From contig NHNW01000014.1 in the NCBI GenBank assembly GCA_002786025.1, positions 744,001-808,000 on the forward strand: 64,000 nt of DNA, written 5' to 3'. Source of the stretch: Zasmidium citrigriseum. Its lineage: Eukaryota > Ascomycota > Dothideomycetes > Mycosphaerellales > Mycosphaerellaceae. Numbering within the stretch: position 1 is the first letter of the stretch; every line of letters starts with the position of its first letter. The translations under genes were made by a program, and so were the position numbers. Of the stretch, positions 1 through 64,000 are shown piece by piece. A model generated the notes under the pieces. It saw only the letters and a program-made list of their open reading frames with translations. It was not told where the DNA came from and did no database searches.

Positions 1-44
1 ACAACAGCTGAATACGAGTAAGAGAGAAACGATTTCCAGTCAAG

Positions 45-1334
45 ATGTTCAACTGGGTCAAGCAGACGCATGTGCGAACCCAATCCCCATTCTCCCGCCG
101 CCGCACTAACCCATCGACTGCAGCGTGGGCATCACGGACCACCACTATGGTCCTGAGGGCATCCAATCCGTAGCGAAGCAGGCAACCGAGACGCCCTGCA
201 CCGAGCTCACCAAGAACGACCTTGCCTGGGAGGTCATTGACGGTACCAATGTCGAGACCAAGACCTTTTACGTAGTCGGCGACAATGGCCGCATCGCCTT
301 GGCCCAGATCATCTACAGCAATGTCATGTAAGGATCAATAAGAGAAGGACATATTCTAATGGCTGCTGATGTGTGAAATCAAGGGGTGTACGGACGACCG
401 CTCAGTTCAGCAGCAAGATCTTCTCCAACGATCCCAGCAAGCCGCACCTCTGGACCTCCGACAACCTCCACAACTTCCACTTCTCCAAGGACCACCAGAA
501 CTTCAAGGCCGATGGCTGTTCAATGGATATCAGCGAGGATGGAAAGAGCTATCACATTCAGTCATCAACCAGCAAGGATGCAAAGGTGGACCTGAAGTTC
601 ACTCAGGTGACACCAGGCTTCGTGGTGGGCAAGAACGGAACAAGCACTTTCGGCACGGATCCAGCACACCCATGGGGCAAGATGTACCACAAATTCTGGC
701 CCAGATGTCGAGTTGAGGGCAGCATTGAGACCAAGGATGGTCCGGTTGACTTCAAGGGCCTGGGTCTGTTCATTCACGCCATGCAGGGCATGAAGCCACA
801 TTTTGCAGGTGAGTGACATCAAGCTTTGAGGAAGGATTGGGTCGCTGAGATGTGACAGCCGCCAAATGGAACTTTGCTTGGGTGCCAGCACCAACCTACA
901 CCGCCGTCATGATGGAGTACACCACCCCACCCTCATACGGAGAGACTGTCGTCAATGTGGGTGGTCTCGTTAAGGACGGCGAGATCGTGTTCGCAGGTGC
1001 TTCGCCATCAACAAAAGCTCAACACACCGAAATCAAGGGCGATCCAGAGCCCAACTGGCCAGAGCCCGGCGCCGTTGCCTTTACGTGGGATGGCAAGACC
1101 AAGGACGGCAAGGACGTACACGCTGAAGTCAAAAGCGCGCTCACCAGGGTCGACCGTATCGATGTTATGGGAGAGGTGCCCAAGTTCGTGAAGCAGATCG
1201 TTGCAGGCGCCGCCGGAACGAAGCCATACATTTACCAGTACACGCCGAAGGTTGACCTGAAGGTTAATGTCGGTGGGGAGGAGAAGGAAGAGTCAGGCGC
1301 GCAGCTATTCATGGAGGCGACATTCATCTCGTAA
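45..1334 (+). CDS. svf1: Svf1-like survival factor (oxidative stress/sphingolipid protein)
   Basis: Four exons fit: 45-67, 124-327, 384-808 and 859-1334, giving 375 aa, normal for the Svf1 family. The N-terminus MFNWVKQ, then [29 protein letters not shown] and QFSSKIF are Svf1 N-terminal domain motifs, and the last exon holds the C-terminal lipocalin-like half ending at TAA. Yeast Svf1 is a peripheral Golgi/cytosolic protein needed for survival under oxidative stress and linked to ceramide handling. Introns 2 and 3 are 56 and 50 nt with GTAAGG and GTGAGT donors. Intron 1 only keeps frame if its donor is GC (GCATGT, positions 68-73) with acceptor CTGCAG at 118-123 and branch CTAAC, so it appears to be a GC-AG intron. 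The gene lies just inside the window edge and its promoter is mostly missing. Confidence 0.9.
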
Positions 1335-2250
1335 GGATCGCATTTGAATGATGGATACGGTACAGCATTCTTGTTTCGACATGCTGGAGTTGGTGGATGA
1401 AAGGCACGACAGCGACTCGTAATTACCCTACCTCTTGACCCCATGACCGGCATGCATTATGTGGCTATGGCCTACCCAAGCTTACATACGGGACAGATTA
1501 ATGACATGAGAATAGATTGTTCAGTCTCCCAAGATCCACTTCTTCTCGTATCATCACCCCGCCATGCCGTCTGTCGCATTCGACGAGCTTCCTTGATCGC
1601 ATCACCACGACTGCAACGACTGCAAACACTCGCCGCGACTGCCACATCCAAACGCCACGGAAGAAGCCGCATGAATCTACAGTGACCCAGTCTCCGCGCC
1701 TTCCATGCCGGGCTATGCGCATGTGCGTCGTCCGAGCAAAGTGAAAGATGGAGCGCGGACTTCAGAGCGTGCGTTTCCCAACCACTCCCGACGTGTTTTC
1801 ACACTTTCACCTTCCATCCGCTGCTGCTTGCCCATCCGTTGGGAGCCTCCCAGGACATGCCTTCGAACCTGGAGCTTCACTCTGGAGCCCGTTTGCATTC
1901 TGGGCTAGAATTCACATGTGAAAATCGGCTATACTACGGCTCGCTAAAGCAGCGCTTGCAAACGCTGCCGTCGCGACAGGAAGTAATAAATTTGAAGGCG
2001 ACCTTCCAACTTGACTTCACACTTACATCGTCGACACCGACGTCGACGGCGAGCAGTCGTCCACCGCGCTTGATATCGACAGCCCAGACCTTCGACGACG
2101 GCTTTACGGACCTTAACAGCACGATTTGAAGCAAGACACCCACCCGCTACTCAGGCAGGATCCTCAAAAAGCTACTTGCGACCAGTAAGATGGAAAACTT
2201 AGCCATTAAGTCAGCTTACAGTATACTAACGAGACGTAGAGACAGCAACC
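1335..2250. other. Intergenic region with probable 5' UTR intron of the first H4 variant
   Basis: I see no gene here. GTAAGA at 2185, a TACTAAC branch site at 2224-2230 and GACAG at 2241-2245 could form a 61-nt intron in the 5' leader, six bases before the ATG at 2251. Confidence 0.4.
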
Positions 2251-3044
2251 ATGTCTAGCAACCTCCACCAGAGCCTCACTAACAGCCGTGCGATGACGAG
2301 TAAGACTGCCTCGGCCATTAAGAAGATGCAGACGTCGCGCAAGTCTGTTGTAGGCTTTGGAGGTCCAGCAACTCGCGGCCAGAACGTCAACGAGAGTGAC
2401 GAAGATGACGACGAAGACATTGGCAAGTTCATTCTGAAGAGCGACGTCCACCGCAATGTCGCTCCGCCGGCCAACACTCAAGCTCAAGCTACTACCGCGA
2501 CTGCCCAGCCAGTCAACCGCCGTGGCCTGGCATTTGGCGTACGTCGAGGCGGAAAGCATCAGCCTCGCCGATTCCGGTAAGTTTCTCTTCTTGAGTCACT
2601 GTGATCTGCTCCCGGCTGACATTTTCGCCTTACAGTAAGATTTTGAAAGACAATATCTACGGCATCACCGCTCCGGACATCCGTCGCCTCGCTCGTCGCG
2701 GCGGTGTCAAGCGAATGAGCCACGAGATCTACGACACTACCCGTGGCGCGATCAAGAGATTCCTGGAAGACGTACGTTGCATTCCAATTGAGATTACGGC
2801 CTTGAATACTGACGTAAGTATAGATCCTCCGCGACATTGTTGCTGTCACCGGTACGTACATTCAGCTATTTTACTTCTTTGCGGCAAACTAATTCCTCGG
2901 AAGATCACTCCAACCGCAAGACTGTCACGACTATGGACGTCGTGTTCGCGCTGAACAGGAAGGGCCGCACCATCTACGTAAGTTTCGCAAGGTGTCGAGT
3001 TGTTGTTGTCATCTACTGACGAAGAATAGGGCTTTGACGATTAA
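2251..3044 (+). CDS. Divergent histone H4 variant with long acidic N-terminal tail (variant A)
   Basis: Five exons (2251-2576, 2636-2771, 2824-2851, 2904-2977, 3030-3044) encode 192 aa. Residues 110-192 are a complete H4 fold: [32 protein letters not shown] and the C-terminal TIYGFDD. By hand count about 54 of 83 positions match animal H4. The canonical [11 protein letters not shown] tail is absent. Instead there are 109 residues that are Ser/Thr/Asn-rich with an acidic run (ESDEDDDED, 48-56) and a basic stretch ([14 protein letters not shown]) just before the core. H4 is the partner of H3 in the nucleosome; a variant this divergent is probably specialised or expressed conditionally. Relative to human H4, K31, K77 and K91 are replaced, while K79 and R92 remain. 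The last two residues are Asp-Asp rather than Gly-Gly. A second variant follows on the same strand at 3739, sharing three intron positions. Confidence 0.88.
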
Positions 3045-3738
3045 GTCCTCGCATTGCAGCTTTGTGCCGGAAGAGACGGCTTGCGATCATGATGGAAGGC
3101 AGACTCAGCAGGGAAACGTCAGGGCTCCTGGGAGATGAGCAGGAACTTGGAGCAGCAAACATCGGAATTGAAAGATCTCAGCAGAAGCCGCATTCTGCGA
3201 AGGAGACCGGTCGCAGAGGCCGAAGAGCAGGACAAGCAATTTCCTGGATTGAATTATGGCCATAGTAAGACACCATCGAATCCAACGTGGCGAAGAATCG
3301 TCGCTCGCTGGCCTCTGGAACCAATTTGTTTATAAGTCTTCCAAGTGTGATTTGTCCTCCGCTCATCATGTCAAACGCTTCGCAATGACTTCGGTGGAAA
3401 GACGATGTGAGCACCGCGATACAAAAAGAAAACACTTGGGCGCAGCACCCGCCCACGGCCGTGAGTCGCGGCAATCAGTGTCTGAGCGTGAAAGAAGAAG
3501 TGGAAGGTCACGGAGTGAAGTTGAGATCCTAGTCTCAGTAGATCTGTTGTTTCAAGCTAGTGCATGTTCGAGCAAATTTGAGTGCTTCTATTGGCCAAGC
3601 AAGCGAAGGTGGTCTGCACTCCGAGACTATCACCTCGCCGCTTGCGCTTCACTGCCAGCCACAACAACAACACACTCCTCTATTCACTTCTCCACGGCTA
3701 AGCCCGCATTTACTAGCGCCCATTTTTCTCCAGCAGAA
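3045..3738. other. Spacer between the two H4 variant genes
   Basis: No separate gene is seen. The frame that enters variant B at 3739 is open back to an ATG at 3256, so a much longer tail is possible, but the stretch from about 3650 to 3735 is C/T-rich like a fungal 5' leader and I favour untranslated sequence. Confidence 0.4.
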
Positions 3739-4339
3739 ATGGCGCGAACAATTATCCGGTCGGACGTCCCTCACGCCAGCAGCTCTTCTGCACCAAACCG
3801 ACACTCGGGCGCCGGCATTCGCAGCAATATGGGCGGCGGGAAAAAGGGAATCGGCATGGGAGTAGGCGGCAAGGGCCTTGGGAAGGGAGGAAAGGATGCG
3901 AAGCGTCACCGGTGGGTTGGGGAAATGGCCTCCTCTACACTTGCCGTTACTAACATTACTTATAGCAAAATCCTCCGCGACAACATCCAAGGCGTCACGA
4001 AGGGCGACATCCGCCGTCTCGCCCGCCGTGGTGGAGTCAAGCGCATCTCAGCGACGATCTACGAGGAGACCAGAGCGCAACTGCGGCGGCGTCTCGAACT
4101 GGTGAGTTCCTGCGACCTTCCATGCTACACTGGATCGATATGCTAATGTCATGCGGCACAGCTCCTCAAGGACATCTGTCTCGTGGTGGAGACGTGCGGT
4201 CGGAAGACGGTCTGCGTGACCGATGTTGTGTTTGCTCTGAATCGTATGGGCAGCACCATCTACGTAAGTCATCGCCCTCACTGGGGTGGTCGAAGCTGTT
4301 ACTGACAGTTGGCAGGGATTCGGTGAAGGCTCGCGCTGA
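3739..4339 (+). CDS. Divergent histone H4 variant B
   Basis: Exons 3739-3911, 3966-4101, 4162-4263 and 4316-4339 give 144 aa. Residues 59-141 are an H4 core: [32 protein letters not shown], then a very altered second half ([13 protein letters not shown]), [13 protein letters not shown] and IYGFGE, followed by GSR. By hand count about 51 of 83 core positions match animal H4. Unlike variant A it keeps a canonical-looking tail (GGKGLGKGG, then AKRHRK) with an extra Lys-Asp inserted between them. Three cysteines in the core are unusual for H4. Introns after the RHR arginine codon (phase 2), after the RLEL segment (phase 0) and before GF (phase 0) sit exactly where variant A has introns, so the two genes share ancestry. 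The start is uncertain: ATG 3739 has a good context, ATG 3829 (MGGGKK) would give 114 aa, and the frame is open further upstream. Confidence 0.83.
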
Positions 4340-4686
4340 GCTGCATACCAAACGGCTCTGTACATTGTATGATGCGTACCATGACGATATGCCAGCCCGG
4401 ATTCTCGATTTTGGCGTTTGAGCGATACCCGGCGGAAATGGCGTTTGAGCAAAGCGGAACTATGATTGTGTTTAGAATGAGGGTGACGAACAGTAAGCAG
4501 AGTGCCTCTGAGCTGCGCAAGTCGACTTACTGAAGCCTTTTGCATGTAGAAGTAGTCACTGCTGGTCTTCAATGCTGCAGACTGTAACCGATCACGGCCG
4601 CCTCAGGCTTAGTCATTCTCAGCTGAGCTCCACCTTCGTCCCTTTCTCCAGTGAACTGATGTACAGTCTCACAAGTGTCTCAAACA
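4340..4686. other. Intergenic, no gene seen
   Basis: This holds the 3' end of H4 variant B and the promoter and leader of the HET gene. Nothing specific was recognised. Confidence 0.5.
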
Positions 4687-6528
4687 ATGGTAATGACACA
4701 GTACCGATATCAAGCTCTCGATCACGATGACTCTCGGCTGCTACAATTGGAGCCCAGTGCTCGCAACGAGCCGATCAAATGCAAGCTTCGACATGTCTCC
4801 ATGAGCGGGCCCAGCTTGCCCAGATACGAAACAGTGTCCTATTGCTGGGGAGATAGGAACTCCTCCGTGGAGATTGAAATCGAAAATACCGTTCTAAAAG
4901 TTCCTCAAAGCACTGCTGAAGTATTACGACGATTCAGGCAATCTAGCAAGAGCCGAATCCTCTGGATCGATGCTATCTGCATCAACCAGGAAGACATGCG
5001 GGAGCGCGGAGTACAGGTTGCACAAATGCATCGGATCTATGCCTCAGCGACCAACAATCTGATCTGGCTAGGAGAGGCGGATGAAAATACTGGAGAAGCA
5101 GTGGAAAACATCAACAGACTAATCAAAGAAATCGAGCTGGAAACGGACTCTTTCAACACTTTTCCCTTCTCAGGAGGACCAAACTTCTACCTTCATAGGA
5201 GCTCGGGTATGAAGCAGCACTACGAGCTACAGCCAATCCTTCGACTCTGCTCCAAGCCATGGTTCGGAAGAATGTGGGTGGTACAAGAAGCTTCCCTCGC
5301 GACTTCCAACTTGTGCCACTGCGGTCCTTATACCTTTGACCTGATTACTCTTCTCCGGGTTGCGAAGTGGATCTGGACGAAACGAGAATCTCTGGACCTG
5401 GGGCTGTATGCTGATGCTCAAAGAGCCCTTTCCAGAGCGTGGCGCATATCTGACTTTGCGGACAAACAGTGCGGCTGGTTTCATCATGCTCGTAGGCGGA
5501 ATTGGTTCCAGCGGGATGATGCAGTAGACGCTGGTGCTGCGGAGGTCTCTTTGGCCCGGCACATGCTGACAGTCCTGCGCAACTTGGCCTGCAGTCAGCC
5601 CATTGACCACGTCTTCGGGCTGGTAGGCCTATATCGCGAGTTCGCTCGGACAGAACTTCCCGCTCTGCTTCGTCCTGACTACCGCAAATCTGTGAAGGAT
5701 GCCTTTGTCGACGCCACGCGACAGACGATTCTGGAAGGAGACGATCTGGTTGTTCTTCATGACATATATCATCGAGTTGAGGACGGTGGTGACAGACTTG
5801 ACCTGCCGTCGTGGGTTCCTCAATGGCATCAACCTTGGGATGTGGAACTAGATCCCACACCGCTGCACAGAGGGTACAAAGCTAGTGGGGAATGGACATG
5901 GAGCTCCATTGGATCGCTTGAAAGCGGCCGGGAGGACATCGACTTGGAGGGCTGCTTCGTCGACGGATCAGATGGTGCAGCTGTGGTAGCTGTGACAGAA
6001 AGATTCCTTGAGAAGGACATGACTGGTGCCTTCTTAACGACCGTAGAAGATCTATTACGCAACCATCCTGTGAGCGCAGATGATCTGGACAAAGCCATCG
6101 CCGCCACTCTATGCGCGGAGGAAAGCGCTGAGAGAGAAGTCGCTACCGACGATGATCTTCTGGGCTACGGAGACCTTAAAGCCTACTTTGAAAAGTCGAA
6201 GACTGACGCAACACCGGACTTGAGCATCAAGGGCGCACCTCCTGAGCTCAAACGGGCTGCAAGATACTCAGAGGCAGCATGGAGGGCGTGCTATCGACGC
6301 AAGTTCTTTGTCACGACCGCCGGACGAATAGGCATCGGGCCACAAACCATGCAGGTTGGAGATGTGGTCACAGTATTGTATGGTGCGGAATGGCCGATCG
6401 CTTTGAGGAAGCGTGATCCACATTACGAGCTGATCGGGCTGTGTTATGTCTATGGAATCATGGGCGGACAGGCCGTACAAGAGCATGAAGAGAGGGGCGA
6501 TGAGGATGTTTGGTTCCGCATACGTTGA
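4687..6528 (+). CDS. HET-domain protein (heterokaryon incompatibility type)
   Basis: A single open frame of 613 aa from the first ATG at 4687. The HET domain is near the N-terminus: YETVSYCWGD at about 47-56, ILWIDAICINQ at about 91-101, then the QVAQMHRIYASA and LIWLGE blocks. These three blocks define the family. HET proteins act in non-self recognition and programmed cell death after hyphal fusion, and many are uncharacterised paralogs under diversifying selection. The C-terminal 400 residues carry no motif I can name. No intron is needed. The gene sits between the H4 variants and the F-box-like cluster and is transcribed convergently with the latter. Confidence 0.9.
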   Translation: MVMTQYRYQALDHDDSRLLQLEPSARNEPIKCKLRHVSMSGPSLPRYETVSYCWGDRNSSVEIEIENTVLKVPQSTAEVLRRFRQSSKSRILWIDAICINQEDMRERGVQVAQMHRIYASATNNLIWLGEADENTGEAVENINRLIKEIELETDSFNTFPFSGGPNFYLHRSSGMKQHYELQPILRLCSKPWFGRMWVVQEASLATSNLCHCGPYTFDLITLLRVAKWIWTKRESLDLGLYADAQRALSRAWRISDFADKQCGWFHHARRRNWFQRDDAVDAGAAEVSLARHMLTVLRNLACSQPIDHVFGLVGLYREFARTELPALLRPDYRKSVKDAFVDATRQTILEGDDLVVLHDIYHRVEDGGDRLDLPSWVPQWHQPWDVELDPTPLHRGYKASGEWTWSSIGSLESGREDIDLEGCFVDGSDGAAVVAVTERFLEKDMTGAFLTTVEDLLRNHPVSADDLDKAIAATLCAEESAEREVATDDDLLGYGDLKAYFEKSKTDATPDLSIKGAPPELKRAARYSEAAWRACYRRKFFVTTAGRIGIGPQTMQVGDVVTVLYGAEWPIALRKRDPHYELIGLCYVYGIMGGQAVQEHEERGDEDVWFRIR

Positions 6529-6726
6529 TGGGGATGCTTGTGTTCTGTCGACCATGTACCCTGACAAACATCCATGTCAACTATTCCGGCTCGAACAGTG
6601 TGCCTCGCTCTTCCAATCTTGTTTTCCATCGCTCATCCCTCGCTGCCGCGATCCTCGGCCGTCAGTACCTATCACAAACATCAGTCAAATTAAATGTTCC
6701 CATCGTCAAGAACGACTCACCGCTTC

Positions 6727-7383
6727 TTAAAGAAATTCGTTAGGGACCTTACAGTCCTCAGGGTCAGAAGTCCACACCGGCTGACCCTTCACGTTGATCA
6801 CCTCGACCTGCAGTGCTTTCGGCGATAGCTTGGCCATGATATCCTTTTCCATCTCCATCACAACACCATCCAATGTCGCTTGAGCATCAGCCTTGATTGA
6901 TGCTGCAACCTTCTCTAAATTCCCATAGCGGTTGTGTCCCTTCTTGAACCGGAGCAATTCCGGGTAGTCGCCAGGATCTTCGACGTGAAGGTGCTTGAGC
7001 TTTCCGAGGAGCTTCGTGGGAACATGTCGCTCGACCCACATTGCGCAAGTGATAGGACCGGTGAAGTTGAAGATGGTGCTTTGGTAGTAGGCTGACAGAA
7101 ACTCGTTGTAGATCTGCTTGCACACTCGTAAGAGAGCGGTGTTGGAGCGCTTTGCTTTGACTTTCATGTTGAATCGTTTCTGGCCGATCTTTGGCGGACG
7201 CATGAAGCAGCGGATCTTGACTTCGAAGTCGGCGCAGACGTATTCGTAGATCATGTCTCGAATCTCTTGTGGGAGGGACAGGAGGGTGGCTTCGTCATTG
7301 TCGTCTTGAGTGGCGGAGGTCGGTGCCGAAGTTCCCCGGTTGGCTGCAGGCTCAACAGGCTGTGGTCGTGAAAGCACTGCCAT
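6727..7383 (-). CDS. F-box/2EXR-like protein, cluster member 1
   Basis: Single exon, 218 aa. After a Pro/Ala/Thr-rich start comes the block LLSLPQEIRDMIYEYVC, which opens a large family of Dothideomycete proteins with an F-box-like or 2EXR-type N-terminus. Next come LLRVCKQIYNE plus YYQSTIFNF, a WVERHVPTKLLGKLKHLHV block, and the C-terminal LSPKALQVEVINV with WTSDPED. The same four blocks occur in order in the three genes upstream on the same strand (7804, 8828 and 9990), so this is one of four tandem paralogs. Function is unknown; F-box-like proteins can be substrate adaptors of SCF ubiquitin ligases, but no Skp1-binding evidence is visible here. This copy has diverged most in its middle part. 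Confidence 0.8.
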   Translation of the reverse strand: MAVLSRPQPVEPAANRGTSAPTSATQDDNDEATLLSLPQEIRDMIYEYVCADFEVKIRCFMRPPKIGQKRFNMKVKAKRSNTALLRVCKQIYNEFLSAYYQSTIFNFTGPITCAMWVERHVPTKLLGKLKHLHVEDPGDYPELLRFKKGHNRYGNLEKVAASIKADAQATLDGVVMEMEKDIMAKLSPKALQVEVINVKGQPVWTSDPEDCKVPNEFL

Positions 7384-7803
7384 GGTATCGGGATGAAGTG
7401 AAATTCAGGCTGCTGTTTGCTGTTTGTGAAGCTTTAGGCAGAAGCTCGAACTATCAGGAAAGAGCGCTCGGACGCTAAAGTTTAGCGAGCGTCACTAGCG
7501 CCGATCGCACGTGAATGTGACAGGGGTGTTGCAAGGAAAGCACAACACAGGAGCAAGGACTTCATTGTTTCTGTGTTCAGAGCTATATGGGTCTTTAAGA
7601 CATCGTTGATGTTTTTGTTTGCAATCGCTGGCTTCTTTATCATGTGTCGCCGACTGTATCCGTCGGAAGCCACGCCTCTGGTGCTCGCTCTCACATCTTT
7701 CGCAATACCGGAGCCGCTTCTTAGTTCCCAATGTCTCTGATTTGAAGCTCAGATCTTTCGTCCACCCTTCCGTCTGGCTCACTCGGCAATGCCCACCATG
7801 CCC
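7384..7803. other. Intergenic within the F-box-like cluster
   Basis: Promoter of member 1 and 3' flank of member 2; nothing else seen. Confidence 0.5.
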
Positions 7804-8430
7804 CTAGTCGGAGCAGGTTGTCTCCTCTCTAATAAAGGGCTTGAATGCCTCTGGTTCGCACGTCCAAGTGAGCTTCATATCTGTGTTGACCACCATAACT
7901 TGCAATGTGTTTGCAGAAAGTTTTGCCAGCTCGTACGGTTCCAGACTATGTCTGAAATTCGCAAGCGTTGAAATGCCCTCGTGCCGGATCACACAAGTAT
8001 AAAAATCTCTTACGGCCTGATCAACTGTGTTGAGCATCTCTTGCGTAGTCTTCTGTCTCCACGTGCACGCACAGCCGCTCGGCTCGTGGATTCGGAGGTT
8101 CTGAATCTTGCTCACGTGATTGAGTGGAACAAGGTAGCGTCTGAGCCAATCTGCACAGACATGCGCATCTGGGAAGCTGAAGACCGAGTGGTGGAAGTAG
8201 ATAGGAGTCGCCTCTTTGCGAATCTGGCTGCAGGTCTGGAGGATGCCGATGTTGGAGTCGGTTGCGCTGAAAACGGCGAATGGGTTCTTGGTGTCCATCG
8301 GGTTCTTCGAGAGAGTCGCCTCGACGCTGACCTCCACACCCTCGCAGGCGTACTCCCAGATGAAGTCACGGAGCTCCCGAGGTAGCGTGAGCAGTGCCGG
8401 CTTCTCGTCTTTGGTGTCGTCGGTGTCCAT
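7804..8430 (-). CDS. F-box/2EXR-like protein, cluster member 2
   Basis: Single exon, 208 aa, starting MDTDDTKDEKP. Blocks in order are LLTLPRELRDFIWEYACEGVEV, ILQTCSQIRKEATPIYFHHSVFSF, WLRRYLVPLNHVSKIQNLRI, and LSANTLQVMVVNTDM with TWTCEPEAF. The YACEGVEV, CSQIRKE and PIYF stretches are closest to members 3 and 4. There are no membrane segments or signal peptide, so it is probably an intracellular protein. Its role is unknown; a second ATG-rich frame overlapping on the same strand (8112-8534) is a shadow of this gene. Confidence 0.8.
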   Translation of the reverse strand: MDTDDTKDEKPALLTLPRELRDFIWEYACEGVEVSVEATLSKNPMDTKNPFAVFSATDSNIGILQTCSQIRKEATPIYFHHSVFSFPDAHVCADWLRRYLVPLNHVSKIQNLRIHEPSGCACTWRQKTTQEMLNTVDQAVRDFYTCVIRHEGISTLANFRHSLEPYELAKLSANTLQVMVVNTDMKLTWTCEPEAFKPFIREETTCSD

Positions 8431-8827
8431 AATGTCGACCGTGGGGGGTCGAACGGCGACGTCCCTGGATGAAGAGGAGGTTGACTGATGGCAGCGGTGT
8501 GAGTAGAGAGAGGTTTGGTGGGAAGAAAGAACAAGAATTTGCCATGTGGATTTGAAGAAGCGCTAAACTTCCTGCAACACTTTCACATGTGAGGGTCCAA
8601 GCTCCTTGAGTTCATTCACTCGGCCATCGCCGGAGGTAGAGCTGATGCGTTGCAAGGAACATTTCCCAAATTTATAATCAATTCACTGTCCAGCTAGCTA
8701 GGCAGTTGAGGTGGATCGCTCCTGTCTCCTCTCTCTCTCCGACGTCGAACATCCCGCAAAAGCCACACCCACGACTTCGTGCAACCTTCGACATTGGAAG
8801 AGGACGCCAAAGCACTCCATAACCGCA
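8431..8827. other. Intergenic within the F-box-like cluster
   Basis: Nothing recognised apart from the presumed promoter of member 2. Confidence 0.5.
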
Positions 8828-9556
8828 TCAAGTGTGAAGAGCAGGGTCTTCCTCGTCGTCGCTTCCACTCTGATAAGGTGAATTGTCATTGCCATTTTCG
8901 AACGACAGCAATGCGCCCAACGCCTGCCACCTGCACCCCATGTATCCTTTCTTCGCGACTGCAGGGAGCTCAAAGCTCTCGGGATGTGCTTTCCAAGAGA
9001 TGTTCAGGTCGCAGTCAACCACCATAACTTCCGCGGCGTCAGATGGCAGCTCCGGATCCACCTGAAGTCTCAATCTGTCGAGGGTCGCCACTCCTTCATT
9101 GCGAATGGTGGAAGGAATGAAGGTTTCGTCCCACTTCTGCAACTTCCGCTGTGCCACCATCATATACTCCATCTTCCTCTTACGTCTCGAATCTTGGATG
9201 CGGAGACGCCGGATTTTGCTCAGGAGTTTGAGCGGCACGACTTGTCGGTTGAGCCATGCTGCACATACATCCGGGTCTGAGAACATGAAAGTGGTGGCCT
9301 GATAGTAGATGGGCTGGAACTCGGTGTGTGCTTGGCGGCAGACCTTCAGCATGCCCGTATTCGAGTTGCTGATTGCTCTGAGGGTTGTGACCATGCCGCT
9401 GCCTCGCACGTGGTTGGTCGATGTCTCCTTTGCGAACATGCCCTCGATGTCAACTTGCACGCCATCACAAGCGTACTCATAGATGATGTCGCGGATCTCA
9501 CGAGGCAGCGTGAGAAGCGTCGGCTTTTCTTCTTTGGAGTCGGCGGTGGTGGTCAT
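8828..9556 (-). CDS. F-box/2EXR-like protein, cluster member 3
   Basis: Single exon, 242 aa, the longest of the four paralogs. Blocks are LLTLPREIRDIIYEYACDGVQV, MLKVCRQAHTEFQPIYYQATTFMF, WLNRQVVPLKLLSKIRRLRI and AAEVMVVDCDLNISWKAHPESFEL. It differs by a C-terminal extension of about 40 residues ending in an acidic stretch (SGSDDEEDPALHT) that the others lack. No other domain is recognisable and the function is unknown. Confidence 0.8.
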   Translation of the reverse strand: MTTTADSKEEKPTLLTLPREIRDIIYEYACDGVQVDIEGMFAKETSTNHVRGSGMVTTLRAISNSNTGMLKVCRQAHTEFQPIYYQATTFMFSDPDVCAAWLNRQVVPLKLLSKIRRLRIQDSRRKRKMEYMMVAQRKLQKWDETFIPSTIRNEGVATLDRLRLQVDPELPSDAAEVMVVDCDLNISWKAHPESFELPAVAKKGYMGCRWQALGALLSFENGNDNSPYQSGSDDEEDPALHT

Positions 9557-9989
9557 GATGGCGTTGGCGAGTTGCTTGACGGCGACGACTGAGCTGTTGA
9601 GTGGAATGGTGGATGAGCCGATGGCAGCAGATCAAGCTGAGGAAGAATTTGGGCTCAAGAAAGAAAGAAAGAGATCTGTCTTAAAAAAGTCAGAAGCCCA
9701 CTTGGAGCGGCCCGTGACGCACTAGACTCTTAGCGAGACTTTCACATGTGAGCTTCTTTGAGGTCATTCACCGGTCCACGGCTAAATACAACCCAAGGAA
9801 TACTCCAGAAACATCCGCCATACTCATACTCGCAGTTTCAGACACCCCAGACGCCGCAAAGCATCTCAACGATCATACACCTCTTCCGCATTCCGAAACC
9901 TCTTCCAACACCAGCAACCTGCGGTTGATACAACACAATCACTACCTCCGAGACAAGAGGATTTCCAATGCACGCCCGCCACGGCAAGC
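9557..9989. other. Intergenic within the F-box-like cluster
   Basis: Promoter side of member 3; the open frame 9748-10179 on the plus strand is antisense to member 4 and not supported. Confidence 0.5.
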
Positions 9990-10631
9990 TCAAGGCGATT
10001 GGTTCTTCTCGCCTTTCGGATCCGATGTCCACATGACCTCCATATCCTTCCCAACCATCATGACCTGCATCGCACCCGGAGACAACATCGACCGCTCCCT
10101 TGAACCCAACATATCCCAGGCGAGCGACAGTCTTGCCGCACCCTCCTCTCGCAATATCAGCATCACGCCTTCTTCATAAGTGGCATTCGGTTGGCCCTGA
10201 ATCCAATACAAGCGCGACCGCTCGCTGACTGGATCAAGGTCTCTAATGCGAATGTGCCTCAACTTCCCCATGAGTGCCGGTGGAATGTAACGCTGAAGCC
10301 ACGCCGTGGCGCCTGACGCACCAGAGCAGACGAAGATGGTGTGTTGGAAGTAGATCGGCTGAGTTTCCTTTCTCATCTGACTGCAACTCTGCAACATTCC
10401 GAGGTTGGGGTTGCTTGCCAGGTTGAATGCGGTGCCGGCTCCCATGAGAAGGTTGCGTCTGGAGACTGCGCGCTTATCGATGGGGTGCTTGACAAGCTTG
10501 TCGGTTTTGTTCTGAACCTCGACTTCGACTCCCACGCAGGCGAGCTCGTAGATCATGTCGCGGATCTCTCGAGGTAGGGAGAAGAAAGTAGTCTTCTCGT
10601 CTTCGATAACGGTATCGGTGGCGGCGTCCAT
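9990..10631 (-). CDS. F-box/2EXR-like protein, cluster member 4
   Basis: Single exon, 213 aa. Blocks are FFSLPREIRDMIYELACVGVEV, MLQSCSQMRKETQPIYFQHTIFV, WLQRYIPPALMGKLRHIRI and LSPGAMQVMMVGKDM with MWTSDPKGE. It has a Lys/Arg-rich insertion (about residues 42-60) between the first two blocks. It is the most upstream gene of the tandem array, all four members being in the same direction with spacers of about 360-440 bp, which indicates repeated unequal duplication. Confidence 0.8.
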   Translation of the reverse strand: MDAATDTVIEDEKTTFFSLPREIRDMIYELACVGVEVEVQNKTDKLVKHPIDKRAVSRRNLLMGAGTAFNLASNPNLGMLQSCSQMRKETQPIYFQHTIFVCSGASGATAWLQRYIPPALMGKLRHIRIRDLDPVSERSRLYWIQGQPNATYEEGVMLILREEGAARLSLAWDMLGSRERSMLSPGAMQVMMVGKDMEVMWTSDPKGEKNQSP

Positions 10632-10873
10632 GATTCCGATATTGAGTTATTGGAGGAGATTGACTCAAGAGTTCGTCGAAGAACAAATTGAGGTAAGAGC
10701 AACGAGTCGGAAGTGGGTGAGATAGATCTCTGGAGGGAACGAGGTATTTGACTGACAGAATCCCCAGAAGCGTCTTGCATCGGAAGTAGCAAGTAACAGG
10801 CTGACCATTCACTAGCGCCAAATTCACATGCTCCGCCAAAAAGCCATCCCCTTCCATTCACCTCTGCTCCCTA

Positions 10874-11326
10874 TCACTTCAACGCAAACAAAAACGTCAC
10901 CGTCCCCCCACTCGTCGTCCCCCCAGGCTTCGGCTCCCCCTTCCCAAAACACCCCACCAACTGAATCCCCGCAACCTGCCCATCCACCCCTTTAATCCCC
11001 GAATTCAAAAACGTATACTGCACCTCCCCCTTCTCATTGACCTGCGCATCCTGTAGCACGAACCCATTCGAGACTTTTCCGATCTTCATCATGCCGGGTT
11101 TTGGGGCGGGGAGTTGGGTGCTGTCGAAATCTTGCGTGAAGATTGAGAGGAGTTGTTTTACTGTAACGGTGCTGTTGAGGGGGATGGGTTTGTTGATTGT
11201 GGGAGGGGAGTTTTTGTTGTTTTTTGTTAGGGTGGAGAGGGAGTAGAGGCCGCCTGGGAGGGAGGCGGAGGTGAAGAGGCTGGAGCCTATGGATGTGGAT
11301 TCGGGGATGCCGATTGGATCGGACAT
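10874..11326 (-). CDS. Small hypothetical protein (150 aa)
   Basis: An uninterrupted 150-aa frame starting MSDPIGIPEST. I do not recognise the family. The protein is Gly/Pro/Thr-rich, without signal peptide or membrane helix. Its ending alternates hydrophobic and small residues (VAGIQLVGCFGKGEP, GGTVTFLFALK) as in a small beta-rich fold. Codon bias is strongly toward C at third positions in the 3' half, as in the neighbouring gene at 11718. It lies upstream of the F-box-like array on the same strand but shares no motif with it. Confidence 0.6.
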   Translation of the reverse strand: MSDPIGIPESTSIGSSLFTSASLPGGLYSLSTLTKNNKNSPPTINKPIPLNSTVTVKQLLSIFTQDFDSTQLPAPKPGMMKIGKVSNGFVLQDAQVNEKGEVQYTFLNSGIKGVDGQVAGIQLVGCFGKGEPKPGGTTSGGTVTFLFALK

Positions 11327-11717
11327 TATTGAAGCGTGGTACTCCCTTGAGGTGTCAGTCTTTTGATGCAGTAAGGAGCGAAGTCGTGTTTGAAGATTGT
11401 CAACAGGGACAGCGGCTCTAAAGCTACCTTTAAGTATTGTTGAGAAAAGAGTCCAGACTTACGCCATTCGAAAAGCTTCAGCTGAGGTCTTGAGATATCA
11501 GTATGGTTTCATGGTGAGTGGCGTTGAAGAGGAAGAAGAGGCGTCAGCTGTACCTGGACCCTAGCTATGGTCTGATCGAACATGTGACGGCGCTAACGAA
11601 AGCTTAATTTACTCAAGCAAAACTTCCCGACTGTGATATTTGTTGTCTCTACACATTATACATAGTTCAACCCATAGAAACTCCGCTTCCATCGCACCAG
11701 ACTCGCAAATATGTTTG
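11327..11717. other. Intergenic, no gene seen
   Basis: Between two same-strand hypothetical genes; presumably the promoter of the 10874-11326 gene. Confidence 0.45.
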
Positions 11718-13451
11718 TTAGATTGTCCCCCACCCCTTCGGCTTAAACATCGGACTCTCCCCCTCCTCAGCAAGCGCCTCCAAACTCTTCGTCGGACTCC
11801 CCGTTTCCCGATCCACAGCCGCCATCCCCAACCTCTGAAACCAAGAGTTCCTCCATGAGCCCCTGCGTCGACTCCCCTCTGGACTCAGACTCATACTACT
11901 TTCATCCTCCTCCTCTTCCTTACTCTCACCTTGCCCACTCTTGTCGTAAACCTCCCCCTCCGAATTTGCCGCCCCAACACCTACACTCCCACTCCCATAA
12001 ACCGTCTTCGGATCCGGATTAACAACCCTCAACCCCTTCATCCTCGGCGGAACCCTCCTCCTCGGCGCCCTCGTCTCCCGATACCGCTGCGGACTCTCCG
12101 TAAAAGGGACATCAACACCGAATGGAAAGTCTTCATTATACATAAGCCCAGTGCGGTAGTGTTCATAGTTACCCTGGCTGTCGCGACGGGGGCCTTGCAG
12201 GGGTGGGGTTTTGGGACGGGAGCTTTGCGAGCTGTGCCAGGAAGAGATTGAGGGTTCGGTATCGGTGGTGGTGGTGGTTTGACGGGTGAGAGGGGGAGGG
12301 TCGGAGCTGGTGGTTGAGAGGGGCATGCGTTTTGCTGCGGGGCGGGTGGCGAGGATGGCGCGGCGGTGGGGCGCGATTTGGGCGTAGAGGCCGGGTTTGG
12401 AATTTGGGAGGGGGGTCTTCTTTGCTGGTTGGGGTTTCGAGTTCGAGCCGGAGCCTCGTAGGGCGCCGACCATGGAGGTGATGGGATGTGCGAAGGAGGC
12501 GATCATTGACCCGGACCAGGAGTTTGCTTCTGCTTCTGCAACTGCCGCTGCTTCCTCTGCTTTCTCTTGGTCTTCTTTTGCTTTTGCTTGCTCTTTGACG
12601 AAGTTCATCCAGCTGTGGGCCCATCGACGCTCTGGGCCTTCGGGCTCCATGTCTGCCGCGGCGTGTTTCAACAGCTTGAGAGTCTTCTCGGGAATTGAGG
12701 CTCCCACAGCGAAGTTCGCCACAGCTTCGTAGTAGGTGCATTGTGCGATGAGCTTGGGATCTGCTTTCCTTTTCTCGGCGAATTCTCTCGCTTTGCGTGC
12801 AAGATGCTCGGCATTGTGGGCCTCTCTTGGATCTGCTCCGGGTTTGGCGGAGGCTCGAAGGGCGATGATCGCTGGAAGTAGCTCGAGTTTGACCATGATG
12901 TTGACCATGGCAGTTTTGACTGCATCTGATTCTTTATCTTTGGGTGATACGCTGGGGACTCCATCCGGCGAATCGTCGATGATAGCTGATTCCCCATCGA
13001 CCTTCAGATTTGGCAGTGAGAATCGTACTGGTCGAGGAGTCTGACCTCTTCGATCCGCGAGATTGGATGTCCGATTCGTTTCCGGTGTGTATGGTGCTGA
13101 AGGACCGGCGTAGTCGTTTGGTACTGGAGTCAAGCCGCCGTCTTGAGCATCTTCCGAGTATTCAGTAATACTGAGATTGGACTCTTCGGCAGCGCCAAAC
13201 TCCTCAACATCTTCACTCTGAATTTCGGAAATGCCATCCCCTGTGCCGCTCGCATGTGCGCCTGACACGACGCTCACGCTTCCATCTGCTGGTCTTTGAT
13301 CAAAGCTGCGATGCCAGTTGGAGCCTGACTGCGGTGGTGAACTTTGGTCGGTGCTGTCGAAGCTCTTGTCTGTATTGGTATGTTCCCACTCGCCAGAGCC
13401 GCAGGATTTCGACGGCGACGTGGAATCCGAGGCCATGATACGCTGTACCAT
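11718..13451 (-). CDS. Large, mostly disordered hypothetical protein
   Basis: The frame is open from 13625, but the more likely start is the ATG at 13451 (MVQRIMASDS), giving 577 aa; the upstream 58 codons look like leader. The family is not recognised. The N-terminal third is Ser/Asp/Gly-rich and disordered. A helical middle region begins near KESDAVKTAMVNIMVKLELL and continues through LAREAR-like repeats, YYEAVANFAVG and LKLLKHAAADM, suggesting TPR-like or MIT-like helices. A Glu/Ala coiled coil (KEDQEKAEEAAAVAEAEAN) follows, then a long Pro/Thr/Arg-rich tail with an acidic KEEEEDESS run. No signal peptide. An adaptor or scaffold role is possible but unproven. Confidence 0.65.
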   Translation of the reverse strand: MVQRIMASDSTSPSKSCGSGEWEHTNTDKSFDSTDQSSPPQSGSNWHRSFDQRPADGSVSVVSGAHASGTGDGISEIQSEDVEEFGAAEESNLSITEYSEDAQDGGLTPVPNDYAGPSAPYTPETNRTSNLADRRGQTPRPVRFSLPNLKVDGESAIIDDSPDGVPSVSPKDKESDAVKTAMVNIMVKLELLPAIIALRASAKPGADPREAHNAEHLARKAREFAEKRKADPKLIAQCTYYEAVANFAVGASIPEKTLKLLKHAAADMEPEGPERRWAHSWMNFVKEQAKAKEDQEKAEEAAAVAEAEANSWSGSMIASFAHPITSMVGALRGSGSNSKPQPAKKTPLPNSKPGLYAQIAPHRRAILATRPAAKRMPLSTTSSDPPPLTRQTTTTTDTEPSISSWHSSQSSRPKTPPLQGPRRDSQGNYEHYRTGLMYNEDFPFGVDVPFTESPQRYRETRAPRRRVPPRMKGLRVVNPDPKTVYGSGSVGVGAANSEGEVYDKSGQGESKEEEEDESSMSLSPEGSRRRGSWRNSWFQRLGMAAVDRETGSPTKSLEALAEEGESPMFKPKGWGTI

Positions 13452-13983
13452 TGCCGCGCAATCTCGTGGCAGGATGTGGAATGCATATCGTCTTTCCAAG
13501 GTGCTTGATATACTGCCTTTGTTCGAGTTGTCTGAACATCCGCATTCGACGACATGGACGGATGAACAAAGCCACCGGAATGCAGTCTGATGAAACAAGG
13601 AGACAAAAAGGGCCGTATACCTCACCTGTAACTTCTCTACATCGTCGCGATTCTTCTCACAACGCCGTGCTCTGAAGATCGAGACCGTCCGTACCGTCCA
13701 AAAGAGGAGGGCGGATGTTCGAAGTGTGAGCTAAAACCCGACCTCGATGGATCACGCAGTCGTCGGCTTGGACATCTAGCATGGCTGCAATGGCTGCATC
13801 GTCAATCGGGCGCAGTCCAGATCTTGTCCAAAGATCCCGCGTCTGCCGCGTTGACATAGGCAGTGCAGAACAACATCTGCACAGTGATCCCAGCGACGTA
13901 AGGGGCTCGCAGATCTACTGTAGGTTGTCGAAGCAAGAGCTTTGTCATGCATTACAGGACAGTCAGTGAACAGATGGCATCTC

Positions 13984-14691
13984 TCAGCCATCAACGGGCT
14001 TCCAAGCACTTGGCTCAGTGATATTGAACACAAGCATGGCAAATCCCATCGGGACACTTCTCTCAACGATGCTTGCCTTCTGAACGATGTCTCCAAAGTT
14101 TGTTATTGAATAACGTGCAACCCACCCAAAGTGGACCGCGGTTTGCAGCGGCTTGACCAGCGTACCACAGCGTCCTTTGTTATGGTCATCAAGCAGATGA
14201 CCACCGTCCCAACTGCAAGGTCCCGTCAAGCCCGGTGCAACGACGCTCGCTGATTCCTGCAAAGATCGCATGAGGTGCAATCTCGACGTAATAAAGATAA
14301 CGGCCAGGAACAGAAACAGGCACGTGTCGCGTTCCTGAGGGGAAGTCGCACAAAGATATTGAATCCCCATGATCGACAAAGCATGAAGAAACAGAAGTGG
14401 TACCCACCATGTCCAATCGTGGAATTTCCCCTGCACTCAGGTGGCTGGTGTGGCGACCTCGTGTGCTCGTCTGTTCCTGATTGGTTTGCCAGATGGCGAA
14501 TGGTGATCGATAGGTCGTGGTTCGACGGTCAGGGCAATCAGCCAGCGCGGGCACCCGGAAATCGATAAAGCCGCTTCGTTGAACATCAGTTCATGTGCTT
14601 CACGGATCCGCGGATGGGACCTCACCGGTCCGCCCGAGAGATTGAAGGACAGCCAACGGAAGAGCGGCCACTGAGCAGCGAGGTGGTACAA
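13984..14691 (-). pseudogene. Possible relic of a polytopic membrane protein gene
   Basis: Two minus-strand open stretches look protein-like: 14437-14691 (LYHLAAQWPLFRWLSFN, then RIREAHELMF) and 13984-14436 (hydrophobic segments WWVPLLFLHALSIMGIQYL and CLFLFLAVIFITSRL, ending NITEPSAWKP). They could be joined by a weak 96-nt intron ending TGCAG just before GGGAAATTCC. The order of a charged cytosolic part, membrane helices and a terminal EPSAWKP vaguely recalls fungal wax-synthase-type acyltransferases (an EPxxWPPLFG block), and a shifted frame just beyond the stop contains SPLRRWDH. This family guess is weak. No clean full-length model could be built, so I treat it as degraded or unresolved. 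Confidence 0.28.
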
Positions 14692-14936
14692 ACGCGGAGG
14701 TGGTTCTTTGTCTATGATGGCGGACGGCTACTTCCCGGTGGTGGAGGCGTCTTGATTCGTGAACCCCTGCGGCGAAGCGTGACCTGCGAGGCAAAATGAC
14801 AGGATAGTACCTGTGGGTTGAGAATTGACAGATGCACGCACCCGTCTTGTGCGTGACACAGCGACCGCACTCGAAGCTCTCGAATGGGGATATACAACAC
14901 CTGACCACACGATGGGCTAGATTGTGTTGACGCCAT

Positions 14937-16856
14937 CTTGCTTCTGGGTCATCTGCGCGGCATCGAATCTGGAGTGGGTCGGTGGGATTGGGCACGTTGG
15001 CTGTCAATTGCAAGCACGCTGGTAGTACCAGAGTGAAACAAAGCCCACATCTCAACGAGCGTTTGGCGCCATGGGAGCGAGCTGGCAACGTGCAGCTAGG
15101 TCGGAGTCATGGTAGAGGTGAGCTGTGAGGTGAAGAGTTTTCGCAGGCGGTGATGGCTCCTTCACGCACAACGCTGCACACGACAGCAGGGCGTAGGTCC
15201 ACCGCCTGGTGTTGGAAGTTGGATACTGGTGAATGGTATTCTTGGCAGGCAGGCGCTTGGGTGTGAGTGCATCTCCAACAGCCAATTGAAAAAAAGCGTG
15301 CGGTTAGCGTTGCATCTGAACGATCAGGCGAGGCCAATGAAAGGGAGATCGCAACGCCTCTTTCACACTAAGCGCGGACTGGTGCATGTTTCGTGCATTG
15401 CCGTGGTGTGCGTTGGCCGTGACGTCCTGTTGGGGCCTAAGGCGGACGCACTCAATGCCTCTGGTGCGAGTCTACTGACGCCCTCGACCAGTGACGAGGG
15501 CGAGGCGAGCAGAGCTGCGGGCGAGCTCAGCTGGCACAGAATTCGTTTTTGGGCCGCAAGAGTCAAAGCCAGTCGGGGAGAAAGAGATTTCAGGCAACGG
15601 ACGGGTAATTATTTTCGAAATTCGTCGGGGTGTGTGCGCAGTGTGAGTTGCAAACGGCTGGGAAGCGAGATGCGCGAACGGTACGGCGTGGACGGGAGTT
15701 GGGCCAGGGTGTCGGGGCGGCATCCTGGCAGCACATGGCCGATGATACGAGCAGCGCGTCCGGCGGATGTGCCTGCTGTGATTGGGCGGAGGGAGCGGCG
15801 GCGTGTGGCAGCATGAACAGCTGCGAGAGTGCGCTGGTGGGCGTTGTTGGAGCTGGTGTGGGAACACGGGCGGGCATGAGGTGGACGCCTGCAGCCAAAA
15901 CAGCAAGAGACAACACCGACGAGAGGAGAGGAGTCGCCGTAGCAGTGCCCGTAGCCCGTCGTCCCAGGATGGCTTCTCGTCCAGTGCTGCTGCTGAGTCG
16001 GCCGGATTTAGAATCCTACGGATACTGTTGTGCGAGATCCTTCGCCACGCAGCGCTCACATAAGCACACAAAGAAGGTGCTCGCGGGTGCTGGTCCATCC
16101 TGGAGAAGAAGGCGTAGGAATAGACGGATATGCCGGGCATCAGCTGCATCTGGCAGTCGAGGGCCGGCGTCAAGCTGCAGCGTCGTCGAACAAGTACCCA
16201 CGCCATCCACGGCCTGGGCGCGCTGTGGTGCTGCGGTGCTGCTTTTGCTTGCTGCTTGCGTCGCTCGGCCCGCCGCTGCATGCGTGTCAGGTCGGGTTGG
16301 GAAGACAGGCCATCCTTCCCCTCTCGCCGCCCTACATAGCAGCGTTGCCGTCTCCCTGCGCGCACAGCGCCCCTTTCTCACTCATAGGAGAGTGCACCGT
16401 CGACTCATCTTCAAAACCCAGCGACTTTTAAATTCGCGATCCCTTAGTGGTCCGTGGCCCGTTTTCGCTTTCAGCCACACCTGGCCCGAGAGCCCCTTGC
16501 AGCGGCCGCATACAAACCTTGACCATTCCTCCGCCGCCCAACCTCTCGCTTTCTCTTCCTTCTTCTCCAAGGCTGCAGCCATCCATTCTTACTAAACCGC
16601 CAACTCTCACGACTCTTCTGGACTCCCCGAGATCATTCGGTGATCTCGCATAGATTTGGATTCCGCCTCCAGATCACTACTTCTCCAATGCACGGACGAC
16701 GAGAGATCGAGACTCGACCTTTCTCCTCTCGCCCTCCGCTACGCTGTCGACACGGCCCCAGATAACTTCACCACCACACTCTGGATCCACCTGACGACAG
16801 ATACGATTCCACCTTAACGAAGAGAGGCGCTCTGGACGCCTCGCCATCGGCCCTCG
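14937..16856. other. Long GC-rich spacer, promoter/leader of the 16857 gene
   Basis: Open frames of about 300 codons exist on both strands over the same bases (15472-16365 minus, 15630-16595 plus), which is typical of GC-rich non-coding sequence. Neither resembles a known protein. The part from about 16370 to 16856 is C/T-rich and reads like a transcribed leader. Confidence 0.45.
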
Positions 16857-18092
16857 ATGGCAACCTTCCAGACGTATCCAGCGCCGCCGCCGCACTACGC
16901 TCGATACAACTATCCGGACACTCCACCCACCGGTTCGTACGGATACTACTCACCACGACAATACGCCTACGCCTCGACGCCTTCCAAAGGCCACACGCGC
17001 AGGGCGACCGGTGACGGCACCACCTTCACCTACACATACACCACCTCGACGCCGCGCAAGCAGACGCAATACTCGACGCCAGAGTACACTTACTACACCT
17101 CTGCGCAATCCACGCCCCAGCGCAATGCGGACTATGTAAGTGGCTCTGAACGCAAGCGGGAAAGCACACGGTCCTACCGTGTGTCGACCGACAACACCAA
17201 GCATCGCAAGTCGTCCGGCACCAAGTACTATTCGTCTCGACAACAGTACGCGGAACAAGACTACTACAACGACCGCTCCTATGATGAGTTGCCGCGCTAC
17301 ACTCCACGCGAGCAACCATCACCGCCGCCATACCAGCGACACAAGAGTTACAACGACCCGGGTGCGCGAGCTGATCAACGTTCTCGTCCCCAGGTTCACA
17401 TCTACACCACTGCCGACTCTAGCAAGCCCTCACCCTCGACACGCCAGCGACGAGCGTCCTACACTACCAAGTCCTCCAAGCCGACTAACACGCCACCTCG
17501 ACCTCGGCCCAGCACTGCCACCCAGCCGCCACCCAAGGCAACCGAAGCGGATGCGCGTCGCGCCGGTATCCCTGCCGGTTACTCATACAAGAACTGGGAT
17601 CCAACCGAAGAACCCATCCTGTTGCTGGGAAGTGTGTTCGACGCTAACTCGCTGGGCAAATGGATCTATGATTGGACCGTCTTCTTCTATGGCCCGGCCA
17701 CGCCGATGTCAGAAGTCGCCGGTGAACTCTGGCTGTTACTCATCCAGCTAGCGCACAAGGTCAAGCGTGCCGAGGACTGCATGCCGCGCATCCGATCAAC
17801 GACATCGCGCGATCTGGTCGACGACTTCCTCGAGTCAGGCGAGAGGCTGTGGCAACGCTTCAACAAGTTGTTGAAAATCTGCGAGAATTACATGTGGAAG
17901 GCCGCGAAGAAGGAGAGCGGCAACGCGAAGAATGTCACGATGGGGAAGAACAGCGGCTGCGAGTTCGTCGACGCAATCTTCGGTCGTGACCGCGAGTTGG
18001 AGCGCACGGAGAAACTGATGACGGGGATGCGGCTTTGGAGCATGCGGTTCGACGCCAACTGCGAGGAGATCCTGCGCAACCCTAGCGCATAG
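16857..18092 (+). CDS. Tyr/Pro/Ser-rich protein with conserved C-terminal ascomycete domain
   Basis: Single exon, 411 aa. Residues 1-230 are low complexity, rich in Tyr, Ser, Thr and Pro (SYGYYSPRQYAYAST, TYTYTTSTPRKQTQYST). From about residue 235 a conserved-looking domain begins: GIPAGYSYKNWDPTEEPILL, then GSVFDANSLGKWIYDWTV, ELWLLLIQLAHKVKRAEDC and LWSMRFDANCEEILRNP. Proteins of this architecture occur widely in Pezizomycotina, often under the misleading name 'vegetative cell wall protein gp1', which reflects only the Pro-rich part. There is no signal peptide and no membrane helix, so a wall location is not supported. Function is unknown. Confidence 0.72.
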   Translation: MATFQTYPAPPPHYARYNYPDTPPTGSYGYYSPRQYAYASTPSKGHTRRATGDGTTFTYTYTTSTPRKQTQYSTPEYTYYTSAQSTPQRNADYVSGSERKRESTRSYRVSTDNTKHRKSSGTKYYSSRQQYAEQDYYNDRSYDELPRYTPREQPSPPPYQRHKSYNDPGARADQRSRPQVHIYTTADSSKPSPSTRQRRASYTTKSSKPTNTPPRPRPSTATQPPPKATEADARRAGIPAGYSYKNWDPTEEPILLLGSVFDANSLGKWIYDWTVFFYGPATPMSEVAGELWLLLIQLAHKVKRAEDCMPRIRSTTSRDLVDDFLESGERLWQRFNKLLKICENYMWKAAKKESGNAKNVTMGKNSGCEFVDAIFGRDRELERTEKLMTGMRLWSMRFDANCEEILRNPSA

Positions 18093-20289
18093 ACGGCGAT
18101 AAACGACCGACGACGACGACGGCTGCCTGGAGTCACGGTGGCGAATATGCTTCTCACTTGTCCTTGCATCGCGATTCGTCGATTCTGATACCCACCTCGT
18201 TCTTACTTGACTGGGATACACTGGAGTTATTGGGTATACCATGCACATCCAACTGGACGAGAGAGACTACTGTACGAATATTGACTTTTTGATTTTGATC
18301 ACATGCACGCACGGCATCTGGCATGGGCATGGAAGGCAACGGTTTCTTCTGGATCATGTTGTTTATTGGGAGGAAAGGAAATGGAGTGGCTGGCGCAAAG
18401 TGACTCATCGTTACAACGCGCTTGATTTTCGCCACACGAAACGCATCAGACTGGAGGGCAAAAAGTTGGATGCTGCTTGCTTTGCTTTGCTGTTTGCTTT
18501 TTTCTCAAACCGCGTATACCCTTTCGCGAGTATCTGCTCGAAGCATTACTGTACGGCGCTGGGGTCGGGTTCTAATCTTACTATCTGTATGACTGATGGA
18601 ACAGTCATTTTCTAGATCATCTTATTACTAGCAAAACCTGAATCAATATGGATTATTGGTACCCAACCAGCCTCTTTCGTTTCATAGCAGTCACAGAGTG
18701 AGGTCGATGGGCACCTCATGTGATCATCCCACCGGGAAGACCACGTTCGACGGGAGGGACATCCCACGCACGTGTTTGCTTCCATCATCGTCCCACTTCG
18801 TCGCTTGAAGGATTCGAGGTGTTTGGTTCGAGCTCTCCACTATCCAACAACTCTCTCGGTGAATATCTTCCTTCCCATCACTGATTCTTCAGCTTCTCAC
18901 GTCTGATCTTGCACCCCGACCCCCGAAGCTCTCATCCATGCAACATCGCAAGCAAGATGTACAGTAAAGTTTTCCTTCTTCCTTGTCTACACAGTAGGTT
19001 TGGTGGGATTGGCGCAGGCACCCGCTCCGACGAACGAGGGAGGGCTGCAACTTGGGACTAGGTTCATCGTCGCTTCGCTGCGAACAGCTGATCTGTGTGC
19101 TGGCTAGGACGAGGTTTGTCACTTGTGGTGGTGTTGAAGTTGACCAATACCATTGCTTCGGGGCCGAGGATACGGGCGCTTGGATGCGGTTGTACCTGGT
19201 GTGCACACCCTTCTGGAAGACAAGAAGGTGTTCGCGCGCGAGCCGAGAGAGGTTGTTCTTCAGCCACATTTCTCGTCATACCGCACGCTGCCGTTAAGCG
19301 CTGATGTCAAGATCGCGACGCACGGGCATCACATCACATCCTGCCATCATGATTTTGAAGTTTCTTTTGACGTCGCTCCTTCACCATCTCATCACCATCG
19401 TCATCCATCCATCAGCCTCCAGTCTCCGCGGCTACCTGGATAGTCAGTCATACAGCCGTGGCTGACATGTCCCTCGCACAAAAACTTCCCGAGCGCTGAC
19501 ACGCAGCCGCACATGCATGCATAGAACCCGAGAAAGGTTATGCAGATCTATTCTTTGCAACCGCACATGTCGCAACGTGTTGTTCACGATAGGCATTGGC
19601 TTATCTCTCCGGAGTCTGAGACCGTCAGCTGGATGCCGATGCAGGGCAACGAGCTCGTTGGTCTCAATGGCACCAACAGCGAAGGATGAAGCAAAGCTAT
19701 GATGGCTTGGACTTCGGTGTCCGAAGGGCTTATGCGACTGCTATTGGAGTCCACCAACAATGTTGAGTGTGGAGAGCTATGTGAGCTGAAGCTATAGGCG
19801 AACAACGGGCGATGCACGAGCGTGGCTTGGGTTTGCGACTTATGTTGTGGAACAGAAGGGTATGCGGCTTCGCTTTCGGGTTCTTGGGAGTTCACGGTCT
19901 GGTGCCGGCATGATGCTTCGAGGTACTGACGAGGTGTTCGCAGGGCGGTTGGGGGCATGATGTTGGAGTTGTGCATTGATGATGCTGTGATGGGTGATCA
20001 GGTTGGTTGGGTTCTTTTGTTTCCTATATTCAAGTTCATCGATATCAGCAAGATGAGGCCACATGAACGCATTGAGACCGGAAAATTGAAGAGAAGAGAG
20101 AGGGAGAGACGAATCTGATGACATGCGGCTTCTTGCCTTTGATTTCCTAGAGCTGTACCCTTCCTTGGCTTTTTGCCTTCCCATTTCTCAAACGCACTCG
20201 AAATCCACAAACGAAATTGCCTCCCCAAAGCGAACATGCGAACACCGCAAACGTCCCCCGAACTCGACCATCCCTTTGCAGTCTTGCCA
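18093..20289. other. 2.2-kb intergenic region
   Basis: I see no supported gene, tRNA or repeat. Short open frames on both strands have no recognisable motif. Confidence 0.45.
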
Positions 20290-21663
20290 TCAACCCCCTT
20301 GTGGCGGTGGCTCCGGCGGCACGGCGACCTTCCAGACCAGCTCGACATCGGCGTCCATTCTTCTGGAGACCTTCCGGTAGAGTGAGGTGGCCTTCTCCTT
20401 CAAGCTTGGCTTCGGGGCTTTTTCTCTCTTCCACGGCGAGATCGTCTCCTTCTGTATCGCCATGGCTAGGTGGACCCCTCGAGTCTGGCTTTGCTCCATG
20501 CGTAACTTCTTGTCCGATCGCTGGATCAACAGCCCGTTCTTGTCCACCCAATAGCCGTTCGGAATTCCAGAGACTTCTGAAGGGTGTGACAACACCGGCT
20601 GACTTGTGGCCATCACAAAGCGATAGCCCGTTGGCTTATCGAACAAGAGCGCTTGGCGACCGAGCTGTCTGTACTCGCCATCCCAAAACTCCTGTTGGAA
20701 CATCCTGTGGATGTGGAGGAAGGACAGATTCCAGTAAATCCTGACATCACTCTCTTCACTTCTCGTCCTCAGATGGTATCCGAAAGAGCTGTAGTGGTCA
20801 GAGATGTCCGGATCGGGATACTGGACGCCAACGATGAGTGTTCCCAGGGCACTTGCTAAGCCAGTCTCTTGGTACACATGGCCGTTCGGCACCGGAAATA
20901 CCGTTTGCGGGATGACACCAAAGAGCCACGCCTGTGCTTCGAATCCTATCTCGGTCGTCCCATTGCTTCCAAGGTAGAAGTTGGTGTAATTGACATCTGG
21001 TGGAAGGACGGCAAAGACAGCGGCGTGTGCTAACTCGTGGAGCATGGCATTGGCAAACTCGAACGCTCCCCATTGCTCCAGGACAATATCATCTGGAGAC
21101 TGCTGCACAACATTGTAGAGGGCAGTGGAGATCTGGATAGTCGACCCAGTGCCTGGCAGCTCTGGACCCAAATCTGGCGATGGGTTACGCTTCGTCTTGG
21201 CTTGATTGCTGCGTGTGTGCTCATACAGCGAGAATGGGATGCGCTCGCTCAGCAGGTCCAGCTTCCTCCATGTCTCATGCCTTTGAGCTTGCGTTAGTTC
21301 AGTCAGCGGCTCGGGAAATTGATACAGGGGCATACCGTACTCATCAACTTCGCCGGTTGTCACATATCCTCCACACAGAATGGCATGGAACACTGGTAAA
21401 GCTGCGTCAACAAGCTGAGTGGACAAGCGCAGGGCATCTCCCATTCTCTCCTACTCGAACTCAGCTGGGAACGCATGCTCTCGAAACAAGCGATGGATCT
21501 CGATGGTAAGGTTGGTGTGTTGGAGACCACTCAGGATCTCGCGTCGGTAGAAGCCGCTGTTGGCAAACTCTGGAATCCTGCCGTTCATGTCGAGGTAGTG
21601 GATGACGGATCGTGGGCCTGCCACGTTGGATCCCGCCCTCAGGGTGGAAAAGCTGTTCGACAT
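20290..21663 (-). pseudogene. HExxH metalloprotease-like paralog with in-frame TAG
   Basis: The frame runs from ATG 21663 (MSNSFSTLRAG) to 20290, 457 codons, but is broken by one TAG at 21451-21453 (codon 71). The same frame continues on both sides: before it HAFPAEFE, after it ERMGDALRLSTQ. The sister gene at 26759 reads AEEFDYDRMETALRLAS at this place, so the stop replaces a Tyr codon. Downstream are HELAHAAVFAV (zinc-binding HExxH, about residues 209-213) and TEIGFEAQAWLFG, a likely third-ligand Glu block. No splice pair removes the stop while keeping frame. It may be a young pseudogene, a readthrough gene, or restart at ATG 21444, which would lose the conserved N-terminus. A TATATA box lies at 21775-21780, about 110 bp upstream. 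Confidence 0.72.
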
Positions 21664-22608
21664 CTTCGGGGTCGAATCTTTGGTTCACTTCGGCTTCTTC
21701 GTTCTGGTTGACTTCGTGGGGAGTTCGGATACGGAATGATGAGGGAGTTTGCCAGAGCGAGTGACTCGCGACTGTATATATCCATGTTGAAGCCATTGTG
21801 TATAGCTTGTGTTGTGTGTTATAGAACCTCTGAGGTCAATGTCATTAGAGCCGCTGCTCTGGAAGTAACAATCGCATTGTTCAACGAAGATGAAGGGCTT
21901 TGTCGACGAGTCCAGACCGCCTAAAATACTTCACGGCATGGCGGCCACTAGTGAGGTCGACATACAACGATTGAAGGAATCGAGACTCTAGTCAAGATGT
22001 TAGCAGGGAACTCCTCAAATACTTGATGGATTTTTTCGCAACGGACCCTCACAGAACACCGTCTGTTCAGTAGCTATTGTTGTGACTCTAGGGCAGAATA
22101 TGTAGGGTCAAGAGCACTCCTTTGACAAAGATCGAGCGAAAAAAAAAAACACAAGACAGAAACAAAGAAAGGCCTTGGAAGTTTTCTTTTCGAAGCAAGT
22201 ACGTCTGCATAAATACTCCACTGCTAGACTGGTAGAAGCAAAGTCTCAAAAGCTCCAAAACATGGCTGCATCTCATGCCACGTTCTAGCCACATGTCTCA
22301 ACTTTTCTCGAAAAGGAGCTGTAAGTACAAGGCTTCAATGTCAAGGCACAGAGACTGGAAATGGCATGATGAAGTTTGTTTTAGCAGACTGAATACTACT
22401 TTGTCCTTTCGTTTTCTCGACGTTCCTTTTCGCAAGTGTTGGACCTTGTGGCCATCTTTCCTTCCAAAGATCCTGAGCTTCTCCCTCCCCCTTTCTTCAA
22501 CTTCCCACTAAATCTCATAAATTCCAGCAACAGCAGCATAAGACGTCTTATCCTCTCAAAAGTTCACCGAGACCTTTTGCTCTCAGACTGCTCGCTCCTC
22601 TAAGTTCT
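21664..22608. other. Intergenic with promoter of the interrupted HExxH gene
   Basis: Bases 21760-21849 share spaced motifs with the promoter of the 24616-25980 gene. The remainder (21900-22608) is A/T-rich with a 10-base A run near 22141; no gene seen. Confidence 0.5.
21775..21824 (-). promoter_or_regulatory. TATA box and upstream element shared with the sister gene
   Basis: Reading the minus strand, a TATAACACACAACACA element (21809-21824) precedes a TATATA box (21775-21780). The same 16 bases and TATATA recur at 26145-26160 and 26108-26113 ahead of the second HExxH gene with nearly the same spacing (34 versus 37 bp between starts). Confidence 0.6.
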
Positions 22609-22903
22609 CTAGCACTGTGTGTGAAGACATGTTAGCCAAGTCACGCCATGCAAAAGGAAAGTCTGTCAGACTCACGCATCCTGCTGGGTCACCTGGGTAG
22701 CTGTGGTGGCAGCATACGAGAAAGCACGGGTCAAGGCATTCCCCAATACCCCCCGTCTCACCGCCGGAATTTGCGCATTGCGTTGTGCACTGTGCGGCGC
22801 AGGCAGCGCTGTTGGCTGAGCAGTCTCGTTTCATGATAGCGGGAGAGGCGTGGGCGAAGGTAGTAAATGCCATAAGGATTGCGAGAGCTTTGAAAGGACC
22901 CAT
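22609..22903 (-). CDS. Small secreted cysteine-rich protein 1
   Basis: Exon 1 is 22676-22903 and exon 2 only 22609-22614 (codons TGC and TAG), joined across a 61-nt intron with donor GTGAGT, branch GGCTAAC and acceptor CACACAG. The product is 77 aa. Residues 1-20 are a signal peptide (ALAILMAFTTFAHAS), followed by a Lys-Arg pair at 25-26 that fits Kex2 processing. The mature part has ten cysteines at 28, 35, 39, 43, 56, 60, 64, 65, 76 and 77. Without splicing the protein would be 106 aa with nine cysteines and a non-matching tail, so splicing is favoured. Such proteins are secreted, disulfide-stabilised and often produced on host tissue or in competition with microbes; no specific function can be read. 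The cysteine order resembles the protein at 23785. Confidence 0.75.
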
Positions 22904-23784
22904 GATGTCAGGTGCGACTTTATTGGTTGTTGAATTGAGATTCAGCTGGAACGTGAACGGGTTGATTTGAGAGGTATGAAGGTGTAGTGAAGACGATGGG
23001 AGTCTTATAGCCTTCGGCCTGCTGTCCTTTACTTACCATGATGTTACCGATTAGATTCCACATCTCTTCGAGGATCGCAAGTACGACGTAACTTGCTTAG
23101 AAACCTTTTCCTTCCCGGAAATCTGAAAATGGTCGACGTAGCGACTTCGGTGTACTTTTCAGGTCTAGTATGAACACCAGGTATGCGCCGCGCTTCCAAT
23201 CCAGATTCATAAGCATTGGAAAGGTACGATCTTGACTGCTTTAGGTTGTGCTACGCACAGATGACTTAGGCTAGCGAATCCTCTTGTCATCGCCCTTGGG
23301 ATCAGCACCCTTCGTTGGACCAGACAGTACCTTATTAAAGGCCTTCTGTAGAAGAGAGGCCGCATATCACGCCTAAGCCTATAGCAGTTGGTACAGATGC
23401 GGTTGCGATCTTCCGTAGAGAACTTTCTGTTACTATACATAGCGCTGTCATGAGGCTGAAGCCTGCTATGCAAAACCGAAAGGTTAGCGCGACCCCTTAT
23501 AAAGCAACTGTTGCGCTGTAGCTCACTTGCGCCACTAGCAAAACAATTAGTGCTGTCAAGATTCCATACCACCTCCTTACTCGGAAACACTTGTCTCGAC
23601 GCAATTGTAGATCATTTCTTGAGGTTGGGGACTGGCGCTACTACTTCCTTCAAGGTCGAACGCCCAAGCTAGTGCTACAGATCTAGATTTGCGTATTTAT
23701 GAGCCGCAATCCAACCATAGCAAGGTAGCCAAAACCATTCACAACGTTTACAGCATTTTCTCATCGCGTCCGCTTGACTTCACC
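22904..23784. other. Divergent spacer between two secreted-protein genes
   Basis: The two cysteine-rich genes face away from each other across 881 bp. No further gene was recognised; the 127-codon minus frame at 23207 has no supporting feature. Confidence 0.5.
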
Positions 23785-24104
23785 ATGAACTTCGAAATTC
23801 TTGCCTCTCTGGTCCTTCTTGGCACAGCTGTTGCACAGCAACCTCCCATCGTTACCGTGGTCCCAGCCTGTCAGAATTGCGTGCAGTCATGCATAGTAAG
23901 AGAGCCACCATATGAGATTCATTCTGCGAAATTCATTGCTAATCGATCCAACAGGACGCCTGTGTATGTCAAATGTTCCCTCGAGAGTCACTTCGTGTCT
24001 AATCTAGCACCTGTCAGGCTGCGGCATGTGTTGCCTCAGGAAGTACCGATCCAGGTTGCACCGCTAGTTGCTGCAACGGACCCGAGGGTTGTTGTAGACA
24101 GTGA
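23785..24104 (+). CDS. Small secreted cysteine-rich protein 2, with 9-nt microexon
   Basis: Exons 23785-23895, 23955-23963 and 24018-24104 encode 68 aa. Residues 1-18 form a signal peptide (ILASLVLLGTAVA). The mature chain has ten cysteines: CQNCVQSC, DAC, AAAC, PGC, ASCC and GCC. The 9-nt middle exon encodes Asp-Ala-Cys. It is flanked by an intron with donor GTAAGA and acceptor CAACAG, and one with a consensus GTATGT donor, a CTAAT branch and acceptor TGTCAG. Reading through either intron destroys the cysteine pattern. The C-x3-C-x3-C core and the C-x3-CC...CC ending match the protein at 22609, so they are probably diverged paralogs. It resembles a CFEM protein at first sight, but the CFEM spacing is not met. 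Confidence 0.7.
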
Positions 24105-24615
24105 AATGGCTGTTTCGCCTGCTCATTAACGGGCTGGGGTCATGATTCTGCTGAACAGCACGTTGGCTCATCGATATCTTAAAGAAGATGAAGCACTAGC
24201 GACGATGGGCGGGACAAAACTTGGAGTCATCAGCTACCGCTTCTCCTACGACTGAACATTCTTTTTCTGGACATGCTTCCATGGACTCAAGGAGTCAGAC
24301 CCAAGAATACTCAAGGCGATCATGTGTGTTTGACATGTGTGCAAATGCGAATGACGGGAATCGAGTTCTCAATGCGAGATTGTGCAAAGTATGTCGAGCT
24401 TGCGCATGTGTGGTAGCAAATCAAAGTATTACCCATGTCTATCTCCATGTTTTCTGTTCTTATTGGTCAAGGTGCATTCAATCTTCCTTCTTGATTGTTC
24501 CGTCGTCGAGAGCTCAAGTGTCTTGGTCTCCGTACTCTCCATCCCCGTCACAGTCTGTGTTGACCCTCTCAACTTTCAAAACGTTACGCTTCGAAACGCT
24601 TGCCAAACCATGCTC
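24105..24615. other. Convergent 3' region, no gene seen
   Basis: Lies between the 3' ends of secreted protein 2 and the second HExxH gene. A 192-codon plus frame starting at 24221 runs into the antisense of that gene and is not supported. Confidence 0.5.
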
Positions 24616-25980
24616 TCAGCCTCTTTTCGACTTCAATGCCGTTCGCCACACCGAGTTGATGTCATTTTCCATTCTTGACGACAGCTTTCCGAACAGACCA
24701 CTGGCTTTGTCTCTCAATGTACTGGCATGCCGATCTGGGACCCACACATACTCCGTTGCCTTTCGGATCGCCATGGCAAGATGGACTTCACGAGTTTGAC
24801 TCTGCACCATCTTCGCAGATTTGTCCACTCTCTTTCGAAGGAGTCCCGTTCTATCGGCCCAGTAGCCTTCTGGAATGCCGTCAGAGTCGGAGTCATGGGG
24901 CTTCAACGGCTTCAGCGTCCTCGACTGGCTGTCATGCCAGAATCGGAAACCGGTGTCCTTCGGGAACCACAATGCTTTACGTCCCAGGCGAGGCAGGTCG
25001 AGCTGCCAGAAGTCATCTTGAAACATCCGGTGGAGGTGTAGAAACGGTACATGCCACATGACATCGACGATTGTCGGACGTTCGCGACGAACGGCAATCG
25101 TATTCTCAGCACCCGTAGCACCTTCATTGTAACTCTGAGTGATGGCTGCTGAAGGGTACTCTGTTGCACAGATCATGAGTCGAAGGCGGCTGTGGGCGTT
25201 GCGATCTTGGTCGAAGTAGCATGTTCTACCCCCGAAAGGTTTGGGCACAGCATTTCCAAACAGGTATGACTCGGTCTCAAAGCCAACTTCGGTGGTCATT
25301 CCGCTCTTGCCGATATAGAAGTTGGCATGCAGTCTTCTAGGCTCGACCGCGGCGTGAACGGCTGCATGTGTCAGCTCATGGATTAGGACAGAGGCCAAGT
25401 AGAATGCCCAGTATTGCTGGTTGACGATGTCGTTGGGGTCAGCTTGGCTTGCAGCGACTCGACTGTATAGCCTCATGGAGATGTGAATGACCGATCTCAC
25501 ACCGGGCAAGTTGGGAGACATGCAGCCAGCGGTGGATGGTGAGCTAAAGCAGTACGCATTGACGTCGGTCTCGTCGTCCAAGCGGAATGTGATCTGCTCG
25601 GCAATGCGGCTCAGTAGAGCCCATGTGGCTGCTATTTGCTCATCTGTCAGTTTCTCAAGAGGATCTGGGAACATATAGTAACGCTCACCGTTCTCGTCTA
25701 TGCCCTCAAGCTGCACCACCTGCCCACAAAGGATGGCATGGAAGATTGGCAATGCAGCCATCAGAAAGCAAGTTGCGAGCTGCAAAGCCAGGCGAATAGT
25801 CTCATAGATGATTCTTGGGTCTCTGAAGTTGGTTCGGTCGAAGATCACATAGATCGGCTGGTTGAAGTTGGTGGGGATCAGGCCAGACAGCGTCTCCGTC
25901 TGTAGAAAGCCGCTGTCATTCAGCTCTGGCCTTGCTCGGGCAACACGCATTGGTGTGCTTCTGGATCGTGGGCCTGCCAT
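24616..25980 (-). CDS. Predicted HExxH zinc metalloprotease-like protein, paralog 2
   Basis: Single exon, 454 aa, starting MAGPRSRSTP; the MAGPRS start is shared with paralog 3. HELTHAAVHAAV (His201, Glu202, His205) matches the HExxH zinc motif. Thirty residues later TTEVGFETESYLFG offers Glu231 or Glu235 as third ligand, the gluzincin arrangement. Further shared blocks are ALPIFHAILCG, LEKLTDEQIAATW, HVPFLHLHRMFQDDFW and IPEGYWADRTGLLRKR. No signal peptide is present, so an intracellular enzyme or a degenerate protease is more likely than a secreted one. I recognise the motif class but no named family. It is most similar to the interrupted gene at 20290, including the C-terminal block SQTREVHLAMAIRK. 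Confidence 0.78.
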   Translation of the reverse strand: MAGPRSRSTPMRVARARPELNDSGFLQTETLSGLIPTNFNQPIYVIFDRTNFRDPRIIYETIRLALQLATCFLMAALPIFHAILCGQVVQLEGIDENGERYYMFPDPLEKLTDEQIAATWALLSRIAEQITFRLDDETDVNAYCFSSPSTAGCMSPNLPGVRSVIHISMRLYSRVAASQADPNDIVNQQYWAFYLASVLIHELTHAAVHAAVEPRRLHANFYIGKSGMTTEVGFETESYLFGNAVPKPFGGRTCYFDQDRNAHSRLRLMICATEYPSAAITQSYNEGATGAENTIAVRRERPTIVDVMWHVPFLHLHRMFQDDFWQLDLPRLGRKALWFPKDTGFRFWHDSQSRTLKPLKPHDSDSDGIPEGYWADRTGLLRKRVDKSAKMVQSQTREVHLAMAIRKATEYVWVPDRHASTLRDKASGLFGKLSSRMENDINSVWRTALKSKRG

Positions 25981-26758
25981 GATCGTGTGCGTGTCGAGCG
26001 TCGAGGAAACTGGTCTGCAGAAAAGGTCTGCAGAGAAATTTCGGGAGGTCGTTTGAGGTAAGTCTGATAGGAATCATGACCCAAGATCCGCCAGTGACTT
26101 GGGCCAGTATATATTCTGTTCGTTCCATTATACATTGTGTGTTGTGTGTTGTGTGTTATAATGTAGAAGAGAGATCAATGGCATTCTCGAGCATCCATAC
26201 GCAAGGTCCTGATCCTCGGAGACAAAGTAGCCCTCAAGCAAGTCCTGATGAAATGAGAATTAGTCATAACAAGGGCATTGAATCAAATGACGGATTGAAG
26301 CGAAAAGAAAACAAAGGTGTTACAAGAGGATTGTGAGAGGAGACGCCCGCTTAAGTATCCTGTAAGGCGAGGCTGAGACTTGAAGCGAGACAATGGCAAA
26401 GAACTCTGACGCTGCATCAGCCCGAAAGTGTCATTCCAGACCATCAAATCGCTGGATCCCTAACTGTTGAATCAGTGCTTCAAGATTGACAGTCGGAACT
26501 CTCGAGACAAGGCTGAAACTGGTGCGAGGCTACCTCCGAATCTCAGGCGCTTACCGAATCCGGACTAGTCCGGGCTTCTGCGAAAGACGAGGAGGCTGCT
26601 AGCCAGCCACACAACTCGCGCGGAGGGTCTGTACTGGAGATAGGTGCGAGGCTGAAAATGAGAGGCTGTGATCGGAGGCAATCCCAGATTGCTCCAGATC
26701 TGCAGCGTGACTTTGTGGAGTTACGGAAAAGAAGACTTACCAGAAGTTTTTAGAAGCT
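25981..26758. other. Intergenic with promoter of paralog 2
   Basis: Carries the TATATA box (26108-26113) and GT-rich element (26145-26160) described separately. From 26330 to 26758 a phrase like GCGAGGCTGA recurs three times, too short and scattered to call a repeat. Confidence 0.45.
26108..26160 (-). promoter_or_regulatory. TATA box and TATAACACACAACACA element of HExxH paralog 2
   Basis: Sits about 128 bp upstream of the ATG at 25980. The AGTGACTTG block at 26093 also resembles AGTGACTCG at 21760. Conservation of a spaced set of non-coding motifs implies the promoter was duplicated with the gene. Confidence 0.6.
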
Positions 26759-28108
26759 TTAGAAGCTAAACAGACCTCCCAGTGCAAGGAAGTAACACAT
26801 GACAATCACCATCACGAGGAACAGGGTCAAAGCTTCCAGCTCTTCCCTCTCAACCAAGATCGGTAGCATCCCTCGCAATTCCCTCCCTTTTCTCCTGAAG
26901 TTCCGAAGGTTCAGCTCTTCATCCTGCTTCAAAGCCAACTGCATCCTCGCCAGCTTATCCGGCTTCTTATAAATCAAACCAAGCTCATCAACAAGATACC
27001 CCCTAGGAACCCTCCTGTTCTCCAGCGGATGAGTATCCAGCGGTACTCGACGAATAGAATCCTTACCCTGCGGCACAAACCGATACCCGCCCACTTTCTC
27101 AAGGAACAGCGCCGATCGACCCTTCTCAGCAACCACCTCATCCCAAAACCTGTCCTGAAACATCTGATGAATATGCAGGAACGACGCGTCCCACAGCAGC
27201 TCAACATCACAATCATCGCCGCGGACAGTAAACGGGATCTTGCAATCTTCGTAGTACTGCTCGCGAGAGGGACAGGGCCATTGACGGCCACACAGGAGAT
27301 GTTCCACGGCGCTGTACTCCTCAATATCCTCGTTGTAGTAGAGTTTTTGGCCGAGGTGGAAGGGCTCGGGGAGCACGCCGCCGAAGAGGTAGGATTCGAG
27401 TTCGTAGCCGTGCTCGGTCGAGAGTCCGCTCTCTCCGACGAAGATCTCGTAGCACTGCCATTCGGGCTGGATGGCGGCGTTGAAGGCCGCGTGGGCGATT
27501 TCGTGGCATATGAGGGAGGCGAAGTTGAATTCACCGAGTTGTTGCTGGATGATATCCTCCTTGTCTGCTTGGGACCAAAGGAGGGCGTGGTACGTCGCTT
27601 TGGGGATTAGGATGTCGCTGCCGCTGCCTGAGAGATCGAAGTCGAGGATCACGTCTTCGTGTTTCCGGCTTTGGCAGGTGGCGCCCATTCCTTCGATCCC
27701 GTCGTTGATTTTATACTTGAGATGTCGGCCCATCTCACTGAGCCTTTGTATTGTATACTCAGTCTGTTCGTCGGTTAGCTCTTCCAGAGGCTCGGCGAAC
27801 TGCCACATATCGTAGCCATTGTGGTCGAGCTCATCTAGAGGCCAATTTCGTCCAGTCAGGATCGTGTGGAAAAAGGGCAGGGCAGTGATTAGGAGGCGAC
27901 TTGCAAGCCGAAGGGCTGTTTCCATCCTGTCGTAGTCGAACTCCTCTGCAAATCTTGATCGGTCGAAAACATCATGGATCGGTCCGGTCAAGTTAGTCGG
28001 ACGCAGGTTATAAAGAATCTCCTCTTGGACGAAGCCGCTGTGGGAGAAATCTTCTTGGCGATATTTGTCAAGTGTAGTGAAATATTTTATCGATCTGGGG
28101 CCTGCCAT
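26759..28108 (-). CDS. Predicted HExxH metalloprotease-like protein with C-terminal anchor, paralog 3
   Basis: The frame is open from 28189, but the start homologous to paralog 2 is ATG 28108 (MAGPRSIKYF), giving 449 aa. HEIAHAAFNAAI (His202, Glu203, His206) is the zinc motif and STEHGYELESYLFGG the presumed third-ligand block. ALPFFHTILTG, LEELTDEQTEY, FLHIHQMFQDRFW and VPRGYLVDELGL are shared with the other two genes. Only this copy ends in a hydrophobic segment (LTLFLVMVIVMCYFLALGG), suggesting a tail-anchored membrane protein. No signal peptide. It is the most diverged of the three and probably the older duplicate. Confidence 0.78.
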   Translation of the reverse strand: MAGPRSIKYFTTLDKYRQEDFSHSGFVQEEILYNLRPTNLTGPIHDVFDRSRFAEEFDYDRMETALRLASRLLITALPFFHTILTGRNWPLDELDHNGYDMWQFAEPLEELTDEQTEYTIQRLSEMGRHLKYKINDGIEGMGATCQSRKHEDVILDFDLSGSGSDILIPKATYHALLWSQADKEDIIQQQLGEFNFASLICHEIAHAAFNAAIQPEWQCYEIFVGESGLSTEHGYELESYLFGGVLPEPFHLGQKLYYNEDIEEYSAVEHLLCGRQWPCPSREQYYEDCKIPFTVRGDDCDVELLWDASFLHIHQMFQDRFWDEVVAEKGRSALFLEKVGGYRFVPQGKDSIRRVPLDTHPLENRRVPRGYLVDELGLIYKKPDKLARMQLALKQDEELNLRNFRRKGRELRGMLPILVEREELEALTLFLVMVIVMCYFLALGGLFSF

Positions 28109-28189
28109 GATCATGTTTTTACTGCAAAGTTTGAAAGATAACCGGAAGGAAACGAAGATCTCGGACGCAAACGCAGAGTTGGCCACCAC

Positions 28190-28486
28190 GCAGCAGTGCT
28201 CGGCTCCATTATGTACTCCCAGTCGAGTCCAATTGAAGGTACTGCCATCCCTTTGTCCAGAACAAGGAGCATTGTAAGATGATGATAGTATGAATAGGGA
28301 TCAAAGAAACAACAAGGAATGCACAAGAAGAGGATTGACCACAAAGAATGAAGGAAGAGAGACAGAGATTTTTGCAAGAAACAGATTTCCACCCAAACGC
28401 CAAAACGCCAGGCGACCGTCCTAACGACGATCAAAAGATTACCCAAATTAGCAGTCTCACGAAGAAAAGAAAACATCGCACTCACC
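28190..28486. other. Intergenic, presumed promoter of paralog 3
   Basis: About 300 bp without a recognisable gene; the shared element of paralogs 1 and 2 was not found here. Confidence 0.45.
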
Positions 28487-29188
28487 TTACTCATCACCCA
28501 TCTTGACGGTAACGACCTTCCCATCCGCATTACCACGCTTAAGCAAGCTCTTCACGACATTCTTGACAATCTCCCGCTTCGGCAACTTGACATTCTCCGG
28601 GACGGTAACGATCTTCGACTCGAGCGCCGACAACTTGGGCTTCGCGACTTCTTGTTGCAGCATCTGCTCGGCCGTCAGCTGGAACTTGACAGACTTGCCT
28701 TTCGAAGTCTCGGGCTCATTGATGGCTTCGCCGAGGACTGTTGAGGAGACGAGCTTGTGTTTCGGTTGGTAGTTCTGATAGATCTGCTCAGGCGTGAAAT
28801 CGAAGCGGACGTGTTTGAAGCCCTTGGGTGGTCGAGAGGAAGAAGCTTGGGGGAAGAGGGAGTACCCACCGGTTGGGGGATGGGGGGAGAGCTCGACCAT
28901 AGAGCTGACGGTCGTGCTAGGTGAGGCTGGGGGGAGGGTTGGTGTCGCTGATGTGATTGTGATCCTCGGGGGTTGAGGGAAGAGCTCGACCATGTCTATG
29001 TCGAGCGAGCTGACGGTCGTGCTGGGCGAGGCTGGGGGGAGGGTTGGTGTCGATGGTGGAGGCGCGAAGACGATCGAGATGCGCTGCCCTCTCGCAACAA
29101 CATCGAAGTGGTCGCCGAATTGTTGGGTGATCTCCATCTCGAAGGCTTGAGCTTCTGGAGACATCGGCTCCGACGTGGGGTCCGACAT
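28487..29188 (-). CDS. Hypothetical protein with internal duplication
   Basis: Single exon, 233 aa, starting MSDPTSEPMSPEA; family not recognised. The middle contains a near-perfect duplication: TPTLPPASPSTTVSS followed by MVELFPQPP or MVELSPHPP, encoded by the DNA repeat at 28885-28947 and 28977-29052. The C-terminal half has a second, older internal repeat: VRFDFTPEQIYQ with KHKL, then VKFQLTAEQMLQ with KPKL. The end is basic (REIVKNVVKSLLKRGN). No signal peptide or membrane helix; probably an intracellular, largely disordered protein. Confidence 0.65.
   Translation of the reverse strand: MSDPTSEPMSPEAQAFEMEITQQFGDHFDVVARGQRISIVFAPPPSTPTLPPASPSTTVSSLDIDMVELFPQPPRITITSATPTLPPASPSTTVSSMVELSPHPPTGGYSLFPQASSSRPPKGFKHVRFDFTPEQIYQNYQPKHKLVSSTVLGEAINEPETSKGKSVKFQLTAEQMLQQEVAKPKLSALESKIVTVPENVKLPKREIVKNVVKSLLKRGNADGKVVTVKMGDE
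28885..29052. repeat. Two-copy minisatellite inside the 28487-29188 gene
   Basis: Copy 1 (28885-28947) and copy 2 (28977-29052) share AGAGCTCGACCAT and GAGCTGACGGTCGTGCT, then GAGGCTGGGGGGAGGGTTGG. Copy 2 carries an in-frame insertion of about 12 nt. The few differences indicate a recent duplication. Confidence 0.8.
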
Positions 29189-29966
29189 GGTGGTTGGGCG
29201 CTGTTCCTGCAGCGTTGGTTGGTAGTTGGTGGGACTTGCTGACTCGTGGTTCAGAATGCTTGCGACCTGGTCACCTGGACGAGGTAGTGGATTCTAAACG
29301 GCTCGGATCGAGACTCAGAAAGTAACACGAGGAAGAGAAGAATATTCTGATGCTGCATTTTGCCTTGCATATATGCATGGCAGTCTCAGGCGTCGTCGAC
29401 TGTGTCAATCGCATTGTGTCGGCACAATGGTGAAGAGGTCAAAGAAGCATGAGCATTTAGCCAGATCGTTGAAAGAAGTGGCCTTTGAGGGCGAGATGCA
29501 TCAAAGGGAGCGTTGTCTGGACTTCGTCAGCGCATGCCAAGGAATCAAAGACATTCACTCACCACTTTGCATCACGTGCCCGGTCTCCCTAGCTCCAGCC
29601 CTGCAACAAACAAAATGGAAAGGCCCTGATGTATGGAAGCGAGCCCGGCTTGCGCCCAAAGCTCGTGTGCATAACGCTACAGGTGTATCAGAAACTAAAA
29701 AAACGCTAAGGTATATCAGCAAAAGCCCAGAAAGCCTCTCAAGCAAAAGTGGTATATCCTCCGTCTTTTCGCGCCGAAGTGGAATCAAAAACGACAGTCT
29801 CGAAGCGATCAAAAAACAACTCCACCAGCGCCATGCTAAAAGTATTGCAAGTTCAGCATTCCCAGTCCAATGAACCCATCCGTGATTTGAACGCCGTGAG
29901 AAGACCAGTCATCTCCTCGTTCTTTCTTTCTCTTTCCCTCAATCTTACATCCCAATCCCCTTGTTC
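29189..29966. other. Intergenic between hypothetical gene and kcs1
   Basis: Contains a plus-strand frame of 166 codons (29373-29873), Lys/Ser-rich, with no recognisable domain; I do not call it a gene. Confidence 0.4.
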
Positions 29967-32900
29967 TTACACGCTGACCTCTCCTGGGTCGTCGATGATG
30001 CTGTCTGTCCAGCCTTTGTGCGTCGTCGCATTTGAAATGCCTCTCTGATCAATGGCCATTCCTTCGCCTTCGCCTCGTTCCACGTAGCGCTGTCGGTGCA
30101 GGTCCTGATAGATCTTCTGGAAGTACATTCGCAATGACCGCAATCCTCGCAAGTATCCCCAGTCGATGCTCTCAGGATGCATTGGTGGACACGGCTTTCG
30201 CAAAACATGCTCCATGTCCTCGGCGGTGACGCAGTTGGCGAAGTCGACAATCTTGAGCTTGATCTCTGGATACTGCGCTGGCTTGCCATCTTCGTTGAAC
30301 TCTGGCTTCACTTTGCCCTCCTCGTCAGCGTTGCCCCGATCATAGATCATGAGCAAGCTACTCGCGTATAGTCGATATCCAGGCAAAGAGCGAATGATTC
30401 GATCCAGGTCATTGATCTTCTGCAAGACGGATGGGATGTGCTTGAGGGCCTGAGCATGACCGATCCCATCGAAGAAGAACCGCGTCAGTGCATCCTGGAA
30501 CTCGCTTCCAGCCTTGAGGTCGCGACCGAAGTACTTGTCTTCAAACTTGTATCTCTGCTCACGGACATTGTACACCTGCATGCCGCAGACACGGACGCCA
30601 AGCTCACGAGAAGTCGTCGTCTTGCACTTCATACGTTGCGAGGCTTGCTTCTTCTCATTGGCTTCAACGCCGTATTGCCGAGTGCCCATCTTCAGATCGA
30701 GGACACAGGGCTTCTGCATGCCTGCCGTCAAGTCCTCGAGCAGGAGGAAGCGCTCTACTCGCTCATCTTGCTGGACGAGCGATGTCTCCGGGTTGCGCGG
30801 CTCTGGGCTGCCAAAGCTGATGGCTGGTCCAAGTCGAGGGAGTTGCCGAGTCTGCGGAACGTCCTGACCACTGACCATGGCTTCAAGCTTGCTCTGCGGC
30901 GGGACGGGCTTGACTGCGTCTTTGACGGGTTGCTTCTTGCTGACATCCTCCATTGCGAAGACGTCCTCGCCGTCTGCAGTGTAGGCCTCTTCTTCATTTT
31001 CGTGAAACTCGAGATCTCCGCGGCTTCCCTCGATATCTGTCGGCTTGCGTCGCAGTCCACCACCTGAGTGGCGTCTTCGATGATGACGGCTGGTAGACGG
31101 CACGTTCAGGCCTTGGTCGCCATCCATCTCTGCGCTCTTGCTTAGGGCTTTCCTGCTCTCCAATACACGCCTGTCCAAATCCGAGTTCGCTTGATCTGCA
31201 TCCTCGCTCATAACATGCTGCAGCCGAGACAGCGGGATCCCATTCTCAGGCTCGTCTTTCGAAGTCATGCGCTGGAGCAATGGGATGTCGACCGAGTTCT
31301 GGCGATTGCTGTGGGTGTTGTACTCCTTTCGCAAGTACTTGGGGATCTTGCGAAGAGACCTCGCATGATGTGCACGCTCCCTACGATCGTGCTTGTAGAT
31401 GTGAGGTGGTGCAAACACTTCCCGCAGGACGTGATCGCGAAGTGTCTCATTAACCGATGTAAAGCCCCAGCTCGATGCGGGTTTCAGAGACGGCCGACGC
31501 GAGTTTCCGTTAGATGTCTCATCATCGCTTTGGTTTTCGCGCAGAGGTGGCGAGGTACTTGCTCGATGCATGTCCGGGGTGGCTGAGCGTGGGGGCACCC
31601 GAAACAGGTCATCTGGTATAAGGTGCCTGTTGTTCTCGAAGATGACCTGTGGGATTGCCTGAGGCGTTTGCATTGAATGACTAACCATTCGGCTCTGGTC
31701 ATCCTGTTTCGACTTGTCTTCCGCCAGTGGCTTGCTTGTCTCAGCCTTGGCATCCTGCTGAAGGGCTTCATCTGACGCCGTCTTTCGCCGCTTCTTCTGA
31801 TCTTTACGGTACGTGACATTCAACACGCCAATGTAACGAGGCATAAAGCCCAGTAATTCAGTGTGATGCTTTTCTACGGTCTCGTAGAATTTGTTTTCTT
31901 TGCTATTAAGCTGTTTGCACACCGCCCTCCGTGAGAAACGATAGACAGGGGTGTGACCGCCGACCTGATGCTTGTACGGTTTCAACTCCACTGCCCCAAT
32001 TGGTGCAGGCGCATGAGAAGGTCTGCGCTCCGACGGGCGCGGTCGCTGAGCTTTCATTCGAGGGGTTGCGGTTGGGGTCGTTTCGACATCGTCTTCTTCG
32101 CCAGATGCCGATACATTGGAGTCGTATCCATGCGCATCTGATTCGTATTCCGAGTCGGAGAACAACTGCTGGTCAGCGGCCGCTGCAGGGCTTGGTAATT
32201 GATCGAACTCAACAACGGTCGAATGGCCCTGCAGTAGATCACTTGCTCCGTCAGACTTCAGCGAGACCTGCACATCATTGGAACCGAGATCCTCCCTCTG
32301 ATTAGCTGTTTGATCTTTGGGTCTTCGCTCTGCGACTTGGTCTTCTGTAGGTGAGTCGGCAATGGTAACGCCCTGGTGAGGGTAATATGTGGCAGACGAA
32401 ATGTGTTCCTGGTCCGAGTCCTCATCGTCCGTCTTGGACCGGGCGAGCTCCTCAACCTGACGATGCGGCGCTTTTGCAGGGACATGTTTCGATTGGGTTA
32501 CCCTGGTAGGTTGCAGATGGTCATGGTTTCTGATCTCTTCCAACAAATCCAATGGTAGCTTCTTCGCCATACGCTCCTTCGAGACGGTAACGTCGTTGCC
32601 GTCTTCCGTGCTTTCAATATCTTCGGCGATAGTGGCCGGTCTCTTATCATGAATTTCCTTTGAAAGTTGAGATTGTATCCCTTCCTTCACCTTCGACTTC
32701 TTCTCATTCTCTCTCCTCTCTTCTGCTTCATTCTCTTTGAACAATCCCAGATAGTGACTGGCCTTTCGACTGCGGACGTTCGCCATCGGAGGCTCAGGCT
32801 GGGGCAACTGAGCATCAATGATCTTGTCAACCCCCAAGCTCGTCTTGCTTCGAGTCCTCTGTGTCTCAGCGATGGTCATCCCATTCATCTTCGCCTGCCC

Positions 32901-33728
32901 TTGCCTCCATGACCTGTACTTCTCTCGTTCTGCACTCTGCTCGGGGTCGGCAAAGTCAATGGCCCTCACAGCAGATGCGGGCGTTTTCGGAAGTTCATCT
33001 CGCCTCAATGGAGTATCGGGAAGTTGAGGGTCGTGGTTCGGCTGGGAGTTCAGGATGTTAGAGACGGGCAGCGAGCTGAGATCGTGCAAGTCGTACAGCG
33101 AGCGACGGTGGTATTGTGGCGGTAGACTGGTCCTGCTGGGCCGCGAGGTGTGTTGATATGATGAATGATGGAATAGCGGTACGGCGTAGGGCGGGATGTC
33201 CTTGAGGGCAGGAGAGAAGTCGACCGAGTGACTTCGCAGAGGAGAGGCCGCCATCATGGCCGGCGAGGATGATGTTTGCTGTGTTTGCTCGTTCCTTCCG
33301 TCGACGTCGTCCGCGCTCCTGCCCTCTTCCCGCACGCCTGGCGTTGGCGGAATGGTGGGCGTGGTCACAGAGTCCGGACTGGGGAAGTAGTGGGTAGCAA
33401 AGATGCTGTCTCGCTCGGACAATTGAGGGCGGACAGCATCCTGGATGGAGGGCCCGGCGTGGGAAGTACGACGGCGGCGATTTGGGGAGGTTTTGGGGGC
33501 CTGAGCAGGGAGGTGCGAGTGAGTCGTGCGCTGCGGCGACTTAGCCAGGGAGGGAGAGGTGGACGGTGCTATGTCGAGGCTCTGCTCCTGGCGCGGTGTG
33601 GTGTCGTGTTCGCCGGCAGTGCTGGAAAGAGGCTCACGGGCATCGTGGGCAGCGGACGAGATCTGCTTGGATCTCGCAGGGCGACCCTTATTTGACGTCG
33701 GGTCTCGCGCTCCAAAAGCCGGTGCCAT
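29967..33728 (-). CDS. kcs1: Inositol hexakisphosphate kinase (Kcs1-type)
   Basis: Single exon. The frame is open from 34184, but the likely start is ATG 33728 ([10 protein letters not shown]), giving 1253 aa; the 152 codons before it are low-complexity leader. Residues 1 to about 960 are disordered, Ser/Pro/Arg-rich, as in other fungal Kcs1 proteins. The kinase domain is C-terminal: [13 protein letters not shown] near residue 1005 (the PxxxDLKxG-type inositol-binding motif of the inositol polyphosphate kinase superfamily), [12 protein letters not shown] and [12 protein letters not shown], then the [10 protein letters not shown] motif near 1125 and KIVDFANC near 1162. Kcs1 converts IP6 to 5-PP-IP5 (IP7), affecting phosphate homeostasis, vacuole form and stress responses. 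The kinase signature residues all appear intact. Confidence 0.93.
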
Positions 33729-35675
33729 ATGAGGCTGACCATTGAGGCGGGCAGACGCACGCAGCACAGCAATTGGCAGGGAGAGCAGGGAGAGGGTGCG
33801 CGGGAGTCGGATGCCGCATTCGATAAGGCTTAGGCCAGCAGCACCGCGTGGGTCGGCGCAGTCTGCGACAACTGCAGCAGGAAGCGATGCAGCAGAGACG
33901 ATGCCAGCGGGCAGAACGTGCAGGCAGCGAGCGGCGGCGCAGGGCGGTCGGAGTTGTTTGGGCGCGGGCACGTTGGAGCACAGCGGGCTGTCACTGGAGG
34001 TGCGAAGTCGAGTGTCTGACGTCGCGAAGCCAAGTCTTCCTTCCACCGCCGCCCAGCACCAGCAAAGCGCAAGCGTCGACTCGCTCCAGCTCCCCCTGGA
34101 GATCGCAGCACCCACCGCACTGGCAATCGTGGCGCGCGGCAGAAATGCCGGCCGTGGATTGCTGGAGCCGACGACTCTACCCATCGTATCTCACACACAT
34201 CACCGCCTATCAAAACGTCTATCTCCCACCACATGCACCGCAATCAGACCCAACATATCCAACTGCATCCCTTCCCCGAAACACCCCTTCCTCTCCTCGC
34301 CACGACAGCAGCCGTATGCCTTCGCCAATGCGATTACCATCGCTTCCCATTCGCGTGCTCGTCTGTGCCCAACACCCCTGCCGGCCTCGCAAACACATGT
34401 GCAAAGCCCCGATACCAATCAACACAGCACGTTGTCACTGCCAGTGCTGCAACATCCGCCGTACTCACCGGCACTCCAGGATGTGCCCAGCAAAGACAGA
34501 CAGCGTCGTGCTGCCGACTTGCGGTCAGCGATATGCACCCGACTTTCACGTAATTGCTCGGCCCTCTAGCAAACGTTAATCATTCACATGAACAGCACGC
34601 TGTCTTTTGACTGGCGCCATCTCCGCAATTCGACTCTAGGTTTGTCGCCTCGTCCGGCCCGAGAGCCGCTGATGCCACTAGACTGCCGCTTGGAAGACTT
34701 CAGCTCGCGATCGAACGTCGATGGCCGGGTATCTGGGCCACCGCATCTCCCAGCAAACAGCAAGAAAAACAGCATCAACACCTATCCAAATGCCTCGGAC
34801 GAATCGACTGTCGTCTTCATACGATCAGACCCATCACGCATCACGTACGACCATGACAAGACAACCTTCCTGTTCCTGAACGACACACCTCTGGCAATAC
34901 CCCGGAGATTTCCCCCCAAGCGTCGCCATCCCAGCAACGACGCGAACAGCAAACCAACAACTGCGCCTCATCAGGAACGAAAAACGTGTCCAACATCAAT
35001 GGCTTCCATTAAACCCGCTTGTCACCGGTAAGGCTGAAACGACACATCATCATGATCAGATCCTCATCCTGTGGCAGTACGAATGGGACAAAGAAGGTCC
35101 ACTTTCAACAGCATCCTCGTCTCAACATGGAGCTTTGATCCCCGAAACAGAGAAGAGAGCTCACGTATGACCATGACCTGATGCTGATTCCGACTCATCT
35201 CCTGCCGCAAGGTGCCGTCGAGTCAATATTGAAAAAATCTCTGCACTTCCGATATGTCAGGATGCCGACCGAAAGTTTGCTTTCGGGATGGTATGACACG
35301 TCAACTACGGGCCGTATAACAGATAACATGTAGTCCGAATATAGGCCAAGAGCGTGAGACCACGTCAAAGATTGCTATGACTGTAAGTTGCTGACCGCAG
35401 GCTTGAAACAGCACGTTCTCAACCTACTGGTATCTGATCGATGCACGACTGGTAAAGGAGAACGTCAACAGGTAGGAAACAGGGCCTGGGTGACCAATGA
35501 GTTTCAACTTCAAGCCCTTTCATTTCTGCCATTCCAAAGTCACTCCACCATAGGTGGAATCTCATCGCTTCATTGCGTGCTTTTGCCAATATAATCATCA
35601 GTGTATCATACGCCATTCTCCATCTATTCACCCGCACGTCGCTGGCCAAGAGTCCGAGATCCACTGGAAACATTT
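33729..35675. other. Long spacer upstream of kcs1
   Basis: Bases 33729-34200 are probably the GC-rich kcs1 leader and promoter; both strands are open there by composition. From 34570 to 35031 a 147-codon plus frame exists without motif. I call no gene. Confidence 0.45.
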
Positions 35676-37463
35676 CTACCGGTCTCCGTGCATCTCTTCC
35701 TCGACTTCTTTCACAACGATTTCCCGCACTTGCTTCCAATCTGCTTTACTGTTCGTGATGCGCTTGGGAAGATTCTCCAGGCCAATGAATTGTTCCGGCA
35801 GGACGGCCTCGAACGAGAAACCCGGCTGCTCCTTGAGTGCCAGCTCAACAGCGTTGGAGAACTTGGCAGGATGGGCTGTTGCTAGCGATACATGGTGAAC
35901 GCCTGCATTCGATTGCACCGATCGAAGTGTGGCCGCAATGCCAATGGCGGAGTGTGGATCCAGGATGTAGTGTCCGTCTGTGAGAGTGCCTCGTGTAGGT
36001 AAAGAAACGCCATTTGCATGACCGTTGCTCTGCTGCGCGGCAGGAAGTGCCTGGTTGTACTGTTGCTTGATGGTTTCGATCGTTTCCTGGTCGCTGACCC
36101 TCTCGCTCTCGAAGTCCTCTTTCGCGGCAGCCAAGATCTCCTTTGTGACACCGAAACCGCCATCCTTCTTGAGCTGCTCCAGCCAACCCTTCACTTTCTC
36201 GCCAGCCTGCATCCGCCGTCTGTTGGTCTCTTCCACGTCGCTAGTCTGGAAAGCCAGGTACCAAAGGAGACGCTCGAAATTGGAGCTAACGAGGATGTCC
36301 ATGGCCGGGGCGTAGGTCATCTTTACACCACTGGGGTCTGCTTTGGCGCCATCTCCCGCGAATCCACCCTCGGTCTCTGGCCCGCTTTTCGCTTGTTTCT
36401 CGTAGTGGCCGGACTTCCAGAACCGGTGCAGAATATCGTTTTCGTTGGTCGCGATCACAAGCTTGTTCGTAGGAAGGCCCATGCGAGTCGCAAAGTAACC
36501 TGCGAGGATGTCGCCGAAGTTGCCAGTAGGAACAATAAACCTCACATTCGGCTTCTCCTCGCCAGTCTTGCGAGCAACGGAGAAGTATGAGTGGAAGTAG
36601 TAGGTGATCTGAGCGAGGATACGGGCCCAGTTGATGCTGTTCACTGCGGCCAGTCGGAGGGTTGAGTTGATCTCCTTGTCTGCGAAGAGTGTTTTGAGGA
36701 TGTCCTGTCTTCGGTCAGTATCTCTCCAGCGAGACCATGTAATACCAAACCTACCTGACAATCGTCGAATGTGCCTTCAACAGAAAGATTGTGTACGTTG
36801 GGATCCGTGACAGTCGTCATCTGCGCCTCTTGAATCGGGCTAACCTTGCCCTTGGGGTACATGATGAACACGCTGACATCCTTCTTTCCTCTCAAGCCAT
36901 ATATGGCTGCAGAACCAGTGTCTCCACTGGTTGCGCCAATGACAGTAAGATGTTCGCGGTTCGTGCCCTCCTTGCCCTTATTCCTTCGCACCAGGAAGTA
37001 CTCAAAGAGGTTTCCAACAAACTGCAAAGCAACATCCTTGAAGGCGAACGTTGGACCGTGGAAGAGCTCCAGCAAGTGCACCTTCTTCTCCTCGTCCAAT
37101 GTCACGATTGGAGTAATGTCCTTGGCTCTGAAAGTGTCATACGATCTCTTGATGATGTCCTTCAAGTCATCTGCGGGAATCTCTTCGCGCGAGATGTAGA
37201 GGGAGAAGATCTCAAAGGCGAGATCTTGGAAGGAGTAGTCGCGCCATTTGGAGAGAAAATCGGCGGGGAGGCGGGGAATATCTTCGGGGATGAACAGGCC
37301 ACCGTCGTTGGCGAGGCCTTTCAGGACGACTTCCTCGAAGGAGAGCTGGGCATCTGCATCAGCGTGAGCTCAACGCTGCCAATGGCTGGAGGGGCAGAGA
37401 ACGTACATCGTAGGAGCCGCCGCGGGTGCTGAGGTAGCGCTGCGAGGCGCTGTGGGCGACCAT
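35676..37463 (-). CDS. thr4: Threonine synthase
   Basis: Three exons (first ending at 37407; 36755-37345; 35676-36704) with introns of 61 and 50 nt, phase 0. From ATG 37463 (MVAHSASQRYLSTRGG) the protein is 558 aa. The PLP-binding segment HGPTFAFKDVALQF places the catalytic Lys at 122; the phosphate-binding loop is GATSGDTGSAAIYG and IVPTGNFGDILAGYF is conserved. The enzyme converts O-phosphohomoserine to threonine in the cytosol. Compared with yeast there are two inserted loops, one around GGFAGDGAKADPSG and one QQSNGHANGVSLPT. The frame also continues up to a second ATG at 37637 in a good context (MADWDRWTDFGSDYR), which would add 58 residues; the family start favours 37463. Confidence 0.93.
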
Positions 37464-37637
37464 TCTTGCCGACCAGTTGTAGCGGGCGGCGCAGTCTGAA
37501 CACGGCGGAGGAGCGATATGGGCGGGGAGTTGGTAGTGGTGGCAGCGGTGAGTCAGGGACGAGTCTTTGTTCAATGCGCGCTTGAAAAGTGTTCGGTAGT
37601 CGCTGCCGAAATCGGTCCAGCGATCCCAGTCCGCCAT

Positions 37638-38648
37638 GGCGTGCGCGTGGACCTCACCTCCTCCTCTTCCATCACAACCAAGTCGCCCATCTCAGCGTCT
37701 TATACATCCCTCGCCCTCGCTGCACCCTCGGGAGCTTATGAGTTGTGCTTAGTACTGCACTGTCGCGTGCCGCTCGCTGCGGATGTTGGCGGAGTGGCTC
37801 ATGGAGATCTTGGCCATTGTTGCCCGCCGTTCGGACCGCACACGCTTCTGGTCCATCTCGAGTCGAGGAAGAATTCTAGCAAAGGCTCCTCACCCTGAGA
37901 TATCTCTGAGCTCATAGCCAGCCTAAGCGCCTCAAAGATCCACGGCGAGCCCCGCTCTTTTTGAGGGCACTCTGGCAGCCGCTGTCCATGCCCGTTTCTT
38001 CACAGAAAAGCCACCGCGCTCCCACGATCATACACATACTGGAAAGCGGCTCCGCGGCTTTAGATTAGTGAAGTTCCCCTTGGCGAATAGTACCAAGGGA
38101 GACACGTCGTCAGAGCTGGACATGTGCTCTGTATCGATGTGCTCTGTACGCCCAATCATGCACTCGCTGCACGACTCGCCATGGTATTCTTGCATCAGCG
38201 TGCTCGCCGGAGATGAGTTCCGTTCGTGGTCGACAAGGGCTTGATTCGTCCTCTCAGGTATCGCCGCGGACGGGCTGCAAAGCGGTACCTACAAATCCTG
38301 ATTGGGATGAGATTCGATCAATCGTGAGTCGTGACGACTGCACGGCCACTTCCTCGAAGAAAGCGAGGCTATGCGAGCCTCTCTTATCGTCGGAAATACA
38401 AGGTGGAGACACACGATCGCATTTCCACACCATAGCCGACTCTGTCTTTACTGTGGCCTTTGATGATGAGTGATCAGCTGGTTCTACCGAAGTTTTCACA
38501 TTCTCACAGTGCACTTTAGGCAGCCTTATCTCCGTGAGAGCACACAGACACATTGCATTGCTCCGGTATGGGACTTATACCAGAAGCGTCTGGCAGTGCT
38601 CGATCATGCGGCGTAGCGCGCACTCGACCACCTTGAATCCCCTTCACC
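37638..38648. other. Divergent promoter region, thr4 and SDR
   Basis: About 1 kb between two genes transcribed away from each other. No further gene seen. Confidence 0.5.
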
Positions 38649-39575
38649 ATGATCCAAGCACCAGTCTGGCTCATTACGGGTTGCTCCTCTGGTTTTGGCC
38701 TCGAAATTGCTCGGGCAGCCCTGGCTCGAGGGCACCGAGTGATTGCCTCGTCACGAAATCCAAGCAAGAACGCCGAACTGGTTGATGAGATCAAATCAAA
38801 GGGAGGGGAGTGGATCTCGCTCGACGTGTGCTGGCCAAAGGAGAAGATTCAAGATCATGTCGATGATGCCACGAACCTTTACGGCAGAATCGACGTTTTG
38901 GTCAACAACGCTGGATACGGGACGATTGGCGGCTTCGAAGACTTCACGTAAGGCCAACCAATCTGTTTTGGCCGACAACACCATGGTCTGACAGATGCTC
39001 TTATTAGTGAAGATGATTTTTTCTGTCAATACATGACGAACGTCCTCGGAGTCTGGAAAATCACTCAGTGCGTCCTGCCGCAGATGCGGAGCCAAAGCAG
39101 TGGAACGATCGTCAATGTGAGCTCCGCTTCTGGATTTCGAGGCCTGGCTGCCGTCTCCCTGTACGCCAGTTCGAAGTTTGCCGTGGAGGGTCTGACCGAA
39201 TCTTTGGCCGCTGAATACGCCTGCTTCGGAATGAAAGCCATTCTGGTGGAGCCATCTGGATTTGAGACTGGATTTGCTTCTGCGATGCAGAGCAGGCCTC
39301 CAAGCGCATTCTACCTAGCCACGCCGGTGGGACTGATTCACGAGTACATGGCCAGCGGACCGATCAAACAACCAGGCGATCCTGTGAAAGCTGGGAATAT
39401 CATTGTCGATGTTGTGACTCGACAAGATGACGAAGAGGTTGGAGAGAGCGCCTATCTAAGGCTGCCTTTGGGCAAGGCCGCGTACAAGGCTGGGATTGAC
39501 AAAGCGACGGGCATGCGGGACAACTTTGAAGCCATGAGGAGTGTAGCGGAGAGTGCGGATTTTGAAGATGAGTGA
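38649..39575 (+). CDS. Short-chain dehydrogenase/reductase (classical SDR)
   Basis: Exons 38649-38947 and 39008-39575 (60-nt intron, donor GTAAGG, acceptor ATTAG, phase 2) give 288 aa. The cofactor loop TGCSSGFG (10-17), NNAG (86-89), the catalytic Ser in VNVSSASG (138 or 139) and YASSK with Tyr152 and Lys156 are all present. RNPSK after the second strand suggests NADP(H) preference. The substrate cannot be read; relatives act on fatty, steroid or aromatic ketones. No targeting signal. It lies upstream of two hypothetical genes on the same strand. Confidence 0.9.
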
Positions 39576-39983
39576 GCGTGTCCTTGTCTGAACATCCAGA
39601 ACGCTGCTGTTGCCCTGATACTGGAGCAGACTAAAGCGCGCCTTTCGAGATAACCGTGATGGCGACGATGAGACAGCGAAGGCTATTGAACAGCGAGTCA
39701 AAGAATCAGGATCTCCAATCACCCCTACTCGAAGACAATGGCTATTCATTTCAACAGCAGAGTCGTGAAAGAAGTCACTTCTTTGTCGACCAAGTAACAA
39801 TGCCCTCCAACGACACACAACGCAGCCAGGTAAAAGTGCCGCTTTCTCCACCGTTTCCTTCGACTTTGCAGATCCATCAAGTTTCGAGGAACAGCTTTCT
39901 GGAAAAGTTGACCCACGAGACTGAACTCCTTCAAATAAAACAAAACGCAGAACTCACACACTAAGACCGACCGCTTCAACAAC
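39576..39983. other. Intergenic/leader of the 39984 gene
   Basis: Contains a 102-codon frame (39656-39964) ending 20 bases before the next ATG, probably leader sequence with an upstream ORF. Confidence 0.4.
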
Positions 39984-41009
39984 ATGCAGTCCCCGTCTTC
40001 GATTTACTCTGACTCGGTCTACTCTGAGTCAGTGCCCTCTACTCCAGCACTTGCGTCGCCAGAGTCCCCCTTCAACAGCTACAACAGGGCCAGAATGCAA
40101 GCTCTCGGTGCTCAGAGAGAAGCACTCACGAGTATGATCACCGGCGAGGAGATCACCATCGGCCGTCCATCAGACAGTTCCCTATGTCAACGACGGATGG
40201 CCAAGAAGGTGAGTATCGCGACAGCCCCTACTGATCTCTCCGATGCGGCTTCAGGCGAGGTTGATGCATTTGCATCTGTCAATTGGGACGGACCCAAGCA
40301 GCCAGTCGACCAGTTTGACTTGCCTCCTCTGACGCCTTCGTCAACGCACTCCTCGCTTGACTTGCTCTTGCCGAAACTCAACATCACGGAAGTCAAGAAG
40401 CCCATCAACGAGGTCACCGGTATCGATGACGGTGACGAGCAGCTCAGTGAGTCGTCCTCGTTGCTGGCTCCCAGCGCCCCCCTGTCACCTTCACCACAGC
40501 CAACCATCGCCAGCGTTGCCTCCCTAGCTCGCTTCGTCGAGAGAGAGGCCCCGGGCATGCTCGCGATCGACACGGATGATGATGACTCTCTCGCAGATGC
40601 CGTCATCTCAGAAGCTACCATCGCCATGCCCATTCCCGTCCCAGCCCGAGGCCGCTCTCTCCTCAACCTCCGCGTTCTCGAAGCCGGAGTCGCAAGCCGC
40701 TCCCGCCGACCGATCACGGATGACTCGAGTGAGTCCGAGAGCATTGCCTCGTCTCTGATCACGCATCACACCAACCTCATCCCAACCACATTCGAGACCG
40801 ACACCGCGCGCGTGGTGAGACTGTACCGTCCACCGCCCGTCAAGCTGATCGTTGTTCGTGGTAGAGTCGTTGCGATGAACCAGGCTGAGGCTGCAGAGGC
40901 TAATGCTCCGTGGGAGACTGCTTCTGTTCTTGGTCAGCATGGTGAGACTGGCTGTACGGGCCAGACTCATTTGTGGGCGAAGATCAAGCGTAGTTTCCAT
41001 CGTGGTTGA
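39984..41009 (+). CDS. Hypothetical Ser-rich disordered protein
   Basis: Single exon, 341 aa, starting MQSPSSIYSDSVYSES. Family not recognised. The sequence is rich in Ser, Pro and Asp, with an acidic run (AIDTDDDDSLADA) and a Ser-cluster (DDSSESESIASS). The conserved-looking part is C-terminal: TARVVRLYRPPPVKLIVVRGRVVAMNQ, ending in a basic KIKRSFHRG. No signal peptide or membrane helix. Likely an intracellular regulatory or scaffold protein, but this is inference from composition. Confidence 0.6.
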   Translation: MQSPSSIYSDSVYSESVPSTPALASPESPFNSYNRARMQALGAQREALTSMITGEEITIGRPSDSSLCQRRMAKKVSIATAPTDLSDAASGEVDAFASVNWDGPKQPVDQFDLPPLTPSSTHSSLDLLLPKLNITEVKKPINEVTGIDDGDEQLSESSSLLAPSAPLSPSPQPTIASVASLARFVEREAPGMLAIDTDDDDSLADAVISEATIAMPIPVPARGRSLLNLRVLEAGVASRSRRPITDDSSESESIASSLITHHTNLIPTTFETDTARVVRLYRPPPVKLIVVRGRVVAMNQAEAAEANAPWETASVLGQHGETGCTGQTHLWAKIKRSFHRG

Positions 41010-41327
41010 GTCGTTGAATAGGGTGAGAAGGTAAGTTTCGCCTTCACTACTACTAGAAAGAGTGCTCCCAGGACCAGATTGCGTCGGTCAGTCAAATTGC
41101 AAAAGTTTTCTGCATTCAACACATCAACGTCCAGATTTCTCTTTTTTTCCCCAGAGTATGCTACGTTCCCCAATGTCACTCTTAAATGGTCACTCTATTG
41201 ATCAATGCATCTGAGGCATTTGCTTCATCTTCACGGCCGATATTTCGATGGCATAAAAGCACCCTCCCTAAAGCGTAACGCTGCACCCAACCCCGTCCCA
41301 TCGCCCATCCTCTGACTTCAACACAAC
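41010..41327. other. Intergenic, no gene seen
   Basis: About 320 bp of A/T-richer sequence between two plus-strand genes. Confidence 0.5.
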
Positions 41328-41609
41328 ATGAACAACAACAACGTCAACGGAAACGACAATGACAACAACCAGGCTGTCGCCCGTGTTCCAGCCACAGAGC
41401 AACCACAACCGCAACCGCAAACCCAAACACCAGCCAACGACCTTCAAGCCGAAGTCAATCGACTCAGAGCCCGGGTCGAGCTTTTGGAGCGAGACAATCT
41501 GAAAGCACATTTCAACATCGGGTACTTGTACGGCATGATCCTCGGCATCAATGCGGAGTTGCAGCGTGATGGTTTCGATCTGGGAGATACAGGAACATGG
41601 GATAGGTGA
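41328..41609 (+). CDS. Small Asn/Gln-rich coiled-coil hypothetical
   Basis: A 93-aa frame: an Asn/Asp-rich start (MNNNNVNGNDNDNN), a Gln-Pro tract, then a heptad-like helix (LQAEVNRLRARVELLERDNL) and a short hydrophobic end (FNIGYLYGMILGINAEL). I do not recognise it. A short coiled coil suggests dimerisation. It ends about 170 bp from the convergent P450 gene. Being short, it could be a chance frame, though composition and the helix argue for coding. Confidence 0.5.
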   Translation: MNNNNVNGNDNDNNQAVARVPATEQPQPQPQTQTPANDLQAEVNRLRARVELLERDNLKAHFNIGYLYGMILGINAELQRDGFDLGDTGTWDR

Positions 41610-41777
41610 TATGGAAAGCATGGCCGTGGTTTCATGAAGTGATCTTACTCGACCTGCATTCTACAGTGCGCCAGAACGATTGGGCACAGCTGCATACATT
41701 CAAGAAAGCTCATCATTCGTACCTCATCCTAACAAAAGGGTAGTATCTGTTCCAATCCATTCACCGTGTCGTATACT

Positions 41778-43277
41778 CTACCGCCTCCTCGGCATCAACC
41801 TAACATTAACCCCCGTCTGCATAACAAACCACCAACACTTCGTCTCCCACTCCCTCTCCGGCTTCGCCAGCTCCATATCAAAATGCAAGAACAACGTCGG
41901 AATCAACTTGCTCATCTCCATCCAACTGATATTCCTCCCCAAGCACATCCTCGCCCCGGATCCAAAAGCGAAGAAAAATCTATGCATATCGCCATTGTTC
42001 TCCTTCATCCAGCGTTCGGGTCGGAAGTTGTCGACGTCGGAGCCGTAGATTTCGGTGCTGCGGTGGATGACCCACGGGTTGGCGCCGATTACGGTGCCGC
42101 CCGGGAGGTGGGTTTGCGCGATTGTTGCGCCGCCTGGGGGGACCACGCGGGGGAGAGACATTCCTACTGCGGGATGGAGGCGGAGCGCTTCGTACATTAC
42201 GGCTTGGAGGTAGGGCATGCTGTCTGCTTCGGCGAGGGTGACTGGGTCGGAGAGTCTGCCTGCCGCTTTGCGGGCGTCGATTTCTTCTACGAGTTTCTGT
42301 TTGCAGGATGGGTTCTTGAGGAGATAGTAGATGATCGCTCGGGTGGAGATCGCTGTTGTGTCGGAGCCGGCGAAGATGTTGGATGTGGCCATGCTGACGA
42401 CGGCCTTGTCGTCCATTTCGAGGGGTTTGTCTTTCTGGGTTGCGAAGAGCTGGGAGAGGATGTCTTTTTGGTCGCCGCCGCGGTCTTTACGGGCTGTTAT
42501 TTCGCGCATGGCGAATTGGCGGAGGGAGCCGTGGCGGGCTGTGATGCCCAGATGGTTGCCAATATATGGCATGAGTCTGTCGTGGAGCCAGTAGAGGGAT
42601 GGGACCTGTCCGATCCAAGCGGCGGATTTGAGAGCTCCTTCGATCTGTTTGAAAGAGCCGTCGTCTTCGGCGACGTCGAGAAAGCCAAATCTCTTGGAGA
42701 AGGTGACTTCACCAATTACGTCGAAGGCAAAGAGCTGAACCCAATTGCCCATATCCAGGACTTGACCTGTTCGCTGCTTCATCTCATTGAGGAAGGCCAA
42801 GACAGCATTATTGACGTAAGGCTCTAGCATCCGTAGAGAGTCCATTGAGTAAGCTCGACTGATCAGACGTCTTTGCTCGCCATGGATCTTCTCGCTGCGT
42901 TCGGCGAACAGGTCGAACTTGCGGTGGCCTTGCCATACTGAATACCAGTCGCTTTTTCTGAACTTCGTACCAGCTCCATAGATGGTCTTGATAGCTGGTA
43001 GATCTGACACGCTCACTTCGTTGGGTCCTGTCCGTACCAGGTTGCCATGTTTCTTGTGCAGCTCAATCATGGTCGTGTTCATGTCGCCATCCCAGGCATG
43101 CTTGGTCATCCATAGTCGTGACAGACGAGCCCAGAAGGGGCCAGGAATTGAGGCAAGAGGATGGAAATAGACTTGATAGATGATGTAGCTGAGTGGCAGG
43201 GCGAGCAAAGCAGCAGCTAAGATGATGGGAGACGAAGCGAAAGCCATTGGAATTGCATTTGGGGTCTGAGGTGCCAT
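41778..43277 (-). CDS. Cytochrome P450 monooxygenase (pisatin-demethylase-like group)
   Basis: Single exon, 499 aa. An N-terminal membrane anchor (SPIILAAALLALPLSYIIY) is followed by FHPLASIPGPFWARLS, the proline hinge. The I-helix is FAGSDTTAIS, the K-helix ExxR is in YEALRLHP, the PERF-like block is FRPERWM, and the heme loop FGSGARMCLGRN has the axial Cys at 445. The WQGHRKFDLFAERSEKIH and RRLISRAYSMDSL blocks are typical of the fungal group that includes pisatin demethylase-like enzymes, many of which attack phenolic plant compounds. It would sit on the ER. It is divergent from the FAD monooxygenase at 44240 with about 960 bp between the starts, so they may be co-regulated. Confidence 0.93.
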   Translation of the reverse strand: MAPQTPNAIPMAFASSPIILAAALLALPLSYIIYQVYFHPLASIPGPFWARLSRLWMTKHAWDGDMNTTMIELHKKHGNLVRTGPNEVSVSDLPAIKTIYGAGTKFRKSDWYSVWQGHRKFDLFAERSEKIHGEQRRLISRAYSMDSLRMLEPYVNNAVLAFLNEMKQRTGQVLDMGNWVQLFAFDVIGEVTFSKRFGFLDVAEDDGSFKQIEGALKSAAWIGQVPSLYWLHDRLMPYIGNHLGITARHGSLRQFAMREITARKDRGGDQKDILSQLFATQKDKPLEMDDKAVVSMATSNIFAGSDTTAISTRAIIYYLLKNPSCKQKLVEEIDARKAAGRLSDPVTLAEADSMPYLQAVMYEALRLHPAVGMSLPRVVPPGGATIAQTHLPGGTVIGANPWVIHRSTEIYGSDVDNFRPERWMKENNGDMHRFFFAFGSGARMCLGRNISWMEMSKLIPTLFLHFDMELAKPEREWETKCWWFVMQTGVNVRLMPRRR

Positions 43278-44239
43278 TTTGACGGATTGAAGAGACTAGT
43301 GGGGGCGAAACACAGTCAGACAGATGCTTAGAAGGAAAAGCAAGTCTGTTCGCGGCTGAGGAGAGCAGGAAAGTGTAAGAAGAGGTCAAGTACAGTAGTA
43401 GACGACTGAACGGCGTCGGCGACAGAGAGCACACCGTGCTGCTTCCCCAGCATCCGCAATATGTCCGTCCGGAGTGAATGTGGAGGTGTCGACGGGCACG
43501 TATCGTCCGCATGTGAGGTCGATATACACTTGTCTGCGCGATTTGAGAGGTCAGCAATTTTGTCGGCGAAGGGACACGGCAAGCAAGAGCTGGGGTGCGG
43601 CGGGAAGAGCCGCAGGATCGATCTCAGATGGAGAACTCTATTCGATGCCGCAAATTGATCAGTATATCACATCTGCTTCTTCGAGTAGTTGGGCGAAAAG
43701 AACATTTCTAGGGCTCAGGCCTGTCTCACCTTCTTATCAAAACATCAATGCAAGACGCAAGGTCGAATCTCGGAATACGAGGCCAAGCTGCCCCCGTCCC
43801 CACGCCTTCCGAATCACGTGCAGGCCTCTTACTCAGAAATGACTGCCGGTCGACGCTCCGGGCGTGCTTGACTGCTCGGATGTCACTGACGGGAGTACAT
43901 TAGCGGGGCTTCTGCATCACTCGCGAGCCCAGAGCTCTCTCGGTACGGCGACATGGGAACTATTCTTGCGCTGACTCCAGCCTCCCGATCTATTAGCCGT
44001 GTACAAGCGCGAGCATCGCCGTGGATGCTACGGCCTCCAAGGTTTGGTTCAAAAGGTAAGTCGTATACTGCTTTTGTTTTTGTTTGAGAGTTGCTTTCGT
44101 CCTACTCTCTTACGAGCTCGTCATCGTTGTCTAGTCTTCTCGGTGATCGAGGCGTTATAGACGAAGAACAGCTCCTTTGTTTGGGAGTGTCATCTTACCA
44201 ACTCCTATCTTCTATACTACTCATATCCTGATCCTCAAG
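43278..44239. promoter_or_regulatory. Divergent promoter region, P450 and FAD monooxygenase
   Basis: Nearly 1 kb separates the two starts. Short frames on both strands are not supported. No binding motif was identified. Confidence 0.45.
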
Positions 44240-46196
44240 ATGGCGGACAAGTACGACATCGTCATCGTTGGCGCCGGCCCAGTCGGACTCCTCCTATCGA
44301 CATGCCTCGCACGATGGGGTTACAAGATCAAGCACATCGACATGCGACCCGAACCGACCCTCACAGGACGCGCAGACGGCATCCAACCGCGATCACTAGA
44401 CCTCCTTCGAAACATGGACCTGAAGCGACCTATCATGGCGAACGAGCCAGCGAAGGTGTACGAAGTAGCGTTTTGGGACCCGTCAGAACGAGGCATTCAA
44501 AGAACAGGGACTTGGGCATCGTGTCCCAAGTTCATCGACGCGAGATACCCATTCACGACCCTTCTGCACCAAGGGTTGATCGAGCGAGTGTTCATTAACG
44601 ACCTGGAGAAGCACAACACACGGATACAGAGGCCGTGGAGGATAACAGGGTTCAAGAACGATGGGAAGGATGAGCAGTATCCCGTGGAGGTCAGCATTGC
44701 ACATGTGGACGGTGAGGAGCAAGGCTCGGAAACAGTAAGAGCAAAGTACCTATTCAGTGGAGAGGGAGCGCGAAGTTTTGTGAGAGAACAGCTGGGCGTC
44801 AAGATCACGCACAAGGATCCAATCGCGTATGTTTGGGGTGTGATGGATGGTGTTGTGCGGACAGACTTTCCAGATATCAAGGTATGCATTTGCAGATGTT
44901 GTGAGCATAGAGCCTTGCTAACCATCTTAGATGAAATGCACGATCCACTCAGATGCTGGCTCAATCATGGTCATTCCCCGCGAGAACAACATGGTCCGCC
45001 TATACATTCAAATCGCATCGTCCACGGACAAAGACTGGAATCCGAGAAAATCCGCCACGACCGAAGAAGTCCAGGCCGCTGCGAAGCGAATCATGAAGCC
45101 GTACTACGTAGAGTGGGACCGGGTGGAATGGTACTCAGTCTATCCCATTGGACAAGGTATCGCCGACAGATACACTCTCGATGAGCGGGTCTTCATGGGC
45201 GGTGACTGCTGTCATACACATTCTCCAAAGGCTGGTCAGGGTATGAACACTGCTTTCCTCGACGCACAGAATCTGGCATGGAAGATCCATCACGTGGAGT
45301 CTGGCTTCGCGGACCGGTCGATTCTGAAGTCGTACGAGAGCGAACGGAAGTATGTGGCGGAGAACCTACTGAATTTCGATGCCGAATACGCCAAGCTTTT
45401 CTCTCAAAAGCAGCCCTCAGCCGATGAGATCAAGACTGCCAGCAAGCAAGGCAGCGGTGACAGCCATGGTGAGGAGAATCCATTCATCAAGAAATTCAAG
45501 GAGTCTTGCGAATTCACATCTGGTTATGGCGTGGCCTACCTTGAGAACGTCTTCAACTGGTCGGAGAACCACCCTGCAAAACACCCACTCTTCTGCTCCC
45601 CCGAGAAAGGCACCACAGCACTTCGCTCAGGGAGGATATTGAAACCAGCGACTGTCACCCGGGTAGCCGATGCCAACGTCGTACACCTCGAGCAAGAAAT
45701 TCCCCTGAATGGCTCTTACCGGATATTCCTCTTCGGCGGCAAGCCTTCCAGGACGAAGAAAGCCATTGCCGACTTTGCGAAGAACCTGCAGAAGAAGAAC
45801 TCGTTCTACTCGGTCTATGCACGGGACGACATCGACAGCGTTGACTACCATGAGCGACACAACCCTCACAGCCACTTCTTCTCGATCAACACCATCTTCA
45901 ACGCTCACCGTCCTGAGATTGAGATCCGTGAGCTTCTGCCGGCACTCCTCTCGAGGTACCACGATCATGTGTACGCAGATGATGTGTGGGATCAGAGAGT
46001 GCCTGACGCTGAGGCTGCGGCTCACGCGAAGATGGGTCTGTCACAAGAGGATGGTGGTGTAGTCATCGTCAGGCCTGACGGGTATGTTGGATGCGTGGTG
46101 AAGCTCGAGGAAGGCAGTGGTACTGTCGATGCTTTGAACGAGTATTTTGCTTCTTTCTGCACGAAGAAGATTGGCGGAGAGCGAGCGCAGCTGTAA
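44240..46196 (+). CDS. FAD-dependent aromatic monooxygenase (phenol 2-monooxygenase family)
   Basis: Exons 44240-44881 and 44931-46196 (49-nt intron, donor GTATGC, branch GCTAAC, acceptor CTTAG, phase 0) give 635 aa. The Rossmann loop [14 protein letters not shown] is at 7-20, the aromatic hydroxylase DG-type block is [14 protein letters not shown], and the FAD ribityl motif [19 protein letters not shown] lies at about 303-321. The C-terminal part ([10 protein letters not shown] to the end) matches the thioredoxin-like dimerisation domain of phenol hydroxylases. The enzyme hydroxylates phenolic rings using NADPH and O2 in the cytosol. A leader frame extends upstream but has no ATG before 44240. 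Confidence 0.93.
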
Positions 46197-46459
46197 ATCT
46201 GATGAGTGAATGATTTACTATATTGCATTGCAGCGTTCCGTGCGACTTGCGAGTAGATACCAAGAATATCCAGCGTGCAATCTCGAACGTATCTTCCAAA
46301 TTCTATATCAAACATTTCTCTCATTGCCGTGTTTCAGTGTCTGGTCCTTCCAGGTGGAGTTAGCGAGTCGTAACGCCGATCTCAAAGTCCCATACCGACT
46401 TCAAGCCATCCACGCTTGCTTCAACATTCACAGCCCTTCGCGGGCTACCAGTCGCTACA

Positions 46460-47790
46460 ATGCCAGTCTACATCGCCGCCCAGGCCCTCTTCGATGGCAT
46501 CAACACCGTGCCATACCTCTGGACTGTCCTCAAGACGCTGCCATGGCTGGGGCTGCTATGGCTCGTCAAGACCTACTTCCAAGGAGCCAGCAACTTGAGC
46601 GAGCGGAACATGCACGGCAAGGTCGTGATGGTGACGGTATGGATACTGAAATGGAAAGTGAAGAATGGCGCTGACCTCAACAGGGCGGCACCAGCGGTAT
46701 AGGCGAAGCAACCGTTCGAGCACTCGCGTCTCGCGGCGCCCAAATCGTCCTCCTCACGCAGCACTCCCTGAGCGATCCCTTCATCGTCGACTACATCGAA
46801 GACGTCCGCCGAGACACCGAAAACCACCTCATAACCGCCGAACAAGTCGACCTCTCGTCCCTCCATAGCATCCGTACCTTTGCGACGAAATGGATCGACA
46901 ATGCCCCGCCGAGACGACTAGACATGATCATCCTCTGCGCGAATACCTTGACGCCTTCTGGAGGGAAGATTGAGAGTACAGCAGAAGGTGTGGAGCTGAA
47001 TTGGCAGATCAACTACCTCGCGAACTTCCACTTGCTGTCCATACTTTCGCCTGCTCTGAGAGCGCAGCCGCCGGATCGAGATGTGAGGATTCTGTTTGGG
47101 AGTTGCAGCAGCTACATGGGTGGGGACTTGTTACATATCACGCAGCAGGCGCCGAAGAGCAAGGGAGCGAAGGAGAAGAAAATGGACAGGACACATGAGC
47201 CTACGAAGTTCTCGCCTGGGAATGCGTATGCTACGTCGAAGTTGGCGCTTACGATGTTTGCTCTGGCTTTTCAGAAGCATTTGAGTGCGTATAAGAGGCC
47301 GGATAATTTGCCTATGAATACGAAGGTGCTGCTTGTGGATCCTGGGCTTTGCAGAACTCCAGGGACGAGGCGGTGGTTGACGTCTGGATCGCTGTTCGGG
47401 CTGCTGCTCTACCTCCTTACCTACCCTCTGTGGTTATTCGTCCTCAAGGCGCCGGAGATGGGAGCACAGAGCTTCCTATACGCATCCATGGAAGAGAAGT
47501 TCTCGCGTAGTGAGGGCGGGATCTTGATCAAGGAATGCAAAGAGCGGGATTTTCTGAGGAAGGAAGTGGAGGACGAGGAGGCGCAGAAGAAGCTTTGGGA
47601 GTACAGCGAGCAGATGGTTCAAGAGGCTGAGAAGCGAGGCGCGCAGGAGAGGGCGACGAAGAAGAAGGAAGACGAGGAGAAGAAGGAGGAAGAGGAGGCT
47701 GTTAAGCAAATGAAGGAGTATAAGGAGAAGGTTGGTAAGAAGGATGGGCAGAAGAAGGAGGGGAGTCGGAGGAGTAAGAAGGCCGGTTGA
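46460..47790 (+). CDS. Membrane-anchored SDR with long charged C-terminal tail
   Basis: Exons 46460-46636 and 46684-47790 (47-nt intron, donor GTATGG, phase 0) give 427 aa. An N-terminal hydrophobic segment (LWTVLKTLPWLGLLWLV) precedes the cofactor loop TGGTSGIG at 59-66. NNAG is replaced by CANT. The active site is NAYATSKLAL with Tyr241 and Lys245. A second hydrophobic stretch (LFGLLLYLLTYPLWLFVL) follows, then from about residue 355 a Lys/Glu-rich helix ending EKVGKKDGQKKEGSRRSKKAG. Related fungal SDRs of the retinol-dehydrogenase/Env9 type associate with ER or lipid droplets, which fits the hydrophobic segments. The substrate is unknown. Confidence 0.85.
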
Positions 47791-49196
47791 GGAAGGCTTC
47801 GGGCAGTAGGAATGGTATACAAGACATCTGAGCAATAACAGAGGCTTAGCGGAGCTCTCTCAGCATGAGCAGGTTCATGGAGGCCAGACTCTCAGAAGTC
47901 CGCAGGTCGCTACAGGACGATGGTAGGACGGACTGAACTGCATCGTGGAGAGGAGGAAGCTCGGAATAAAGGCATAGCATGAGAGCATGGCAAATATTGC
48001 GGTCTCGCAAGTACAGACGCACGCGGTCAGTGGACAAATATGGTGCTGGTGGATCAGTGCCTCTGCCCCTCGTGGAGCTGGTATCGAGGCAGCGTGTGAA
48101 GGATCGCAGACAGTTGCAAAAAATAGTACAGTCTACAAATACATGAAGAGCTCCGTCGCCCTGAGTGTATTCTCTCCCTAATTCTTGACGTCCCATGCTT
48201 CGAGTCCTGCGCCGAATTTTGATGCCCGTGCGCGCACAGAAATTTCGAATTTCGCTGGTACGTGGGCGGCAGCGGCGAGGATGGAGAGAGGACCGCATGA
48301 GGACCAGTACCTCGAGTCGCATGAGAGCATGATCTGTAATTAGGGAAAGGTATCCTCGAGGTAGAGTACGTGGACCAGCAGTACAGGCATCCCCTGCATA
48401 TACGCCGCCTCGAAGTACCGCCCACCTGCGCTACCAGAACCTCCTGGCATTTCCAACATGACCATCTCTTGAAGCCAGACAGCGAGCAGGAAGGCCAGCA
48501 GCAGCAGCAGCAGCAATGCCAGCAGCAGTGAAGCCAGGCTAGTAGTCGCAGCAAGTATCCTCGCGCCCACCATCAAAAGACAAGCGGCGAGCAGAAATGC
48601 CAGCAGCAGTAAAGCCATACCAGCGATATAGCCATGCCAGTAATCGCAGCAAGTATCCTCGAGTCCACCACCATGCCAAGCGCCTCGAACCACCATCCCA
48701 CCATTAATATCGCCCGTTCTCTTCTCCAAGTCTCGGTGTCAAAACCAAACTCTTGATGAAAAGGAAGAACAAAGCCTGTCAGACGTCCGACAGCACCCAC
48801 CTGCAAGAGCCGGCCGAAGCCAGACGCTCGAGCAGGGCGAGATCATCACCACCGGTCACAAGGACCAGCACAGCGGCATCACTCTTGGGCACCGCGGATC
48901 GACTCATCAGCCAGGTTGGAGTCTGTAGCTCTTGTAGAGAATACAGTTGTGAACGTTTACTATAGAAATGATTCTATGAAGTATCTGTGAGATTGTTAGC
49001 AGGCGTGCAATGTATGGTGGTTCTGGGGTGTACTGGCCGTCGATGAGCGAGAGAAGGAGGAGGGCGAGGCAAGCTGAGAATAAGAATGCCGCTCTGCAAT
49101 TTTCGCGCTAGTGGGAATTACAAGGCAGGTCTGCCGAGTCACGTGTAGCTAGTCCACTTTCGTCTTAGCCCTTCGCGCATCGACCTCTTCGCGTTC
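47791..49196. other. 1.4-kb spacer with CAG-rich tandem repeats
   Basis: No supported gene. Minus-strand frames here are mostly poly-leucine produced by CAG repeats read as CTG. Confidence 0.5.
48480..48680. repeat. CAG microsatellite and imperfect tandem duplication
   Basis: A (CAG)n tract lies near 48496-48515, followed by two copies of AATGCCAGCAGCAGT with AAGCCA (near 48515 and 48597), each followed by TCGCAGCAAGTATCCTCG (near 48547 and 48645). A shorter echo, GGTATCCTCGAG, occurs at about 48348. Confidence 0.7.
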
Positions 49197-49607
49197 ATGA
49201 CGACGAAGTCAATCTCCGAGACAACACCGCCTTTCACGAGAATTCTCGTCAACATGACCACCTTCGCCGCACTTCCCGCCGAGCTGCGCATCTCGATATG
49301 GCAATACAGTCTCCCAGGTCCTCGAAACATGGTCTTGTCGTGGAACGGCGACTCCTTCACGTCGAATGTCCCACCGCCCAATGTTGCGCACGTCTGCCAC
49401 GAGTCTCGAGGGGAAGCTCTGAAACACTACGCTTTGATCTTTGCGAAAGACGACCGTCCGTCGAATATCTTGTTCGATAATTCGATGGACACTCTTTTCG
49501 TGACGAATGAAGCTCTCCAGCAACTGTCCGCATGGGACCTGTTGAAGATTGACCGACTGAGGCACTTCACCTTTACGGGCGACATGGCCCAGAGATGCAC
49601 CTCATGA
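49197..49607 (+). CDS. Short 2EXR-domain protein, possibly truncated
   Basis: The frame gives 136 aa from ATG 49197 or 117 aa from ATG 49254 (MTTFAALPAELRI). The block FAALPAELRISIWQYSLPGPR, then VAHVCHESRGEALKHYALIF and SMDTLFVTNEALQQL, is the 2EXR domain typical of fungi. Family members are usually 200-300 aa with a longer C-terminal part; here a TGA at 49605 ends the protein just after LRHFTFTGDM. The same frame is then open for about 95 more codons to a TAG near 49897, so this may be a truncated allele. Function of the family is unknown. Confidence 0.65.
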   Translation: MTTKSISETTPPFTRILVNMTTFAALPAELRISIWQYSLPGPRNMVLSWNGDSFTSNVPPPNVAHVCHESRGEALKHYALIFAKDDRPSNILFDNSMDTLFVTNEALQQLSAWDLLKIDRLRHFTFTGDMAQRCTS

Positions 49608-50307
49608 AGTCCTAAGAGATCACGTTCCCGGACTGTAGCAACCTTCTTCTCCATCGCATCTTGCTCGACTTGCCAGTGGAATCCTGGACGTCTCATAGAC
49701 ACCAAGCGAGAAGGTCGACGAGGTTTCATGTACAGCGGAGGCACTGCTCACACTTGGCCTTATGTCCTGGGCATTGAGAGCTATCGAATTGTCCGCGGAC
49801 TGCGTGGTATGCGTGGTATTGGCTGCAATAGCAGGGGTACGCTTACCGAAACTCCAGACCTATGGATGCTGCCTTGGGAAAGACCCGTGCCTCACTAGGT
49901 CAACAAGCACCAATGCTCTGTCTACACTGTGCTATGCCAGCACGCGGCGGCAAAGAGACATTTAATCTCCCGAACACTGGCTCGTTGATCAGCTTCCATT
50001 CAAGCAGCTCACTTTCCCACCTGTTCTGCAAACAGCCAAAGGCCTTGGAGTCGACGGTCTCGCCCAGAGACCAAGCACTCTCGATAGTCTATTCATGAAG
50101 TCATGATGCTAACCGAGCAGCTGAGAACAGGGATTTCGACATGCATGAGCCTCCTGCATCCAAGCCACCGAGCCAAGAGCATTGCACAGGCAGAAGGATT
50201 CTAGGTCAGGCATCCAAATTACCCAAACAGGAAGCATTAGTAGCACTATATCAACGTTTCCCTACGACTTACCATTCATACCGCCACGACACCATTCAAC
50301 GCTCGTC
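49608..50307. other. Intergenic, possible decayed 3' part of the 2EXR gene
   Basis: The in-frame continuation to about 49897 has no family motif I can confirm. Nothing else recognised. Confidence 0.35.
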
Positions 50308-51129
50308 ATGGAATACCGCGACATTGTGGCCCTCCTTGTTATCTTGTTCTACTGCCCGGTCTTCTTCTGCTCCTGTTGGCTGGTCTGGCGGTACGGTTGG
50401 CGAGCTAGTTACGAGACCTGGTTCGTTCTATCGACATTCTCCATCTCACGAATTGCCTACGGCGCCCTCCAGCTTGCAACAATCTCGAACCCTTCCTCGA
50501 CAGGACTTCGCGTCGCAGCAGCCACCTTCTCCGTCGATGGCCTCTCCGCCCTACTCTTCTGCGCACTCGGCCTCCTCCACCGCTTATTAGATGTCTTGGA
50601 GAAAACCACACATACCATCTGGATTTCTTTGAAGAACCTCCGCTTCCTTGAGGCTGTCGTTACGGCGGCCTTCATCTGTGCGAGCATTGGGTACTCTGGA
50701 CTCACAGCGGACGACATCGAAAACAACATCAATCACCCTCCAACGTCAAAGGCCGCCGCATCACTCTACCTCGTGGGCGTTTTCGGCATCTCCTGCTCCG
50801 TTGGCACGATGTTTCTCCAGAGGAAGGCAATTCGGGACTGGGAGCGTCACATTCTGTGGATCCTCGTGGCCACGCAGCCTCTACTTTTCGTTAGGGTGGT
50901 CTATCTCAGTCTCGACATTCTTGGAGAGATCCGCTTGTTCAGTGCTATCAACGGCAGTGTGACTGGCTATCTCTGCATGGCAATTCTAGTCGAAGCGGCT
51001 GTGGTAGCTGCGTATTTGGGACTGGGACTTGAAGGGAGGAATAGCTTGGTGAAGGTTCTGGAAGGCGCCGAACAGTTGGAGGATGTAGTGCAAGGCACTG
51101 AACGGACGGACTGCGTCCGCCCTGCATGA
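50308..51129 (+). CDS. Seven-helix integral membrane protein (DUF7702-like)
   Basis: Start at ATG 50308 (MEYRDIVALLVILFY), 273 aa, single exon; upstream codons to 50182 look like leader. Seven hydrophobic segments are visible: 7-29, FVLSTFSISRIAYGALQL, AATFSVDGLSALLFCALGLL, FLEAVVTAAFICASIGYS, SLYLVGVFGISCSVGTMFL, HILWILVATQPLLFVRVVY and GYLCMAILVEAAVVAAYLGL. The SRIAYGALQ and QPLLFVRVVYLSL blocks fit an uncharacterised seven-helix family common in Dothideomycetes that I recall as DUF7702. The cytosolic tail is short and acidic. Function unknown. Confidence 0.75.
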   Translation: MEYRDIVALLVILFYCPVFFCSCWLVWRYGWRASYETWFVLSTFSISRIAYGALQLATISNPSSTGLRVAAATFSVDGLSALLFCALGLLHRLLDVLEKTTHTIWISLKNLRFLEAVVTAAFICASIGYSGLTADDIENNINHPPTSKAAASLYLVGVFGISCSVGTMFLQRKAIRDWERHILWILVATQPLLFVRVVYLSLDILGEIRLFSAINGSVTGYLCMAILVEAAVVAAYLGLGLEGRNSLVKVLEGAEQLEDVVQGTERTDCVRPA

Positions 51130-51582
51130 AGCTGGCACGTGTGGTGTCTTTCATTCGCTACTTGACGCAGCTTTTGGCTATCGTGAATGATAGACTTCTC
51201 GACTGATCTGATCGTGCCGGCCGCCAAAGCTTGACCGCATCTTGCCGCTTCATGGACGCCATTGGACGCTTCGCAAATATCTGCGCTCTGCAATTGTTCA
51301 GTGTGTTGATCCCTCAGACAAAGGGCGGAAGAAACCGAGCCGCATCGAGCCGGGGAGGATTTGGCGAAGAGCTTCGGGTTGGGAGAAATGCTCAGTGATT
51401 GAGATGTTTTCTCACTGTATCCTCAGCAGTATTTATTCCTATATTCTACCCGAACGCTCAGTTGAGACTATCACGTGCAAAGAACAAGTGATTCGAGCGG
51501 GTGAGGTCGGCGTTTGAGAATCGATCTCCGGCAGCACAGGCCAATAGGGAGTTGAAGTCAAAAAAGTTCAAGCATTGCCTTG
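51130..51582. other. Intergenic, no gene seen
   Basis: About 450 bp between two plus-strand genes; nothing specific recognised. Confidence 0.5.
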
Positions 51583-53031
51583 ATGCATCCTTGGACAGGC
51601 ATGCACGACCAATACGAGGCTATGTCAGCCCCTCACCTGACAGAATCTGACTCTGTTGTCCTTCAAAACTTATTTCAGGACATCGCCGACGACGACCAGA
51701 GAAGAAGCCAACCAGAGGACGAATCGCATGACCGAGAAGCGGGAAAGGGGCAGCATGACCAAGAAGCCATTGAACGCCTCAAGGCGTTTAACAACCCAAA
51801 AGATTCGGAATTTCGAGCCACCGTCTTTGTGACATGGGACGACAAGGACATTCATCCTATTTTGAACCAATGGATTGTGCGGCCATATGCGAAAATCGCA
51901 ACTGGAATTGTCCGGCATCCGACTGATGTGGTCTTCTTCACACACATCCTGCTATACTTGTTCGTCAATGTGCCAAGCGCGATCTGGCTCTTCTACAACT
52001 TCACATACCTTCATGGCGCTCTCCACGTGGCCTTCACCTTCTGGTGTACTGGATCATTTACGCTGATGATGCACAATCACATCCACAACAATGGAGTGCT
52101 TTCGAAGAAGTGGGCTTGGCTGGACCTGACATTTCCATACATTCTGGAACCGCTGATGGGCCATACTTGGGACTCGTACTATTATCACCATGTCAAGCAC
52201 CACCATGTTGAAGGCAATGGACCGGACGATCTTTCTTCAACGATTCGATACCAGCGCGACGATCTGCTGAACTTTTTGCATTACTTCGCCCGATTCTTCT
52301 TCTTCATATGGCTGGACCTACCACTATACTTCATGCGGAAGAACAAACCAAACTTGGCCGCCCGCGCCTTCCTTTCCGAAGTGGCCAGTCTTGGATTGAT
52401 GTACTACATGACCTTCCATGTCAACACCAGAGCGGCCATTTTCGTCTTGATCATTCCATTTGTACTCTTGCGACTGGGTCTGATGATTGGAAACTGGGGA
52501 CAGCACGCTCTGGTGGACGAAATTGAACCGGACTCCGACTTCCGCTCCAGCATCACTCTCATCGACGTTCCCAGCAATCGATTCTGCTTCAACGACGGCT
52601 ACCACACAGCTCACCATCTAAACCCACGACGACACTGGCGAGACCAACCTCTCCACTTCTTGCAATCGAAGGAGGCATTTCGCGAGGGACGGGCTCTGGT
52701 CTTCCACAACATCGACTACCTCATGATGACTGTCAAACTGCTTCAGAAAGATTACATGCATCTTGCGAAGTGCCTTGTCCCGATTGGAGATCAGATTGGA
52801 ATGTCTCAGCAGGAGATTGCGGATATGCTTAGGACGAAGACTCGGCGCTTCACAGAAGAAGAGATCCAGGCCAAGTTCAAGCAAGCACCAAAGCCCGCCG
52901 CAACCAAGCGCCGGAGATCGAGTCTGAGGGCAGCCATCTCGAAAGCAGCAAGTCGTATTCCTGAGGCTCTTGCTCCGATGGCACTGAGCTCGTCCAGAGT
53001 CGAAGCCGATCTGGTTCGAAAAGACCAGTAA
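51583..53031 (+). CDS. Membrane fatty acid desaturase
   Basis: Single exon, 482 aa from ATG 51583. The three histidine boxes of the membrane desaturase/hydroxylase fold are present: HNHIH at about 164-168, HHVKHHH at about 202-208 and HTAHH at about 341-345. They are separated by hydrophobic pairs such as VVFFTHILLYLFVNV, FTFWCTGSFTLMM, FFFFIWLDLPLYFM and AIFVLIIPFVLLRLGLMIG. The order HxHxH, HxxxHHH, HxxHH resembles the FA_desaturase family. Regiospecificity cannot be read. There is no cytochrome b5 domain; the tail is basic (KRRRSSLRAAISKAASR). It probably acts in the ER on lipid acyl chains. Confidence 0.85.
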   Translation: MHPWTGMHDQYEAMSAPHLTESDSVVLQNLFQDIADDDQRRSQPEDESHDREAGKGQHDQEAIERLKAFNNPKDSEFRATVFVTWDDKDIHPILNQWIVRPYAKIATGIVRHPTDVVFFTHILLYLFVNVPSAIWLFYNFTYLHGALHVAFTFWCTGSFTLMMHNHIHNNGVLSKKWAWLDLTFPYILEPLMGHTWDSYYYHHVKHHHVEGNGPDDLSSTIRYQRDDLLNFLHYFARFFFFIWLDLPLYFMRKNKPNLAARAFLSEVASLGLMYYMTFHVNTRAAIFVLIIPFVLLRLGLMIGNWGQHALVDEIEPDSDFRSSITLIDVPSNRFCFNDGYHTAHHLNPRRHWRDQPLHFLQSKEAFREGRALVFHNIDYLMMTVKLLQKDYMHLAKCLVPIGDQIGMSQQEIADMLRTKTRRFTEEEIQAKFKQAPKPAATKRRRSSLRAAISKAASRIPEALAPMALSSSRVEADLVRKDQ

Positions 53032-53390
53032 AAACGACACCGATGATGCTCGGGAGAGTAGCCTCAGACTATGACAGATTGTGAATACGCAGAAGCGACA
53101 TCGACGGAGAAAGAACCAGGCAAGAGAAAAGACTGGATCGGAGGTATAGACTGTATAGAGGGAAGCCCGTAATGTAATTAAAAGATCGAGAGACAGAGAC
53201 TGTACAGCAACGGCCGCGGAGTATTGTTGACTTTCATTGAACGAACGCATCCCACGCCGCCGAATTCAATTGAATCCTTCTCGTACCCGCACAGACCAAT
53301 CCTGTGCCGCTTCATCCAAGTTCACTTCATCAACCAGAACCCTCATTTACATCCATCGTCAAATCACAACTTTTGCTGCCAACCTTCACG
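53032..53390. other. Intergenic/leader of the small membrane protein gene
   Basis: Includes the desaturase 3' UTR and a C-rich leader from about 53240. Nothing else seen. Confidence 0.5.
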
Positions 53391-53711
53391 ATGTCAATCC
53401 AAGGCCCCTTCTCAAAAATCTTCTACGGAATACAGCTCGGCACGCTCGACGCAGTCATCTACGTGTGCCTGCTATTCCTGACAGCCGAAATCACAGACAA
53501 CGACGGGCGGATGTTCTGTCGCGGCATTGGATTCTTGCTCTGCCTCATGGCCCAGCTGTTCACGGCAGCATATGCAGTGGAGAATGGCCTGGATCCTCGG
53601 AATCCTGTGCTTGAGGCTGGGTATACAACGTTGGGAGTGATGGTGGGAGCTATGGGTGTCTGGCGGGTGTATGTGGAGTGGCAAAGGAGGCAGAGGGTGG
53701 AGAAGAAATAG
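53391..53711 (+). CDS. Small membrane protein (106 aa)
   Basis: ATG 53391 in a good context (TTCACGATGTC) starts MSIQGPFSKIFYGIQ. Three hydrophobic segments are visible: LDAVIYVCLLFLTAEI, GIGFLLCLMAQLFTAAYAV and YTTLGVMVGAMGVWRVYV, and the C-terminus is basic (EWQRRQRVEKK). I do not recognise the family. It ends about 75 bp from the convergent MFS transporter gene. The open frame, start context and helix pattern make it likely to be real. Confidence 0.62.
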   Translation: MSIQGPFSKIFYGIQLGTLDAVIYVCLLFLTAEITDNDGRMFCRGIGFLLCLMAQLFTAAYAVENGLDPRNPVLEAGYTTLGVMVGAMGVWRVYVEWQRRQRVEKK

Positions 53712-53785
53712 AGAAGTCGGTGGTGTTGGAAAGCAAGAAGGCAAGCATTGTATGGGTGATGCTGAGAGTGGACGTGACCAGCCTT

Positions 53786-55588
53786 TCAGCCGGTGCCCTT
53801 GGGTGTCTGGTTGAGATTATCCACTGGATCCATCTCATCTGCTGAGTCCCCATTCTGGCCCAGACCGATATCTTTCAGGAAAAGTGACAAGATCCCGCAG
53901 AAGCAAGACAACGCGAACAATAACCACCAAACACCTCGCAGTGCCTCGGTGTACGCTTGCAGCAGTTCTCGGTTCTCCAAGGGTCCTTGACGCAGGAAGA
54001 AGGAAATCGTCTCCAATGATGCTGCACTTTCAGCAATGACCGAGGCATTCTGCTGCAGGACTGGCGATGTCGAATCCATCACTCTCTTCTTCAGGGTGTT
54101 TTGCACCATTGAGTTGCCCATAACGATGCCCAGTGCTTGCCCAACAGCTCGAACGAATCCAACCAAGCCAGAAGCAATGGCAGAATGCTCCTTAGCAACA
54201 GGTGCCTGAGCTGACGTTGTGGTCGAGATGAACAAAATACCGAGCCCTATGCCGGCTGGTACATTCAGGAAGATCCATTTCTGCACCGAGGTGGTTGCGT
54301 CTAGGAGAAGCAAGAGTCCACACCCCAGAGCCATGATTGCCCAGCCAGTGATTATCAGAAGCTTATACTTCCTCGTTTTTGATACCAGGATTCCGGTGAT
54401 GATAGTGGCGAGCCCCGACAGCACGGTCTCAGGCAGCAAAGCGATGCCCGATATCAAGGCTGAATAGCCCTTGACAATCTGGTAGTAGAGGGGCAAGTAG
54501 AAGATCATGGCAAACTGCAACACGCCAGTAGCGAAGGTCGCCACCAGAGAGACGGCTACTGTGCGATCGTTCAAGATTGTCAATGGCAAGATCGGGTTCG
54601 TAGGAACGATCGCCTCGTAGACGAGCCAGGCAATCAAGCCAGTCAGTCCAAGGGCGAGGGGAACCAGAGTCTGATATGAGTCCCATGGATACATTACTCC
54701 GCCCCATGTAATCGGGACGAAGACGCTGGATAGGCTGGCGACCAGAAGAGCGGATCCAACAAAGTCAATCCTCTTGCAGTAGGAACTTGAAGAGACAGCT
54801 GCGTCAGAAGTCAGCGGTGATTTACCAAGAAGTGTCTCCTCAAACAATCCTACCAAGATCACTCTGCCCACCTGTGCGTGGGATCTTCAAGAACATGCCG
54901 ACAAGGATCAGTGCGAAGGCGTTGATGGGAAGAGCAATCCAGAATATCCTGTTGGATCGTTCAGCAGCAGAGAGATGAAGAGCAAACAAGTATTTACCAT
55001 CGCCACGAGACTCGATCACTGAATGCGCCACCCATCACTGGCCCAATCGAAGAGCCAAAGAGCCACACCATCCCATTGATTCCAAGAGCTTTCGGTCTCC
55101 AGACAGGGTCGAACAGATCCGTGATTGCAACGTACCTGCAAAAGAGTCAGTAGATTGTTGAACAAGCTAGGACATGTCACAAACATCATTGCCACGATGC
55201 CCCCACCTCCAATACCTTGCAGGACTCTGCCCGCGAGAAGCGCTGCGATGCCGTGCGCAGTACCACACACGACCGTGCCCGTCAGAAAGAGGAGCAACGC
55301 GATCAGGCATATCGGCCGTCGCCCGAAGGCGTTCGAAAGTGGAGGAAAGATCGGAAGAAAGGTCGCTGAGCCCAGCGTGTATGCTACGCCGGCCCAGTAC
55401 GCTTGAAGAGTGGTGATGTGTAGGTCGTCTTCGATGATCTGGATAGACGTTAGAGAAGATAAGGAGGTGGGAGTGGTCTCGCTCACTGGCAGAGATGGGG
55501 ACAGAGCGACTGCGTCGAGGGAGACAATGAGGCTCCCGGCCAGAATACCGGTGAAGCCCCATGTTGATGAGTGCTCTCCGATCTCCAT
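53786..55588 (-). CDS. MFS drug/toxin efflux transporter (DHA2-type, 14 helices)
   Basis: Four exons: 55185-55588, 54998-55135, 54872-54948 and 53786-54798, with introns of 49, 49 and 73 nt; 543 aa. The first exon carries LDAVALSPSLPV and the motif A-like NAFGRRPICLIALLLF, then GRVLQGIGGGGIVAMM, which reads on into YVAITDLFDP only after splicing at the GTTTGT donor. Exon 2 holds GSSIGPVMGGAFSDRVSWRW, the motif C region of exporters, and exon 4 the remaining helices through KDIGLGQNGDS. Such transporters export small toxic molecules or secondary metabolites across the plasma membrane. It lies 6 kb from the monooxygenase group, so a link is possible but not shown. Confidence 0.9.
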
Positions 55589-55873
55589 TTGATGTCGATG
55601 TTGGTTGCGAATAAGGGAAAGCCTTGGGTCACTCAGAATTGAAGATTTTCAGGGCAGCACCTTCCAAGGAGCGTCAGGTGGAAGTCGCGGATGAGAATAA
55701 AATTAGGAAAGTTCAGTGAGAGGAAATGCTAAATGAATCGAAGTGAATGTTCTTACGTGAATATGGCGTTGCGTCCTCTGCGCACCTCGCAATCAATGAT
55801 GCCAGCAATGTCTAGTCGCTCCCTTCATTCTCTATTCCCTGCTCCGTACATGTGTCATTCACACTGACTCGCT
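55589..55873. other. Intergenic, presumed MFS promoter
   Basis: Just under 300 bp without recognisable features. Confidence 0.45.
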
Positions 55874-57175
55874 TCAAAGCGCTGTTGCGTTTTCTGCCTT
55901 CTTCTTCTCCAAGTTTGCAAGATACTCTGGATCCTCGTGCCCGGCATAGAGGTATTTGTGGGACCATTCTCGTGCAGCTCTGACGACGGCACAGCCATAC
56001 CGATGCTTTTGCCAGTCTGGTGATCGTCTCACCTCCTCAAACAACACTTGGTGATGTAGTGGCGGTGCACGTGAGCCTGGCAATTGGTAGAAGGGCTCAT
56101 ATCTCACAATATCATCGAAAACCCTGGCCGTTTGCTCTTCGAGGTTGTCTCTGAGACGGCGGATCTGCATCGCACGGCTTTCATCTCCAAGCGCAACAGC
56201 CAGCCACTGTGCATCTCGCATGAGTCCATCGACTCCCTGCGAGTGACGGAATCGTGGATGTGCAATCGCGTTACGTAGATGGACCACTTGCTCAATGTGA
56301 CCCACAGCGCTCAGAGAAACCTTGTTGCCAACATCGCGACCGATCGAGTTCTCGATCTCTTCTCTCCCGAAGCGGACTGATCTTGGGCCATGAAGATAAT
56401 ATTGCTTCTGCCCCTCGGGCCACTGCTTTCGGATAGAGTGCCATAGAGAGTCTTGTGCAAGGGCGTGGGCTCTTCTCAGGAGCCGTAGTTGCCTGTCGAG
56501 AGGGACGTAAGCATTTCCGGCGGGCGTAGAGTAGAAGTCGTTGTCCAAGAGGCGAGTCTTCCTTCTCAGCGTTCCGACCTCGTCCTCCTGGGCATCGAAC
56601 TGAATGTCCGCTGGCACGTCGTCAGTATCGGGAGGTGAAACAAAGTCTAGGCTTGGATCATGAGCTGCTTCGGCTGCTTCCCACGCTGCCTCTTGAGCCT
56701 CCCTCTCCCTCACTTGCGTCGTGTAGGTCGTTCCGAATTCCCGCGCCGTATAAGGCCTTGAAGTCTTCTCTGACGACGTGAAAGTGTGTCGAAGATATCC
56801 AGTGTTCTCAACAGTTGGCTTCTCGATGATGCAGCCGTCGATGTACCCAGTGGAATTTGCAGACTCATCGTTCTTGGGGATGTTCTTGGAGGGTGAGGAG
56901 GGTGAGGGCAGCTCCACTTGCTGACTCTTGTTCACAGAGGCCGTGGTGGGCCTGGCGTACGACGGGGCATTCGAGGCGGAAGAAGCTCGCGAGGACGAGG
57001 CTCCGCTACCGTAGCCCGAGTCTCGACGAGCTGTACGATTCCTTTGAGGGTGCAAGGCGTTCTGGGCTGCCGCAGCCTTGAGACGCGCATTCTCGGAGTT
57101 CACCTTCTCAAGTTCCTGCTTGAGCCGGGCGATCTCCTTCTCTTGCTGCTTCTGTACGGAGGCGATGAGCTTCAT
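55874..57175 (-). CDS. Hypothetical protein with N-terminal coiled coil
   Basis: The frame is open from 57256; the likely start is ATG 57175 (MKLIASVQKQQEKEI), giving 433 aa. Residues 1-40 are a bZIP-like coiled coil (KEIARLKQELEKVNSENARL) but without a basic region of the bZIP type before it. A Ser/Pro-rich linker follows, then an Ala/Glu helix (REREAQEAAWEAAEAAHD). The C-terminal 200 residues look folded: LDRQLRLLRRAHALAQDSLW, VVHLRNAIAHPRFRHSQGVD and WLAVALGDESRAMQIRRLRD. The family is not recognised. Confidence 0.62.
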   Translation of the reverse strand: MKLIASVQKQQEKEIARLKQELEKVNSENARLKAAAAQNALHPQRNRTARRDSGYGSGASSSRASSASNAPSYARPTTASVNKSQQVELPSPSSPSKNIPKNDESANSTGYIDGCIIEKPTVENTGYLRHTFTSSEKTSRPYTAREFGTTYTTQVREREAQEAAWEAAEAAHDPSLDFVSPPDTDDVPADIQFDAQEDEVGTLRRKTRLLDNDFYSTPAGNAYVPLDRQLRLLRRAHALAQDSLWHSIRKQWPEGQKQYYLHGPRSVRFGREEIENSIGRDVGNKVSLSAVGHIEQVVHLRNAIAHPRFRHSQGVDGLMRDAQWLAVALGDESRAMQIRRLRDNLEEQTARVFDDIVRYEPFYQLPGSRAPPLHHQVLFEEVRRSPDWQKHRYGCAVVRAAREWSHKYLYAGHEDPEYLANLEKKKAENATAL

Positions 57176-58488
57176 GATTGCGTAGTCGTGTGCGAAATCG
57201 TAGAGAAATGTTTGAAAATGTGTCAGAATGTATCTCACCTCCAAGACGATCAGCACCGCGACTTATATAAAACAGCTCGAAGCATGTTCGAAAGGCGTTG
57301 TGCGCTCACCTAAATGACATTTAGCATCTAGCCAGTGGGGTTTGGGAGCAATGCTGTTGCTTTCCAACGAAGCAGACCTTACCAATACAATGGAATTGTG
57401 TTGAACAAAGAGCGCACTAGTTTTGACCGATACGACAAAGCCATTCGCCTGTGTATTGCATAGCGGAACCTGTCCCTCGGCTCAGAGCGCCCACAAACAC
57501 GATACGTGGGCTTGTTTGGGCGGTTGAAGACTGGTAAGCGGAAACATCGAAGAGGATAACGCTGCATACTTCGTGCCATGTGGGCCCTACATCCATCATG
57601 TCAGCCAAGCAACAAACCAAACGCCGTTGATTGGACGACACGTACCAAACATCCTGCGGCTCGCTGGTAGTTTCGCGAATGCGTCCAGGCGACAGTGCGT
57701 GAGTCACCAATATCCGGTCGTCGTGGCTTGCAGGATCAGCTGCTGTATATCCAAGATTGAGAGTGCGTATAGACTGGCGAGACAAGTTATATCGGCATCT
57801 TAACAATTAACGAGAGTAGAGGATAGAACGGAGAAGAGTGACGAGACGAAGGAAAATAGGGAACATAAGAAGAGCTGCCAAGGTGCGCTGTCTGAGACAT
57901 TGGATGGGACGCATGCTACACTCAACACATTGACATCGATACGCTCTGCCAAATGTCAGCGCCTGCGCTCTGCCTAAGTGAAACAGCGAAGTACCCAGCA
58001 TACCGTTTTCATTCGATCATACTCCAGCCTCGGTCTCGATGTCTTGGTAACGAGCGTCGGTGCTAGAGTCGTCGCTGTACAAGTTAAGGTGGGTGGACCG
58101 AGTCGGGTCCGCTGCCTGGCAATGGATGCGCTCCGTAGCTGTAAGCTAGCCACAGTCTGATGAGCCCCTTCGCCGGATGCTTCCGGCTGCTCAGGTAGGC
58201 ATGCTTTCTGAGAATCTTTTGCTTCTCGTGCATCGGCACAGGACAGTCGGCGACCGGATCGTGGCGACGACATGGTGCTGTGAAATCTGCAGTCGGATGT
58301 GTCTGAGAGAAAAAAGAGGTAGCGCATGAGCAAAGTACTCAGGGCGAGTCAACTAGATTCGATTCGTCAATACATCGCATGAAAGCGCTCTCTACCTTCG
58401 CACCCTTGCGCCCAACGCCATGCCTTCATGCCTTCGTGTCGGTCCAGGATCTCATCGTGATCACTGGAAGTGATCCTCTCAAATCTCC
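57176..58488. other. 1.3-kb intergenic region
   Basis: No supported gene. Minus-strand frames at 57417 and 57974 have no recognisable motif. Confidence 0.45.
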
Positions 58489-59235
58489 TCAACTCTTGAG
58501 CGCTTCTAATCTGCCCCTCATTTGGGCCAGCATCTCCTCCGAATCTAACTCCTCTTCTTCGGCTGGCTGCGCCTCGACTGGCCCAACGGGTTCCGTAGGT
58601 AGTTGTGTTCCAGGCGTCTGCACTTTATCCTTCAAGACTTCGCCCAATATCTTGTCGACCTCGGCTTCGGCCTCTTCATCTTCGTTCTCCAACAAGTCGT
58701 TGTTCGGCATGGAGTCCTCCATCATCTCCTCAATGATCCCTGCCTTGACCAACTCTTGACTCAACTCCCTCATCGTCCCAGTAAGTTCCGGTAGCTTCAC
58801 CAGCGTATTCACATCTTTCATTATGCCTGTGCTGTTCTTGATACTCCCCTCGATCTTGCGCATCGCAAACGCTTCATTGACTTGGAAGCCTACGCTCTGG
58901 AGCGTTGCCCTGCTCGTGGCTAGTCTCTGACTCTGTTTCCTTGCTCGTATCAACTCTTTCGCGAATAATCGAGTTTCCTGAGCGGCTTGTTTGGATTGTG
59001 ACGGGTTCTTTTGGGCGCGTTTGGAGGCTTGGATGATGAGGTTTCGGGTTTTGGATTCTACGGCTTTGAGATTCTGGATGTCGCGATCGATTTTTCGGGT
59101 ATTCTGTCGCACCAGAGCATTGCACTTTCGTTTCTGACCAAAGGGTTAGACAGATTTGGAGGAGGCACTCGAGTCAGGCGGGCATACTTGCTCCTCTGGC
59201 GTGGGGCCATAGAAGAACTTCCTTACGCCGTCCAT
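58489..59235 (-). CDS. vps24: ESCRT-III subunit Vps24 (CHMP3)
   Basis: Exons 59188-59235 and 58489-59133 with a 54-nt intron (donor GTATGC, branch TCTAAC, phase 0) encode 230 aa, normal for Vps24. Exon 1 reads MDGVRKFFYGPTPEEQ, the amphipathic N-terminus, and exon 2 continues KRKCNALVRQNTRKIDRDI, the basic helix 1. The acidic C-terminal half ends with EEMLAQMRGRLEALKS, fitting a MIM1-type motif that binds the MIT domain of Vps4. Vps24 caps and bundles Snf7 polymers on endosomes to form intralumenal vesicles. It is divergent from sba1 over about 560 bp. Confidence 0.93.
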
Positions 59236-59792
59236 AATCGCGGGAATTCGAGGGTTGTTTCAGGGTCGCAAGATCATCTCCAGGGCGTAACTGAGGGATT
59301 GAGGTGTTTGACGAGCATTATATAGGCGTATGTCGTGTGAATGGACGGGCATGTGACAGCAGGCGGCAGGAGATGAAGTTGCGATGCGGGCTGGGCCGCG
59401 CAGGTGACGTTGTGCGGGAAGCTTTCCACACTGCGAGCAATCGTGGGGCTGGGACGGCAAAGGCGAGACGACCACCTCAACACAACACTTCCACCGAGAT
59501 ACTCGCCGGGCCAGACAGCCCTTGCAGCACCTGTAAGTCAATCATTCACTTACCACAGTGATATCATAAAATCACGTGCTGGGAGCCGTCCGTTTCGGGC
59601 AGCTGCGATGAACATCACGTCCAGCCGCACCCGCACTGAGCTTTTCTGGAGCATTCGGACTGATTCCAGACTAGCAGCTCTTCAAGCCTTGTCATCCTCT
59701 GCCTGCAACACCTCTCTGTGTACCTGCAGCTTGAAGTATACAATCCAGACCGACTACACATCCTCAACCTCTCTTCTACGAATACCGTCACC
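59236..59792. promoter_or_regulatory. Divergent promoter of vps24 and sba1
   Basis: 557 bp between the two start codons; the sba1 side ends in a C/T-rich leader. Frames within it are not supported. Confidence 0.5.
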
Positions 59793-60567
59793 ATGGAGGT
59801 CCCCAAGAACACCACCGACGTCAAGGAATTCCACAGCAAATCAATCACTCCCGAAGGTCGGTCCTCTCAGCTAGCATCCTTGGATCCTATACTGACCCCA
59901 ACAAACAGTCACCTGGGCACAGCGCTCCAGCGCATCGGACGCCGAAAAGAACCACATCTTCCTCGCCATCAACGTACCCGATGTCGACCCCAAGAAGATC
60001 AAGCTCGATGTGCAGCCAACGAAGTTGACCTTCACCGGCTACAGCGACACCAAGAAGGCCGAATACCACGTCGAGCTCGAATTCTACGCCGAGATCGACC
60101 CGTCCGCGTCGAAGATCAACCACTCTCCCCGCGCTGTTGAGATGGTCCTGCAGAAGAAGGAGCTTGGTGAGGAGTACTGGCCGCGGTTGCTCAAGGACAC
60201 CAAGAAGGTGCATTTCTTGAAGACCGATTTCGACAAGGTGAGATTGCAGACGTGTTCCCGAGGTTGACAAGCGAGCATGGACTGACGAGCTACGTTACAG
60301 TGGGTCGATGAGGATGAGCAGGATGCCATCCCAGACGACGATGACTACATGAGCCGCATGGGCGGAATGGGAGGCATGGGAGGCGACGGCGGCTTCGGCG
60401 GTATCGACTTCAGCAAGCTCGGCGGCGCAGCTGGCATGGGCGGCGGAGATGAGGAAGAGGAAGAAGACGACGAGGAGGACGACGAGGAGATGCCAGGACT
60501 AGAAGGCGATGAGGCCCAGGCCGGCGCACAAAAGGACGGCGGCAAGAAGATCGAGGAAGTGGAGTAA
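59793..60567 (+). CDS. sba1: Hsp90 co-chaperone p23/Sba1
   Basis: Exons 59793-59856, 59909-60237 and 60301-60567 give 219 aa. The CS domain starts VTWAQRSSASDAEKNHIFLA and includes KLDVQPTKLTFTGYS, YHVELEFYAEID, PRAVEMVLQKKE and YWPRLLKDTKKVHFLKTDFDKW. The Trp-Pro-Arg-Leu-Leu stretch and the WVDEDEQD ending are diagnostic of p23. The tail is rich in Gly-Met (RMGGMGGMGG) and very acidic (EEEEEDDEEDDEE), as in fungal Sba1. It stabilises the closed ATP state of Hsp90 and slows its ATPase, in cytosol and nucleus. Confidence 0.95.
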
Positions 60568-60879
60568 AGTCTCTCTGTTTGAGAAATCTCCGCTTCGTCT
60601 CTGTGCGCCAGAGGAGTGAGGAGTTGGGGCAAGCGAGTGGGGTTGTAGATGGTGTGGCTCCATACTGCTGCTTTTACCGTTCACATCAAAGGTGGAGGAC
60701 CAGCATGGGCTTTGTTTTGCATAGCAAGCGAGTCCGGAGCCCTTGATGCTATTCCTCGCAGGGTGATACATCCTCGAGGCAATGCTATGGTAACGTGTAA
60801 TGGCTTGAAAAGAAAGACTTAAATGAAAAGCGAACAGTCAAAACTTCCCTACACAAGAATGATGGTATTGTTTCTCCCG
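60568..60879. other. Convergent 3' region of sba1 and the TPR gene
   Basis: About 310 bp of 3' UTRs; nothing else seen. Confidence 0.5.
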
Positions 60880-61800
60880 TCACTTCTTCCCTGGATTCTG
60901 GTTGAAATTCATGCTATATCCTCCACTCTTCTCGTCTTTGGTGAATTGGAAGTTCTCCGTACTGAGGCCGAACGGCTTCAGGATGGAGTTGCCCAAGCCT
61001 TTCAACTTGTCCATCATCTCTGCCATTTCCTTTTCTTTGGCTTCATTCAACCTTGGAGTAAGCTTCCTCGCTTCCTCCGTCACGATCTTGCGATCTGTGG
61101 GAGAAAGACACAGCAACATCGTAGGCGAGAGCAGAATCCGATAATCCTCATCAGCACCCTGCAACGAGGACCATCCACCCACAGAAGTCTTCGCCTTTGC
61201 CCTTCGCATCAACAATTTGACCTGCAAATTCCGTATCTCCGAAAGGGTATGCCCACTCTGCTGAAGATTCTTGATCCTCTCCTCAATTTCATCGTCAACC
61301 TCCTCGACACCATCCTCTTTTTCCTGCTCATCGCCTTTCTTCTCGCCCTTTTTACTCAACTCCGGCAAAGGCTCCAACCGCTCCAAACTCTCAATCCCTT
61401 TCTCCGCACTCTCGATCGCTTCTTTCCATTCCTCCAATTTAATATGACAAGCCGCGATGTTACTCCTCAACACAGCGAGCTCGTAATCCAGATAATTTGG
61501 ACATGAGGCTAGAGCGCGGTCGTAGGTTTGGATTGCGCTGGAGAAGGAGCCTTTGCCGAAGAGTTGGTTTCCTTCGCCTTTTATGGAATTGGACTCGGCG
61601 AGGAGGGTGGCTTCTTCTGTTGGGGAGAAGCGTTCTATCGTCGGTTTGGAGGGGTTTGGTGTAGTTGTTGGTTGGGGTCGTGGGTTGGTGGGGGTTGGTC
61701 GAGTGTCTGGGTCTTCATTGTTGAGGGGGTGGAAGGATTCGTCGGAGTCGGAGTCGTAGGCGGGGATGTTTCCGCTGAGATGGCTTGATTTGGGAGGCAT
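60880..61800 (-). CDS. TPR protein related to TTC1
   Basis: Single exon, 306 aa from ATG 61800 (MPPKSSHLSGNIPAYDS); the frame is open 71 codons further upstream but that part looks like leader. After an acidic and Pro-rich start come TPR helices: LAESNSIKGEGNQLFGKGSF, SAIQTYDRALASCPNY, LAVLRSNIAACHIKLEEW and KEAIESAEKGIESL. A charged insert follows (KKGEKKGDEQEKEDG), then NLQVKLLMRRAKAKTSVGGW and a conserved end, MMDKLKGLGNSILKPFGLST. That last block and the length match TTC1-like proteins, which bind chaperones through the TPR clamp. Its position beside sba1 is suggestive but may be chance. Confidence 0.82.
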   Translation of the reverse strand: MPPKSSHLSGNIPAYDSDSDESFHPLNNEDPDTRPTPTNPRPQPTTTPNPSKPTIERFSPTEEATLLAESNSIKGEGNQLFGKGSFSSAIQTYDRALASCPNYLDYELAVLRSNIAACHIKLEEWKEAIESAEKGIESLERLEPLPELSKKGEKKGDEQEKEDGVEEVDDEIEERIKNLQQSGHTLSEIRNLQVKLLMRRAKAKTSVGGWSSLQGADEDYRILLSPTMLLCLSPTDRKIVTEEARKLTPRLNEAKEKEMAEMMDKLKGLGNSILKPFGLSTENFQFTKDEKSGGYSMNFNQNPGKK

Positions 61801-62525
61801 TGTGTGTGTCCGAGGGAGGTTTGTTGGATGTTGTTCGAAGCAACTCTTGAGAAGCTCAAGTGACGCTTCTGAAGATCGGAGGTGGGTCCGGCGGCGCTTT
61901 TCTAGGCCTAGCGTCGAGCAGGGATGTGTGAGTGAGTTTCGACAACGTTGCACTGCGCTGGTTTCTTCTGTTTTCCACGTCAATATGCAGTGCTGGCAAC
62001 GATCGCAGGCCACACCAATGCAGCGCCCTCATCGGTGAACACAGCATATGTCTCCAATCGACACTTCACCATACAGTCCGTGGCAGGGGAATCCAATCGG
62101 AAAGGAAGCCCGTGTTGTACGACCGACAGCGAACACCATGCTCACTTTAATGAGCATCGGAAGGCCTTATCATCGTCAAATCTGGTCACAGCAGATGTCT
62201 TTTGCATCCAAGCAGGCTTTTGTTGAACCTTGGGGTCCACGGCGAGATTGAGCCGTTCAAATTATCAGCGATGAAGCAGAGTCTTCAATCATGTGTAACC
62301 TATTGTCCATGCAAAGTCGGAAGGCAAGCCTGACCGCCTCAATCCGTCGGTGAGCCATTGCAAGACATATTGAGCTTGTTGGAATGATATGACCTGCTCA
62401 GGTTGATTCTGCTTCTTGTGCCTTGAGTACTGATTCAAAAGATACTAGACTTCCTCGCTTTCCAGACCCCAGGACCGCCCCGGCACTCATATGCAAGTAC
62501 CCGACAGATATTGCATCACTCAGAG
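61801..62525. other. Divergent spacer, TPR gene and MFS gene
   Basis: 725 bp; no gene recognised. Confidence 0.5.
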
Positions 62526-64000
62526 ATGGGACACTGCGCCAGCCACGCTAAGGGACGGGAGCCCGCAGGCCTTGCATGGAGAAGCCACACCCTCTTCATC
62601 CTATCGACTGTTGCAGTCGGATTCTTCAGCGACGGCTTCCTCTACAACTTGATCGTCCCTGTTCTACCATTCATGTTGGAGGATGGATTCGATATTCCCA
62701 CATCTGAGATTCAGAGTTACACTTCGATGATGCTGGCCGTATTCGCGGGCTCCACAGTCGTGTCCTGCCTGTTGGCTGGGCTCTTCGCGGAAAAAATATC
62801 AAGTCGGCGGACGCCATTCCTGTTTGCACTGGGCTGTCTCCTCAGCGCTACGATAATGCTTTTCTTTGGAAAGACTATTACCGTTCTGATCGTGGCGAGA
62901 GTGCTGCAAGGCATGAGCTCGGCTTTCGTCTGGACCATCGGCCTCGCCATGTGCGTTGAAGCGGTCGGGATCGAGCACATGGGTAAGACCATGGGAACAG
63001 TACGGTTCGAACATAACCTGCTTGCCTCTCCTTCCGGCTGATGTATCCACCAGATCCTGTCATTCACCTCAGTCGGCTCACTCTTGGCACCCTTCGCCGG
63101 AGGCGCACTTTATGTAAAGGCAGGTGTGCAAGGTGTTGCCGCCGTTGCCATCAGCATCGTTGGGATTGATCTTGTTTTGCGGTTGCTCGTCATCGAGAAG
63201 AAAGAACGGCAACGGCCCAGCGACAAGCATGACAACAGCAAGCAATTCTTTTGCTGGCAGAATGGCGGTGCTGACCACGAAGAGCAGCCTCTACTTGGTC
63301 AAAGTCACCGGAACGGCCAACCCCTCCGGCTACCTCCAGGCCGTTCGTGGATCTTGCGAAAGATTCCCGTTCTGCCGTGCCTCACAGACCCGTCCCTCCT
63401 GGCCGCGCTCCTTGGATCTCTGGTGCAAGCGATGCTCATGGGCAGCTTCGACTCCACCGTTGCCGTGGTCGCACACGAGTTCTTCGGATTCGACTCGTTC
63501 AAAGCGGGCGTCCTCTTCCTTCCGATGGGTATTGCTAACATACTGTGTGGTCCTGTCATTGGCTGGATGATTGATCGTCACGGAAGCAGAATGACGGCTG
63601 TCTTTTCCTTCGGGCTCATGATTCCAGTGCTGATGTTGCTGCATCTCGTCCATTCCGGAGGACTGCCGCATATTCTACTATTTGCTGGTCTTCTCGCTTT
63701 GGCTGGAGTCGGGCTTGCAGGATCTGGTACTCCTTCAATCGTCGAAGCTGGCGCGGTGATCGACAGGTATCACAGAGCAAATCCGTGGTTGTTTGGCGAG
63801 AGCGGCCCATATGCCATGATCTACGGGATGAATGGCATGGTGTTCAACGCTGGCCTGACGATTGGGCCTGAGCTAGCCGGGACACTCAAGGATAGCATCG
63901 GCTATGGCAATATGAACCTCATACTTGCTGGTCTGTCTGGAATTACGGCATGTGTTTGCTTCTTTTGGCTTGGTGGCAAGCCTCAGACGAAGAGAGAGGA
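62526..64000 (+). CDS. MFS transporter (DHA1/vesicular-amine-transporter-like), cut by window end
   Basis: Start ATG 62526 (MGHCASHAKGREP). Exon 1 is 62526-62999; a 54-nt intron (donor GTACGG, acceptor CCACCAG, phase 0) leads to exon 2, which stays open to base 64000. At least 473 residues are present. Helices include TLFILSTVAVGFFSDGFLYN, SYTSMMLAVFAGSTVVSCLL and FLFALGCLLSATIMLFFG. GLFAEKISSRRTPF is the motif A-type loop. The second half has LFLPMGIANILCGPVIGWM then DRHGSRM, the repeated motif A of the C-terminal bundle. The substrate is unknown; the group exports small organic molecules with proton antiport. Only a short C-terminal part should be missing. Confidence 0.88.

Follow-up and report, generated by a model that had tools for sequence, protein, structure and literature searches.

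Variants of histone H4 are few. In fungi, the widespread one is H4E, the product of hheA, which occurs in most Pezizomycotina and has hH4v of Neurospora crassa as an ortholog (PMC10878826). In Aspergilli, hheA sits between nudA and svf1, and this synteny is kept in Eurotiomycetes and Dothideomycetes; the introns of H4E genes are unlike those of canonical H4, of which two genes are usual in fungi (PMC10878826). In A. nidulans, the H4E protein is nuclear, interacts with H3 in BiFC and is expressed more strongly under nitrogen starvation, and deletion of the single H4E gene has no phenotype; the published account of the kind in related fungi assigns no role to it (PMC10878826). From the name "H4E1", which a figure legend gives to the protein of Cercospora zeae-maydis, we infer that more than one H4E copy per genome had been seen earlier, and the terms "tandem" and "H4E2" do not occur in the main text of the same paper (PMC10878826).

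Here we describe two divergent H4 genes of Zasmidium citrigriseum. They lie in a window, the whole stretch of DNA that was analyzed, of 64,000 nucleotides (C46:744001-808000) in an assembly of 44.4 Mb and 148 contigs.

Structure and surroundings of the tandem genes

Gene 1 (2251-3044, plus strand; five exons, 192 aa) and gene 2 (3739-4339, plus strand; four exons, 144 aa) are intact and lie head to tail on the same strand, each with a frame that is open after splicing. The first-pass annotation had placed two spliceable H4-fold genes in tandem at 2251-4339, and both the genes and their coordinates hold. The seven coding introns all have GT-AG borders and lengths of 52-60 nt, and in every one of them a CTRAY branch-like motif begins 14-20 nt from the last base of the intron.

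Exon 1 of gene 1 (2251-2576) encodes an extended N-tail, which we aligned with those of the Zasmidium cellare proteins P0005 and P0007; it includes the codons of a ten-residue block (residues 30-39; 2338-2367) and those of an acidic stretch, ESDEDDDED (residues 48-56; 2392-2418). Exon 2 (2636-2771, 136 nt) covers H4 residues 19-64 and is followed by exon 3 (2824-2851), exon 4 (2904-2977) and exon 5 with the stop codon (3030-3044), so that the protein ends in GFDD. Just before the ATG, the sequence contains a well-formed candidate 5′-UTR intron (2185-2239, plus strand; GTAAGA ... CTAAC ... TAG). In gene 2, exon 1 (3739-3911) encodes an N-terminal extension and then, from 3865, 16 residues of a canonical-like tail, with exon 2 (3966-4101, 136 nt), exon 3 (4162-4263, 102 nt) and exon 4 with the stop codon (4316-4339; GFGEGSR end) after it; all exons of both genes are on the plus strand.

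The next gene upstream of gene 1 encodes Svf1 (exons 45-71, 125-327, 384-808 and 859-1334, plus strand; 376 aa; PF08622 at 217 bits and PF17187 at 201 bits), a published neighbor of hheA (PMC10878826). For the dynein heavy chain, the other published neighbor, the only family match (PF08393) is not adjacent but about 570 kb distant on this contig, and thus the synteny on the nudA side is broken. Downstream of the pair, on the side opposite svf1, lies a HET-domain gene (heterokaryon incompatibility, PF06985; 4687-6528, plus strand), followed by a gene with DUF7730 and 2EXR matches (6727-7386, minus strand) and a further ORF on that same strand (7804-8562). The ten searched of the 19 window ORFs of at least 300 aa include an inositol polyphosphate kinase frame (29967-34184, minus strand), a cytochrome P450 frame (41778-43277, minus strand), a phenol hydroxylase-like frame (44931-46196, plus strand) and a fatty acid desaturase-like frame (51580-53031, plus strand).

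Family membership, divergence and age of the pair

Introns, a residue at position 33 and the svf1 neighborhood together suggest that both genes fit the ascomycete variant H4E. Genes 1 and 2 have three introns in common, a phase 2 intron at H4 codon 19 and phase 0 introns after codons 64 and 98, and gene 1 has one more (codon 74, phase 1). None of these positions is shared with the canonical H4 gene of the same genome, whose introns fall after CDS nucleotides 10 and 148. The spacings of the common introns (136 and 102 nt, phases 2/0/0) fit the intervals i1-i4 (29-32+16+88) and i4-i7 (63+18+21 in the text, 60+18+21 in the legend) of the published H4E model, four of whose seven introns (i2, i3, i5 and i6) are absent from both genes (PMC10878826). 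This is a match by spacing and phase rather than by absolute codon, and in A. nidulans H4E, going by its published residue numbers, i4 could lie 2-4 codons upstream of position 64 (PMC10878826); homology with the H4E introns is therefore likely, short of proof.

Position 33 is Asp in both window genes. Of 239 proteins fetched by similarity to them, 226 have Ala there, eight Asp, four Ser and one Val, and the eight Asp33 carriers (P0005, P0007, P0221, P0230, P0238, P0030, P0107 and P0012) are all H4E-like, so that Asp33 serves as a marker within this sample rather than as a census. Seven of the eight come from fungi that we take to belong to Pezizomycotina; the H4E-like P0101, from a Glomeromycete, has Ala. 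The proteins also share with H4E a conserved histone-fold core, a longer and divergent N-tail (109 residues up to R19 in gene 1, 58 in gene 2), coexistence with canonical H4 and, in gene 1, the replacement of Lys16 by Arg, which is common among H4Es (PMC10878826). They differ from the published variant in being two tandem genes with fewer introns, three of which fit the model spacing, in the conserved block of the gene 1 tail, in a gene 1 C-terminus that ends at residue 102 and is no longer than that of canonical H4 (that of gene 2 is three residues longer), and in the canonical-like lysine tail that gene 2 retains (PMC10878826). The relation to Neurospora hH4v proposed in the first-pass annotation stands, and the kind is not a new one, hH4v being itself a member of the H4E family (PMC10878826).

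A query with canonical H4 against the 44.4-Mb assembly (E ≤ 0.1, with the best candidates scored) gave five exon-level matches, two of them in a canonical gene (C71:459999-460351), which lies about 0.8 kb from a divergently oriented H3 gene, and three in genes 1 and 2. An H4E-like query from Sarocladium gave six, of which five are again genes 1 and 2 and the canonical H4, and one is weak (C54, E 0.98). Thus, a single canonical H4 gene was found, and a second may be missing from the assembly. Core identity to this canonical H4 is 54/83 for gene 1 and 53/83 for gene 2 (64-65%), in agreement with the 60-65% first estimated against animal H4, and 51/83 between the two variants; neither combines a near-identical protein with canonical introns. 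Both keep the fold and the DNA contacts of canonical H4, and gene 2 keeps its KRHRK patch, whereas the introns, the tails and residues Y72, Y88, K91 and A33 are altered. Over the core, dN/dS is about 0.19 between genes 1 and 2 (dN 0.43, dS 2.24), about 0.22 between gene 1 and canonical H4 (dN 0.26, dS 1.18) and about 0.32 between gene 2 and canonical H4 (dN 0.37, dS 1.15), values that are limited by pairwise dS near saturation (1.2-2.2).

A PF00125 profile search of the genome gave 49 exon-level matches, 38 of them with internal TAG or TAA stops, and 17 of 20 loci examined (L004-L020, outside the window) hold stops. Fifteen of these 17 belong to three repeat families, with alignments of 3.2 kb at 86-96% identity, whose frames look histone H3-like and whose TpA/ApT ratios, at 1.3-2.3, are RIP-like. 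One copy (C120) has a hAT dimerization domain at a distance of about 0.8 kb, and the other ten hAT matches are not so near a listed copy. These repeats look like a decayed counterpart of the hAT-borne transduplication of H3-like sequences described in Pyrenophora tritici-repentis (PMC3538342). Besides canonical H3 on C71, the genome contains a strongly divergent H3-like frame without stops (C69:454895-455158), which might pair with the H4 variants or might derive from a repeat, and a frame that we read as CenH3-like (C54:839696-840058).

In a midpoint-rooted tree of 29 core sequences, a kind of comparison already suggested in the first-pass annotation, each gene groups with proteins of other fungi. 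Gene 2 clusters with Z. cellare, Fulvia fulva and Dothistroma septosporum proteins (support 100/99); two Z. cellare proteins group with gene 1 (91/88, not starred by the tool). The tree keeps the two types apart; forcing them into one clade lowers the log-likelihood by 3.86 units, a constraint that the AU test does not reject (p 0.233). Because the core tree separates the types, a single tandem duplication of one H4E rests on the shared introns, Asp33 and location.

Z. cellare has both types, P0005 and P0007 being of the gene 1 type and P0221 of the gene 2 type (91% identity to gene 2 over 87 core columns), and the split therefore probably predates the separation of the two species. P0007 is intermediate, with a gene 1-type tail and a GFGE end like that of gene 2; P0221 as annotated differs from gene 2 in having no N-terminal extension. 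The listings give the same longest contig, of 666,478 bases, for P0007 and P0221 (strain ATCC 36951), and their genes are therefore probably linked. F. fulva P0230 and D. septosporum P0238 are of the gene 2 type, and P0230 shares RSDVPH in the extension with gene 2; no gene 1-type protein of either species is among the matches listed (the best 120 of 660, and the P0005 tail search). Of 660 and 7922 proteins in the two similarity searches, the 120 best of each are listed, those of the larger search coming from the 7975 scored candidates that share most words, and further H4E proteins may lie below.

Core surfaces and tails of the two proteins

We compared the cores at positions that we take to contact DNA or to face H2B. 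The DNA-contact positions are kept at 10/10 in gene 2 and at 9/10 in gene 1 (I46M). Toward H2B, both genes carry Y72V, Y88F and K91N, and gene 2 also H75T. Tyr72 is altered in seven of nine other H4E-like rows (it is kept in P0107 and P0101), and the change at this position is therefore not special to the present pair; K91N occurs in three of the nine (P0221, P0230 and P0238). This pattern suggests that both variants would pair with H3 and bind DNA, with a weaker grip on H2A-H2B; H3 pairing is proposed because an interaction of H4E with H3 is in print for A. nidulans (PMC10878826). The predicted structure of P0005, the ortholog of gene 1, has a mean pLDDT of 65 and a pTM of 0.37, with blocks at 84-87 in residues 111-170; it matches nucleosomal H4 chains at an rmsd of about 1.6-2.8 Å over 75-80 columns and of 5-15 Å with the tail included. 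Such a match of the modeled core is expected from the sequence and adds little, and the model is uninformative on the tail.

The tail alignment bears out the two tail designs proposed earlier. Behind an extension of 42 residues, gene 2 retains a 17-residue canonical-like stretch with GGKGLGKGG and the basic patch KRHRK; the start codon of the gene is predicted, and the annotated gene 2-type proteins of Z. cellare and Dothistroma start inside the extension. The tail of gene 1 lacks the canonical lysine tail and has Arg16, Phe18 and the acidic stretch, which has a similar counterpart in P0005 and none in P0007.

The ten-residue block is identical in all three gene 1-type tails (gene 1, P0005 and P0007), as compared with a longest match of four residues among shuffled tails in 2000 trials. 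Outside the block, three of four comparisons leave the gene 1 tail indistinguishable from shuffled sequence (P 0.19-0.44), the fourth, with the part of P0007 before the block, giving P 0.028; the tails of P0005 and P0007 align outside the block on both sides (P < 1 in 500). Conservation of this sort is what a short linear motif within a free tail would show, here in three sequences of which two are from one species. A tail-only protein search with P0005 residues 1-98 gave 16 candidates, the single one at E ≤ 10 being the query, and no further copy of the block; its power is small because P0007 and gene 1 also fail to score.

It is conceivable, if rather doubtful, that the gene 1 tail is a histone mimic, in which QTSRKSVVG (PTARKSVVG in Z. 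cellare) would imitate the H3K9 site QTARKSTGG, or KSVVGFGG the H4 C-terminus RTLYGFGG, and which would recruit or decoy the readers and writers of H3K9 heterochromatin or compete for the H2A docking surface. In shuffles, the block resembles either site weakly at best, and neither resemblance was counted: shuffling the block only gives P 0.024-0.058 against H3 and 0.049-0.053 against H4; with whole tails, H3 1-44 as target yields P 0.20-0.28 and the final 18 residues of H4 yield P 0.011-0.013, with no correction for target choice. If the mimic reading were true, two tandem H4 variants would split chromatin duties; such a division was not found in the part of the literature on fungal H4 variants that we covered.

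Alternative explanations and significance

We propose, with a probability of roughly two in three, that both genes are H4E (hheA/hH4v) variants which arose by tandem duplication beside svf1 and act as minor, conditional partners of H3 with divided tails. The duplication would have taken place at the ancestral hheA locus, probably before the separation from Z. cellare. Each product would most likely pair with H3 and bind DNA in the manner of H4, and both would most likely act as conditionally expressed substitutes for canonical H4, while the H2B-facing changes would yield looser octamers or tetrasomes. The share of gene 2 in this division would be the lysine tail and basic patch behind the extension, and that of gene 1 the long mixed-charge tail, whose one conserved short motif is probably a docking or modification site.

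The separation of the two types in the tree, in which midpoint rooting puts the gene 1 type on the side of canonical H4, could instead mean that canonical H4 was copied independently at different times, one copy being a true H4E and the other a lineage-specific paralog that landed beside it. We regard this as unlikely, given that three introns sit at the same codon and phase in both genes and at none of the canonical positions, that both genes carry Asp33 and lie in tandem at the svf1 locus, and that the AU test leaves a single clade unrejected. A somewhat different possibility, and a quite improbable one, is that gene 1 is non-nucleosomal, its H4 fold belonging to a chaperone, kinetochore or transcription-factor-like complex with the 109-residue tail, its acidic stretch and its conserved block as the working part. 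The sole Pfam match of gene 1 is in line with such a role, being to PF15511 (CENP-T_C), below the cut-off (25.4 vs 28.1 bits); however, most of the listed H4 proteins have PF15511 as their precomputed Pfam domain too, and the match is therefore unspecific. Gene 2 matches no Pfam family, and neither gene exceeds the curated cut-off for a histone-fold family other than H4. Moreover, the retained DNA-contact residues, the predicted P0005 fold, from a model that is weak overall, and the BiFC interaction between H4E and H3 in A. nidulans (PMC10878826) argue against a wholly non-nucleosomal role.

Functionless, decaying duplicates are very improbable, even though deletion of the only H4E gene of A. 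nidulans leaves no phenotype (PMC10878826). The frames, splice sites and branch-like sites are intact, the core dN/dS is about 0.2-0.3, gene 2 is highly similar to P0221, each gene has apparent orthologs, and the TpA/ApT ratio at the locus (0.62 vs 0.52 for the window) is not raised as under RIP; the recent pseudogenes that the first-pass annotation had named as its refuting case are thus not supported.

The favored reading, that of an H4E pair with divided tails, adds to the described H4E kind a tandem arrangement whose split is probably older than the Z. cellare divergence, an asymmetry of tails, a conserved block, and, as judged from the sequences, DNA contacts that are kept alongside changes facing H2B. 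A pair of H4E genes in which one tail is canonical-like and the other is rebuilt around the block offers a handle on divided duties and on the binders of the block. Furthermore, because one canonical H4 gene was found here as opposed to the two that are usual in fungi (PMC10878826), the H4E variants may matter more in this genome.
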